DNA from: Pezizomycotina sp. ARF18
Taxonomy: Eukaryota; Ascomycota
DNA: 64,000 nucleotides
Direction of reading: 5' to 3'
Assembly: GCA_002224055.1 (NCBI GenBank)
Contig: AZLU01000079.1
Location: 46,756 to 110,755, forward strand
This document shows positions 1 to 64,000 of the stretch, in pieces; position 1 is the stretch's first letter, and the number at the start of each line of letters is the position of its first letter. A program made the translations under genes and the position numbers. A model generated the notes under the pieces. It did no database searches, was not told the DNA's origin, and saw only the letters and a list, made by a program, of their open reading frames with translations.

Positions 1-1291
1 GGTGCTTATTCTTGCTTTGCCTTGTATTATTATAGTGATACGATTTACTTTACAAGAAAGATTGAAAGTATTTAAAAGAAAATGTTATAAATATACTTAG
101 GTATAGTTGTTGCTTGTTGTTTAAATTTTTTTTTTGAAGTGTGAGAATTAAAAGAGAGTAGAGAGGTATCGGAAGAGAAGGAATCTTTTCTGTCTCTGCC
201 TGTTTAATTGGCAGTGTAGGTCAACGAAAATTGTTAGGAACCGCTCTCCCCACAAAAAACCAAAAAAGAAATTTAAAAATTGAAATAAAAAAAAAAATAA
301 AATAAAATAAAGTAAATTCAAAAAGAAAAAAAGGGTTATAATCTAAGAAAAAGCAAAAAAAGGAGAAAAAGCAAGCAATAAATAATCCCCCGGTCGTTTA
401 GTTACGATGAAAATATCAAAAATAATATCCGAAATATAAATAAAAAAGACACTAGAGTTAAGTATATATATATATATATACATTATAACGAGAGCGGAGG
501 GAATAGATTATTCAGTCATTCGCTCATTTCTGCTTGGTATTAGGTTATACTGGGACCGGTTAGTTTCGTCTTCTATATCTCGGATCAGCTCTGTTCGAGA
601 ACCCCAAGAGTCTTAGTCGATCTGAATAGATAGCAAATTCACCGGCTTTCCTTCTGTCAAATCGCGCGGTAGGTCAGGCAGCTAGCGGGGAAGAAAAAAG
701 TGAGACGTTACTATAGAATATAATAGATAAAAACGGCATCCTTCCTTATTCGGCTACCAAGCACTGCTGGTATGGTATAGACAGAGGTCATTACAACACG
801 AGGACGCCGTCTACTTCTCTTTCTCTTCCCTCTCCCATCTGCAGTACCCCTTGCCCCCGGCATTCTCATTTCAACAGGCGGTATTTAAACTTTATTTTCT
901 CGACATTTCCGATTAATTTATCCGTGCGCAATAGAACGCGGGTTATAGGAGGAAAAAGGTCATTTGTTGGCGAGATCTTCTCTAATCTTTATTTTATTTT
1001 ATTTTGTTTTGTTTTGTTTTGTTTTCCTGAACTCAAAATAGGCATTTTCTTTTTTCTTTTTTCCTTTTTCCTTTTTCCTTTTTTATTCCACAAGAAAAAG
1101 TAGGGGGTTACTACTACTGTTCAGGCTTATTTCGACTTCGGCTCCGTCAGAACTTCAAAACTCAGCCTTTTCACGACGAAAAAAAAATAAAAATAAAAAT
1201 AAATAAATCCAGCCAAAGCCAAAGAGCGACCTGAAGCCGGCGGTGGCAGGCAAAGTAGCTCCTTTCCTATTTTTCCCTTCTCCTTTGGTTA

Positions 1292-1322
<31 letters not shown>

Positions 1323-3500
1323 CTCCTCCCTTGTTCTCTTTGAACCGGGTAGCCAGCAGTCTCCTTTCCTTTTAGGATCCTTTAAATATCCAAAAGGGAG
1401 TCTTCTAGTCATTCTTATTACATCGTGAACTTCTTCTCTCTCTTCTCATGTTTGATTTCACGTAATGGAAATTGAATTCGAAGGCAGAGGTGAAATAAGA
1501 AGCGACGCGCTTCTTATTTCCCGTGCTGCATTTACTTTTTCAGAGAGGAAGAAAATATCTATCACATCTTATCTGAATTTTGATGTGTAATGGAACTGAC
1601 AAAGAGAAAATTCATATATTATCAATAGAAAAGCAAAGAAAAAGAAGGGCTAGGACTAAAACTGTTGGAACTCGGTCGCTCAAAATGGTACTAGCCCACG
1701 ATGGGAAAAATCGCCCTACACAACGGAATAATAATACATAAACGGCCGTGACGGCGGAGGTAAAAGAAAGTAGTATTTCGCACCCCACAAAAAAAATTTA
1801 AAAAAAAAAGGGTAAGTAAGCAAAGGGCAAAGAAAAAAATAATATAAAAAGGCAAAAGCTAAGAACTACCTCATACTAACGCTAACACCCCTACCTTCCT
1901 GGGAGCCCTGTGATATGTACGTATTGCTGATAAATTCTTTGCATTTCTATCCATCTTGGCGCCAAAAGACAAAACCGTACCTAAGCGAAAAGCAAAAAAA
2001 AAAAAAAAAAAAAAAAAAAAGGAAAGCCCAAAAAAAATGCGGGCTGCGGACATCCGTACACGTGCCGTTTCACCTCAACCGATCGGAGGGAGGCGTACCC
2101 AGGCTATACAAAGGATATCTTTATGTTTTTTTTCTTTTTTCCTAGCTTATTGAGTCTAGTGATCTTCTACCTTTGGGGAAAGATGTTCAATATACAAACA
2201 TATGTGTTTGTGTATCCGCTAGTGTTCCGGACATCATACTCTGGTTGCTCTTGGCGCCGGCGAGTATCCAAAGGCTATATACGGCAAAGAAGATCCCTTC
2301 GACCCTCACTCACAAAAGGAGTAGATGGCAGTATAGAATCTCCTCCTTGGGGTCGCAGTTCAATCAATATTCACCTCCATAAGGGACTAGTCAATCGTGT
2401 CTGGCGCATGTATTGGACTATTACGACTGACCGACTGACTTATATAAATTCCAATATTTATTCTTAATAATCCTGATCAGGGCTCTAGAAATTGTCTATT
2501 TATTTTTAGAAGTGATAATCTCAAGAGCTTGGACAACTTCTTGCCTTTGTCATTCAGATCTTAACCAGTCCTGACACTTTTATAAACAAGTAAATCGAAT
2601 AGCTACTGTTGTACAAGATTTCACGACTTCATATCAATGAAAAATATTTGCCGGATGGAACAAACCTGTTTCCGCGCTTGTCAAGGTAGAGCTTGAGCCT
2701 ATGTAAGGATGGTCTCGAACTTCGAGTTGGATTACCAACGCTGTTTCCCTCGATAATTTTCCGACCATGTTTTTATTTGTGCTCCTCGAGATCATTTAGG
2801 GTACGATAACTTGGATGCATTTCTTTTCCTCTTTGTCTTTTCTTCTTCTTCTTTTACTATCGCCGCGATACCCACCGCAGGAGACCCTGCTCCCTTGATG
2901 AGTTCCTTAAACCTTGCGTTTTCTTGCTATTTGCCGTGACGTCACACAAGCGCTACATCTTTTTTTTTTTTTTTTTTTTTTTTTTTCAAGCATATATTAA
3001 GTAGCTCTGGGAAAAGAATAATTACTCTTAAGTACGACTACTCGGTCCTGTTACCGGTTTTCATTTTTAAGCTTCGTTTACAAACAGATAGATAGATACT
3101 ACATGTCTTCATAAGACCCGTTTTGGAAATACTCTGTTGCTTACAAACCAATAAAATAGTTATATCTAATCCCCTGAGCTCCCCCCCCTTGACTTGTATA
3201 TCACGATCATCATATACTCTATCGTGCTGCATTACCCTCTTTAACAGTACGGTCTATATATAATTTATTTTCCCTTCATTTTCTAAGTAAGCACCGCATC
3301 CTCTAACGAAACCCTTAAATCGTTCCTTTGGAAAGATGTCGCCAAATTTTTACTTCTTTTTTTTTTTAAAAAAAAAAAAAAGAAAAGAAAAGAAATGGTT
3401 CCCCCACTTCTTACTCCCCTCTTTTTTCCTTTCCTCTTTCCGTTTTATATATATAAAGTATATACATATATATTCCATTCACACCGATATTCATAATATA
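1..3500. other. AT-rich gene-poor stretch
   Basis: No conserved protein was recognised on either strand. Open frames are all short and largely encoded by homopolymers (Lys/Phe runs). The stretch holds a TA-repeat near 464-480, T-rich tracts around 1296-1322 and 2961-2986, an A-rich tract around 1986-2020, and TTTTG/TTTTA-type simple repeats near 995-1030. It could contain UTRs or regulatory DNA of a gene left of the window, but nothing supports a specific call. Confidence 0.5.
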
Positions 3501-3510
3501 ATATATAAAG

Positions 3511-4071
3511 ATGGGCCACGCTCTACTACTACTCATCACCGCTCAGGCCATTGATCACTGATGATGTGGCCGGATTCGGAATTAAATATATCCTGCGGGC
3601 TACGACTTTATGGACCTTGGGCGATGGGGATCACTTCTGTGTTTTTTTCTCCCGTCGTATATGCAGTGATACTTGCCAAGCTTGCACAAGTGCTTACTTA
3701 CAGCGATAACTTGTTTCGGCGCAGGAACGAGCGGTCGAGCCCCAAGCATTACCGCCGGTCGTTAATGGATGTTACTATCGACAAGTCTCCACAATAATAA
3801 GTACATTATTTCTTTATTTTTATTTAATTTAAAAAAAAAAAAATTTTTTAAAAAAAAAAATAGGGAAAAGGAAAAAGAAAAAACAATGGAGGGTGTTCCC
3901 GCTTTCAAGTCCGCGACAACACTACGTTCTTCTATAATTGGTGTGGAAATTAATCCGCGGATCCAATTGAAGTTCGAAGGAAACTCATCTCCGCTCAAGG
4001 TACTGACGGAGAACTCTAGCATCGGCCTGAACAAATTCCAATACGACCTGAACGAGACTACGTACAACTGA
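3511..4071 (+). CDS. possible short gene, unrecognised
   Basis: The reading frame opening at 3511 starts MGHALLLLITAQAIDH, which resembles a secretory signal or membrane anchor, then meets a stop after 16 codons. A second frame at 3885-4071 (62 aa, starting MEGVPAFKSATT) has balanced codons, more G+C than its surroundings, and two N-glycosylation sequons (NSS, NET). Whether the two belong to one spliced or indel-damaged gene cannot be decided. A T/A homopolymer patch at about 3830-3860 lies between them. No family was recognised, and it could also be chance open sequence in AT-rich DNA. Confidence 0.25.
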
Positions 4072-4099
4072 ACAACACGAAATGCGAAAGGAAAGAGAT

Positions 4100-7000
4100 G
4101 GACATACATTTCATTCATTCTCTCTCCTTTTTTTCTTTCTTTTTCTTTGTATATCCTGTTCCTTATACTATCAGCGCATACAAGAAGCTGCGGTAATATT
4201 TGACTCGCTCAGGCATCGCTCAGACATCTCTCTTGGCTGTTGGCTCTCGGCATCAAAGCCTCTTCACCTCGAGCTGGGTCTCGTACGAAAGAAGAGGGAA
4301 CAAGCATGCCAAAGCAGCAGCGGACTGAAACGGTTGATGGAATGACAATCACAACCCGTGGGGGGCCTGGGTTGTCGACAAGGAAATTCAAGTGGAAGAT
4401 ACTAAAATCACGGCGCCGTAGCTCCGGAACGGCCTGGACAACTCTCTTCTATCTTCAACCTCGTGCTAGAAGAAGGGAAATGTCCTTTTCACCTTTTTTT
4501 TTTTTTTTTTTTTTTTTTTGGGATGCCCAGTGTCTGACTTCTTTTTGCGGGGACGCTCGACTTTCCTCTTCTAGAGTTATGCAACATTTATTTTACGACG
4601 TGCATGGGGTTATGATCCTTTGCACTGAAAACAAGACTTTCTTTCCTTCTTGTTGCCTTATTTTTATTTTTATACTCAACCAGTGCGGGATTCGCATCAA
4701 AAATATTCCGGGGTCGAGACCCAACAAGGGAGGAATCTATCTTCTTTGACAACATATCTTGTCCCGCTACTCGAATGTCTCTAGCTTTGCGCACTTGGAA
4801 GACCCCTGCCGATGCCCAAGCGAGAAAGAGGGATTACGGCCGGTTTTTTCTTTCCCCTACTCAAATCACGATACCTTCAGTTCTTCGACAAAGTTTCACT
4901 TGGAAGCGTTGCCCGCGCGGGCGCAAGAAGGTCGTGCAAGGATAAATCTGCAGGCCTCCAGGATATTACATTCTTTCGAACCTTGGCTGGGGTGATCTTA
5001 TTAAGGTCTGCATTGCGCAAATCGTCCGGCAGTAGTCGCGCGATCGCTGATAGGCAGAGATGATTTAATTGGGAAAAAAAAAAAAAAGGACGTATAGATA
5101 ATGGGAGTTTGAACACTGTCCATAATTCGCGCTAGCATTGTTCTTGGCCGACTTCTCTCACACGCCATCGCGATGCATCGTCAGTTTCAAATCTCAATAC
5201 GGATTTCACTGTACGAAAACAACAAAAATATGAACTTATCGCTTTTTCCTGCTTGTAAACATAACAGCCTTTATGGAGGGTTTGCGCAGAACACCATGCC
5301 ATATATATCCACGTTTGATATAAGGAGGAAAAAAAAAAACTGTTCTAAATGCGCCTAGGTAAAGATTTTGGTGTGCGAAGGACTATTTTTTATCAGAGAA
5401 AAGGTAAAGGAGAGAATAAAGGAATTCCATAAGACAGCGAGAAACTAATCGGAGGCATCCGGCCGCCTAGAGCTTGGAAATAATCCTGTATACTGACGAT
5501 TACTTCGATCTGCCACTACAGGGAAGCTACTAGCTTTCAACAAGGGTTTTTAATAGCTAACCGTATTCAGGGCCCTGCACCGCCTCAGCTGCCAGCTCAC
5601 CAGAAGAATAAATACTCACGAAACAAAGGAAAATACTTTAAAAAAGTAAAGGGCGAACAAGACTTGTCTCGTGCCCAGCCTCTCCCAAAGAACAAGACTA
5701 ACAATAATATTCCTGTTTAGCAAATCCTGCTACTGCTTCAAGAAGCAACATTCATTCATTCTGAGCTTCAAGTTGATCTTTGATCTTTTGTAAGCTTCCA
5801 CGGACTTTCAACATGCAGTGGACCTATATACTGCAATCACAGTCAAAGAAATATACACGACGTTTGCTCTCGTTACAAGGCTGTCTCAACCACGAGATCT
5901 TTGCAAAGTACTTACTTCTTCAGAACGTAGGAAATTTAATGCTTCCAGGTTTCTTTTATCTTTCTTCGCAAGCCCGCGCTCATACATTGGACGTTTTGTA
6001 TTTCCAAGGAGGCAAAGAAACAGAATGACGTTTCGGTTCGACTTTGCGGGAACTATACATGGGCAAGACAGATATAGACAGGGCATGTCATGCGCAGTAA
6101 GTATATTCAACTTTCGAGTATAACGTTAGCGTGAAGCCCAGCTGTACATGCCAAAGAATAAAACTGGGCAGTTTATAGAATTCTTGGAATAAAGGCGAAT
6201 ACCGCCTCCCGATTCGACCCTGGAACTGAAAGATTCGATTTTTATTATTATGATTAGGACCATTTTTATTTCTTATTTTATCAAGAAAATGCTTGAGGAT
6301 GAGGACATTCGTTATTTGTGATAGTTATTTGAAAACGCTCCTGCGACATTGCCGTTCGCTGGACGTCCGCGCAGGTTAATTAACCGCCAGCGTATCACAG
6401 GCGCTAGTTTGGTCCTTAATACGCACTTAAAAAAACCTCACACTCAACAAACATCGAAGGTGCGAAGACGAAAAACAATACTATATGTAGTATTTAAGCA
6501 TAAAAAAAAAAAAAAAAAAAACCGATGAGATACTCCCACGCATTTGGTTCCATTTTGTTGGCGGTTCTGGACCCTTTTATGAATGAGGCTAGTATTTCAT
6601 TCGCGATCCCGCCGCCTGAAAATTGGCGTTTTCTTCGGCCTAACAAAAGTTACCACGTTATCCTTTTTACTTATAGTTAGTCTCTCTCGCGATATGGCCT
6701 GAACCCCAAACCCTTCTTTTTTTTTTTTAACGTACGTAACGGATCGCTAAGCAGGCGGTTCCTTGCGAGTGCATGCAGCTCCGAAAAGAAAAGGAAAAAA
6801 CTAATACTTCTACTTAAAATGTTTAGTGAGTTTTTTTTTTTTCCTTATTCCCTGTCAATCCGGAAATTTTGTATATCTGCGGGATGATATGCGATTTTTT
6901 TTTAAGGTCGCCGAATTTTTATTCTAACAGATCAGGTTCGCCGACGATAATCCTCTTTTTCTTTTCTTTTCTTTTCTTTTCTTTCTTTTTTTTTTTTTAC

Positions 7001-8309
7001 AGGCATGCCTTTAAGCTTACTACAATCCAATGTACATGTACACTACACTCCACTCCGTACGGCGAATCACAGGCATGCAGAGCACGCGATAAGGGAAAAA
7101 ACGTATGAGGATTTAAATTTGAAGATCTTTCTCTGCAGTATAACCCTTGACAGGTGTTTCCTTTTGTTTGGGTATATCGCGACTTTTTTTTTTTTCAAAC
7201 GGACAACGGACAATAAGCGAAAACTCATCATCGCGGTTTTATGATTTTAATACCGGTATACCGCTCTCGTGAAACTATTGGATCACTGTGAGTATCGCCA
7301 CCGCGGATATCGCCCGGTTACCGTCAGGCGTCCGATTTGTTGCTCATGTTTTTAGCTTCACGGTCGTGAAGCTTACTTCACGAAATCACTGAAATAAATG
7401 AAAATTGGAGGGAAGAAATACTCAACGCTGTGTGGGGAAATATAAGCAACTTGTGGATCCACCGTGCGTTGCCGTGCGGCGGCGGCGCGGGGTTTGCCCT
7501 ATCGCAAAGGAAAAAAAAAAAGCCTCCGCTTCCTATCTTGACGGCAGTTGGAAAGATGCAGAAGTATACATTGTATTTCAGTTATCATGAAAAGGCGACA
7601 GAAATATTACGGCTATTGACGGCTGGTACTTTTTCTTGTTTTAAAGGGGAAAAAAAAAAAGTTCATACCCAGATGAAGTCAAAGCACCTCTCTATCGCGA
7701 CAATTGGCAAATGCACAGAATATACAGAGGATTGAAATATCTTGACGAGGTAAATTTCTTCCTTCGAGATAAGATATACGATTTATATTCTTAATAATTG
7801 GAATGACTTATAGAAATCAGCTCTTGGAATATTTTTCATATATGCAATGCAATGCAGCTTGACCTAGCTAGCTTAATAGCTTTCAGGAAGGGGTCCTTTT
7901 CTTATGTGGTAACACAAAAGGTTGGCGTTATTAATAGATTGATGAAATCGCGATCCGTGTTACCTTGTGTTGCATATCCGGTTTTGAAAGGAAACCGAGC
8001 CAAGATTATAGAGTTCTGGAATAGATGAAATTTCGACGTAGTTCAAGTAGCGCTCTACTTCACAAAGAACTCTATCAAGCTAAGTACTCTCAACGGACCA
8101 AACTTTATACCAAGTAGCTTGTGGATCTAAGGGTTCTAGATCTCGGTACTAGGGCAGCTATGCTTTCGGTTTTAGTTTAAGGGCTTTAAAATCTAAGATA
8201 AGCTTAAATGCTTTAAGAATTGTGAAGCGGGAATATCGCGTTGGAGAAGGTGATCCCGATTCCCAAGCTCCTCTGCTCACGAGCAGCTAATAGATGATAG
8301 ATAATATGA

Positions 8310-8344
<35 letters not shown>

Positions 8345-8664
8345 GCTTTCTTCAAAATGACCCAAATTTTAAACAAAGGACTTGTGATCGAATTGGTTGT
8401 TTCCGAAAAGGTGACTGGCGCTTTTCACGCGTCCGTGAGACTCCTTGTAGGGTGTGCGAACTTGGGAAATTCGAATACGACGATAGTAGATACTTAATAA
8501 AGGATATACCAGTAGCTGCCCCTCTTGAGGCTCCTCTTGCGCGTAATTTCGAAATAACAACAAATAATTAGGGAAGGAAGGAGCCCTTCCGGGAAGAATG
8601 ATATTATCTTATTTTTAAATTTAGGGCAGGTGATATCAGTATCACCATTGAAATAATTATAATA

Positions 8665-8697
<33 letters not shown>

Positions 8698-9590
8698 CAA
8701 AGAAAAAAAGCGACAGGATTGATCCCTATTAAATTTAAATTACCTTGGGAAAGAGCAGAAATATAGTAAGAGTGCCCGTATTGTCGCATATAGTCCACTT
8801 TATCGGTGCTCTTGTGTTGCGTGAATCCCCCTCCCAAAAGGCATTGGACCTTGTTCCTTGTCTGTTGTTCCTGTTCCTGATTGTGCCTGAGTACCGAAGT
8901 GCGTGAAGCATACATATTATTAAACGTATATAATAATAATAATAATAAAAATTGCCCGGTTCCTGATGTTCTAATTCCCGTATAATCTCCAATCTCCAAT
9001 CAATATGTCATGTATATACAAGAGAGAAAAACTTATTTACTTGGATATACCTAAGCACTAATGAGGTAAGCTCAAGGTGGAAGCTCTGGGCGGATTCTAA
9101 GGTAAAGTAACCAACAAAAGCCACTCCGACCGCCGCTGCTTTGCTGCATGCACTTCACCACGATCCGATGCAGTCGGACAAGACAGTTCAAAAATCCCTT
9201 CCTTCTGCGGCGGCCCTGCTAAATATACCACCTATTGAGAGATATCGATATCGATTTCGCAAGAGATACTCGAAGTGGCACTAAACATTCGAGCTCGGTG
9301 CTGCACTAATAATACTCACCAATGAGTGGGCTAAAAAAGTAATCAGCCTCCGATCTCGCCGCTTTTCCAGGAAGGAAAAAAAAGCCTCTTCGATTTTTTT
9401 TTCACTCCCAGCCTATCATCACTTTTACTTGCTCTTTCTTTTCTTACTATCCTCTATTCGATTTCCCGCCTTTCCTTGATTTTTTTCTTTACCTTTTTTT
9501 TCTCATCAATTCCTATCCATTCAGCATCGACTCCATCTATATTCCACCATCTAGGGTCTACCAACTGCATACATAGCAGCCAAAAAAAAA
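4100..9590. other. AT-rich region without a recognisable gene
   Basis: I see no conserved coding sequence here. Short frames near 4240-4500, 4760-5060 and 5780-6123 have somewhat mixed codon content but no recognisable motif. The stretch holds trinucleotide microsatellites of the AAT type at about 8310-8345 and 8659-8697, and many poly-A and poly-T tracts. The last 250 bases or so are pyrimidine-rich and are probably the promoter and 5' leader of the gene starting at 9598. Confidence 0.45.
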
Positions 9591-9597
9591 AACAAAG

Positions 9598-12500
9598 ATG
9601 ACGAGACCATCAATAATAAGATCTGGTGAGTTGCTATTTCCTCTTCCTCTTTTTCAAGATTTTTTTTTTGTCTTCGTTCTTTCTCTAGTCCCCTTTGAGA
9701 ATTTGAAGGGGGGCGGTTTAATATGTGTGAGATGTATAGATCGTCACACCACAGTTCCCCTCTCTTTCCCACAATGTCTTTTTGCATCATCCTACATTTG
9801 GCGTCTGGAGCGAGAGAAGAAGAAAAAGACGACGAAGTGGTCAGTTAAGTGGAACAATACCAGTTAAAGGGGGCAAAACGACAATAGGGGATCTTTTTTT
9901 TTCTTCTTGCCAATAGCTTCCAACGAAACAACTTGAAACAGCCAATCCTAATGGTCACAAAAGAAGACAAGAAGCACACTGCTTCGTAACTTAAAAGACG
10001 AACAGGAGGGAAGAACAAAAAGACTTGTAAGAACAAGGCTATTATTATATTTCTCTTTTTGTCATTGCAGGCGTTTCATCGAAGGGGGGTCAAGGCAAAG
10101 AAGAAAGGCGATTGGAGGAAATGAATCGCTACCTGAGATTGTAAGAGGATAACCATAGTGGGAAGGTTCCTCCTCTACTTCCTTTGTGTACCCCCTCCTA
10201 TTATATTCTATTTTTCCCCTGCCGTCGTGAACTCGCCCACCCGGAAAAGAAAAACAGGAGGGAGTAAAATAAAGAGAAGAGAATAATTAGAAGCAGAAAA
10301 GAAAAAAAAAAAGAAGATAAACGAAAGAATACGGAGGTGGAAGTGGAAGAGGAACTGTCAACTGTTTCGAACAAAACCCCCCCCTTTTGTCCCTAAAAAA
10401 AAAAAAAAAAAAGTAATCCCCTTTTGATATCGATCCTCTTCTCTTGTTTCTTTCTTCCTCTTCGTCTTCATCTTCTTGTTCTTCTTCATCTTCAGTGATC
10501 TCTTTTATTTTTTCCTTTTTTTCCTCCTACTATTCTTTTCTTCTCATTTAATTCTCCCGTTTTCCTTGACTTTTATTTTTCTATTCGTTTTTAGAGGCGG
10601 AAAAGCAAAGAAGAACAATTCTTTATTTGTTCATATCGTTTCCCATTCGGCGGATTTTTCCCTATTCAATTTTACCCATCTATCTATTCTTATTACTCTT
10701 TAGACCTCTTTTCTTACCTCCCCCTTCATCTCCTTTTGGTATTAATCTCCTCGCCTCGCGGTTTGAAGTCTCTCTTATTTTTTTTTCTTCAGACGTAAGA
10801 AAAACATGCCGTTGTTGCAATAGACATAACGTTGAAGGATACGACTTGTTTTGATCCTCTATTTTTTTTTTTTTTTAATAAATTATTTTTTATTCTATCT
10901 TCTCTCTCATTAATTCTCCGCGTAATCGTTATCCCCCCTTACCAGATACCTTCGACCTCCAGTCTCATCTAAAACCCTCCGCGAAAGACCACTCTCAGCC
11001 TGGAAGTCCAGCGTTGAAGTCGGGTTCGATAGCACCGTCGCAGGCGAAAGCGATTATGCACGTTGTCCGGGACCAGGCACACGAACAGGAGGATCTCATC
11101 ATGGCTCAAAATGGCGTCAAGCATGTGAACGGGAAGATAAGAGGCGATGTGCACGACAGTACACTCATCCAACACGCCCAGGAGAACGGTGTTGACGAGG
11201 ATATGACGACGAAGATGATCTGACGAAGACATGCTGGACAAGATGTCCTCAAGCCCTTCGATATCGGACGAGGGACATCGATTTCGAGTTTGTATATGCG
11301 CTGCACACGTTCATCGCCACCGTTGAGGGCAGGCAAATGCAACGAAGGGGGATACGATGTGTTACTTGACGATTCAAATTCGTACTGGTGGTTAGTGCGG
11401 ATAGTGAAAGACTCTTCAATAGGTAAGGGAAGAATTTATGAAAAATAGGCTGAAGATTCCACAGCCTGGGGTTTTTCTTAATTATTATCAATATTTCTTT
11501 TCTTCTCGACAATGCTTCCCAGATCTGGAAGATGCCGAACGTCTTGTCGCGGTTCTTCTTATTATTAATTTAATGTACTATTTACTTTTTACTAACAGTA
11601 CTCTTTCTTTCTGGTTCTTAGGAACCTTCCTGCCGAGCATATAGAGACACCATCGGAGAGGCTAGCACGCCTAAACAAGCATCGAAATGTTGATGTAAGA
11701 AGTTTCTTTCTTCCTCCTTAACATCAAGCTACAAAGTCAATCAATCTAACTTCACCCTTCTCTAGCTCTCAACTCCAATGCTCGGCGATACCGCAGAGAA
11801 ATCCAAAAATCCTTTAAAGAAAGCGATGCGTCGGCGAAATGCAAAGACAGTACAATTTGCTCCTCCAACTTACGTGGAAGCTGAAGTGATTGATTATTCT
11901 TCAGACGAGGATATAGATTATGATAGCAATCCTGAAGAAGGAGGTCGCCTGATGAGGAAACAGCAAGGGATGGCACTTCTGCAAATAACGAGGACGGCAA
12001 TGACGATGATTTCTGGTACATTATGGAGCACTCCGATGCGATCACGGTAGAAGGAAGAATTCGAACGATAGCTTGGATAAGACGGTGAATGGTGATACTA
12101 GAAGCAGCCGAAGATACTGTCATGGTTGAGAAGGTAAACTAACACTTTCACACATCTATATATATGTTCAATTTTTGCAAAAAGGCATCAACATTGCTTA
12201 CAAATACCTATTTCACTACTCTCTGTTAGATGAAATCACCTCTATCGATCCGAAATCGCGGAAGAATTCTCTTAAACATCCGGACTCTGCCTTTTTCGAT
12301 TCGCAAGAACCGAAGCGTATCACGCTTACACCTCAACTCATCAGAGATGATATTGGAGCACCGACTTCTTCTGGTCCAGTTGGCGTAACTCCAATCAAGG
12401 AGTCTAAGCCTAAGACGTCGCTTGAAAAGCTCACAAGAAGAGAGGACATGGTTTCGCCGCCTCCAAACGGCAAAGACAAGGACAAGAAAGCTAAGAAGTC

Positions 12501-13638
12501 TATTGCTAGGGTTCTTCAAGAAGAAGAGCAAGAAGATGTCCAAGGATGAAGAGATCGACCAGTTCCTGCATTCTGAGAAGAGATCGAATGAATCATTCCG
12601 AGATGACCAGAGGGCTGAGAGCCGAGAAGGAAAAAATAGTCAGGATAACTCTCCACAGATGCGACAGCAGTTGCAACAGCAGCAGCAGCAAGCCCAACAG
12701 CTACAACAACAAAGAGCTCAGCAGCAGCAGCAGCAGCAGCAGCAACATCATCAACATCAGCAGCAACAAGGCCAGCAGTCGAGGCAAATTGAAGATCCTA
12801 GGAAAGGACCCATCAAGCGACAACAAACTGGCCACTTACACAATCTGGCGCCAAGTCTATTCGCACGATTGAGCAAGACGTCGAGAGCGAGGACTGGCTC
12901 TGGGAATGGAATCAAGGTTCCTGCGAATTCTCAGGGTATAGACATGACGCAGTCGACAGTAATCAGGTCGGATCTCCAGAGAAGAACCATCGCCCGTGGG
13001 CAGTTCGTTAGGATCGAACCAGTCACCAAAGAAGTTCTCGAGTCAAGATGATATTCACTCAGCCCATTCCGTGTCCCCTCTATTAAATCCGTCACCTACG
13101 ACGAAAACAGACAGCCCGAATATTACTCCGGTCTTGTCCGGGGTCGCCAACCGGAGTCCTATTGTTACGGAACGCCAACTCACTGAGTCACCCGAAATAC
13201 TTAATTATTGATGAGCCGCCAGCATTGTCTGTTGATACGAGCAGTGGTACGTCCGACGACTATGTGCTCCTGAAGTGTCACCAGTAGAAGAGACTTTACA
13301 ATGAACCAGCTCAACCCGAGTGGTCGGATGCGTCGCTGCGAATGTATCTCGACGACCAAAATAACGATATACGGATTTCTTGGTGGTCGTCAATCACAAG
13401 ACCGACGTCTCGAAAGTGGATAGTCATCCAGAAATTGTACCGCTCTTTGCAGATGCCAGCACACAACTAAGAGACCTAACAAACGTAAGTACATGATCTA
13501 TACACCAGCCTTTCTGAGTGCATTATTCTTTGATATATATATATAAAGGCTGAATTGTGTTTACTAATACTTAACCTGAATTTGCAGCGTCTGGACGGCA
13601 TGTTAGGGAAATGGCTGCAAAGTAGGAACTACCAATAG
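9598..13638 (+). CDS. tea4: SH3-domain cell-polarity protein, Tea4/Bud14/TeaC type
   Basis: This is a cell-end polarity factor. Tea4/Bud14 proteins couple microtubule-delivered Tea1-type markers to formins and protein phosphatase 1 at growth sites. The start is set by exon 1 (9598-9625, MTRPSIIRS), which joins in frame to exon 2 (10946-11422), whose N-terminus reads DTFDLQSHLKP. An SH3 domain follows (about 11280-11690), with YALHTFIATVEG, then DDSNSYWWLVRIVKDSSIG and LPAEHIETPSERLARLNKHR. Next is KKAMRRRNAKTVQF, in which KTVQF fits the RVxF PP1-docking pattern. A Gln/His-rich tract lies at 12661-12780. The C-terminus (WSDASLRMYLDD, then RLDGMLGKWLQ) matches the conserved fungal tail. Inferred introns are 9626-10945, 11423-11621, 11695-11765, 12134-12229 and 13485-13587. 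Single-base frame changes occur in the SH3 region near 11272, 11327, 11359 and 11622 and again downstream, so no single open frame exists. Confidence 0.88.
9626..10945 (+). other. 1.3-kb first intron of the tea4-like gene
   Basis: The donor GTGAGT lies directly after codon 9 and part of codon 10. The acceptor TTACCAG precedes ATACCTTCGACC. Joining the two gives a continuous N-terminus of the expected family type. At 1,320 nt this is about ten times the other introns in the window. It contains long pyrimidine tracts (about 10430-10560 and 10860-10880) and no convincing exon. An alternative is that part of it is 5' leader with another start. Confidence 0.65.
12661..12780 (+). repeat. Gln/His-rich CAG/CAA repeat inside the tea4-like gene
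   Basis: This is an imperfect run of CAG, CAA and CAT codons. In the gene frame it gives several Gln blocks (the longest about 9-10 residues) separated by Ala, Leu, Arg and His. It lies in the disordered middle of the protein between the SH3/PP1-motif region and the conserved C-terminus. Confidence 0.8.
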
Positions 13639-14851
13639 CATGGGTAGCTTTTCTGTCTGTCGATTCGTCTCAACAAATCCTTTATCATCAATACTTCCAT
13701 TGACAACAGCTCGAATACACCTATTTGTGAGCCCATTGAACGAGAATGGAGTTCACAAGTCCATTACGACACTGGACTGTAACGATATATTCGGTTTCCG
13801 TTTTAGCACTTGGTTCCATGTTTTGGACAAACTTGGTACAGATTATTGAGAAATATTTCCTCCCCTTCCCTTTGTACCCTTCCAAATCTCTCTTTATTTT
13901 ATTTATATATTCCTTTCCCTTCTACCTTTCATTCCTATGTTATTATTATGTCTCCTTTTGTTGTTGTTTCTGGGGATTTTGGAGTTTTCGTGCAGCACGT
14001 TAATCTGCAATATTATGGTAGTTTCATTGTGCAAAAAATATACTTTTTTTTCCAGCAGCATACCATGTATAAAAGATCAACGGTCTTCAACTTTTCACTA
14101 AAGAGGGGTTGCGCTTGTTATGCGACACTTCGAACTATACTTATTTATACAGCGAAATTCATATTGCATCTTTTCCTCTTTATGTTTTTTCCTTTCTATC
14201 TTTTTTTAGTCCCCTTTGCTTACTATTTTGTACCACACTATCTCTCAAGCTTGTGGCCGGTCCTCATATTGCTTAGGCGGCCTCCCGCACGCATTCTTAC
14301 TTTCCTTTAGTAATTTTGAATTTCCTTTCTCGCGGCAAAAGAAAGGAAAGAAGAAATTTTCAAGAGCTATATCGGCGTTTTGTGTGCTGTTTTCACTAAG
14401 TTTTCCTATTTTCCTTTTTCTCCTCTTTTTTTTTTTTTTTTTTTTGTCAGAGTATTTGGTGCACTGCCAGTAGTATCGTCCTTTGCTTTTTTGGATATAT
14501 TCAGGTCAGGCAGATTTCCTTTTCCTTTCTTCGTCGGCGGGCTGTGTATCTGTTCAACACATTGACGCTTCTTTTCTCTCACTTTTCTTTTTGTTCTATA
14601 CATATAAAGTATATAACACCTTATGTGCATAATACTCTCCTCTCTCTATTTATTTCCCCCACAACCTATTAAAACAAATATAATCTGATCCTCCACATCT
14701 ACCGATTAGTGCTCGATGATTAACTATGCGAATATCAATGTCATTGATATTTGGAAATAAAACCATGCCAAATATATATGTACATTGAATTAGTTTCTAA
14801 AATTATACCGCATCGGAGTAAAATAGGTATAACGCTTCAAAACCCGCTCTA
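13639..14851. other. convergent intergenic region
   Basis: This lies between the 3' ends of the tea4-like gene (+) and the NDUFAF6-type gene (-). It is AT- and pyrimidine-rich with T tracts (about 14426-14445). Open frames on the + strand are Phe/Ser/Leu-rich and look like low-complexity translation, not protein. No repeat family or RNA gene was seen. It presumably holds both 3' UTRs. Confidence 0.5.
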
Positions 14852-16182
14852 CTAACGAACAGATACTATCTCCTTGTTCTTCGTCGCTTTGTACAGATAC
14901 CACGGCAACTTCCACTCCCTCCTGAGCATACTCGGATGGAAGACGTCGAAAATCTACCTTCTCCAACCTTTTCAAGTACAGCGCCGCCGCGACCGCTGGT
15001 AGGAAACCCGAGAACACGCTCTCGTTCATCCCTTTCCGACGGAAGATACATCGTCTGCGCCGTTATAAGGTGGTCGTTCGCCCTCGTCGCTATTCAAAAA
15101 ACAACGTCCTTCAACCCGTCCGCTTTACCGCCGTAGCGTAGGACGTCTTCCTGCCGGAGGTTGTGCTTGGGATATGTCCAGCGGTAGCACGACGGCCGCG
15201 CTGGACGACGGCGAGTCCGTCGGCGGGAACGCGAGGATGGGGTACCGCGGAGGACCGCCGCGATTCCGACGCTTTTCCGGCGTGGGAGGCTACGTGGTCC
15301 AGCTCCACTGACGGGTTCTGCGTGGGAACTGGAGGGCTTCGAGGGTTAGGTAGTATAGTGACGAGTATGTGTTTTCTGCGTATGTTTCTAGAGACGATAG
15401 AGAAGCGAAGGGTGGGTTTCCGAGGCATTGCTCCTTAGTGCGAAGGTGAAAAAATTTTTTTAGTATAGATAGGTGAAATAAATAAATTAATAAATAAATA
15501 AAAAGAGAGGATATTGCAAGAATATGACAAACAGAAAATCATACCCTCGCCGTAATAACCTTCTTGAAGAAGCCTTTGCTAAGCCGCGTATTCCTCACCG
15601 CATGCCGTGCAGCAGCGTAACGGGCTGGTTCGTCGGCGGACCCGTAGCGCTCACGCCGCCGTCGAACAGCTTGTCTATAGCGTCGCTCCACCACTTCATG
15701 CGCAGGTTGCCCAGCGCCGCGTTGGACGTCTGGTCTGCCACCTGGGCGACGTCAATATTGAACGCCCGTATCGCCGTGAAGGCGTCCCGCGCGTACGCTG
15801 GTATCAGCCGGCGGATCAGGGAGGAGGGGTAGTCATGCTTCCTATTTTATTTAATATTTGCAGGCACTTGTTAGCGATTCGAAGTAAATGCATATATAGA
15901 AATATATATATAGAAGTTTTGCGGTAAACTTCAGTTTTGATGGTTGAGAGTTGTGAACGTACTCCAACAGCTTCTCGCAGTGCTGCCGCGCGAGGGTCAC
16001 GTCCCTCGGCTCATCAATTGCTGAGGACTGATCCTTAGTAGACGAGAAGATTCCCGCGAGTGCGGGTTGGATTGCGCCGGCGGAACGGCATATATAATGC
16101 TCTTGCGCGGGTGCCGCAAAGCAAGGGCGTGGCGGCGACACCTCGAGCAGAGAGCGAGCGCGGTCAAGAGTTGTCTCTCCAT
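14852..16182 (-). CDS. NDUFAF6: mitochondrial complex I assembly factor 6 (squalene/phytoene synthase-like)
   Basis: This belongs to the NDUFAF6 branch of the squalene/phytoene-synthase fold, which helps assemble the ND1 module of respiratory complex I and is not thought to make isoprenoids. The N-terminus is Arg/Ala-rich (MERQLLTALALCSRCRRHAL), as expected for a mitochondrial presequence. Exon 1 (15963-16182) ends ARQHCEKLLE. Exon 2 (15545-15841) continues KHDYPSSLIRRLIPAYARDA, then FTAIRAFNIDVAQV and NLRMKWWSDAIDKLFDG. Exon 3 (14852-15433) has ASLSSLETYAENTYSSLYYL, the conserved DHVASHAGKA, then LRYGGKADGLKDVVFE, LPAVAAALYLKRLEKV and the tail FDVFHPSMLRREWKLPWYLY. Introns are 15434-15544 and 15842-15962. 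Several one-base frame changes break the frame, for example after HVASHAGKA. The start at 16182 is the first suitable Met. It converges on the tea4-like gene. Confidence 0.92.
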
Positions 16183-17275
16183 CCCGAATTGTTATGGTTT
16201 AGGCATTGCGCTCTCGTACAGGCAAAATTTGAGGTTGTTTTGTTTGTAGCGCTTAATGTTCGGATGAAAACAACCGGCTCTCAACGCCACCGAAAAGAAA
16301 AAAAAAAATCCTGACAAGCTCCAACAGTATAAATAATAATAACAGAAATGATTATTAGAATTTTCTTCCAACTTCAAGTCGGACTAGGTTTAGAAATACT
16401 GCTTATTCTACTTAGGTACACAATTATGCTTACTGGAGAAAAAAAAAAAAAAGAAAAACACTGAAATCGGCATTGGGATATGCAAGTTCGCACCTAAATT
16501 ATACATACTTATATTGGAGTATTTCGCCTCATGATATTAACAGGAACTATGAACAAAATCTCGTACCTCATACCGAAAGATATATAATGTACAATAATAT
16601 ATTTTTCTTCGTTCATGTAAGATTTGAAAGAACTTGGGAATGGAACGAAAATTAAAATGTCCTGGTGCCAAAGGAGGTGAAGAGATGTAACGACAGCACA
16701 TATAGAAATAAGAACCAGAAAAATAGAGATGGAATTGTTTAAAAGAGGGTGGTATCTATTACCAAACGAATGGCATGAGCTTCTAAAATGATCTAGGTTC
16801 ATGATAGTAGAAAAGGAGCATGAACGTAATATTAGACGTTCATGGCTTGAAAAAACAAAACTAGCAAAAAGCGACAAAATTTTAGAAAAGAATAGGACTG
16901 ATATAGATCAAGCCCAGAGAGAAACACAAGCGAAATCCCAATACAATTATGAATTACAATGAAAAAAAAAAAAAAAACGCATACTTTTCAACACCATAAT
17001 CCAGTCGTGACGAACAGTAAAATTGAAAGAAGGCATATCCCGGGTCGTAAAGATCGTGGGCGCGTAAAGTAATATGAGTAGTGGCAAACTTTGGAGAAAG
17101 TGTGGGACGTTTCGTTACTCATAAACCGCGCGTATGCGTAAAATAGAAGACAACAAGTTCAAGGCCAAAAAGAAAAAAAAAGAAAGAAAAAAAAAAGTTA
17201 ATTATCTTGTCGCGTTGACATCAAAACGCTCCGTTCCGGTCAAATAATATTACTATGTTTTTTTTTTTGCTATAA
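16183..17275. other. intergenic region
   Basis: This lies between the 5' end of the NDUFAF6-type gene and the 3' end of the PH-domain gene, both on the minus strand. It is AT-rich with A tracts near 16440 and 16960. I see no conserved coding sequence, RNA gene or repeat. It should hold the NDUFAF6 promoter and the PH gene 3' UTR. Confidence 0.45.
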
Positions 17276-18673
17276 TTAGTGGCGGCTTTTTGCGATTGTG
17301 CTTTTAAAGGCGCCGAGCCATTTCGTTAGAACATCCTCATCTTTAGCGGCTATCTTGTAGGACTTATTTTCGAGGATGAGTTGCATGCAGTGCCGTTTCG
17401 ACTTTGAAATGGGGTCGATTTCGACTGCATCAATGATGTTTTCCATCGGGATAAGTTTCAAAGCTCGGTATTCCTAATCACATTTGAATAGCGTTAGAAA
17501 CTAATAATTTGAATATCTTTAATTCGCCCAACACCAACAAACGAGGAGAGAGAGAAACAAACTTACATCGTCGGATTTATAGAAAGTTACGTTGCGGGGT
17601 CGAAGAACGACCCAAAGTTTTCTCCATTGACGCAATCCCGATTTCGATCTTAATACCAACAGATAACCATGCCAAATGACCCTCGAATCGCTCAGGTGCC
17701 CGGCGAAAGATGATAGATTGGATTCGTGCCTTACAACCCCGGCTCTGGATCGGCAGAGATGGACCTCTGTAAAGGCAGGGAAGCTCCACCTGTTGGGCCG
17801 GCACTGGCAGGTCCAGCGCTTGCCCTTCTCGCCTGAGAATGCGCGCAGAGTGATGAGCGGGCGACGAAAGAGGAGCAGCGTTGTGATCCGGCGTGTCTAA
17901 AGATATTTGTGATATCATTCCTCCTAGTTCAGACGTTGAAGACATGGACGCCCCGGAGTAGTCAAGATTGTGCGAAGAGAGACCACAGTCTTCACGCACT
18001 CCAGGACTGTTCGGCGGGCTACTCCTTCTTGCGAGCGGTTTGGGAATAGGATGACCCGCCTGAATAGTTGGACTCATCAGGAACTCCTCTTCTGTCTCTT
18101 CTAACCTGGCGGTGCGTCGGATCTTGCTAACCCAATCCGTAGCGTCTTCCGGATCATTGGCCTGCAGATGCCAGTTCCTCGATGGCGTAAAGAGACCAAA
18201 TACGTTTTTCTTCTTCGGACTCTTCAGTTCGGCACACGCTGTAAGCTCGCTGAGCATGATTTGATGGCGCATTTTGTATTCCGAATCGTCTTTGTACACT
18301 CCGATGACCGCTCCACGCAACACGAACCAACGCTTTTTCCAGTTCTAAATCACAGAATAAGTGACTTTAGCATGAAAACGTAAACTCATATACATAATAC
18401 AACGAACAGGAAATGAAAGGAACGATTCCCTCGAGTTTACTTCGTCTTCCTTGTCCTCTGCATGACCCAGCCCTGCTTGATTATCCTATCCGTCATAAAT
18501 GTGCCATTCTCATCAACAGGAGAAAACGCGGTGTTGATTTCAAGGGCAGTGGGCGGTGATGAGGATGAAGGCGCGGCTGCTGCTGATGTTGAAGAGGCGT
18601 CATTCCTGGAATTGGTGCCCGCGGTGTCCGTAAAGGAGACAAAACTTCCGCCATTACTCTCGTGCTCTCGTTT
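17276..18673 (-). CDS. tandem PH-domain protein (Opy1-like), 5' end uncertain
   Basis: Two pleckstrin-homology domains are visible, so this is probably a phosphoinositide-binding adaptor at membranes. The first runs from exon 2 (18441-18673, KQGWVMQRTRKTK) into exon 3 (WKKRWFVLRGAVIGVYKDD, then IMLSELTACAELKSPKKKNV and NWHLQANDPEDATDWVSKIR). A Ser/Pro-rich linker follows (RRSSPPNSPG). The second is WHGYLLVLRSKSGLRQWRKL, WVVLRPRNVTFYKSDD, then after an intron EYRALKLIPMENIIDAVEID, ending KWLGAFKSTIAKSR. Introns are 17474-17566 and 18345-18440. The frame changes between the linker and the second PH domain. Exon 2 begins after an acceptor-like CGTTAG with a Ser/Ala/Pro-rich N-terminus, so the initiator Met is probably in an exon further upstream. 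The yeast relative with two PH domains is Opy1, but orthology is inferred from architecture only. Confidence 0.82.
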
Positions 18674-21316
18674 CTAACGGTTTAATTGACTTCTGTTGTT
18701 CTAAGTAACTATGCGGAGTAAGTAACTGTGATGATGATGGACGAGGGAAGGCGTTTTTGAGTGCTCGTGTTCCTTTTACCCTTTTAAGGGAAGTCCTTTG
18801 AGGTCAAAGAGGAAATAGAATGGATGCTATTTATATATAGAATAGCAAATACAATTATATTATTTTCTTTTTCCTTCCGTTTTTTTTTCGCCTTCAAATG
18901 CGGAGTGATGTAGGTGTGTTTCCAATTATTAGGGGTGAGAAGGGAAAAAAGGAAAGAAAAAATAATCTTAAAAGAACGAAGGCACCCTTTTCTTTCCTTT
19001 TAGTGCTTGCGCGTAATAAAGTATTCGTAATGACAACAACAACAACAACAATAATAATACGACAACAATAATAGGCGGCAAGTAAGGTAAATCAACGTGT
19101 AGGAGGGATACGCCTAAAAATGCGACGGAAAGACAGTCGGCTAACGAAGGAAAGAAGGAAGGTATACGATAACAGCCACGTAAAAAGACGAGAAAGAAAG
19201 TAGAATCAAAAGGGACAAAATCCGGGGGGGACAGATAGTGTGATATACACTTACCAGGGCAGAATCACTGGATATATCGGAGAGAACCAGGCCACGGTGA
19301 GAATGCAGATGGATAGACGGAATATGATGAAGAAAGCTATGATCTCCGGTGTCCCGTCGTGTGTGCTTCTTTGAAATCTCCTTGAACTTCTCTATGCAAT
19401 TCCCTTCCGCCGAAAGATCTCGGGTGAAATTAACGGACTAATGTAACGAATCCTGACCGGATTATCTTAAGACTGAATCACCTCCGGGGGAATAGTTGTT
19501 GGATTTTCAAGGGGGAGGTCGAGCTCGCTGGGAATCGATTGATCGATTGAATAATTTGTAGCGGTTGATGACGATGTTAGAGTTGTCGTAGAATCAGTCA
19601 AGTGGGACGACTCGACCACTAGAAGGGAAAAAAGCATAAAAAAACAACGAAATTTGATTAAATTAAAGAAAGTATAAATAAAAACTTTTTATTTTTTTTT
19701 ATTTTTTTTTTTTTAAAAAAAAAAGGGGGGATAATGAATTGCAATAAATTGTCTTTCAAGGACCTAAAATAATCGAAGTATTCTTTCTTTCTTCACGCTT
19801 TTTGAATAAGTTCATTCAAAGATGAAACAGGGAAACAGAGGGAAAAAAAAAAAAAAAAAACAAGGGAACAATTGATATATATAAAAGTTAGGGTGAAAGG
19901 TTGTGTTAAGTACATAAAAATATAAATAAACAAGGCGGCGTCGAAGGCTCCTAATTCTGGCTATCTGATTGGTATTTCGTCGCTTTTCCTTTTGTCCCCT
20001 CGAGTTTACCCAACTGCACGACGACGATCCAGCAAATGAAGTTAACGACCTGGCCAGCCACCCTGCTCCGTGGCGACACAGGCAAAAAGGAAGCATACGC
20101 TACTAGTATTATTCCCCCGCAATATTTTTACCGTTGGGTGGCAGTGGGCTAGGTTAACTCTAACATGATATTCTAGAGTGCCGTTTTTACATGCTTTGTC
20201 TCCCTGTTTCACACCGTGTTCGAGACTTTCATACGGTTGGGAGAGTTACATTCGCTAATGGCTAATACTTAACGCTTTGGACTTAGCTGCGAAAGAAAAA
20301 AAAAAAAAAAAAAAAAAGAGGACAGCTTATCTGGACGTAATTTATACGCGCAATGCATTCCACGCACGCTCGCACACATTTTTTAACTACAGGAATGCGA
20401 CATTCGAGAAACTCAAAAAGAAAAAAGAGTGCGGTAAGGCTAATGTTTCGAAGTGGCCCTCGCCTCTGACACCGCCTGCGTGTTGCGAAATGAGTTGGTT
20501 GGAGGAGGGTCAAAAAGTTAGAATTAAAAAAAAAAAAAAAAAACCGAAAAGGGGCCGTAGGAATGTGGAGTGGTTTACTACTATCGAGTCATACACTTAT
20601 ACGATTGAAAAACGTGTGCGGCAGGCAGAAAGTAGATGACGAAACATTTTGCTGGATGCTCAAAATATCCGGTTGAAATATTACTCTGTATTATTATTAT
20701 TATTATTGTTCAAGGTTTCCGGTTCAATAATAGTATTGGATCTCTGCCTGGTACCGATTACCTGCCTCAATCGCTACGATAGTGGGCTGAATGCACACCA
20801 AGACCCCTTGCAGGCAGGGCCTTTAGAGCGGCATTAGGCTATACAAAGTAAGTATTCAAATTACCAATAAAGAAAACGGGGCGCATAAGTGATATATAAA
20901 TAAGTTACGAAGAAAATAGCCTGAGTATGACTCCTTGTTGATTAAGTACTATTTGTTAACAAAAAAGTCTAAACTGATTAATTGCTGTCTTAGCTAGCAG
21001 AGGACAAGAACTTCCTTGAAGTTTTTTTTTTTTTTTCCTTGAAGTACTTAAGCAGTCATACTAGTGTAACTAAACTGACAGGACAGGCATTCCCTTTTAA
21101 CGGTCGTCAAAAGAAAATCTTATGACGAAAGTAGTTGTGTGAGGAATGAAGGGCGAAAATGACCTGTAACCAAAAAAAAAAAAATTATATAAATAAATAA
21201 AAGAACCATGAACTCGAATTACTACTACTACTACTCTTCACATCATCATCACCATCTTCCATATACCCAGCACAGCACCGCAAGCTCCGACTTGAGCTTC
21301 ACAATATCTTAAAAGG
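18674..21316. other. intergenic region with possible upstream exons
   Basis: Minus-strand sequence at about 19480-19620 can encode a Ser/Thr-rich segment (TDSTTTLTSSSTATNYSIDQ) between splice-like signals and may be an N-terminal exon of the PH-domain gene. At 19260-19380 (-) a hydrophobic frame reads EIIAFFIIFRLSICILTVAW, function unknown. A minus-strand frame at 19930-20096 also shows a hydrophobic segment but no family. The rest is AT-rich, with poly-A tracts near 19842, 20290 and 20524 and a small triplet repeat at 21222-21235. The EFL1 promoter should lie in the last few hundred bases. Confidence 0.35.
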
Positions 21317-24300
21317 ATGCCTACGATAACACCTCAACAATTAGTAGCTCTGCAGCACAACACCGAAAAGATTCGAAATGTAAGTTTTTACCAGTTCCGT
21401 CGATTGTTCCGGATATCTCTGCGTGCAGCTCCGAAAGGAAAAGCACCATGGCGAAATTGTATTCCAAAGTGTTTCGTCGCAAACTCTTTTGCCAGATCAT
21501 TTCCATATATACTGTTCTTATATCTTGAAATCAATAGGTCTAACTATTTCTCGATTCGTAGATATGTATTCTTGCGCACGTTGTAAGTTCCAGTCGCCAG
21601 TTTTTTAAGCTCTCGGGGAAGCTTCGGAAAACAGCTAGCTACCTTCTTTAAAATAAAAAGAAAAAATTTGCAATTGCAAGCCCTAACCTATCATTTGTTT
21701 TTTCCTCAGGACCATGGGAAAAACCAGTCTCAGCGATTGCCTGCTCGCCTCGAACGGGATCATCTCCCCAAAGCTGGCAGGCAAGGTTCGCTTTCTCGAC
21801 TCGCGGCCGGATGAGCAGATCCGCGGCATTACGATGGAGTCCAGCGCCATATCCCTACATTACCGCGCATTGAAGCCGCCTACGATTCCCGGCGGTGAAC
21901 CTACAACGGAGGAGTTTTTGATAAACTTGATCGATTCGCCGGGCCACATTGATTTTTCCTCGGAGGTTTCGACGGCTTCGAGACTATGCGACGGCGCTGT
22001 AGTGCTTGTAGATGCTGTCGAGGGCGTATGCTCGCAGACGGTAACGGTCCTGCGCCAGACATGGATCGAGCGGATGAGACCCGTGCTAGTGATAAATAAG
22101 ATCGACCGACTCATAACAGAGCTCAAGCTCACGCCGCTGGAAGGTTATATCCATTTGTCAAAGCTCCTAGAGCAGGTCAACGCCATCATGGGTAGTTTTT
22201 TCGCGGGAGACAGAATGGAGGAGGACTTGAAGTGGAGAGAACACATCGAACAGAAGCAGCAGGCGAAGACGGCAAAGGCGCAGGCTGTAGCAGCTACGTC
22301 TGCGGCAGATGGTTCTGAAGGGATCGACGCCGAGAGCGTTTTCAGTAAAGAGAGCGAATATGAAGAGAAGGACGACGAGGACCTCTATTTCTCGCCGGAA
22401 AAATTCAACGTCGTTTTCGCCAGTGCAATAGACGGCTGGCTTTTACTGTCAAGGACTTTGCCGCCATTCACGAGAAGAAGCTAGGTGTTCGGAGAGATCT
22501 ATTAGAGAAGGTTCTATGGGGAGATTTCTACCTAGATCCGAAAACGAAGCGCGTCCTCCGCCAAAAACATCTCAAGGGCAAGAATTTGAAGCCGATGTTC
22601 GTTCAGTTTGCACTGGATAATATATGGGCGCTTTACGAGAATGTTCTCAAGAAGTATGTTTTCCACCGATACTTCCCACCATTAATTTATACCATGCTAA
22701 CCTATATCGATGATATTTTCCAACAGAGATCGTGACTTCGACAAAATAGAGAAGATAGTAAAAGCCCTTGGCTTGAAGGTCTTGCCTCGGGATCTCAAAT
22801 CCAAAGATACGCGTGCCCTCCTATCCACCATGTTTAGCCAATGGCTACCGCTCTCCGCGCCCTTCTCGGAACGGTAATACGGCAGCTGCCTTCTCCATCC
22901 GTGGCTCAAAGTCAGAGGATGGCAGGTCTCATCGCTACGGCTCCTGGAGGAGCAGAGAATATCTCCTCTGACGTCAAGACCGCTGTTGAAAAACCTCGAC
23001 GTCAACAGCGATACTGTAGTTGCATATGTTAGCAAATGATAGCCGTCCCCGAGAGCAACCTGCCGCGTAATCAACGTAAGCAACTTACTGCCGACGAGAT
23101 GAGGGAACTGGCAGGGTCAAGAGACAACAATTGGCAAGGGCACTGGCTGCTGCAGCCTCAGAGAACGGTGCTTCTGATCTCGAGAAGCCCGTAGATTCCA
23201 TGCCAGAAATGACTAAGTCGTTGGAAAGGCCACACTAACCGTCCCCGAGGACAACGCTGATAGCGGAACAAGCACTCCGCGAACTGGAGATGAAGCTGAA
23301 CCAGCAGATAAAGACAAAGAACATTTGATAGGTTTTGCAAGGTTATATAGTGGAACTATCCGAGTAGGGCAAACACTTTATGCCATTGGACCGAAATACA
23401 ATCCCGCCCACCCCTATGAACATATACCCCCTATTACGGTTACAGACCTGTACTTGATGATGGGCCGTGATCTTGTTCCGCTCGAGCAAGTGCCTGCAGG
23501 TAATGTATTTGGCATTGGAGGTCTAGAAGGCAAAGTGTTGAAGAATGGTACGCTCTGCAGTTCGCCTACTGGCGGTGTTAACCTGGCGGGAGTCTCGGGA
23601 ATGGGTGCCGCTCCTATCGTACGGGTTGCAGTCGAGCCAAAGAACCCAAGTGAGCTGAAGAAACTGATAGCCGGCCTGAAACTGCTTGAGCAAGCGGACC
23701 CCTGCGTGGAGTACAGAGTTCAAGATAACGGGGAACATGTTATTCTCACGGCTGGGGAACTGCATCTTGAGGTATGTTAATTACAATGAGAGCCCCGTTT
23801 CCGGTATTGCGCAATACTAATCTGAGCGAACTGCAGAGATGTTTGAAAGATCTTCATGAAAGATTTGCAAAAATAGAAATACAGGCTTCAAAACCCATCG
23901 TTCCCTACCGCGAGACTATATTTTCCGTGGCAGAAATGTCACCGCCGAAGGACCCAAAGTTACCTCGCGGAGTTGTCCAAACCTCCACGTCTTCAAAGCA
24001 CGTATCGTTCCGCATCAAGACCCGGCCTCTGCCGGCCGCAATGACAGAGTTTTTAATGGAAAACGAAGCAACAATCAAGAAGCTGTACTCTCAGCGGGTG
24101 GCGCAGGCACAGGCAGAGGGTGACTTAGACGAAGCCATTGCAGAAGAAGCCGCTAATATCGACATTGAGCTTGACCCTCTGGTCGAGCACGAGAAGTGCA
24201 TGTCTCTGGAAGATTTCAAAGACAAATTGCAGGAGACGCTGAGCAAAAACGTAACCAAGGATGAGCGTGAAGCGTTTAAAGGCGTTGTTGATAGGATCAC

Positions 24301-25196
24301 GACTTTCGGGCCGAAGCGCACCGGAGCGAATATTCTCGTTGATTTAACACATGACACCTGCGAGAGGATGCTGACGTCGGAGAAAGCCGACGCTACGAAG
24401 CCTAAAGCCCGCAGGGCATCTTCAATAAGCGGTGGGGAACTAAGACCCGGCGCGGGTTCGTTTTCGAACGTCGCGATCACTCCCCGAGACATAGAAGAAA
24501 CGATCATCAACGCTTTCCAGTTGGCAACATTCCAAGGTCCCATGTGCAATGAACCCATGCAGGGCGTAGCGGTTTTCCTCGAGGACGTCAAGGTTGACAT
24601 TCCCGAGAGCGAAATGGCGAACGTCCGGCTGAGGCTTGGACACCTTATAGGCGAGGTCATTACGTGCGTAACATCGGCTATCAAACAAGGGTTCCTGGAT
24701 TGGTCCCCGCGGCTGCTGCTTGCAATGTATTCATGCGATATTCAGGCTTCCAGTAAGTAAACTATCCTTTTTCTCCCCTCTATCAGAGATAGAGATATTA
24801 ACTCATGCTTCTTTTGTAGCCGAGGTTCTTGGAAAGGTCTACGGCGTCATTACTCGCCGTCGCGGCCGTATAATTGCTGAAGAGATGAAGGAAGGCACGC
24901 CATTCTTCACCATTAAATCCCTCCTCCCCGTCACGGAATCTTTCGGTTTCGCGGACGAGATCAGGACCAAAACTTCCGGTGCCGCGTCTCCTCAGCTGAT
25001 TTTCTCCGGCTTTGAGAACGTGATTGACGAGGATCCGTTCTGGATGCCGTTCACTGAAGACGAGCTGGAGGATCTAGGCGAGATCGCTGATAGGGAGAAC
25101 GTGGCGAAGAAGTACATGGACGCCGTCAGGAAGAGGAAGGGATTATTTGTCGGCACGAAGCTCAGAGCTGAGAAGCAGAAGACTTTGAAGAGGTAA
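21317..25196 (+). CDS. EFL1: ribosome-maturation GTPase EFL1/Ria1 (elongation factor 2-like)
   Basis: This cytoplasmic GTPase works with Sdo1/SBDS to evict Tif6/eIF6 from nascent 60S subunits. Exon 1 (21317-21379) reads [21 protein letters not shown] 21-nt exon (21562-21582) encodes ICILAHV, and exon 3 from 21710 continues [20 protein letters not shown], so the P-loop AHVDHGKT is split by an intron. G2 and G3 follow ([25 protein letters not shown]), then G4 VINKIDRL. Later blocks are [80 protein letters not shown] and [20 protein letters not shown]. It ends AEKQKTLKR. Other introns are about 22654-22726, 23771-23836 and 24752-24819. The linker around 22830-23300 has several one-base frame changes, with another near 22437. 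All GTPase motifs are intact. It converges on MGM1. Confidence 0.96.
21562..21582 (+). other. 21-nt microexon of EFL1
   Basis: The sequence is bounded by CGTAG before and GTAAGT after. It encodes ICILAHV, which joins IRN from exon 1 to DHGKT from exon 3 and rebuilds the family sequence IRNICILAHVDHGKTSL. The frame is kept at both junctions. Confidence 0.85.
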
Positions 25197-26371
25197 AAAA
25201 AAAAAGAAGCGAAGTTATATATCAGTATTTCACTATTTCGTTATTTATATATCTGCATATAAATCTATTTATATATATAAAAGAGGAACTGCATTTGGCG
25301 TTACCCCAGGGAAATATCGCATAAAACGTAATGGAAGCTCGCCAGACCCAAGCTCTGTGATATACATTTATATGGCCGCGCTGGGATAGTTTAGTGTATA
25401 AATGCATTGGACTATTCCCATAATCTCCTTCGTCTATCCACCCCAATGGCAAATGGAGCTTTGCGATATATATAATATAAAAGGCCTAGATTGAGTAAAA
25501 GAATCCCCATTCATCCATTTCTCCTTAGTATTCTTAACCTTTTCTAGCACAGGCTTTTCAGCGGCTTCAAAGCGTGTTCCTTCCTTTAACGAGGTCAAGG
25601 GATTTGCGGAGATGGTACCGTTGAGAGGGGTCTACCTGTGCAAGAGAGACCAAAGAGAACAGGAGAACACCACGATAGATTGTGACGGGGATCTCTTTTC
25701 CAGTGGCACCGATGACATCCGCTCTAAAAGACCAAGTTTGGCGGAACGACAGATACGGCCACGACATTTTTTTAAAAAAAAAAACTAATAATAATAATCA
25801 ATACATCTGTTCAAGATCTACATATATAAATATAATTCGCTGGACAATCTTGAGGTATTGTATGCATTGTTTTGAAAAAGAGAGTATATATTGTTAATTG
25901 TAGCGAGCCTAGTCCGACTAGCTTTTGATAATACGGACCCCGCTAAGCAAGACAAAAGAAAAGTGGGCAAAGCTTTTTCTAAAAGGTAAAGGCCAAGAAG
26001 TGGAGATGTACATGTACATATAGCTCATGAAAATGACTGTAATAATGCACATGCAAGAAGTAGAAGGGGTATATACAAAATGGGGTTATCGTAACGGGTC
26101 GTAAAGTCATTTTTTCCTTTTTCTTCTTTTTTCAAGGCTGGGAGTAGGGAGGTAAGTGGAAAAAAGGTATACACGTTGAAGGAAGGAGTAGTGTCGAACA
26201 GACAAATATGCCGCAATAAAGGAAAGGTCTTTTATGAATATTTACAATCTTTTTAAAACCCAAAAAAATCAAAACGCCATTTTATGTGGATATCGTTAAA
26301 GCATTCTTTTTTGGTTGTTGTAGACTCTGACACTCGTGTCTCTATGAAACAGAAGCTCTGGAGGTCCAAGT
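25197..26371. other. convergent intergenic region
   Basis: This lies between the 3' ends of EFL1 (+) and MGM1 (-). It is AT-rich with TA-rich tracts around 25240-25290 and 25820-25840. No conserved coding sequence, RNA gene or repeat copy was recognised. It presumably holds both 3' UTRs. Confidence 0.5.
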
Positions 26372-29349
26372 TTAGAAGAAACCGCCCCACCGGTTTGTTC
26401 TTTCTTTGCTCTCATGTGGCGCCTTCTTCGACTTCTCCAAGGCTAGGAGATTCTCCATCTTCTGCAGAGCGAGTTCGAGCAGAGCCTTGCGCTTCTGGAG
26501 ATCGATGTGGTTTCTGATTTTCGGATCCTCGCGGGCAATAGCTTCGACCTGCTCTTGTGAGAGGTGTCTGCCGAGCCGAACATCAAGCTCTCTAGGGAAC
26601 TATATAAGGTTTAGGTAGCTAGTCAGCAAATTTGACTAATATAAGATAATTTGGAGATAAAGTATTTCTTACGTTGTAGTAGAACTCGGACACAAGCTCA
26701 ACATTGAGGAAGAGAACCGCTGTGGCGGTGAGCTTCTCGGCAACAACGTCCAGGAAGATTTCGGGGCAGTAGTATTTGTTGTTCTTGTTCTGGCATTGCT
26801 TGCTCTTGCAGGCATATAACCTCATCTTGAGCAGTGCTGCTCTATCTCTGAGGAATATTCCTTCCCGGCCTGTAAGAAAACGAAATTAGCTGGAAGTCCA
26901 TGAATATTATGACGAAAGTATTGGTTGTTTGTTACCCTTCTCCAGCATGGCCTGGCTGAATCCTAGCGATTCGTTGCCTTCTTTCAGTTCTGGCGCCTTT
27001 CCGTCGCGTACTCTGTCGACGAATGCCATTACCTGATTCAGCTTCTTCCCGCCAATGGCGTTCTTCAGGCCCTTCATAGCGTCCTCGCATTGCTTTAGTT
27101 CATCCTTGAGTATGCGTTGAGCGTTCTCCCTGCTCGTGGACCACTCCCGATCTTCAACCTCGATCTCGAACTTGAAAGGCTTGATGCAGTTCTCAACCTG
27201 ATCCGACGTGGCATAGAACCTCTCGTTAAGAATTTGGTTCGTGGCATCTTGTATCGCCTTCTTAGCAAACGGGTGGTTCCGGAAGGTTGATCCCTCAATG
27301 AGGGAGTCGATGTTCTGGTTAAGAGCGTTGGCGACAACATTGGTTGCCAGTCGTCCGATACCAAGCTTCGTAAGCGCTGATGTCGAGGCGTCAAGTCGCC
27401 TATTCCAATACAAGTTGTCGGGTTCTACGTTCGGTAGCTCGGATAAAGGATGGTCGTCCCGAACTATCTGGTGGAGGTCACTGAAAGGCTTATTCCAGTA
27501 CCGGGCGGCTAGTATATCGAGCATCCTCTGGTTGATTTCGTGTTTGAGCAACTCTCGGACTTGGGGCCTACCGAAGATATGCGTAAACTCCTTGAAAGAA
27601 TGCTTGAAAGCATCGAGAGATTCGGCAAGGTAGGTGTCCGCGGTCAGCGGCCGGTCGTTGTATTGAACCTTAAACTGGTACGAAACTTCCTCAAGCTCCT
27701 GGTGGATGGCATCGGAGGTGCCTTGCAGAGACTGAGACATGGTAGCCTCGAGGACTTCCATAAGCTTCCTCCGTAATTGGGCAGTGCCGATTGTAACACC
27801 TTGATTCGGCGAAAACTCTTGGTGTTGCGAGAAGTAGGCGTTCTCATTCTTCGTGATTGCGCTCGTTATATTGACATTCCGGCTGAAGAGGCCACCGGAG
27901 GCTGGTATTTTGCACACCACACCAACGTATCCAAGTCTCAGAGGGTAGTTTTTGTCGCGCAGCATCGATATACCTCGATCAGGTTCAACCAGATCCATTT
28001 TAGAGATGACACCGATAGTACGTTCCCCACGTGGGTCAACACGCCGGCTAGCTCGTAACGCAGTAGAGTTAGCCAGGTCTACATCTGCTGCCGAGATTGC
28101 CAGGATGACATTCGGCGGTTGGATGTACTTCTCGCAGAGGGCGGCAATCTTCGATTTGAGTTCTTCCGGTTGATCTGCGGCAGCGACTTGAATATATCCG
28201 GGGAGGTCAATGAGAGAGAGGTCGGGAACATTCGGGAATAGATCGTGAGCTGAATGGGATCATCTGAAACACATTCCTGCTCGGAAACCGCGAGGTTGAG
28301 ATCTGTCAAAGTACTCTGAATTTTGGAGAAATCGTGGACCTTGCCCAGCTGCTTTAACGCAGGGAACTCGCCGTATTCAGCGGTCGAATTCGGGGTGTTC
28401 ACTAACGTGAGCTCGATAGGACGCCTTGTGACCATATTGGAGCCCTTGGGAAGGAATTCGTGGCCGACAATGGCTTCCAGGACCGAACTCTTCCCCGAGC
28501 TTTGCGAACCGATGACAACAATCGAGGGTAGCTGCAAAGCGCCGGATTGACCAACGTTCTGCAAAATATTTCTAATCTCGATCATCTTCCGCGTCAAAAC
28601 CATCATCTGGTCATCTTTCGCTAACTGCGCCGAGTCTTCATCACTCTTATATCCGAGAGCAACGGCAGTAGCAGCAGCGGCAGCCTTGGCGGCTTTACTT
28701 TGCTCAGGACCTCGACCACCGTTTTCGCCACTTGATTCGCCCTCCGAACCGCCCGACCGGGCCATAGCATTGTTAACTTTCTCTTGCATAGCTTTAAACC
28801 ATTCCGGTTTCTCGAGTTCGATACCGCCAAACGTTTCGCTGAATTTGTTTCTTGTCGAGTCAAAAGCGTCGCCAACGGCATCCTTGGCGGAATTAAACAC
28901 TCCTATGGTCCAATTTCCGGCCTCTATAGGAAAATGTCCAAGATGTTCAGTGATTGTACTTCAATGTATTGGTATTTTCACGTATAACTGAGACTTGAAT
29001 AGGTACCGGACACACGCACCTTGGACCTTGTAGTTTATGTAAGCTAGACCTGCAATAGTGGCACCTCCAAGAGCAGCCGGCACCCGTAAAAACTTCATGG
29101 CAAGGTTCGGCAAAGCTCTTTGAAAGCTCATGGCTCGGTACGCGGGGACGTTGGTGAGTGACCGAATGCGTTGGGTAGGCCATGTCGAACGAACCCCCTC
29201 GGCGTGTTTTCGACTAGGAGAAGACCGCCGGCTGCTCTTATCGGTCCGGCTTGCGAGAAGGTCCGCTGAGCGGCGGCCGCTTGTAGCACCCTCTGCCGAG
29301 AGAGCCCGGCTAGAGCCGTGCTCCGGGTAGAGGCCAGCCGTCCGAGCAT
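26372..29349 (-). CDS. MGM1: mitochondrial dynamin-like GTPase Mgm1/OPA1
   Basis: This drives inner-membrane fusion and cristae shaping in the intermembrane space. The N-terminus ([20 protein letters not shown]) is a mitochondrial presequence. The inner-membrane anchor reads [20 protein letters not shown], followed by a disordered Gly/Ala/Lys linker. GTPase motifs are G1 [16 protein letters not shown] with [11 protein letters not shown]3 IDLPGYIQ, and G4 SKMDLVE followed by GYVGVV. The stalk and middle region are long and intact (about 26940-28000). The C-terminus includes [20 protein letters not shown], then a Lys-rich tail. Exons are 29020-29349, 26936-28923, 26673-26869 and 26372-26599. 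Introns are 96, 66 and 73 nt. Frame changes lie near 29190-29240 and in a short G/C run at 28234-28236 between G2 and G3. It is divergent from DUG3. Confidence 0.96.
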
Positions 29350-29665
29350 GGCGGGGATGTAGTAGTGGGGTTTACCGATCCCCTTGTGCGATTAGTGAGG
29401 GAGAAAATGAAAGATAACAAATCTCTCTCAAACGACTATACCAGCTCACTTGTTTCTTCCTGTAAGCAACAAGGGGAAGAAACTTTGGAGAGAATCGATT
29501 GGAAACACTCTGCTACTTTTTATTCAATGGAAAATGGCGGCGAGTAGAAAGGAAATGACAGCTGCTGAGTACGTACGTGTCCTAAAAGAAAATTTCCATA
29601 CCGATGGTGGGAGAAGTTCTTTTTAGGGTGTGCGTGTGTGTGTGGTTTAAAAAGGAAATGCAAGG

Positions 29666-29696
<31 letters not shown>

Positions 29697-30375
29697 ATCT
29701 ATCTCTTTTTTTTTCCCACTTGTTTAACCATTGGACCGAATCCCGACCGCTGCGTTGTCCACCATAAAAAATAAAAAAAAACACAGAGAGAGAGAGACGC
29801 TAACTTGGCAGGCCTCGTGAAAGAACACCCCCAGCATTTCCTGATATATATATACTTGCTACTTGTTAGAGTTACCTACTTTGATAGCTTCAAGGCAGCT
29901 CTTCTAGGTGGATGCGGTATGTCGAACATGTCAACGTATATACTCAAAGCCGATAAGATATGCATACACAAGTAGACCACTTTTTGCTGTCTATGTACAA
30001 GTCTGCAGCAGCTACTTAAGTAGCAGTTTTCTTTTTGAGGAAAATCTAGCGACTGGGCGGAGTAGAAGAGAGCAGTAATTGTAGCTTTCGTGTCTTCCTT
30101 AAGTTGCTGTCGTCGGTGTCTATATGAGGCTTTAAACGAAATTGATAATTAATCGTTATTAATTAATTGTTTAACAGTCTTGCTTTGTATCCGTGAAGAT
30201 CGTTTATTAATATTAATATTATCAATTAATTATTTCCCCCTTTTGTAACCAGAGGAATACATGAAGGCTGCCAAAGGCAAAAGGAAACGAACGATCCCTT
30301 CGAATTCCCTAGATAAGTATTTTAAAACTTAACGTCGTACAATCTATATTTGTTTTCTTCCTCCTACGATACAAG
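29350..30375. other. intergenic region, divergent promoter side
   Basis: This contains the presumed MGM1 promoter, a T tract (29671-29696), a short GT repeat near 29631-29643, and an AT-rich imperfect inverted repeat at about 30139-30233. No gene was recognised. Confidence 0.45.
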
Positions 30376-30531
30376 ATGATTCTTCTGAAGCTGTACTTTA
30401 TTATATTCTACTTCATCGTCTTCCTGATGATCGATGCCATCGCCATTGACCCCGAAGTTCTGTACGAGTTTGCGTTCTCTGGCGGATTCTTCCTGAAGAT
30501 CTTCTACTTCGTCGTTGGAAATATCATATGA
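30376..30531 (+). CDS. candidate 51-aa hydrophobic micropeptide
   Basis: This frame runs from ATG to TGA with no frame break (156 nt). It starts MILLKLYFIIFYFIVFLMID and ends FFLKIFYFVVGNII, giving two hydrophobic segments around a short acidic-polar hinge (DPEVLYEF). About two-thirds of third codon positions are G or C, well above the surrounding DNA and above the antisense frame, which would be an acidic peptide. The start context (ACAAG before ATG) is acceptable. It may be a small membrane peptide, an exon of an unrecognised gene, or an antisense shadow of an acidic exon. No family was recognised. Confidence 0.3.
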   Translation: MILLKLYFIIFYFIVFLMIDAIAIDPEVLYEFAFSGGFFLKIFYFVVGNII

Positions 30532-30937
30532 TAAATAGAACTAAAATATATATATATATATATAAAGGGCGGCCCTTGAAGATCGTTTTCCATCCGGGTC
30601 AAAAACAACCAGCAAGACAAGGAAATAAGCCATAGTTCATCATTTCTCTCACCTGCAGTTTTGGTTTACGAGCCTCTTTTCTTTATCGCTCTCGTTTTAT
30701 CTGAGATCGCGCCATTTCAGTTGTGCCTGGCGCATATGAACTTAAAACTTATCTTCCCAATAAACTAACCGGCGCTTTGACTCTTGAGAAAATTAAGAAA
30801 ACCTTCCCGCCCTTTTCTTCTGTTACTCTATTTATAATCCCCATCGGAAAGGAAAAACGTCTATTAGATCGCCATCATCCACTTCTCCATTGTGCGCATG
30901 GTCAGTATACTGTAGGGAAGCTTGATTTTCACGAGCC

Positions 30938-32439
30938 ATGGTAAGTTTTCATGGAGAGCTCTGCTCGCTTATCGAACTGTTCCCTTATTTTTAAGTTTTG
31001 CTAACGGGAAGTTTTCCGATCCAGTGCAGGTTCCTTATCTACAAGGGCCGGCAGGAGATTCTGCTCGCCCATCTCATCCTCAACCGACACACTCGATCCT
31101 CACGCAATCATACGACTGTCGCCTGCGGCTTGTGAGTTCCACTGTACCTCTACTTATTGTATAAGCGGCCTTTCTCAGCTCAACTCACCTTCTAAACTTC
31201 TCTCGCTAGGACACGCGACGGCCCCACAACGGCGATGGCTTCGGCGTCGGCTACTACACCTGTCCGTCGCTAGGCACGGCGCCCTGCATCTTCACCTCCA
31301 TAATCCCCGCCTGGAATTGCACAAACCTGACGCGCCTGGCCGAGAAAACGACCTCCTCGCTCGTCTTCGCGCACGTCCGCGCCACGACCACGGGCCAGCT
31401 CGCCGAGACGAATTGCCACCCTTTTTCGTACCACAGCATCATGTTCATGCACAACGGCCACATTGCGAATTTTCAGAAGATCAAACGGAAGGTGGCGAGC
31501 AGCATCAAGGACGAGTACTTTCTGCTCGTACAGGGTAGCACGGATAGCGAATGGGTAATTACTCCTCTCCGGCTGGTTAAAACCTTTTGATTTTGTTAAG
31601 AAGTAATTCCGCTAATAATGTGTCGTGAACTAGGCTTTCGTCCTCTTCCTCGATTCTATGGACCGCCTCGGCGCCGACCCTTCCACGAGCCCTCCCGGCG
31701 GCTTCGGCCACCAGATCCTTCGCAAGGCCATGCTCGAAACCATATCCCGCCTCAACGAATTCCTCAACTCCGTCGGAACGGACGAACCTTCCTCTTAAAC
31801 TTCGCCGCTACGGACGGCCACTCCGTTGTCTGCACCCGCTACGTCAGCAGCCGCACGGACGAAGCCGCCAGCCTTTACTTCAGCTCCGGCACGCGGTTTC
31901 TCGAATACAAGCCCGGAGGTTTTTACAGGATGGAACGTCACGACAGGGGCCAGGACCTCATAATGGTAGCCAGCGAGCCGCTCACGTTCGAGAGGGGCGA
32001 TTGGGTTACGGTTCCGACGAACTCGATACTCAGCATCAACAAGCAGACGGTGCTGATACACCCGATAATGGACGAGTACTACCAGCGGGACCCTTCGTAT
32101 TCCCGCAGCAGCAAGTACGCCGAGTCGAAGGGATGGTTGGGAAAGGTCCGGCTGACGTCCAGGAGGAAGAGGAGAAGATTGACGAGCTGCTTGAACACGG
32201 TGAATCGAGTGGTAGCGCTTCTGGTTTGACGAAGATACCGAAGGCGTCGCAGGAGCCGGTTACGGTGCAGATAAATACGCCGAGTAAGCCTTCGAGCTTC
32301 TCGGAATTTTCGGATCTTGGGCTTGAGCCTAGGGTACAAAAGGTTCGAGCTACATGATCTATCGCTTTTCTTTTTTTTCCGTCTCCGTATGTAGACGGTC
32401 GCGGCGAAACTATCTACGAAATTGACATTATCGATATGA
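30938..32439 (+). CDS. DUG3: glutamine amidotransferase-like Dug3, glutathione degradation
   Basis: Dug3 is a class-II (Ntn-type) glutamine amidotransferase domain protein that, with Dug2, hydrolyses glutathione in the cytosol, feeding Dug1. Cys2 is the nucleophile and must become N-terminal. Exon 1 is only the ATG at 30938-30940, followed at once by GTAAGT. Exon 2 (from 31025) begins CRFLIYKGRQEILLAHLIL. After the next intron come RRPHNGDGFGVGYYT, FAHVRATTTGQLAETNCHPF and FMHNGHIANFQKIKRK. Then follow AFVLFLDSMDRLGADPSTSP, FGHQILRKAMLETISRLNEF, LNFAATDGHSVVCTRYVSS, FERGDWVTVPTNSILSINKQ and VLIHPIMDEYYQ. The C-terminus is a Glu/Ser/Lys-rich tail ending TVAAKLSTKLTLSI. Frame changes lie near 31082 (LIL/KPTHS), 31790 and 32131. 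It converges on ureD. Confidence 0.95.
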
Positions 32440-32875
32440 AGAGACTGCAAGGCGACCGCCGCTGCTACATTTTCGCATTAATGATATCTCCTGTTCTCAA
32501 TCGAGGACTCAGTATATTATCGACTACTGTAGTTTATGAGCAAATACTGCTTTTAGATACCTAATATAGCATATTTCATAGTTTCACATGAAATGGAAGT
32601 AAAATGGTGATAAGAATGCCAATTTATTATCATGAGAAAAATGCAGCTAAATTACAGGAACTTTTTATGAAAAAATGAACATGTCGAACCAATGCAAACC
32701 TATGCTCCGTTACGATCCATAAATGTACAATGTACTACCCAAGAAAGAAAACCCATTTGTAAATGAAAAACAATCTGATCCATAGCCAAAAAAAACCCGA
32801 ATAAAAGGTTTGTGTACTTTTGATAGATGCCAAAGATTCCAAAAAAAAATTTTTTTTTCCATGTTTTGATTTGTT
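32440..32875. other. convergent intergenic region
   Basis: This short spacer separates the 3' ends of DUG3 (+) and the UreD gene (-). It is AT-rich with A/T runs at 32839-32858. Nothing else was recognised. Confidence 0.5.
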
Positions 32876-34088
32876 TTATACCTCGACGCACCTCAGACAA
32901 GCCGTGCCAAATTCCCTCTCGATGCAACCACCTTCCTCGTCACTATCCGATGCCTCATCATCGTTCACTTTCCCTTCCAGCAGCAGTACCCGTATGAAGT
33001 TCTTGACGGCTTCCACGTCCCGTCCGCTCACTTTGACAAACCTGGCAGCCTCTGACGGCAGACGTAGTCCACATCACCCCGCAGCTTTCGCTTCCGCGGC
33101 GTATTTATCCATCACGTCCGCATCGTCACCGTCGTCCCACTGCTTCGCGCCGATCCGCGGCTCGGACCTGTACCGGTGCTGAATGTAATCCACCAGTGGC
33201 GCGAATTTACGCCCGTATATCACGAGCGTGGCGAAGCACGTCTGCCCTTCCTGCCGGCAGAACAGCGACTCGCCGCCGTACAAATCGTCGTCGTCTTCCT
33301 GCACAGCGTCCACGCCATTCGCCTTGTCGTCATCGCCTTCTAGTATCATCGCGTCGCGCAGCATTAGCCTGCCTTTACCCTCGCCGCCGCCGCCTCCGCA
33401 CTCCGAAGCGTCCCACAGCTCCGTCCTCGTCTCGAACCGCGAAAGCTTCCAACGTTCCCCCCTGGCGCCGCGACCTTCCGTTACCCAATCCAGCACGATC
33501 AGCGACGTCGTCGCGGGGATAAGAGGCGGAAGGTCTGCCGCTGGCTGAAAGCGGATTCGCCGAGGGTTGCATGGGGTCCGGGATGATGATGAGGGAGGAA
33601 TTCGGGTGAAGCGTTGCGGTTATGTTTTGTGTTGTTGTGCCCGTGGGAGCTGGCCATTCCCGGAGAGGCGAGTGAGGGCTACGCTTAAACACTTTCGTGC
33701 TGCCTATTATAAAAAAAAAAAAATCTCAACCGTTAGAAAAAACTTTTTGTCTTATTGAGAATGGAAAAAATAGAATGGGAGAAAGGAAGAAAAGCTCGGT
33801 GAGCATACCTTGAGTCTGTAAGCATATCGCGGCCCCGTCGTCAAGTATAACTTTGAGGTCCACTGTATCGCCCGCTACCAAGCCGCCGCCGTAGCTTAAC
33901 ATGAAGACGGTCAGGCATTTTGCCGTCCGCGATGGCGCTGGCGATATGAGCTTGAGGGGGTATTTGAAGTTGAGGGCTTGCAGAGCCAGTCGAGAGGGCG
34001 GCAGGAGCTTCGCATGTATGAGCCCTTCCCGGCAGCTATCGAAGTTGAGATTGCTTGGGTCATTGTTTTGCTGAATATGTATGTGCAA
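32876..34088 (-). CDS. ureD: urease accessory protein UreD (UreH family)
   Basis: UreD binds apo-urease and, with UreF and UreG, delivers nickel to the active site in the cytosol. Exon 1 (33809-34088) shows AKLLPPSRLALQALNFKYPL and FMLSYGGGLVAGDTVDLKV, ending LQTQ. Exon 2 resumes GSTKVFKRSPHSPLREWPAP, then ATLHPNSSLIIIPDPMQPSA, an LDWVTEGRGARGERW block, LFCRQEGQTCFATLVIYGRK and the tail PSEAARFVKVSGRDVEAVKN, FIRVLLLEGKV. The intron is 33704-33808. An acidic insert near 33290-33350 (EDDDDLYGG) is unusual but plausible. Frame changes lie near 33540 and 33070. The N-terminus is uncertain: Met at 34088 opens the frame, but a splice-acceptor-like sequence just downstream suggests the true start may lie in an earlier exon. 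Confidence 0.94.
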
Positions 34089-34609
34089 ATGAGGGGTTTA
34101 TATTATTCCGGGTGGTTTGTTGTAAAGAAAAATAAAAATGGTCCTTTCAGCAAACTAGGAGCTAGGGGGCTAAAAAGAGCGCGTCCCCCACATTATATCC
34201 TTTTAGGGCTGCTTCAACGTATCCCTTTATTTTACTTAAGCTTAAGTATCCACTTTCCTCCTCCTCCTCTCCGTCCCTTCGCCTTAGCTCCTTTATTCCC
34301 CCAGAGTTCGGAAGGCGGCCGAATCCGTGGCGTCCGTAGTGAATTGAAACATCGGCAGTAGAACCGTAATCCCAGACACTTAAGGCCAAAGCTTGCAAGA
34401 CGGCGACGACGAGAAGGGAACTGAGACTAAGGACAAAAAAGGTAAAACGGCGAGGATTGTCATCACAAGAAATTTGGGGTGGTAGAGAGGACCAAAAGTA
34501 GGAAGATACCCTGCAAAATATTACCTTATAGAAATTGGGGAAAAAGTAACCACGTGCCTGCGTACTGTACAGTACAATTTGTTTCTGCGGTAAGTAAGTA
34601 AATTTGCTT

Positions 34610-34800
34610 TTTCAATTGGTTCACACACCTAGTTTTTTTTTTTTTTTTTTTTGAGACCCACTTTAGGAAATTATAATTTTAAAATTTTTGCTGAGAAAAT
34701 AATATAAAAAAAAAAATAATATATATATATATATATATTTGAAAAAATTGACTGTATTCTTCGGCAAGATTAGACGAGGTATATGAATAAAAAAGGAAAA
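34610..34800. repeat. dispersed repeat module, copy A
   Basis: A long T tract is followed by GAGACCCACTTTAGGAAATT, then ATAATTTTAAAATTTTT, an A/T-rich stretch, and CGGCAAGATTAGACGAGG. The same order of motifs recurs near 38310 and 45070. No open frame or terminal repeat was identified, so the family is unassigned and looks decayed. Confidence 0.6.
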
Positions 34801-35202
34801 AAGGAAAGTAAAAATATATTGATTTGTGTGGTCAGTGATCACTGATAGTTGTGGATCTAGTCTAGCCTTATCAAAGAAGTATAATAATAATATAAAATAA
34901 GTATTTATTGAAATATTATTATTATTATATATATATTATATATACATGGGTAAAAACCACAAATCTTTTCAAATAGCCCTGGTAATAGCGAACGGCCAAA
35001 AGGAAAATCTACTCGCAATTAGAACAACTAATACATGGCTCTCCGGTCCTTTTCATCTTTCTGATAATTATCATACTTTAGAGCAGTAGTTATTATTAAA
35101 TAATTATTAAGTAGGAAGCCACACTTTACCCTTTCTACAATCAGGAGAACTATTCACTGCACGACGCAAGAGAGCAATAAAAATTAAGCTACCGAAGGGG
35201 CA

Positions 35203-35839
35203 TTGCTCCTTAGGCCTAAGGGACAAGATGTTGTTCAGCTTTCGGAAGCAGATATTGGTGGGGAAAAACCCAAGAAAGGAATTCAGACCGCGGGGAAGAA
35301 AACGAGGCGCAGATCAAAAAGGGTTAGAGGGTTGGCCGTAGATAATACAACATCGTCACAATACGACTTCCCTTACGAAGATGAAGTGTCAAAACACTAC
35401 CAGTACGTTATTATTATTATTTTTTTTTTTTTTAGAAAACCCCCCCTCCTTTTTTTTTCTCTCATTCATTTCTGCATCAAATGCCGAAATCATTGCATTT
35501 CTTTAAGCTTACAACGATATTTTTCTCTCTAAAGCGCTGTCATGAAACCAGCATGAGCTATAGATATTGGGCGGTAAGGAGCGGCTAATTCACGCATGGT
35601 TCGGCTGCAAAACTGACAGGACGCTGAGAGGGAGATATTTGAAACGGAAAGATCAAGAAATGCTTCTTTTTGGACGAAAGACGCTCAGGTATTGCATTGA
35701 TCAGCTTCTACCACGCTGCAGGGTGCGCTGGGGTACCATAGAAGCGTGGGTGAAGGACAAATCACTGGATACACAATGGAAGCGCTTCGTGTTGTTTTCC
35801 ATCCGAAAGCTGTCCCGTAGGTACCCCAAAAGACTCTGA
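35203..35839 (+). CDS. possible gene, unrecognised
   Basis: A frame at 35203-35410 reads MLLRPKGQDVVQLSEADIGG, then a Lys/Arg-rich basic patch (KKTRRRSKRVRG) and YDFPYEDEVSKHYQ. It is followed by a possible donor and a T-rich stretch. A second frame, 35567-35839 (90 aa), contains HAWFGCKTDRTLRGRYLKRK and VRWGTIEAWVKDKSLDTQWK. Both look more protein-like than the surrounding AT-rich sequence, but no family was recognised and their linkage is a guess. Confidence 0.25.
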
Positions 35840-36616
35840 TAATAACTGCAGGCTGCTAATCCCGCCTCAGAACACCTAGAGAATTCGCAGGAATAGAGGA
35901 AAAAAAAAAAAAAAAAAAAACCATATTGAAAGATGATATTGGTCACCGCACTACTCTTTCTACAACTTTGGAAAGAATATATCGAGTCGAGTGATAGCTT
36001 GTTATATCTTCATCAAGGAAAGAGAGATCTGTTTGATCAAGAACTTGACGTATCCTTTTATCTACATTTGTGACCATTTGATTTTCGAAGCAAAAGTACC
36101 GTCTTTAAATCTCTATAGAGTGTTTCAATACTGGTCAAATAGAACAGTTGCTCACCTTTGCAGACTCGAGTTGCAAATGCCCTTCCGCGTTCTCGTAGTC
36201 TCTCCGCCGCTCAAGCTTTATTTGTGTATTTTTCTCGATAACTCTTGGAGTTGGTAGCAACTATGAATTTATTCTTCAGTATCTGCTTTTATGCAACGGT
36301 ATAAGCTATATATATATATATACTAGCTACGTCATACGAGAACGGTTGTGCAGGAGACAAATTTACGTTCCGAGGAGGGAAAACAATGTCTATTAGATAA
36401 TTGTAGTCATAAAGAATACTTCACCCTTTGGAAAGCATAAATCCGATATCAATCGCTACAGTTTCTGTCATGGTGCAAATCCCAAAGGGTACTTAACTAA
36501 CGATAGTTACAAGCGCAAGTTCATCAATACTAAACATGCCTCCGCCTTTGTTCCATATTTGAGTTATTTTATTTTTAATTACTAATATTATTATTATTGT
36601 TATTATTATTATTGTA
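35840..36616. other. AT-rich intergenic region
   Basis: This holds an A tract at about 35901-35920, a TA repeat near 36307-36322 and an ATT/GTT triplet repeat near 36585-36613. No gene was recognised. Confidence 0.4.
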
Positions 36617-37350
36617 TCAGTCCGGCGATCCTTCCCAATTTGCCGCCTTAATACATGTATAGCCTCTCTTAAAGAAATCATCGTCATGTAACTCCGCATA
36701 CTCCTTGAGATCCTCGATCATGGATGCTCGGGTTCCGTGAATTATCTTATTAAGACAGTCCCTCTGACTCGCCTCGCCATAAAGTAGTCTCGAATGGTCC
36801 TGTGTAAGCATCCCCGAGCCACCACCGTTATCCGCTCATTTTCGGATCAATTTATTAGTTGCGCCGTAGTTTTTTTGATTCTTGATCCCCACGCTCCGTC
36901 TAACCCCATGAATCATTTGCCTTTCCAGAACATACTTGGCCATTTTCTATTGTAAGAGAGCAGGAGTCAGTCCGTGGTCTATATCAATCGCTCCTGAAGA
37001 GGATGAAGTCTGTTTACCTCGCAAGTCTCCCTCAACTTTTCTTTAGTCGCCCTCTCTCCAGCGTCCTCCTCCGTAATCCAGTACCACATATTGCCACCTA
37101 TGGCCTCTTGCCTCACCCTATTTTTCTCTACCAACGCCTCGAGGTAAGTTTTAACCTGCTCGCTTTTTATTTTCACCACCTCGGGGAGTTGCTCCTGAAG
37201 CTCCGTGAGCGACAGCGGACGGCTTTCAAGTTTGATGTATGCTATAACGGCTGTTACGATTGCAGTAGCCTTCACACTCGGTTTATTAGCCAAAACTTCT
37301 GATAGGAGGACAGAAATACTGGAGAGGCTGAACTCAAGAACAAGAGGCAT
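36617..37350 (-). CDS. possible winged-helix protein, unrecognised
   Basis: The first exon (down from 37350) reads MPLVLEFSLSSISVLLSEVL, then KATAIVTAVIAYIKLESRPL, SLTELQEQLPEVVKIKSEQV, KTYLEALVEKNRVRQEAIGG and NMWYWITEEDAGERATKEKL. The pattern of helices followed by an aromatic hairpin (RQEAIGGNMWYW) resembles small winged-helix modules such as those of Mnd1 or TFIIE beta, but I cannot assign it. A possible intron follows near 37010. Downstream frames give KMAKYVLERQMIHGVRRSVG and, at 36617-36811, IEDLKEYAELHDDDFFKRGY, whose membership in this gene is uncertain. Confidence 0.35.
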
Positions 37351-37837
37351 AAAAAAGTGGGAAAGTAAGGATGAAGTGGCAGGAATTCAAAAGAAAAGAG
37401 TAGGATAAAATTTAAGTCCCCCTAGGTAATATAGAGGCGCCGCCTAACAATTTTTTTGTGCCTGCCAAGGCTGGCCTGCCCCCACAACAAAACCTCGTGG
37501 AGTTATTGTTTGCATGTTTGGAAGAGCTTCGGCGCAGTCTCGTGACAAAACCCTTTAAGCCCTACGAAAACATCCTTCTGCGACAAGTCCTGCATGGGGA
37601 TGATGAACCCCAAGTTACGCGTTATTGATAAGGTATAAAAGCTTCGTGAGATCTGTAATAAAAGAGGGTAAAGACCGTAACTTATTTCAAAAATAAACTA
37701 GATATTCGCTATATATCTTGTAAAATTTTATAACATTAAATTAGTCAAATTCTTTTTTTATATTTAACTATGCTATTCATTGACCAATTTCGTATATTTT
37801 GTGTTTGTGCAAGTACTCGTTCTCGCCCGGGAGCATC

Positions 37838-38130
37838 CGTAACATTGATAAGTTTGTACCAGCACGACATAACGGTAGCATCATTACCTGACGATAGTAA
37901 TATTACATGTCGGATCAACATTGCATGTTCGTATCGACATTGCATGTTTGTATAGACATTACATGTTTGTCTCAAACATTATATGATGGTGGCAACAATA
38001 CATGTTTATACCAAGATACCATGATTAGTAAATGTACCAGCAAGACATAATAAGCTCGTAGAGAACATCACGTATTCGTATCAATATTACCAGCACGACA
38101 TGTTCGGCTTTGTACAGCTTGACGGTTTGT
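37838..38130. repeat. degenerate minisatellite, locus 1
   Basis: This contains many diverged units of about 22-24 nt around the theme GTTTGTA-CAGCACGACAT, interspersed with CGACATTGCATGTTTGTAT variants. The clearest units are ACCAGCACGACATAACGGTA at about 37858 and CCAGCACGACATGTTCG at about 38091. The same theme recurs at 48065-48305. Confidence 0.6.
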
Positions 38131-38189
38131 TGCCACTAAAGTTAGATGTATCAAAAGATACAAAAGGTACTTTAAAAAAAGCGCCAAAG

Positions 38190-38440
38190 TTAGGATAAGA
38201 GGGGCAAGATAGCCTAGCCGTCCCTTCTATATTTTATATTTCAAATTTGACCAAAAAAGAGGTGAATTAAATTTATTTTCGTGCCTGTTTTCTTTTTTTT
38301 CTTTTTTTTTTTTTTTTTTTTTGAGACCACTTTGGGAAATTGTAATTTTAAATTTTTTTTTGGCTAACAAATAAATTTTTTTTAAAAAAAATAATAATTT
38401 CTAAACCGTTAAAAAGAAGAGCTAAACATTTCTTAGTGCG
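38190..38440. repeat. dispersed repeat module, copy B
   Basis: GGGGCAAGATAGCCTAGCCG, TTTCAAATTTGACCAAAA and AAGAGGTG are followed by a T tract and GAGACCACTTTGGGAAATTG, TAATTTTAAATTTTTTTT, then TTCTAAACCGTTAAAAAG. These match the segments near 34640, 44945-45110 and 48400-48520. It lies directly after minisatellite locus 1. Confidence 0.55.
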
Positions 38441-39460
38441 GACATTTATATGACGTAATTAAATTATCCACACCAAAAAAAAAAAAAAAATAACACCTCT
38501 AACAGAAACAAAAATTTTCAGTACCTTAGATAGAATACTCCAAAACTCTAACAACCTAGCCTCCATCCAAGCACTTATATTCCTCCACACAGTTTACAAT
38601 ATTAAATTAATATCTTAGTAAAAAAAGATAGCTAAATGCATCCAACCTCAATTGTTTATTTGGCTAAAAACTAAATGATTACTCTTCGGGACCACCGAGT
38701 AAGCTTTCTTATTCCATCTAACATTATTCTAGTATCGCTCTTATCCTTCAACCTTCAAACTATTCTTGCGGCTTACAAATAGTCGCGAGACGACAGACGG
38801 AGTTTGTTCACCAGTCCTCCAATCATACGCCCAGCGATTCGCGGGCAACTTTTATTTTCTCGTCGATTACCATCAGGTCCCGTCTCGCTGCACGATCTGT
38901 TTGAATAGCCTCTAGGGGATATTGGGGATCTGAAAGGTAAAGTAAAAACTAGTTTGGCGACAAACGAGTCTCTGGTCGTACATTGTGTGTACTCTTCTAT
39001 CGAGGCCCTAACTTCATTGATCCACTCAATTCCGCAGAGTGTTGCGATATATAACAAACAACCTTATTCAATCTGGTAGTCACAATTAGAGTTGGCAAAC
39101 TTCTTTCCAAATATATTTAACGCCTATTTCTTCCCTCCTATAACATAACTCCCCATTCCCCCATGTTCCTTTCCCCTTCCCTTTTCAATATTATCGAATT
39201 TAGCAATAACGACCGGCAAACGAAAAAAAAAAAAAAAAAAAAAAAAAAGGAAAAAAAGAGGCGAAAAATATAAATTTTAAAAAGGTTTTGTGAATAATTA
39301 CCCTTCCTATTTGTTATAATGCCCGGGACATCCTGGGATTTTCATTTTTCATCCATCCATCGTCCCACCGACTCTATACTTAGTATCTTTTTTTTCTTTT
39401 CTTTTTTCTTTTCTTTTTTTTCTTTGTTTGTTGCCTTTTTTCCGGCCTTATCATTAAAAA
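38440..39460. other. AT-rich intergenic region
   Basis: A minus-strand frame at 38773-39057 (94 aa) has ordinary codon content but no recognisable motif. A long poly-A tract lies at about 39220-39248 and pyrimidine-rich sequence at 39388-39440 just upstream of the next gene, probably its promoter. Nothing else was recognised. Confidence 0.4.
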
Positions 39461-40371
39461 ATGGCTAACACTCATGTTATATTGTTCGGAAGTTTTTCGC
39501 CCGTGCAAACCTCTGCTTTGAATATCGAAGAGATGGGAAGATCTGTCGCTACCCAACTCGCTAAACAAGGTCCTGCCTCTTTGGAAATTCACTCCGACGA
39601 AAATTATATCCTCATCGGCCATAACGCTCCCTCTCTTTTGCGCGAATTTCGATCATTGTCGGAGCAGCTCAAGGATGTCAAGCGGAACTTCAGAACTCCA
39701 ATGAAAAACATCAGAAGCGAATCTCCGTCCTTCAGATCCAGGCCAACCACGGTAGAGAAATCCGAAAACGAGCACAAAACGATTTTCTAAAACGACTGAG
39801 CGTTGAAGAGCTTGCAGAGACGGGGTTGGATATCGATCATAACGCACGTATCATCGGTAACGCTACCGCGCATCAAGGCGATGCTACTGTAAGTGTTTTT
39901 CCTCAGGTACCGCAATATATCCAATCTTTTGGGCCTTCTAACATTATTCAGGTTGACCGCACGTACGTTAGGGTGAACAGGAATCACGTCTCTTCGAAGT
40001 CTGTTACGGCGTGACTCCACAAGAGTTCGACAAGATACAAGATAATAGAGATCTGGTGGCGTTCGTCAACGTGCGTTTCTTGTTTTGGCCGCAGCTACGT
40101 AATAGCAATTTCATGCGAATTGCCTACGAGAATATCGCTACGGATCCTTGCAGAGTCGTGACAGGGTTGCAGATCCAGGCGGTGAGGTCGTTTACGATAT
40201 CCTACAGGATTCCGCCCGGGCCAATGAAAACCACGACTTTCGGGGAAGAGTTTGATAGAGAGTACCAGCGTCTTGGGTGCGTTCTAACTATTAGTTTTAT
40301 TCATTGAGATTTTGCGCGGCGGTTACTGACTACATTTTTACTATAGATACTTGATGGACTTGGATAAGTGA
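39461..40371 (+). CDS. hypothetical protein
   Basis: This frame starts MANTHVILFGSFSPVQTSAL, with an amphipathic helical region (LREFRSLSEQLKDVKRNF) and VLQIQANHGREIRK. After a frame change come LKRLSVEELAETGLDIDHNA, RIIGNATAHQGDATVSVFPQ and VPQYIQSFGPSNIIQVDRTY. After another change come VTPQEFDKIQDNRDLVAFVN, YENIATDPCRVVTGLQIQAV and SYRIPPGPMKTTTFGEEFDR. A final intron (40277-40346) joins EYQRLG to YLMDLDK, which ends at 40371. Splice sites and codon content support a real gene of about 250-300 aa. No family was recognised and no signal peptide was seen. Confidence 0.6.
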
Positions 40372-40690
40372 CAGACTTGTGGTTCTTTTCTCTCCCTGCT
40401 ATTCATATCAAAAGGAAGACAAGTTACTCTTTTTAGACTCTCAATGCGTTGTATTCATTCCTTACCTCCTTTTTTTCTTGAATTTTTTTTTGACTCCACA
40501 GCGTTTTGTATTGAGGTAGATAAATAACCTCAATTTCGCCACCAATCCCTATCAAAAATACGGAATTTTTTCGCCGTATGGTTTTTCTATAGTCTTCTCG
40601 TTTGGGCCTTAATGGAATAATCTTGTCTGTTGTATTCTTTTTGTCTTGTTTTTCTATATGATAAATAGAGAAGATTAGCTGCTGCTTGAT

Positions 40691-40698
40691 GTTGGCAG
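40691..40698 (+). repeat. left 8-bp target-site duplication of the hAT MITE
   Basis: GTTGGCAG directly abuts the left end of the MITE. It is identical to the copy at 40843-40850 and fits the nTnnnnAn target pattern known for Ac-like hAT elements. Confidence 0.85.
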
Positions 40699-40842
40699 CA
40701 GGGTATTTAGCGTGGGTAGCCTTGGCGGGTAGCCTGGGCATTTATTCCTCTCGGTAACCGAGTAAGTAGCTTCGGTAACGCTACAAAACCACTATCTTCT
40801 ATAACGACCTACCCGCCAAGGCTACCCACGCTAAATACCCTG
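40699..40842. mobile_element. 144-bp non-autonomous hAT-like MITE
   Basis: The element has 34-bp perfect terminal inverted repeats: 40699-40732 begins CAGGGTATTTAGCG and 40809-40842 ends CGCTAAATACCCTG. They enclose a 76-bp core. The ends match the hAT terminal pattern YARNG (CAGGG), and an 8-bp GTTGGCAG duplication flanks it. GGGTAGCC occurs twice near the left end, as expected of subterminal transposase-binding repeats. The core has a near-palindrome CTCGGTAACCGAG. It encodes no protein and would need a hAT transposase in trans. Perfect repeats and intact duplications suggest a fairly recent insertion. The right end overlaps the 3' end of the minus-strand gene at 40831-41966. Confidence 0.93.
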
Positions 40843-41966
40843 GTTGGCAGTGCGTGGCAAGATGGTGACAGCGCCAGGACCAATGTCATCGTTGAGATTA
40901 GCGGGATGATAATCGCCAACACGAGAACCGTCGTCCGAGAGGTCCGTGTAGATATCTTGTAGGAAACCTGAATTCAACACATAACGGCGGCAGTATTGAA
41001 CTGTGGCAGCTAGATGTTCAAAGTCTTGATTTCCAGTTTCGAGGACGAGAGTGAGTGTCGTCGTATCTGCAAGACCACGCGCGAGAGTTTTGAGATCTCT
41101 GGATCCGAATGTCTCAAAATCGACCTCGGGCAGTCCTAAGGGATCTTGATTGAATGTTAGCGAGATTAATCCGAGGCCAAAAGTCATATGTATTCCTTGT
41201 TGAGAAGGTTAACTTACCAAGATCTATAACAACGACGCGACCGTCATCCAAGGCGATAATATCCTGAATCTTGTTCAACTCCGCTTCAAAGAGCATGAAT
41301 TCAGAGTCGGCAACTCTATCTTCAGCGACGTTTGTAGACGAAGTGAAACGAGCTTGTGACAATCTATTGAAAGATTTATAAAGGTCGTTGGATGAGCTTC
41401 TCCGAGGAAGAGAAGTCTACCGTCAACTTGGAGAGCTGCAACCTGGATAAAGTCGGCATGAACAGCCCTGTTCAGATGAGGACTCAGGCTTTTCACGGAG
41501 CTCGCGTAGTTGATGATTTTGATGTACTCGTCTAAACACCGGGTCAGCAATTCTTAAAAAAATAAAAACAAAAGACAAGATATAAGAAACAGGAAGAAAA
41601 AGGACGTGGAGTCCAGTGAAGTCAAATGCCATCAACTTTGCAGCATCGTCGAGGAAGGACAGGGTGGTGTATATAGGAGACAAGCTTACTGTACGAGGGA
41701 TGGTTAAGATCCCAAACATCGATATCAAGGCGTTGGATGCCGTCTTCGATGGTTTTTTTATGGTTGGAGGCCAATGGCTCTCCAAATGGAGCTCCACCCA
41801 GGAGCGGCCATCTCAGTTTTTCAAGTTGAGGTCGAAATGAAAATAGGGATTGATAAAGGTGACTTGATGACTGTTGCTGATACTGTTGATAATGAGAGGG
41901 AGTAATCAAGACTAAGAAAAGAAGAGCGAATCTAATTTTATTTAGAAAGAAGATAAAAGAAAACAA
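40831..41966 (-). CDS. hypothetical protein with N-terminal hydrophobic segment
   Basis: The frame opens at 41966 with MFSFIFFLNKIRFALLFLVL, a likely signal peptide or anchor. It continues KLRWPLLGGAPFGEPLASNH, EDGIQRLDIDVWDLNHPS and LSFLDDAAKLMAFDFTGLHV. Further exons give DEYIKIINYASSVKSLSPHL, NRAVHADFIQVAALQVDGRL, RFTSSTNVAEDRVADSEFML and KIQDIIALDDGRVVVIDLG. A 73-nt intron (41145-41217) leads to GLPEVDFETFGSRDLKTLAR, TTTLTLVLETGNQDFEHLAA, TVQYCRRYVLNSGFLQDIYT and DDIGPGAVTILPRTANQGI. The final codons CAG GGT ATT TAG lie inside the right terminal repeat of the hAT MITE. Frame changes lie near 41385 and 41650. No family was recognised. A secreted or membrane protein is inferred only from the N-terminus. 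Confidence 0.55.
40843..40850 (+). repeat. right 8-bp target-site duplication of the hAT MITE
   Basis: GTTGGCAG is identical to 40691-40698 and directly follows the right terminal repeat. It lies inside the coding frame of the minus-strand gene. Confidence 0.85.
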
Positions 41967-42135
41967 GTAATCAGTAGCCTAATACTTTTTCTGTTTCCTT
42001 ATTTGTTTGTTTGGTTGTTGTATGTAAGAAGCTAATAATGTAGAAAAAAAGAGGTTAGTTATTTTTTAGTTGTTGTTGTTTGAAGAGGATTTGAAAATTT
42101 TAAATATTAATTGGTTGAGGCAGTACTTAGTACTA

Positions 42136-42206
42136 AGTAGTAGAAGTAGGAGTAGTAGGAGTAGTAGGAGTAGTAGGAGTAGTAGGAGTAGTAGGAGTAG
42201 TAGTAC
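42136..42206 (+). repeat. 9-bp tandem repeat (TAGGAGTAG)n
   Basis: About six to seven near-perfect copies of a 9-nt unit are bordered by AGTAGTAGAAG on one side and AGTAGTACTTGG on the other. In one frame it codes for Leu runs on the minus strand, but nothing suggests it is coding. Confidence 0.85.
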
Positions 42207-42362
42207 TTGGTAGTAGCAGAAGAAGAATAAAAATAATTTTATTTTACCCCATAGGTTGGGGGCGAAATATTTCAACTCATCCATCAACTTAGACAAACAC
42301 CCCCCTCCCTCCCTGCGACAATCATCACTCACTCCCTCCCTTTATTATCAACTCGCGGAGAC

Positions 42363-44662
42363 AATGTCTCGCAATGAATCAACTTCTCTTCAACGCCACT
42401 TCTCCCTCGTCTCAATCATTACAACGAGATCCTCACTTTCACAATCCATTCTCTGCGAAGATAAATTCTTGCATCTTTTTTTAATACACTTTTTCTTCCA
42501 GCCTCCTCTCAACTTGGTCTAGAGCCTTGAAAAGACCACAGTACGTCCTCAGCTCTACTCTTGAAATGGCAGAGAGGTAGGTATCCCATAGGATCTAGTC
42601 TTTTTCTTTCTTTTTTTTTTTTTTTTTTTTTTTTTTTGGCGTCCTTGCTAACCGTCCGCAAATTCAGCTCAAACATTGTTCACCTACGTGTCGCGATCCA
42701 GACCGTGGTCAGCTCCCTTGGAATACCAGTCCTTTTCGGTGGTACGACTTTCCGTGCTACCAAAGAATCCGAAATAGATGCGATAGATATCAGCATTCAC
42801 GAAAAGATGTTTTTCGATGCATTCAAAGATGGTTCGGTGAGAGATTCGAGGTTAAAATGGTGTTCTCGGATCTCGGAACCGGCATTTGGATGTCATGGAA
42901 GAGTCGAAGTCTCATCGATCGCCCAGGGGGGATATATAAACTTCTTTGTTTATCTCGCGCGAGTTCACACTAGCAGCAACAATCACCCGCCTTAGAGAGG
43001 CGGTGATCGGATAATTGCACCCGAAGATAAAAAAACATGAAAAAAGCTCCATGCTTTTAAACGTTTATAAAGTTTCTTGTTCGTTCTTCTAAAACTCTTT
43101 CGTGGTTGATCATAGAATCTTCGACAACAATCCAAAACGTGGAAGCGAAAATCCATACTCTTCGAAAAGTTCTGCTAGAAGCCAAAGTTGAAAAGGATTT
43201 ATCAGAAAGCACACCGTTGCCCATTCTCTACTTAACCAGACGCTTGTTCAGGTCAATGAAGATGCAAAAACGCTGCTGGTGATGCTTTTTTTCTCTCGCG
43301 AAACGTTTCCGCGGATGCAACGTTAGTGCAGGAAGTTGAAAGTGCTTTTTCGCTATGGGACACCGTGAATATCAGATATTTCCTCGAAAGTCTTTGCATC
43401 CAAGTCGAAGATGGATCGAACAGGAGCAAGATTCTTAACGTCCTCTACCTCACGATTTTAAATTGGAAAGATCATGACCTACGTAAGATACTCGACGTCT
43501 GTGGTACGTTTACTCGTACTCAAGTGGCAATAAGGCGTCACTGGTGTTTTGTTGGCGTATTGTAAGGAACATTTTTTACCGCCGACCCACACGATCCAAC
43601 AACAGCAACAATCACAGGTCCCAAAAGAAACTGAAGCAGCGCCGGCAACAAATTCAAATTCCCTATCAAACTCCAGGCTTGATCGAGGTGCGGTTGCTCT
43701 AAGAACGTCTAGTATTTTCTTCGACGATGACACTCCCATGTTTGATGTCACGTCTCCTTTGTCGTCTTCCCGGGTACCTTCAATATCAGAAGAGGCATCC
43801 GAAAACAGCACGTTGAATGCGACCAGAGCTCCTGGCGCCGCTGTCCCCAAAGGTGTCCACGTTATGGAAGAGGATCATGAGCTTTATCCTCGTGTCGGAT
43901 ACCACAGTGACGGCGATGCTGGGTGAACTTCATTTCGGATTTTACTCCAGGTCAGATCGAGCAGTCTCTCCAGGCGCCTACGGAAATATCGAGACTCCAC
44001 TGGTTGCCAGGACAATCTCCGCCTCTTTCGAGCGTCGTCAGCGCGCAGTGACCCTATAGACTCTGTGCCCATGGAAGATGAATACGAAGACGACGGCGAT
44101 GACCAAAATGATAGGTCGTACGGTTCGTCGGCCTGTTCTAAATGGACACGCAACCTCCTCCTACACTTGCTCCGGTGGTTCTAAGTACTTCTTCTCTTGT
44201 TCTTGGGGAGCCGTGTGCCCCATATCTTCCAAAGCGAAAGTACTCGACTCCATGGTATACGACGCCCAGGTGTTTCGTGACATCCAGTCGACTATCCAAG
44301 CTTGGCGAAAAGGGACGCTCGCAAACCTTTTCGGTCATTTTGCTATGAGTGAGATCATGCCGTCAGCGATGTTGGGATTGCCGGTCGAGCCTCTACGGAA
44401 TATAGAATCTTGTCATCGTTGATAGTCACTGGGGTTTCACAAAGTTCTTCAACGGAAGCGTAAGGCTGCCTTACGTTTTCATATTGAGTCTTTAGCCAAA
44501 AGATATAAAGAATATAAGAAGTCAGCTGGAAAAGACAAGAAAAAGCTTGGAAAAATTCACGGAACGGTTGGGCGCGATGTTATGTCGCTTGTAATAGAAG
44601 ATATTGCTTGTGCGTTGCACTCTTCCAACAGTAGCAAGGAATATAAGGGTCTAATTGATTGA
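42363..44662 (+). CDS. hypothetical multi-exon gene, unrecognised
   Basis: Protein-like segments lie in succession on the plus strand: MSRNESTSLQRHFSLVSIIT (42364), IVHLRVAIQTVVSSLGIPVL with GGTTFRATKESEIDAIDISI and HEKMFFDAFKDGSVRDSRLK (about 42670-42870), IQNVEAKIHTLRKVLLEAKV (43130), and QEVESAFSLWDTVNIRYFLE with SKILNVLYLTILNWKDHDLR (43330-43490). A Ser/Pro/acidic region follows (43600-43920), then HIESLAKRYKEYKKSAGKDK with GRDVMSLVIEDIACALHSSN ending at 44662. Introns and single-base frame changes cannot be separated by eye. The mix of helical and disordered parts has no family I recognise. It may be one gene or two. Confidence 0.4.
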
Positions 44663-44929
44663 ATTCGCGAGCGTGCAAGGAATGTGTGGTAGAAGGGAAC
44701 TATCCCGTACGGATGCAGAGTAATAGACCAGGATCTTTGGTGACGGGATGTACCCCACAAGGAATCACTGTCACCAAGAAGTGTCATGCCCCTGAGGCAA
44801 ATATACGAACGGGAAAGTCCCATAAGGATTTGTGACCACAAGGGAAAACTCCCGCGCGGGAAACCCACCAATAAAAAAAATTTTTTTGTCTTAAAAATAT
44901 AGAGCACACACACATTGAACTAAGCTTTA
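44663..44929. other. short intergenic stretch
   Basis: This contains three loosely similar GGGAAA-CCC motifs at about 44813-44870 and a weak inverted pair (TTTGGTGAC, GTCACCAAG) at 44739-44779. Nothing was assigned. Confidence 0.3.
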
Positions 44930-45210
44930 CTAAGATACGGTAAACGAAGCAAGATTAGCCGGTTCTCGCGGTTAAATGTTTCAAATTCGACCAGAAAATA
45001 CTAATACCAAATCAGGAAGGACTATTTCCTAAACTATAAAAAAGAGGTGTCTAAAATTTTTTTTTTTAAACTACTCACCCACTTTAGGAAATCGAAATTT
45101 TAAAAAAAAATATTTAATTTTATAAAAAATAAATAGTTATTCTAGGTCGTTTTCAGCAAGATTAAGCGAGGGCTTTCGATGATATAGTAAAGGCGTAGTT
45201 ATTGAATACC
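44930..45210. repeat. dispersed repeat module, copy C
   Basis: AAGCAAGATTAGCCGG, TTTCAAATTCGACCAGAAAA, AATCAGGAAGGACTATTTCC and AAGAGGTGTCTAAAA are followed by a T tract and CACTTTAGGAAATCG, AAATTTTAAAA, then CAGCAAGATTAAGCGAGG. The order of motifs matches copies near 34610, 38190 and 48400. No coding capacity was found. Confidence 0.6.
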
Positions 45211-46288
45211 TCTATCTCGATAATAAAGTATTATTAGAAGAATTTGCCGTAAATAAAGACCCTTAATGAAGCAAGTTAACCAAGCTACCGCGAATATTAG
45301 AAGGGGACGCCTCACAATAATACATTACAAATAAAATATTCTTCTATTGAAGAAGAAAGTTGTCTCATTCCTAGCCGGTCTACCCTTAGTTCGGGGGGAA
45401 AGTTACCAATACGTTTTTCTTTTCACTCTCTTAGCCCAGGCAGGACCTTCGTAGATCAAGGTTTATAATTCAACTATCTTGAAGAGTCTCAGTTACTTTG
45501 AGTGTGGGCCGATATTTATATGAAACAAAAACCTTTGTGCGCTAGTTATACCCAAATAAATTTTGCAAAATTGAAAAACAAACAATTAAAAGAAACAGAG
45601 ACCTCTTGTGGGAGGGAACGCAAGATAATGCAATGGTTCTACCCTTAGGTTTAAAGCTGAACTTTCGTCCATACAGTTTAAAGAAAGAAAGACGAGGAAC
45701 CAATGTAAATATAAGTGAAGAGAACTTCAGAGAAAGAAACAATGAGGCAGAATTATTTATTACTTTTAGAAAAAAAAAAAAAAAAAAAAAAAACCCCATT
45801 TAGAAGATACAGAGAATACCAACAACTCCTGTGAGGATGATCCGCGTAGTTCCTGCTGCTGATCTGCGCACCACACTTCTATATCTATCGGTCAAACAAG
45901 CTCGAATGGATTGGATGTTGTATTGAAAACAACTGGGAAAAAAGGGGAAGAAGAAACGCAGGGGGAAAAGGTTGAAGAAAAGAAACAGAGAATCTAGTTG
46001 ATAATCCAAGAAAGCCACCTCGTAGTGAAAATACGTTGGGAACGCCGTTCTCTTCTGATATTTATTAAAGGATAATACAAACGCCCTGGGAAAGAAAAAA
46101 AGGAAAGGGAGGGGGGAAGACAACTGGGGAGAACAAAGGAAAAGGAAAAAAAAAAAAAAACGAAGAACCGGCATTTTGCCAGCGCCGTATATTATACTGA
46201 TCAATTTAAATCAATACAATCGGCTTGCTCAAGCCCATTCAGAGACCGAGATCCCTAACCCAGGGCGATAACTAAAATTATTAATCGG
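45211..46288. other. AT-rich intergenic region
   Basis: Poly-A tracts lie at about 45770-45793 and 46147-46160. No gene or repeat copy was recognised. Minus-strand frames here are Phe/Leu-rich artefacts of A-rich DNA. Confidence 0.4.
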
Positions 46289-47573
46289 TTAGTGGGATTT
46301 CGTTAAAAAGAAAAAAGAAAAAAATCCACTTTGTGAAGATGCGTAGAAATTACCTTTTCGAGCTCTTCCAAGTTTTTTCGAACTGTACTCTCCGGCTCTC
46401 CTGCCACCAATGCCTTTAATAGGGGTATAGAGCTGGTCGACTTGGGATCTTGAGGGGACGGTCTTGTTCTTCCCATCCGTTGTGTTGGAGGCAGGTGCGG
46501 CTATTTGCTTCTTCCCTGTGGCGCTTGGGCTCTCCTTAGTTTTGTCTTTGGCACCAGGGTTTTATCTTTAGCATTTCGGGTAGTGTCCTCCGTAGAAGAA
46601 CCCATTGATACCACTTCTGAAGTACCGCCGTTCTTGTGGCCGCTGTGACAGCTGTTTCTCTCGACACTTCAGGCTAGATGCTCCTTGCCCTTTGAATCTC
46701 TGCTCGGCCGTAAGCCCCATCGCGCGAACCCTGACCGATATGCTAGAAATCATATTCGCCACACGAAGTCAAGTAAGCCTCCAAAACACTCAAGTCGGGT
46801 TTTAGAAAGTAAAGGGAGGTCTACTGGTATGGAAAGAGTATCTTACACAGTACGGTTTGTAGATCTTCAGGGTTGAACCCGTACAGCCTGACGTAGAGGT
46901 CGGGGTCTGGTCGCGGATCCTTTAAAAAGAGGAGGGTATCAACGCGCGGAAGAGGGTGATGTGCCGCCAAATTGCCGGCGAATCTTGCTTGTGGTCTGGC
47001 TCCGTTGAGGCGCTTCGCAAATGCCTGAAAAAAGCGCCTCCGAACGGGAACAAGCCTGACTCTAAGTATTCGAGACGTGTTCTGAGCTCGTCGTTGACTT
47101 TTTTTTGATCCTGCCACTTCTTATTGTCTTGAACCTTCATCTGCTGCACAAGGGACACCAGTTCGTCGAAAGTGGTTGGAGTGCGTATTTCCGCAGTATC
47201 GGATACGGGATTATCAACAGTAGGCTCCTTCGCTTGCAGGCTCTTGGAGATCTCTTCAACGACCGGGGGGTTGACTGTGGGGTAGGAGCGACAGCGTTGA
47301 AAGCTTGTTGATTTTTCTTCTCTGAACCGCCAGGTTTGTCAGGGGTTTCCATGGCCTTGCGATTCGTGGTAGGGTGCTCACCATTTTGTTTTTTGACTTT
47401 TTGACGGGTGGTGATTTCGTTCGCGTTGCGGCCGGGTCGTCGTCTAGCACGCCGCTGCTCTGAGGTGAGTCGTCAGCCTTGGAAGAGAGGTTTCTCTTGA
47501 CTTTCGCCTCCTTCTTCTTTGTTTTACTGGGATCCGGCGGCTGCGCTGCTGCATTACGTCCTTGGCGTGGCAT
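46289..47573 (-). CDS. hypothetical Lys-rich coiled-coil protein
   Basis: The start at 47573 gives MPRQGRNAAAQPPDPSKTKK with a Lys/Ser/Pro-rich disordered N-terminus (KRNLSSKADDSPQSSG). After frame changes a helical segment follows: TFDELVSLVQQMKVQDNKKW and QDQKKVNDELRTRLEYLESG, a likely coiled coil. Then come YVRLYGFNPEDLQTVL, a possible intron, and a Lys/Arg-rich C-terminus with KDKTKESPSATGKKQIAAPA and KIPSRSQ/VDQLYTPIKGIGG-type sequence. Basic disordered ends around a short coiled coil suggest a nucleic-acid or cytoskeleton-associated protein, but no family was recognised. The 3' boundary is approximate. Confidence 0.45.
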
Positions 47574-48064
47574 TGTTGAGCTTTATCTTGACGACGTCAT
47601 GTGGCGTGTAAAAAAAAGGGGAATGGAGGATAAATTTTTTCGGTATAAATTTCAAGTGATGTGAGAGTTATATACTGATACGAAATACCCACCAAAAATA
47701 TTTTTTCTGGCGGAGGAAATAGTCTCGACCCTCTAGGAAGTTACTTTTCCTACAGAAAAAAAAAGAGTAAAGTCTTTCGTTCGCTGTTGTCTTTGTTACT
47801 GCTAAACTTGATCTCCCCTTTGACTCTTCCACCAAACACATCATCAACAAACACTTCATGGACTCAGAACAATTTCATTCCAAGACGACTTCTTACTTAG
47901 CCCTTCTCTTTATAACATCTCAGCATTGTTAAATTAATAACCTTCACCCTAAAAAATTCATCAGGCTCCATCCTTCATTACTCGGTATTTTTTTTTTTTT
48001 TTCACTCATCTCCATCGAGATTTTTGGTGGCATCAATTTATATGTCTCACAACTATTTATAATT
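47574..48064. other. intergenic region
   Basis: AT-rich, with a T tract at 47988-48002. No gene was recognised. Confidence 0.4.
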
Positions 48065-48305
48065 TAATAGATTAATAGATTTGTAACAGCACGACGTGAT
48101 GGGTTTGTAGCCGCACGACATGATGGTTTTGCGACAGCATTAGATCCTAGCGACAACATAAGATAACGGTTTGCAAGAGCACGAGATGTTGGAGTGCAAC
48201 AGCACGATATGATGGTTCGTAACAATATATGATGATGGTTTGTAGTAGGGCGATATCTTAGTATATAACGCGTGATATGATGGTGTGTAATAGCAAGATA
48301 TAGGA
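48065..48305. repeat. degenerate minisatellite, locus 2
   Basis: Diverged units of about 22-24 nt follow the theme GTTTGTAACAGCACGACATG-ATG. Examples are TTTGTAACAGCACGACGTGA (48080), TTTGTAGCCGCACGACATGA (48105), GTGCAACAGCACGATATGAT (48195) and GTGTAATAGCAAGATAT (48284). It shares the theme with 37838-38130 and likewise precedes a dispersed-repeat module. Confidence 0.7.
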
Positions 48306-48389
48306 AAAGACAATATCATGCGTTCTCTCAATAATAAATTTCAGTCTTGGATACTCAAGATATGAAAAGTGTTTGAAAAAAATCAAGCG

Positions 48390-48545
48390 ATTATAAAAGA
48401 AGTAAGATTAACCGTGCCTTAATACTTCTATATTTACTCTAAACTACAAAAACCCAAACCCGAATCAGGAAGGACTATTTCCTGAACCGTTAAAAAAAGA
48501 GGCGTCTAAAAAAAATTTTTTTTTTTTTTTTCCCTTTCACCACTG
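48390..48545. repeat. dispersed repeat module, copy D
   Basis: AAGTAAGATTAACCGTGCC is followed by AATCAGGAAGGACTATTTCC, TGAACCGTTAAAAAAAGAGG and CGTCTAAAA, then a long T tract. It matches copy C almost exactly over the AATCAGGAAGGACTATTTCC block and copy B over CCGTTAAAAA. The downstream GAGACCCACTTTAGG part is missing or replaced. Confidence 0.6.
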
Positions 48546-48963
48546 TGATACGCGGACGGAGCTGGGGGGGGAATTTTTCCGTCAATAAAAGTAAAAAAAA
48601 ATTTCGCGTGCCGAAATAAGGAGAGAGAGCTCCCAAAATATTTCAAAAGTTGTAAACGCCGACGCTTACCGGTGAAACACAGAAAGACACGCTGCCAATG
48701 TTTGCAAGGATCCTTCTTCTATCCCTGGAATGCGGAGTTGAGAACCAACACTAAAGGAAAAAAAAAAAAAAAAAAAAAAAAAAAAGGTGAAATGCATGGC
48801 ATATGGTATGTATAAATGCCGGCAATAGGCACTCTCAGCACGTAAAGAGCTCACAAAATAACGACATGATATATATAAAGTACAAGGCTGCAGAGGATCA
48901 CCAAGGAGGATGGCGGGCAGATTTTATCTTATGTTTCTTTCAAGATCTGGGTTGAAGGAATGC

Positions 48964-51294
48964 TCATATTCTCTTGATCTCGACCCGCGCTCGCTCGTAG
49001 ACTTTATGCACTATGAGGTTGTCTCTGTCCATTGTGTCAACGTCTGGAGGGAGTATCGAAATCGTGGCATACGTGTTCGGCGCCATTGCCTTTGATATAA
49101 ATCCAGGATTGATAGTCACGACACTTTCGGACAACCTACATTGGGAGGTCGTTTGTTAGTTTAAGTTAAATGCAACTAAACATAATGAATATCCTAGAGA
49201 GAGAGAGAGACATTGAAGTGATACCTCGCAAAACTCTTCCCTTGGCTGGGGAGAATCAATACGTCGGAGTGATGTTGCCAAACTCGCCAAAGCTTCAGCC
49301 AAGGCACGTCAATAGGCATCGATTGCCCAGGATTGAGCGATGTCTTGGCAGGAGGAGGATATAGAGGATAGAAGTGCCGCTGAGTTATTATATGCCTTGC
49401 GACTCTCGAATGAGCGTCGTCTCCGACGGATTTTGGTTGCCTCTTCCTTCATAATATGGAACAGTATATCCGCAGTGGAAGCAGCAAACACGACCTCGTT
49501 CAAGGAGAAAATGCATGGGTTCGGAAGGAGTTTGACGTTCTGGAGGTAATGTTAATTAGCTTTTTACTTAATAAATGCAGATCGGTAAGTATTGAAAAAA
49601 AAAAAAAAAATATGAGCGCACCTTTGGTAATTGCAGAGGGTTTCTTTGGAGAGGTTCTTGAGGAAAGGAAACATGCTTCGAAACGGCATCCTCGTACTTG
49701 GTATCATGAGAACCAAGCTCTTTGTGATCTTTGAAATTTTGAAGTAATTCGTTCTCTGAATAAAGCTTCCAGGGTGCCTGTCATCCCGAGCTCGGGAGCT
49801 GAATCTAGTGTGAATCTCCCATTGCGACCTTTGGATGATCAATATCGATGAAAGGTCCCATCAAAACTAGCACGTCCGGACAAGTCTCCGCAACTTTGTT
49901 GCAAAGCTCGTCAAGTGCGTCGAAATTTAGATTGTCATTGGTGGTATAGGGGCCAGACGCTACCACCACGTTCAGATTTGAGGCCGACTGACGCTGAGAA
50001 ATGGACTCGAGGACCTCGATTGCAGAGGCTGCTGCTGGCAACCGCGGCGGGTCCAGGATTTTCTTCACTGCGAAGTAAGCCCCACTAGGGTTTACACCGC
50101 GGAAGGCCACCAGCATGCCCGGAAAAAACGATGCGCTTGGGATGTCGTCAATCTTCAAGGGAACTCTAGCTCCGGCGCCCATCCTTCGAGACGACTCCAG
50201 AAGTATACTATCAAGATTTAGCTTTCCGTCCAGAGAATCGCAGACAATTCTTCCCACCACGACCGTCTCCTCTAAGGAATTATTTGCAGGGTTCCCGAAA
50301 TCCTCGTCTGGAATTTCGTGCTCGTTTTGTATCAGTGTTGCAAAGTCGTCAATACGGTCGTCGAGGTATTCAGATGCTTCTGTAAGTTTTGGTACATCGG
50401 CTTGTAAGAAACTTTTTTAACATCGACGTTGACGACAAGCTCCACTCGACTATCATAAGCACCCGCAGAATCCGATGGCAATTCTGGTTCTGGAATATGA
50501 GGGTTCAGAGTTTCCTCTACCTTCCCAGCATTCTTGCGATCGTGGAATTGTGTTGCGCTTAATAATAGATAGTTTAATAACAGCGAATGTTTAAGTATGT
50601 TAGCTAAAGTATTGCAACGACGTTTCATTACCTTGCTACTACGGGTCATTGATAGTAGACCAGGATGAACTAACGCTTCGAGTTTTGATGCAAACGAGGA
50701 ATCGGGACCTGACGATCCGAGTGGAGAGAAAACATCGGAGGCGGTTTTATTCTAGAGGATAGTGGTGTTTCGTGGGGTTTCTTGCCGAACCTCTGGCCGC
50801 ACCAGGCTCGCGCATGACCTGCCCTGGGTGTTGCAGGTACAACGCCATCTAACCTGGAATACAATTGTAATAGTTAGTATGGATATACAAACTAAGGATA
50901 TATTTTTATTAAGCAGTAAAAAATTGCTTGCGGCAGCTCAGTGCAGCTACTCACATCCCAAACATGTCTCCCGTAGAGGCAATGTTCCTCGGTGTCCGCT
51001 GGGCGGGTTTAACGTTGGCGCTGGCCTGTATCATCCTCACTTTCCTTTGCTCTGGCTCCGAATTGGTCGTGGACGTCCTTCTTGAAAGCCCGCGCGGTTT
51101 CGAGGTTCAGCTTGGTGTCCTCGCCTCCCCATTTTCATGCAGTAGGACTCCCATTTGAAGAAGAGCTCTTGGACGTCGATCTGATATAGCTGCAACATAT
51201 TTTCGAATTCGATCGCGATTACCGGCGACACCTTGCCAAACTTTTCTTCCAGCTCCCCGACCACTGCTGGGTCTGCTGCTATCGTTTCCGCCAT
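48964..51294 (-). CDS. POL12: DNA polymerase alpha subunit B (Pol12)
   Basis: This non-catalytic subunit tethers primase-polymerase alpha at origins and telomeres in the nucleus. The N-terminal helical domain is MAETIAADPAVVGELEEKFG with VSPVIAIEFENMLQLYQIDV and LFFKWESYCMKMG (exon 50955-51294). Next come GVVPATPRAG, then DRKNAGKVEETLNPHIPEPE and KKVSYKPMYQ. The OB-fold and calcineurin-like core reads VVVGRIVCDSLDGKLNLDSI, SSRRMGAGARVPLKIDDIPS, LVAFRGVNPSGAYFAVKKIL, VVASGPYTTNDNLNFDALDE and DVLVLMGPFIDIDHPKV. Then YEDAVSKHVSFPQEPLQRNP, LNEVVFAASTADILFHIMKE, RVARHIITQRHFYPLYPP, SDVLILPSQGKSFAR and the C-terminal VVTINPGFISKAMAPNTYAT. Introns include 49136-49224, 49540-49621, about 50559-50631 and 50854-50954. 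Several one-base frame changes are present. Confidence 0.95.
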
Positions 51295-53126
51295 TTGTTG
51301 TCGAGGCTAGGCGACGGACTTTGCTACTCGGGCAATAGTAGTGGGGCTTCAGCAGCCAAGAAGCTCCGAAGCTGCTCCAGCCGGGTACAAGAAAATGCTT
51401 AATCAAATGTGCCCGCGAAGATCCTAAGAAAGAAAATGTAGATAGATGAGTGATAAATACAGCTGGTTATTAGCGGAATTACCACGGCAGCTCGAATTCG
51501 CGATGTGTCGGTGGTAGCTGAGAAGGTACTTAAGTAGCTATTTGGTTTAGCAGGATGCCAATTGTGCAGAGAAAGAAAGAAAGCTTGGGTAACAAAAAAA
51601 AAAAAAAAAACGCGTTCCACCAGCTGCTAAAACGGAAATGCCAAGAAATCAAGGGGAGAGAGAGAGAGAGAGAGAAAGAAAAGAGTAAAAAGATGGGCAA
51701 CGCTACTGCAGCACGAGTACGGGTAAGCTCAATTACCGACACGAAATCATAAATCTTCGCGGCGATAAATGTAAAAGAAGTATTAGTGAAGAAATGTTTA
51801 TTAATATAGTATTGAGATTCGAATTAATAGCTATGGTTGTTTTACGATTGATCTCGCAAGCGGATCAGCAATTCATATCGTCTTTCCCAAATATCCTTTC
51901 CTTTCTGTTCCATTCTGGTCATCAAATTTCAATTTGAATTATTCTAGTCGTCGATAATCCCGAATAATAAAAGGCTCTTTTAAATAGTGATATTATTATT
52001 ATCGTAATAGCCCAGGAAAGGATGGGTCTCCCCGGTTGTCCTGTCAATATGCTCAAATTGACCGGAATGGTTGAATGGAACCGTTTTAAACGCTCCAATT
52101 GTCGCTCCCGGAGTGTGGCAGCTACTTACGGTTGTCGGGTTTAACGACCTTCGTAGCGTTTTCCCCCATTCGTGGAATAATTTCGGATCAAAGCTAAGGA
52201 AAGGGCAAAAGAGCTGTAGCCGAAATGTTGTATGTATGAACGCCAGCGAGCGGGTCATGGAGTCCGAGTCCCCGAGACGGCGGGTGAGTAAAAAATAAAA
52301 TACACCGCACAATGCATATCTTGCTTATCTCTCTCACAAATACTGCTTCTTTCACAAGCCAGAAGAAATATCATTTGGCCCTTCTCTTTCCACTCTCCTT
52401 TCTCTGTACAGGGAGGTTCTTGCGCAAGGAAGATGACTGGATGGCGCGAACAGGGCTGCAGGGGATAGGTGGAAGCGAAGAAAAATGCAGCTATAGCATC
52501 AATAATATAATGTACCTGTTACTGGTTGGTATAACTCTCCGTCCTTCACTACCATACGAAAAAAGGGGCTCTCTTTATTCTTAGTATGAAAAATATCTCA
52601 TAGATTAAAAACAACAATAAAAAATACTTTTTTTAAAAAAAAAAAATTTTATTTATTTATTTATTTATTCTTCCCTCAGCTATTCCTTTTTTCTAAAATA
52701 AATATTTTAATTCTTTTCTTTTCTGTTTTTTTTTCTTTTCTTCCCCTTCTTTTACTAACACTTTTTCTTTTCTCTCCTCTACTGACGAGTATCGTTCATG
52801 TCTTTCTCTAATAATTCTAATAAGCATCTTCGTGATTTTTCTTATTCTTTCTAGGCCAATTGCATTTTGAAGGCTGGTTTACTTGAGGTCTGTAATAGTT
52901 CATCAAGTATATATACAACTCTTAGTATGTAAGTCATTGAAACCTGTGGAATGCTGTCGCGCTTTCCAGTTCTCCTTTGCTCTTTTTGTTTCCCACCCGC
53001 GCTCCTTGCCAACAGAGAAAACCATTTCTAGATCGGGACGAAATGAAAAAAAAGAAAACAAGCTAATGATGGAGGCTTACTTGGTTTCCAGAACGCCAGT
53101 TTCATTTTTACCATCGATCATTAAGA
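51295..53126. other. intergenic region, divergent
   Basis: This lies between the 5' ends of POL12 (-) and the CRAL-TRIO gene (+). A GA repeat lies at 51656-51676, A/T tracts at 51594-51610 and 52628-52670, and a pyrimidine-rich tract at 52715-52790 that may be promoter. A minus-strand frame at 51980-52312 (110 aa, FDPKLFHEWGKTLRRSLNPT) and a plus-strand frame at 52071-52298 overlap each other. Neither is recognisable. Confidence 0.4.
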
Positions 53127-54677
53127 ATGGCGCAAGTTACGGCAGGCTCAATTGCCACTCAGTCCATGTCGAAGGTTCCGAGCCTCTCTCCGAAAAGATG
53201 AAGTTATCACAACTGTTGACGATAAGGTATCCACTGGTCAAACCACCCCAGCTGTTGCTCCTGCTTCGGAAAGACAGCAGAGGCAACTCCTGCGACCGAC
53301 GGCGCGGCTGAGAGTACGCAAGCCTTGCCACCGGTCGAGGAGAGGGAAATCCACCGCTACCGAAGCTCAGCCGTCAGATGCTGTTGCCACTGAAGCTGCT
53401 CTAGCAACGGCTCCGGCTGAACCTGTCCCTACTCCTGCTGCGGAGAATGCACCGCGTAGCAGCAGAAAAACCGAGAGCTGAGGAAACGAAAGTTGAGGAA
53501 CCAGTAGCTGCCACAGCTGCCAAAACATCCACCTCCAAGGCTATCCTGACCGCGGAGCAAGAAGAAGGGAATATCAAGTCGGTCCCGTTCGCCCACCCGG
53601 CCCCGAACTGCACACCAGCAGCCCGACCAAAGCTTAACCCGAGCAGCAAATCAAGTACACGATCTCCTGGTCTACTGCAGAGAGATCAAGACCATTCCGG
53701 TCTCGTCTGCCAAGGGCGCTGAGGAGAAGCCGCTCACGGAGGAAGAGCAATGTGGATGACGGAAGAATGCCTTCTTAGGTATCTTCGAGCCGTCAGTGGG
53801 TCCTGGCCGAGGCCAAGAAGCGCGTTGTTGGCACGTTAGTCTGGAGGCGTGAGTGGGGGTCGAGCGCCATACTCCTGAATACATCGAAATCGAGAATAGG
53901 ACGGGCAAGCAGGTCATCATGGGCTACGACAACGAGGCTAGGCCGTGCCTGTACCTCAACCCGGCTAGGCAGAACACGGAGCGCAGCCAGAAGCAAATCG
54001 AGCACCTAGTATTCATAGGTCGAACGTGTCCTCGACCTCTCGCCACCTGGACAGGAGACTCTGGCCCTGCTCACCGACTTTGCGTCTACCAACTCCGGAA
54101 AAACTCCCGCTGTGGCAAGGAAAGCAGACACTGAACATTTTGCAAACTCACTACCCGGAACGCTTAGGAGAGCTCTCGTTGTCAACAGTAAGTACTAGAA
54201 CCCCAACTCCACAGATTTTACTAAGAAAAAACTTGGAATGAAAGACACAAAATTTACTGACCATTTTAACATTACAGTTCCTTGTTTGTCTGGGGTTTCT
54301 TCAAGATCATCACTCCATTCATCGACCCCCTCACCCGCGAGAGCTCAAGTTCAACGAAAAGCTATCCCAGCATGTTCCCGTCTCACAGCTTCTCAAGGAG
54401 TTGGTGGTGAGGTTGAGATGACCTACGACCATGAAAAGTACTGGCCGGCCCTCATCACGCTCGCTAAGCAGCGCGAAAGGAGATGTCTGAGCGATGGAAG
54501 GCGAACGGCTCGAAGATCGGGGAGAGCGAATTTTACCTAAAGGGGGTAAGATCGATGATGGAACCGTTCCAACCAACTGACCACCCAAGGAAACTACCGG
54601 CCATCACGGCCGAATCGTCGGCTAACCAGGCTACCGTCGAAGGCATCACGGAGGGTGTTTCGAAAGTTAAGGTTTAG
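53127..54677 (+). CDS. PDR16: CRAL-TRIO (Sec14-like) phosphatidylinositol-transfer protein, Pdr16/Sfh3 type
   Basis: This cytosolic or peripheral lipid-transfer protein of the Sec14 superfamily binds phosphatidylinositol. Pdr16/Sfh3 homologs affect sterol handling and azole tolerance. The N-terminus MAQVTAGSIATQSMSKVPSL is followed by an Ala/Glu/Pro-rich disordered stretch. The CRAL-TRIO-N part includes KPLTEEEQ, MWMTEECLL/RYLRAV, EAKKRVVGTLVWRREWG and TPEYIEIENRTGKQVIMGYD. The lipid-binding part includes NEARPCLYLNPARQNTERSQ, KQIEHLVFI, GQETLALLTDFAS, GKQTLNILQTHYPERLG, WGFFKIITPFIDPLTRE, GGEVEMTYDHEKYWPALITL and GSKIGESEFYLKG. An intron at about 54189-54277 splits the domain. Many one-base frame changes scatter the protein over all three frames. 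The start at 53127 is the first Met before conserved-type sequence. It converges on CSL4. Confidence 0.9.
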
Positions 54678-55233
54678 AAAACTGGTATAAAGAATGGGAA
54701 CCGCTTGCTCAAAAGGAGTTCTAGGATGTTTGGTAAAGGGGATTCAATAAAAATTGTTATCGTCACAAAGAGCCATCAAAGTTAAAACATGGAGACGGTC
54801 TTCCAGTAGAAAGACGAATAAAATAGGGGAAGAAAAATGTAGAAATGGCAGTAAGACTGCTTTTAATGCTAAGATTACGACGAAACGGTATTAATTTTTT
54901 ACGACGGCTATGATTGTAAGCATAGAGAAAGTGAAAAAACCACAACCTACGGCGCTTATAGAATACCTTTAATTCAACTATTGTCACTTTTGTTCATTAC
55001 TCATGGCGATTATCAAGCTTATTATTCATTAAAATCTTTGCTTTTTCTATTCCGTTTTCCAATTCCCAAAGATAAGAACGAGTGATAATGTACAATGACC
55101 AGAAATAAACCTTCTAAAGCTATGAGTAAGTATAAGGAAATACACAGGTCTATATTGCGTGATATCGTAACTTCGGCAAGAAAATGAGAGCAATTGACAA
55201 AGCAGTTGACAAGACTATTGTTCTGATGTACGT
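54678..55233. other. convergent intergenic region
   Basis: This lies between the 3' ends of the CRAL-TRIO gene (+) and CSL4 (-). It is AT-rich, and no gene, RNA or repeat copy was recognised. Confidence 0.45.
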
Positions 55234-55993
55234 TCAGAACGGCTTTGCAACCTTGCGCTGCTCTACGGCACCCGTCCTCGTGCTCTTCATCTCATTCCAG
55301 CTGGAAGGGTACATCGATCTCCAGCCTCGAGTTGGCCATTATGACTCCTAGGTTGTTGCTCGCCGTAGACAAATAGTAGTTCGACTGATCTCCAAGCGAT
55401 ATCTATAGAACTTGCAATTAGCACACACAAACTCCCCAATATATATAGAGAGAGTACAACGAAAGTGCTTTTGCAGCTAACTCACCCTCGACCTGACGAT
55501 ATCCCGGGTCTAAAGCTTGTAAATATCTTAACCTATCAACCTCCGTCGCCCTGACATCCTGCAGCCGTATCACGCCCTGGAACTCGTCGCCGCATATCTG
55601 CCGTTCACGACGAATATGGCGACCGTGGCCTGACGCTGGTTTATCCTCGTTACCCTGACCAGGATTCGGAACCGACGTCGGGGAGCAGCGTCGCGTCGGC
55701 TTCCTCTGCTCTCCCGTTCCCCACTGTCGGCGGTTCGCAGCTTCGGTTTTACGACGGATATAGAGGGTAGCGATGGGTTTTTGGGTGTCTGTTGCGCTGG
55801 TGTAAGAGGAGGAGGAGGAAGAGAAGATGAGGGGGGAGAGACGAGTGACTTGGCCGACGAGGCGGACGTGATATGCCGTGAAGACATGGACGCCGGGCCC
55901 GAGGTTGTAGTCGGAGCTTTGCGCAATGGGTTGGCCGGGTAGCACGAGGGATGGAAACGGCGATGGCGCGCCTGGCGCAATCGTTGTAGCCAT
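55234..55993 (-). CDS. CSL4: RNA exosome cap subunit Csl4
   Basis: Csl4 is one of three S1/KH cap proteins of the nuclear and cytoplasmic RNA exosome. The start at 55993 reads MATTIAPGAPSPFPSLVLPG, then QPIAQSSDYNLGPGVHVFTA and YHVRLVGQVTRLSP, the expected N-terminal domain. After a frame change, LVRVTRINQRQATVAIFVV and GDEFQGVIRLQDVRATEVDR form the S1 domain. An 83-nt intron (55403-55485) separates DIVRSR from ISLGDQSNYYLSTASNNLGV. The C-terminus is SSWNEMKSTRTGAVEQRKVA with KPF. Length and block order fit the family. At least two one-base frame changes disrupt the reading frame around 55700 and 55510. Confidence 0.93.
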
Positions 55994-56417
55994 TATTGCC
56001 GCTAAGTGATTGATATTAGCGTCCCTTAGGGATGCCGATGTTTTGGTTATGGGAGAGTTTTGTGGTTAGATGACACTCTAACTAATAATTTTCGTTCCAA
56101 GGTTATTTGGACCGTGCACTTAATCAGCCTGTTGAAATTACTCAAAATCAAACAAAAGAAAAAAAAAAAATATGCAAGGTTCGCTTCTCGCCTAAATGCC
56201 CTGTTACTAGCCCATTTAGAAAAAGAAAAAAAAAAATCTAGACTAAGTAATCGCCGATGTCAAATTTGACTACAGTTGATCTCTTCGCTATATGACTCAA
56301 TGCGTATCCATTTCAGTGGGGCATTATAATACTTCTGCTAGGAAGCGTATCCGTCATTCAAACCTCTCTTCGGCAGTCTTAATATGTCCGTCTACGCTGA
56401 CTTCGACTCTCGTCTTA
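55994..56417. other. intergenic region
   Basis: This contains the presumed CSL4 promoter and the 3' UTR of the next minus-strand gene. A tracts lie at 56158-56170 and 56228-56236. Nothing else was recognised. Confidence 0.4.
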
Positions 56418-57125
56418 CTACTCGTGTACGACGAACTCGTCCAAATTTAAGTCCTCGATATACTTGATTCATCCGGGTCATTGAAGCAACAGCATAACTT
56501 CGATGAGAAGGTCGGACACCACAGCGTCCCTGGCGGGGGTAGCGTCTCCTTCGAGTACAGCGCTTGAAACTCCTTCTGCCGTCTGCGGCTAGCTTGGCTG
56601 TCCTCCAGTGTCGTCTCATAAAGATCTCCCTGGTAGACCATTTCAGCAGCGCTACCACCCGTTGAACAGGTTAGACCTTCCGGATGCTTCCATCGACTCG
56701 CTGAATACGTCGGAACAAGGATGGTCAGAGATTTCAGCTGCCTCTGGAAAGCAGAGCTCTTACAGTATCGGCAGGGGAATTCGCGGCGGATTATCAATGT
56801 GCAGCTCTGCTGGCACGAATCTTGCTCGAGAATATTGGTAATGACGACGGTGGAATTTTCTTGCAGGACTTGGAAACGTATTTCGGGGTGATACCCAAGA
56901 GTGCACGGCAACAGCGTAGACGGCGAGTACAGACGTAACCCGTTTTGCAGTGCTTTGGGGAAAGAGGCGCGGTGTTCGTTAAGTGTGGGAATATACATTC
57001 CCAAGAAGAGGCACGATTGTCGTAGGCGGGAGGAGGACGAATAGGTGGCTTAGAGATCGCGGGAAGCTCCACTAGCTGCTCGGAGCTTCTAAGCCAGCTA
57101 TCGTCGGCGGGGGGCGGGCTATTAA
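56418..57125 (-). CDS. hypothetical protein
   Basis: A proline-rich start segment (DDSWLRSSEQLVELPAISKP, PIRPPPAYDNRASS) passes after a frame change into YIPTLNEHRASFPKALQNGL, RLYSPSTLLPCTLGYHPEIR and FQVLQENSTVVITNILEQDS, then CTLIIRREFPCRYCKSSAFQ, RQLKSLTILVPTYSASRWKH and QGDLYETTLEDSQASRRRQK. A third frame gives the acidic tail IKYIEDLNLDEFVVHE ending at 56418. The three frames line up end to end without overlap in sense, which supports one gene of about 230 aa with two indels. The family was not recognised and the start codon is uncertain. Confidence 0.5.
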
Positions 57126-57451
57126 GTGATCGTGGTAATTACAGGCAAATTTAAGTATCTTGAGATCTTTCCAAGGAATTATTATGACGCAAATAATACC
57201 AAGTGATGCCAGTACTATCCTTTAAGATAAAAAATAAGCACACTCAAAATCAAAAGAACCAGAGTCATAAAGGACATATGTGCCTTAATGCATACATACT
57301 GCTATTCTCAGACCTCCGCGGATAAACTTTTATCAAAGTTTATTTATCCTATAACAAAATTGTCGCGTAAATTCTGTGTGAAGTGCCTTTTTTGATTACG
57401 TTGACGCCCGATGGCATTATATCAACCTTAAAGGACTGAATAGAGCCTTAT

Positions 57452-57497
<46 letters not shown>
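57452..57497 (+). repeat. (ACT)n microsatellite
   Basis: This is an uninterrupted run of about 15 ACT triplets. Confidence 0.95.
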
Positions 57498-57498
<1 letters not shown>

Positions 57499-57554
57499 GA
57501 CTTATTAAAGGTAATATTACTCGTGGTTTCGAAAGTTGACGTAGAGTCAATATG

Positions 57555-57583
<29 letters not shown>
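57555..57583 (+). repeat. poly-A tract, about 29 nt
   Basis: This is one of the longest homopolymers in the window. Comparable A or T tracts occur near 1299, 1996, 2961, 29671, 39221, 48757 and 62340. Their exact lengths are unreliable if the assembly has indel errors. Confidence 0.9.
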
Positions 57584-57587
<4 letters not shown>

Positions 57588-59199
57588 TTGCCATAAGAAT
57601 CTCGCTTCGGATTTTCGCGACGAAATTCACGGCATCAATTTTCATTCCATTGCAGGAGAAACTTAAAAGTTTTGTTGTATACATTAGGCAAGTATTGTTG
57701 TAAATGTCTGGATATCAACGCAAGTGGTTTTCTTTGACAGAGCACAACAAGCAAGGACAATAGCATCAATAACATCGATAATAACATATTTGTGTGACAT
57801 TGCATTTATAAAGAAAAACAACAAGGGCCAAGATGCGAGGTAATTATAACTGTAAGCGCTGCAGCTCCAAGAATTCCAGGCGATTGCTAGTAAAAGCATT
57901 AACTCACGCTCCTGCTTGAGTTTTTAGGGATGTTAAGTAGCCGACTAAGGAATTTAAGCCTATCATGCTAAGTACTTAGTAGGCACTTAGTACTTTATTA
58001 GCTTTAGCCGCCTGTTTCCTAAATCCTGGCCAATGCAAACATAAAACGGCCTATTCAAGAGCCCGACAACCTGCATTCAACCCTATGTATATGTATAATA
58101 TTGCTGCCGAATGCATTTCCACCAATTTAAAGGTAGTATAGCCTACCATGGGAATTAGTGGTGTTTAATAGCTCAATTAAGATAGTATATAGCTGTAGCT
58201 GGTTATGTAGGTTCAGCTACGAACAAGAAATATAACTTCGGTTTGCAAGTAAACCCCTATTGAATTTTTTTGTTCGTGCTTGCGTCGACTTCGAGCTCCA
58301 GGTAACCCGCCCATGATCTGAACAAGGTATCCTCAATATCGACTATTAGTTGTGAATCGCTGCTTTGGATATATAGCAAGCTTTCGCATTACTGCTGGAA
58401 TATACAAATGACGAGATATTCATTTCGAAGGACCGTTGAGATATATATAGAAAGAGGAAGAGATTGCTGAAGTCTCACGATGTAATGTAAACCTGAGTTT
58501 AAGAGCCTGCTGACCTGAATTTTTGCGTGTTAGAGGCTATCTGTTACGCACCTGATCCATCTCTTGAACGTAGAAAATCTTCCTTGATGAAGCTCCTAGT
58601 TAGTGCAAGTGGTCTCCAGCGTTCAGGTATTGAAAATTTATCGTGAAAACAGTACCGTTCAGATAGTGCCCGGCGTAGATTAAAGATAAAGAAGGAAACG
58701 GCCTCTCCATTTCCAGCATATAGACCATAGCCTGTGTCCCAAAAAAAACTGCCGCGGATTGTCCTTCCTACATTTCATAAATCTTGAAGAGTGGAGAAAA
58801 AGGGTCGAATCGGACGGTTTAACTGTTGTTAAGAAAGGACAAAAGCTGACCAATATAAGTGAAAAAAAAAAAAGAGCCGAAGATGGCTTCTTTCTTGAAT
58901 TCTATCCCAAGGCGCGTACACAGTCGCCTCGTAGTCCCAGGTAAGAGGACCCTTTGCTGCGGGTATGCAACACAAATACTTTGGTTGGATACTGACAAAA
59001 GGAGCATTTGCAGTTTTCGTATGCCTCTCTGACCCAAGACCGCCGGTATGCACCTTAGGATTTTGAAACTCCGCTTCCCCAATTTCCAAAAGGTATTTTC
59101 TAGGAGTGAATGCATCATCCTTGCTGACTTTATCAGGTCCGGGTATTTTTGTTTTACTCTGCTCATCACGGCGTTAATCGCGTTCCTGATTCACGGCCG

Positions 59200-59748
59200 C
59201 CACGAATTAGAAAATGTTTGGATAATAAGAAGGCATGCGTTGGAAAGGAGCTGGTCGTGGAGGTGGGTTGTTTGTTGCAGGCCTAATCCTCCTAATTGCT
59301 CTCGCCCTCCGCGAGCAGTTAGAGCATGGAGGCGCAACCACCCCGCCCAGCAGTCAGCGCCTCCAGCCTCTCCTCCTCCTCCTCTCCTCCACAGGCCCCT
59401 CCACCTCCTTCTCCACAACATGAGCATCAAGGTCCTCCACCCTCTCCACCCCCTTCGCCTCCTCCGCAACAGCAGCAGCAAGGCCCTCCACCCTCTCCAC
59501 CCTCTTTACACCTCCGCCCCCTCCAGTACCTCCGCAGCAGCAGTCCAAACCAGTACCAAGCAGACCGCTGAGCAAGGGTCCGCCATACCCATCAGTCAGA
59601 CCGTTGTTGCCAGTGGCGGGGCCACCAGTTCGGCCGGCCATGGTATCGACGGACTTCTGATGAGGGCAGCGACGCCGGCACCGGCATAAACGGGAGTCTG
59701 GCTCTTGACGCTGCGGAAGCTGAAGCCGACGCGGCAATGAAGGCGTGA
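59200..59748 (+). CDS. possible membrane-anchored Pro/Ser-rich protein
   Basis: The frame at 59235 reads MRWKGAGRGGGLFVAGLILL with IALALREQLEHGGATTPPSS, a short basic N-terminus and one hydrophobic segment typical of a type II anchor. It is followed by a long Pro/Ser/Gln-rich region whose frame varies, and by an acidic tail GINGSLALDAAEAEADAAMK ending at 59748. The G+C content is far above the surroundings. No family was recognised. The minus strand also has a Gly/Val-rich open frame over the same bases, which I take as a shadow. Confidence 0.4.
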
Positions 59749-61769
59749 GGTGGTGCCGTTTAATCATATATGAGGAGAGGGAAGAAGGAGAAGAAGTAAA
59801 GGGAACAATTTTTATCAGCCAAGGCTAACCGATGAAAATGTTATTTGGCTTTTTTCCCCCTTTTTTCCTTCTTCGTTTGTTTTCGTCATCAAATCGATAA
59901 AGGTTTTCCTATTAAGTACCGCTTTCTTCATACTAATATTCATTATAGGATATATCGTATTTTGAGGGCCATCAAGTCGTCATGGTTCGGGGGCGATTCG
60001 ATTCAGTCAAATGATATTCTACTATGTAAGTTCTCCCCTTCTTATAGAATTTAAAAAGTTAATAGAGTTAGTAGTATATGCAGTTTCTCTGTGTTTATGA
60101 CTATTTTTTGAAGAAAAGTAAAACCCTTGGTGAAGAACCTCGGTAAGTTTCTCTAATAGTGTCATCTTGCAGCTTTGCACTGTAGTTTCCCACGAGGCCT
60201 AGGGTATCTTATTATCTTGGACTGTTGACCTTATTAGCATGTGAATTTTCATTATATTCTATGAGAATCAGGAACCCGATCTAATGGCTAATATATATCG
60301 AATTTTGATATTTCAGAGTCTGATGTTTTCATTGATAGGTTTGGTATAAAAAAATATGAATATACTAGTACAAGCAGAGCATTTGCTGCAATTATAAGTC
60401 AACCCGTGAGAAAGGGTAATGTATAAAGGAAAAAAAAAAAAAAAAATTTGGCTACTTAATAGAGGTGGAAAGAAAGTAAAAAGGCATATATGGGCATATA
60501 CCAAGGAAGGGCTCCAGGACTATTAGACATTTTTATCAGGCTTTCGTATATTTTCGTCGCTGTTTTAAATCATATTCGAGTTCGCAATATGTTTTCTTTT
60601 ACTTTCTCTTTTTTTGGGTTGGATAACGAAGAGATTATTTTAATGGATAATGTACTTGTAAGAAAATGAAAAAAGAGGCGTTTGTATAATAAAACTACAA
60701 AAGAGAGAAAGGAAATACTAGTGAGTGGATGCGAAGGGATATGAAAAGACGAGACAAAAAAATGGAGTAGTAGGTGCGTGCGCCGTTGAGATGAATATGT
60801 AATACTATATTTGTGTAACAAGAACAAATAATAGATTGAAGACAGAATGATAGAGAAAGGGAGTAGATAATGTATATAGCACAGCAAAGGGAAGAGGGAA
60901 GTATTTTTGAATCGCTAATATTATGAGAATGGCTTTGCGAAGGGAAAAGAAAAGAAAAAGGATGAACAATCGTGACAACCGGGTTAATGGCTAAAGCAAA
61001 TGGGATATGCAAAAGAACCGTGGATTATAATAAATAAAGTATTATCGAAACGTGAACAAAGAGAAATATTGTTTATTACGCTTTCTTTTCCTTTTCGTAA
61101 GAACAAAAGGGATAGACAAATGAAACGAAAACTAACAAGAACACGAAAGGGCAAAGGACGAGGAAAGGAAGTAAAGTATATACCAAAAAAAAAGGGAGGG
61201 GGGAGAGAAATAAAAAAAAACTTTCAAAAGAATCCAGAGAAAAAAAAAAGCGTTGCCCCTCCGTCTTGTTTGGCAATTAGGAGTTTCGCTAGTATACTCT
61301 CTAACGGAACCACACCAAATGACATTAAATATTGCCTACTATACGAGCCAAGAATGATAGCGTTGTTGTGCGTTATCGGTTGGGAATTGAAACCTCGCAC
61401 ATTCGGAAGAATCCCATCGATAAGATGCGTTATCTAGACTTTGAGACAGCTTTGTGCGACTTCAAGACTATGTCAGTATCGAAATGATGAAGCGAAAACA
61501 AAGATATATATATATATATATTGGTAGATAAGTGCATTATTGCTCTTACTCTTGAAAACCTCGCCTTGCTCCTGGGATCCTGACAGGCACATTGCAGAAT
61601 CCTCCTTCTTTTAGCAAAACATGCACGCCTATGAAGTAGACACCGAGACTTTATTAGCACACACACAGTCTTCAATGAACATATTTCACACGGGGGAGGA
61701 CATTAGGACGAGCAATGACATACTATGGGGAGTTCTTCCTCATCGGGTCTGGAATAACTATACGGCTAA
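59749..61769. other. AT-rich intergenic region
   Basis: Short frames on both strands (for example 60570-61012 minus and 61000-61437 plus) are biased by A/T-rich composition and have no recognisable motif. A tracts lie near 60430-60446 and a TA repeat near 61504-61520. No RNA gene or repeat copy was recognised. Confidence 0.45.
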
Positions 61770-62338
61770 CATCCTGAGGGATACTCCACTTCCTCGTCTG
61801 AGGGGCGTTCTATAGATATACACCGGTTAGGATAGCCTGAAAAGTTTTCAAGACAAACAGAAATAGCCAACTTACCTCGTCCTCGGTTAATGAGAGGAAG
61901 AGCAGCCGTCGGAAACAATCTTTAGGCAACGTCGCTTCCAGATAATAGCATCCGGAAGCTGGACGTTGACCCACCCCATGAGTAGGACAGACTTTTCCAC
62001 GACAGCTGGTTGGAAGGTAAAGGCGGATGAGACACTTGAGTAACAGAGTTCTTTCGTGCAGTAGCGGCGGATGATTTGCTGCGAGGTCTTGGCACGGTTG
62101 GTATAGGTTTCGATTCTTCGGCGGGCATGCCGTTCGACGTGGTGGCGACTTTGGTGTTAACATTTCGCTGATGGAATTCTTTCGGAATGATACAGGAGAC
62201 ATCTCAGGAGAAGATAGCTTTCGGATGCGTTCTTCAGGGCCGTGATTCGGTAAGAGGAATTCGGGGCTCTTCTCTGGAGGGTTGAACCCTGCGGCCAGAA
62301 ACGGTGATTCGATCTTATGAGGAGTGACTACTTTCGAA

Positions 62339-62370
<32 letters not shown>

Positions 62371-64000
62371 GAAATCGTATAAAATGGCAGACGTTAGTAC
62401 GTTTCCACCGTGGCTCCAGGAATGTTCCCGCACGTACCAGTCGAGGAACTCGTCGCGGACACATTCGTCGAGCTCGGAGATTTCATCCCCGCGGTCCGAA
62501 GGGACGGGAGAGCAGCCGCCGGGTTAGGCGACGACGGCCGAGACCTTGGAGGTGTCAGGGCCGGCGCGGGCGCTTGCTGCTTGCTCTTCGAAAGCATCTC
62601 AAGTTGACGAATCCGCTGTGAGACACTGCCAGCCGAAACGTTGACCTTTCTTGGAGACAGGAGGACAGGCTTGGTATCGGAAGGCTTGCCACCAGAAAAG
62701 GGGCAGACACCGACCGAGCAGTCTCGATCACGGGGACTTCAGTGGAGGGAAGACGGGTGTGGTTCGTGCGAGCCTTCTGTGAGAAAGATTTCCGGGCACC
62801 TGGGCTAGTGAGTGGGGAGAAGTGCCAACGCGTCGAAGTTGCTTATTTTCTTTACCTTCCGTTAGATCGGAAGTACTAGCACTCCTCGGCGACGATGGCT
62901 CCGACTTCATTCTCGCTAGTCCCTCGCACGGCGCAATTGTGTCAAACGTCGAGTTTGTATCTGACTGTGAAAGGCTGGCGTTATCGTCCTCGGAGATAGA
63001 GCTTAAGGGTCGTCTTGGTGCTCAGGGGTACCAAAGGAATTGGCGGGTTCGCCCTCTAACCCAACTTCTATGATCGGGTTCTGCGTGTCAGGGACGTCCT
63101 GTGCTGATTCTGAGGAACGCGGAGGCGTTGAGGGAATAGGGGTAACGGATTCGTCTTCTGCAAACTCGTCGGCTTTATAGTAGTTACCATCATCGCGGTC
63201 GTTATTATTATGATTACTACCATTATTATGGGAATTAGGATTACTAAGGTTGATATTACTACTGTTTTTATTACTGGTGTCTTTGTTATCGATCGTGCAG
63301 TTGAGATTGTCGTGGTCGGTAGTGTTCATCTTTTCGTCTTCAATCGTACTGGTGAAAACTTTATCATTAAATTTTTCGGGGTGAGCTAGTTCACCTTGTT
63401 TTTTCTCTCCTCTTCCTCCTTTGTTGACCCAAAATTTGTTGTTGTCGGCTAGCCTCTTCGGCCTCGGCCTTCGCTTGAGCCTCCGCTTTAGAATCATTGC
63501 CTTTTCCTCAATTCCAGAGCCTTCAAGAGTCGAGCTTTCTCGGGTGTTATTGTTGGTTGTTTTGAAGATAATCCAGACGAGGATTTTGTTGACCGTACTG
63601 AGGCAATAGAAAGTGTTGGAGAAAGGAGGATAGGGAGTAGGTGGAGGGTGTTGTTAGCGTGCCTGCTGCTGCAGGTTGTAAGGGGAGAGGTGGTGTGGGC
63701 GGCACAATAACGACAGGGTTATTGGTTGACGAATCTGCGGCGTGCTTGAATTGCTACTTCGGTGCGAAGACAATTTTCGTGGCGGAATGTGTATTGATTT
63801 TGGTACAGAGGCCACTGGCCTGGATTCCCCGGATCCGACGAAAACCCTTCGAAGATGCTCCGGAGGTATGAGGCCGACGATCCCAATCTGTGGAGGGTCG
63901 AGGACCCAATTTACCTTCGGTTTGTACAAATAGTCGTAGATCTCATTTGGCGGTGGCCGGGCAGAAGAGGTGGATTTTCGACGAAGCGTTTCAGGTGTAT
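61770..64000 (-). CDS. hypothetical Ser/Pro/Asn-rich protein, 5' end beyond the window
   Basis: Entering from the right edge, the sequence reads TPETLRRKSTSSARPPPNEI, YDYLYKPKVNWVLDPPQIGI, then a low-complexity Ser/Thr/Asn-rich stretch with SNKNSSNINLSNPNSHNNGS and ADEFAEDESVTPIPSTPPRS (63003-63497). Next come KSEPSSPRSASTSDLTEGKE, KVNVSAGSVSQRIRQLEMLS with LTPPRSRPSSPNPAAALPSL, NSISEMLTPKSPPRRTA and PTVPRPRSKSSAATARKN, and a C-terminal segment ending LTED before an intron. Large disordered Ser/Pro regions with short conserved-looking islands suggest a scaffold or signalling protein. Several frame changes and a poly-A tract at 62340-62369 interrupt it. No family was assigned. The 3' boundary is approximate. 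Confidence 0.45.
62340..62369 (+). repeat. poly-A tract, about 30 nt
   Basis: This run lies inside the extent of the minus-strand hypothetical gene. It would encode a Phe run or, more likely, lies in an intron next to a splice acceptor on the minus strand. Confidence 0.85.

Follow-up and report, generated by a model that had tools for sequence, protein, structure and literature searches.

A 144-bp MITE family of hAT type and the long, degraded elements that share its ends in a fungus-like genome

The 144-bp element found in the window (the whole 64-kb stretch of DNA analysed here) is a genuine transposon and not a fold-back artefact. It is very probably a non-autonomous MITE of the hAT superfamily that was mobilised by a hAT transposase. 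Its assignment to the hAT type is based on 3 lines of evidence, namely, the 8-bp target site duplication, the sequence of the ends, and the linkage of such ends to transposase remnants elsewhere in the genome.

The element in the window and its copies

According to the coordinates in Table 1, the initial annotation was right in reporting perfect 34-bp terminal inverted repeats (TIRs), a 76-bp core, and a duplicated GTTGGCAG. The two TIRs of 34 nt are 100% complementary and lie 76 nt apart, the termini read CAGGG...CCCTG, and the 8-bp sequences flanking the element on both sides are identical. In addition to the TIRs, two small palindromes are present in the core, CTCGGTAACCGAG and GTAGC...GCTAC. 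When a 21-base piece of the TIR is searched with up to 3 mismatches, only the two TIR sites are found in the 64-kb window and none in 100 shuffles; the TIR pair is thus not a product of chance. DNA folding of the element yields z = −10.65 relative to the mean of 200 shuffles. As for coding potential, no open reading frame (ORF) of at least 100 aa lies wholly within the element, and two enter its ends. MITEs are generally shorter than ~600 bp, and the element has the features by which they are recognised: it is short, non-coding, bounded by TIRs, and found at a number of unrelated sites in related copies of defined length. The Rfam search over the whole window reported no match, and nothing in the phage collection matched the element. 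Regarding base composition, the 64 kb of the window contain 30 runs of A or T that are at least 15 bases long and 0 such runs of C or G.

Table 1. Coordinates of the element and its neighbouring ORF in the window, and of elements elsewhere in the genome that carry the same or related ends
Feature	Position	Strand	Length	Remarks
Left target site duplication GTTGGCAG	40691..40698	.	8 bp	from sequence
hAT-type MITE	40699..40842	+	144 bp	one of the 13 genome copies found
Left TIR	40699..40732	+	34 bp	from complementarity to right TIR
Direct repeat, first unit	40714-40726		13 bp	in left TIR
Direct repeat, second unit	40727-40739		13 bp	running into core
Core	40733..40808	.	76 bp	between the TIRs
Right TIR	40809..40842	-	34 bp	perfect complement of left TIR
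Right target site duplication GTTGGCAG	40843..40850	.	8 bp	from sequence
ORF	40831..41187	-	118 aa	enters right end of element by 12 bases, stops at TAG in TIR
Long element (L060)	C34:72921-76536		3616 bp	first 15-17 bases as in MITE; perfect 8-bp duplication
Long element (C233a)	C233:10854-14427		3574 bp	first 15-17 bases as in MITE; perfect 8-bp duplication
Long element (C233b)	C233:20268-23911		3644 bp	length includes N run; duplication not perfect
Long element (L067)	C178:25280-27968		2689 bp	30-bp perfect TIRs; first 15-17 bases as in MITE; perfect 8-bp duplication
Long element (L066)	C23:76104-79076		2973 bp	related end CAGACCATTTAGCGT, 2-edit pattern; perfect 8-bp duplication
Short element (L075)	C220:34276-34446		171 bp	these ends; perfect duplication GTAGTAAT; different core
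Element with doubled end (L072)	C2:415905-416650		522 bp (element)	perfect duplication AGCACTAG

The search of the genome covered 46,361,250 bases on 408 contigs (46.4 Mb) and revealed at least 13 MITE copies on 13 contigs, i.e., the window copy and 12 elsewhere. Searches seeded with the window copy and with another copy returned the same 13 places, and this number is a lower bound. Both ends are present in 11 of the 13 copies, the lengths of which vary from 127 to 144 bp, while L054 has no right end and L057 no left end. Ends of hAT elements begin with YARNG, and the earlier proposal that the element has ends of this type is confirmed by CAGGG starts in 9 of the 11 two-ended copies, the other 2 being L049 (CAGGC) and L053 (without the first bases).

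The same search had been suggested in the initial annotation as a way to find copies with differing 8-bp flanks, and such copies do exist. The 8-bp duplication is perfect in 8 of the 11 two-ended copies, and no two of these duplications are alike (GTTGGCAG, ATCCTACC, TGCAGCGG, GCCGACGC, CGTCTCAC, CATGTAGG, ATTGGCCT, and GCGCTAAT). Among the 3 imperfect cases, 6 of the 8 bases agree in L049, the duplication of L058 is recovered only if shifted, and L050 has none. The flanking DNA also differs from copy to copy: when the 800-bp flanks of 11 copies were compared with 360 kb, no match below 99.5% identity was detected, rows with at least 99.5% having been excluded as self-matches. The dispersed copies, their differing flanks, and their differing duplications argue against both a fold-back artefact and a segmental duplication.

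Long elements with the same ends and remnants of a hAT domain

The end pattern CAGGGYATTTAGCGTNGGTA, searched over the genome with 2 mismatches, gave 62 sites; the reversed pattern, run as a control, gave 2. The long elements were drawn from 42 of these 62 end-like sites and hence form an incomplete set, and the second end pattern (2 edits) was run only on loci pre-chosen for an end or domain match. The ends of the MITE, or related ones, bound five elements of 2.7-3.6 kb, 4 of which have a perfect 8-bp duplication. Among the elements with such ends other than the MITE copies, the 8-bp duplication is perfect in 6 out of 10, with C233b, C182, C68, and C19 being the exceptions. The short element on C220 possibly represents a second MITE family. 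On C2, the 522-bp element is followed after 224 bp by another end, identical in its initial 45 bases and in its flank, suggesting a tandem duplication.

In the genome, 9 matches to PF05699, the C-terminal hAT dimerisation domain, were found. All 9 are less than 1 kb away from an end of matching or variant sequence, and 8 of them are no more than 367 bp away (the distances, obtained by position subtraction, are 44, 46, 52, 75, 85, 224, 254, 367, and 991 bp); the ends of C23, C55, and C127 are variants, found by allowing up to 2 edits. The 14 control genomes contain 0 matches to PF05699, so they provide no positive control. The RNase-H-like core (PF14372) has 0 matches both here, where the long copies have decayed, and in the control genomes. 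C34 has NYLSIPATSAAVESQFSIASNIYTKQRNLLKSETFCQLMLLK as its C-terminal piece, a block that we take to resemble a hAT signature, and similar pieces adjoin ends at C127, C233 (two copies), C55, C23, C178, C157, C236, C333, and C209. Among these, the ends of C236 and C333, where remnants of the C-terminal block are present, show 1 difference from the MITE consensus over the initial 28 bases and 2 from the window copy.

The 8-bp duplications, the shared ends, and the PF05699 remnants beside them thus support the hAT assignment made from the window alone. As for the autonomous hAT with matching ends that had been suggested as a further check, long hAT elements do share the ends, but no intact transposase was found among them. 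According to the proposed mechanism, a hAT transposase supplied from another locus of the genome would bind the CAGGG...CCCTG ends, excise the element, and insert it into a new site, where repair of the staggered cut would double 8 bp of the target. The mobilising transposase may have been that of the long elements or of their close relatives; the long elements would have lost their activity to repeat-induced point mutation (RIP), which the MITE would have escaped owing to its length of 144 bp.

The Ac-type target pattern nTnnnnAn, which the initial annotation had recognised in the window site, does not extend to the family. Only 2 of the 14 perfect duplications fit it in full, GTTGGCAG being one of them, and the half-sites fit in 10 of 28 cases (p = 0.25); an Ac-type target preference of the family was therefore rejected. 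Comparison of the MITE core with four long elements returned nothing notable, and the ends alone match, which excludes a simple internal deletion of any of these four as the origin of the MITE. The core motif CTCGGTA (window 40750-40756) recurs 36-120 bp inside 6 of the 27 hAT-type ends examined, compared with a mean of 0.09 and a maximum of 2 in 2000 single-base shuffles, a test that overstates the signal because the motif was chosen post hoc and the ends share ancestry. CTCGGTA is possibly a transposase-binding motif and is given here as a lead only.

Base composition, age, and competing explanations

The GC content of the five long copies is 10-17%, and the four measured together with their flanks lie in DNA of 33-50% GC. 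The step at the element edge is sharp in C34, C233a, and C23, and weaker in C178, where the left flank has 25-32%. MITE copies, in comparison, have 49-55% GC. Other end-sharing elements also differ by length: GC equals 46%, 42%, and 41% for those of 171, 198, and 522 bp, respectively, versus 24% and 18% for those of 550 and 619 bp. All 7 measured two-ended elements of at least 550 bp that share these ends are AT-rich, with GC down to 10%. The single-ended sites are C91, C333, C236, C134, C86, and C2:3832. Two of them, C91 and C333, lack an extended AT-rich region close to the end and, if long, would not fit the rule that all long elements are AT-shredded. At both ends of C34, C233, C178, and C23, the outermost 50 bp have 46-54% GC, with lower values further inward.

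Among the remaining C in C178 and C23, 5% are found in CpA and 79% in CpT, compared with 25% and 29% in the window; owing to this CpA depletion and CpT excess, both elements are read as RIP-marked. The standard RIP indices show no elevation in the C34 type (TpA/ApT 1.04), and 125 of the 162 differences between C34 and C233a are transversions. Judged from the GC collapse only, the decay of this type would represent old, saturated RIP. RIP is the inferred cause of the loss of activity in the long elements.

According to the available text of PMC4522978, the repeats on which RIP typically acts exceed 400 bp, and ten MITE families shorter than 200 bp show no RIP bias in Mycosphaerella graminicola. 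Similarly, a MITE of Fusarium poae is placed below the RIP threshold in the available text of PMC4994206. Given the GC contrast by length and the published limit of ~400 bp, the MITE probably escaped RIP through its shortness of 144 bp, in a comparison that covers few elements with copy number uncontrolled.

Regarding age, the window copy shows 0 substitutions relative to L054 over the shared columns and 3.5-11.7% divergence from the remaining 11 copies. Two other pairs are also close, with 0 substitutions between L051 and L052 and 0.7% between L049 and L053. The open frames that contain the PF05699 matches are 54-96 aa long; stops fall within the match in 3 of the 9 (all TAA), and the other 6 are stop-free. 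Stop-to-stop frames of at least 120 aa are absent from C34, C233a, and C178, and those listed for C233b span N. No intact hAT transposase gene was found in the genome. The initial annotation had described the element as young and its transposase as recently active in this genome, which is only partly borne out: the identity with L054 agrees with this description, but the divergence from the 11 other copies and domain frames of at most 96 aa do not.

Some of the broken frames may originate from the assembly. An Mgm1-type dynamin gene in the window (~28240, minus strand) shifts frame within the dynamin domain at a place where the sequence has no gap; the profile is matched up to position 97 by one frame and from position 95 by the next. 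One of its frames scores 529.5 bits against "putative mitochondrial dynamin protein" (6rzt, presumably from a filamentous ascomycete) versus 394.9 bits against "MGM1" (6jsj, presumably from yeast). Together with introns, the size of the genome, and its RIP-like decay, this preference points to a filamentous ascomycete. In an EFL1-type GTPase frame (22440-22484, plus strand), matching ends abruptly after "SAIDGW". Reading by eye, we see this match continue in another frame and both breaks as bases lost in short runs, suggesting that bases are missing from the assembly. Gap runs also exceed substitutions relative to the consensus in 3 of the 13 MITE copies (6:3 in L053, 3:2 in L054, and 7:2 in L058), through either sequencing error or a genuine bias towards deletions. 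The broken hAT frames may thus partly reflect assembly error, which would hardly account for the GC collapse.

An assembly that seems not to be error-free, with a conserved window gene shifting frame without a gap, is also what could be held in favour of a fold-back artefact or a chance palindrome at a single site. This explanation is, however, hardly credible given 12 more copies on 12 other contigs with flanks of their own, and an own perfect duplication in 8 of the 11 two-ended copies. Duplications of 8 bp are not confined to hAT, and a MITE of another superfamily that produces them, such as P element or Merlin, would look similar at its flanks. Such an origin is very improbable, as the ends match those of elements bearing the hAT dimerisation domain, and 9 out of 9 PF05699 matches adjoin them. 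The ORF that enters the right end of the element is possibly a host exon struck by the insertion; it has no match in Pfam (E 0.001) or PDB (E 1). That the element supplies a stop codon or 3' end to a host gene is suggested by the minus-strand frame ending at TAG 12 bases into the element, but this seems improbable for a frame without Pfam or PDB match at a single insertion.

The MITE could also be still moving, with an intact transposase missed by the assembly or located at a contig end. The near-identical copy pairs (L051/L052, window/L054, and L049/L053), the 6 of 9 domain matches that are stop-free, and the assembly error that may explain some broken frames speak for this, as does the fragment C157:98180-98566, which runs off the contig end and has a GC content of 0.31, above that of the five long copies. 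We nevertheless consider continued movement rather unlikely, since the C157 fragment too shifts frame and has a stop, the open frames around the domain matches do not exceed 96 aa, and GC in the five long copies is as low as 10-17%. Returning to a MITE mobilised by a hAT transposase, we tentatively suggest that the family might outlive its own transposases as a RIP-invisible passenger, which a newcoming hAT with the CAGGGTATTTAGCGT end could remobilise.

Known systems and what the family adds

MITEs of hAT type, such as mar and BniHAT, are moved in trans and carry the 8-bp duplication typical of hAT. In the available texts, mar of Drosophila (PMC3517528) and BniHAT-1 and BniHAT-2 of Brassica nigra (PMC7385995) are also short hAT-superfamily elements, a likeness drawn from descriptions and not from compared sequences. 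The present family, however, differs from them in its host and in its low copy number (at least 13).

As for long elements, the available text on Fusarium poae (PMC4994206) gives lengths of 2.5-4.2 kb for hAT elements (RLT, Hornet, Tfo, Drifter, and others), versus 2.7-3.6 kb here, and inverted ends of 19-30 bp where stated, versus 30 bp in C178. Compared by description, the F. poae hAT families have at most one RIP-marked copy each in that text (PMC4994206), in contrast to the decay of the long copies here. The ~140-bp MITE of F. poae is similar in size to the 144-bp element but has 712 copies according to the same available text (PMC4994206), and the RIP-free MITEs of M. graminicola, shorter than 200 bp in the available text of PMC4522978, are likewise of similar size and under RIP length; both likenesses concern size, the sequences not having been compared. 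The 14-base starts of the TIR (T and C variants) are absent from the open-licence full-text papers searched. The MITE family appears to be new and is of well-known type.

The general picture is unchanged by this family, as MITEs under RIP length are already published (available texts of PMC4522978 and PMC4994206). The additions are one hAT MITE family from a fungus-like genome, the probable transposase relatives that accompany it there, and a comparison, on a small scale and inside a single genome, of RIP-like mutation on long versus short elements with shared ends.
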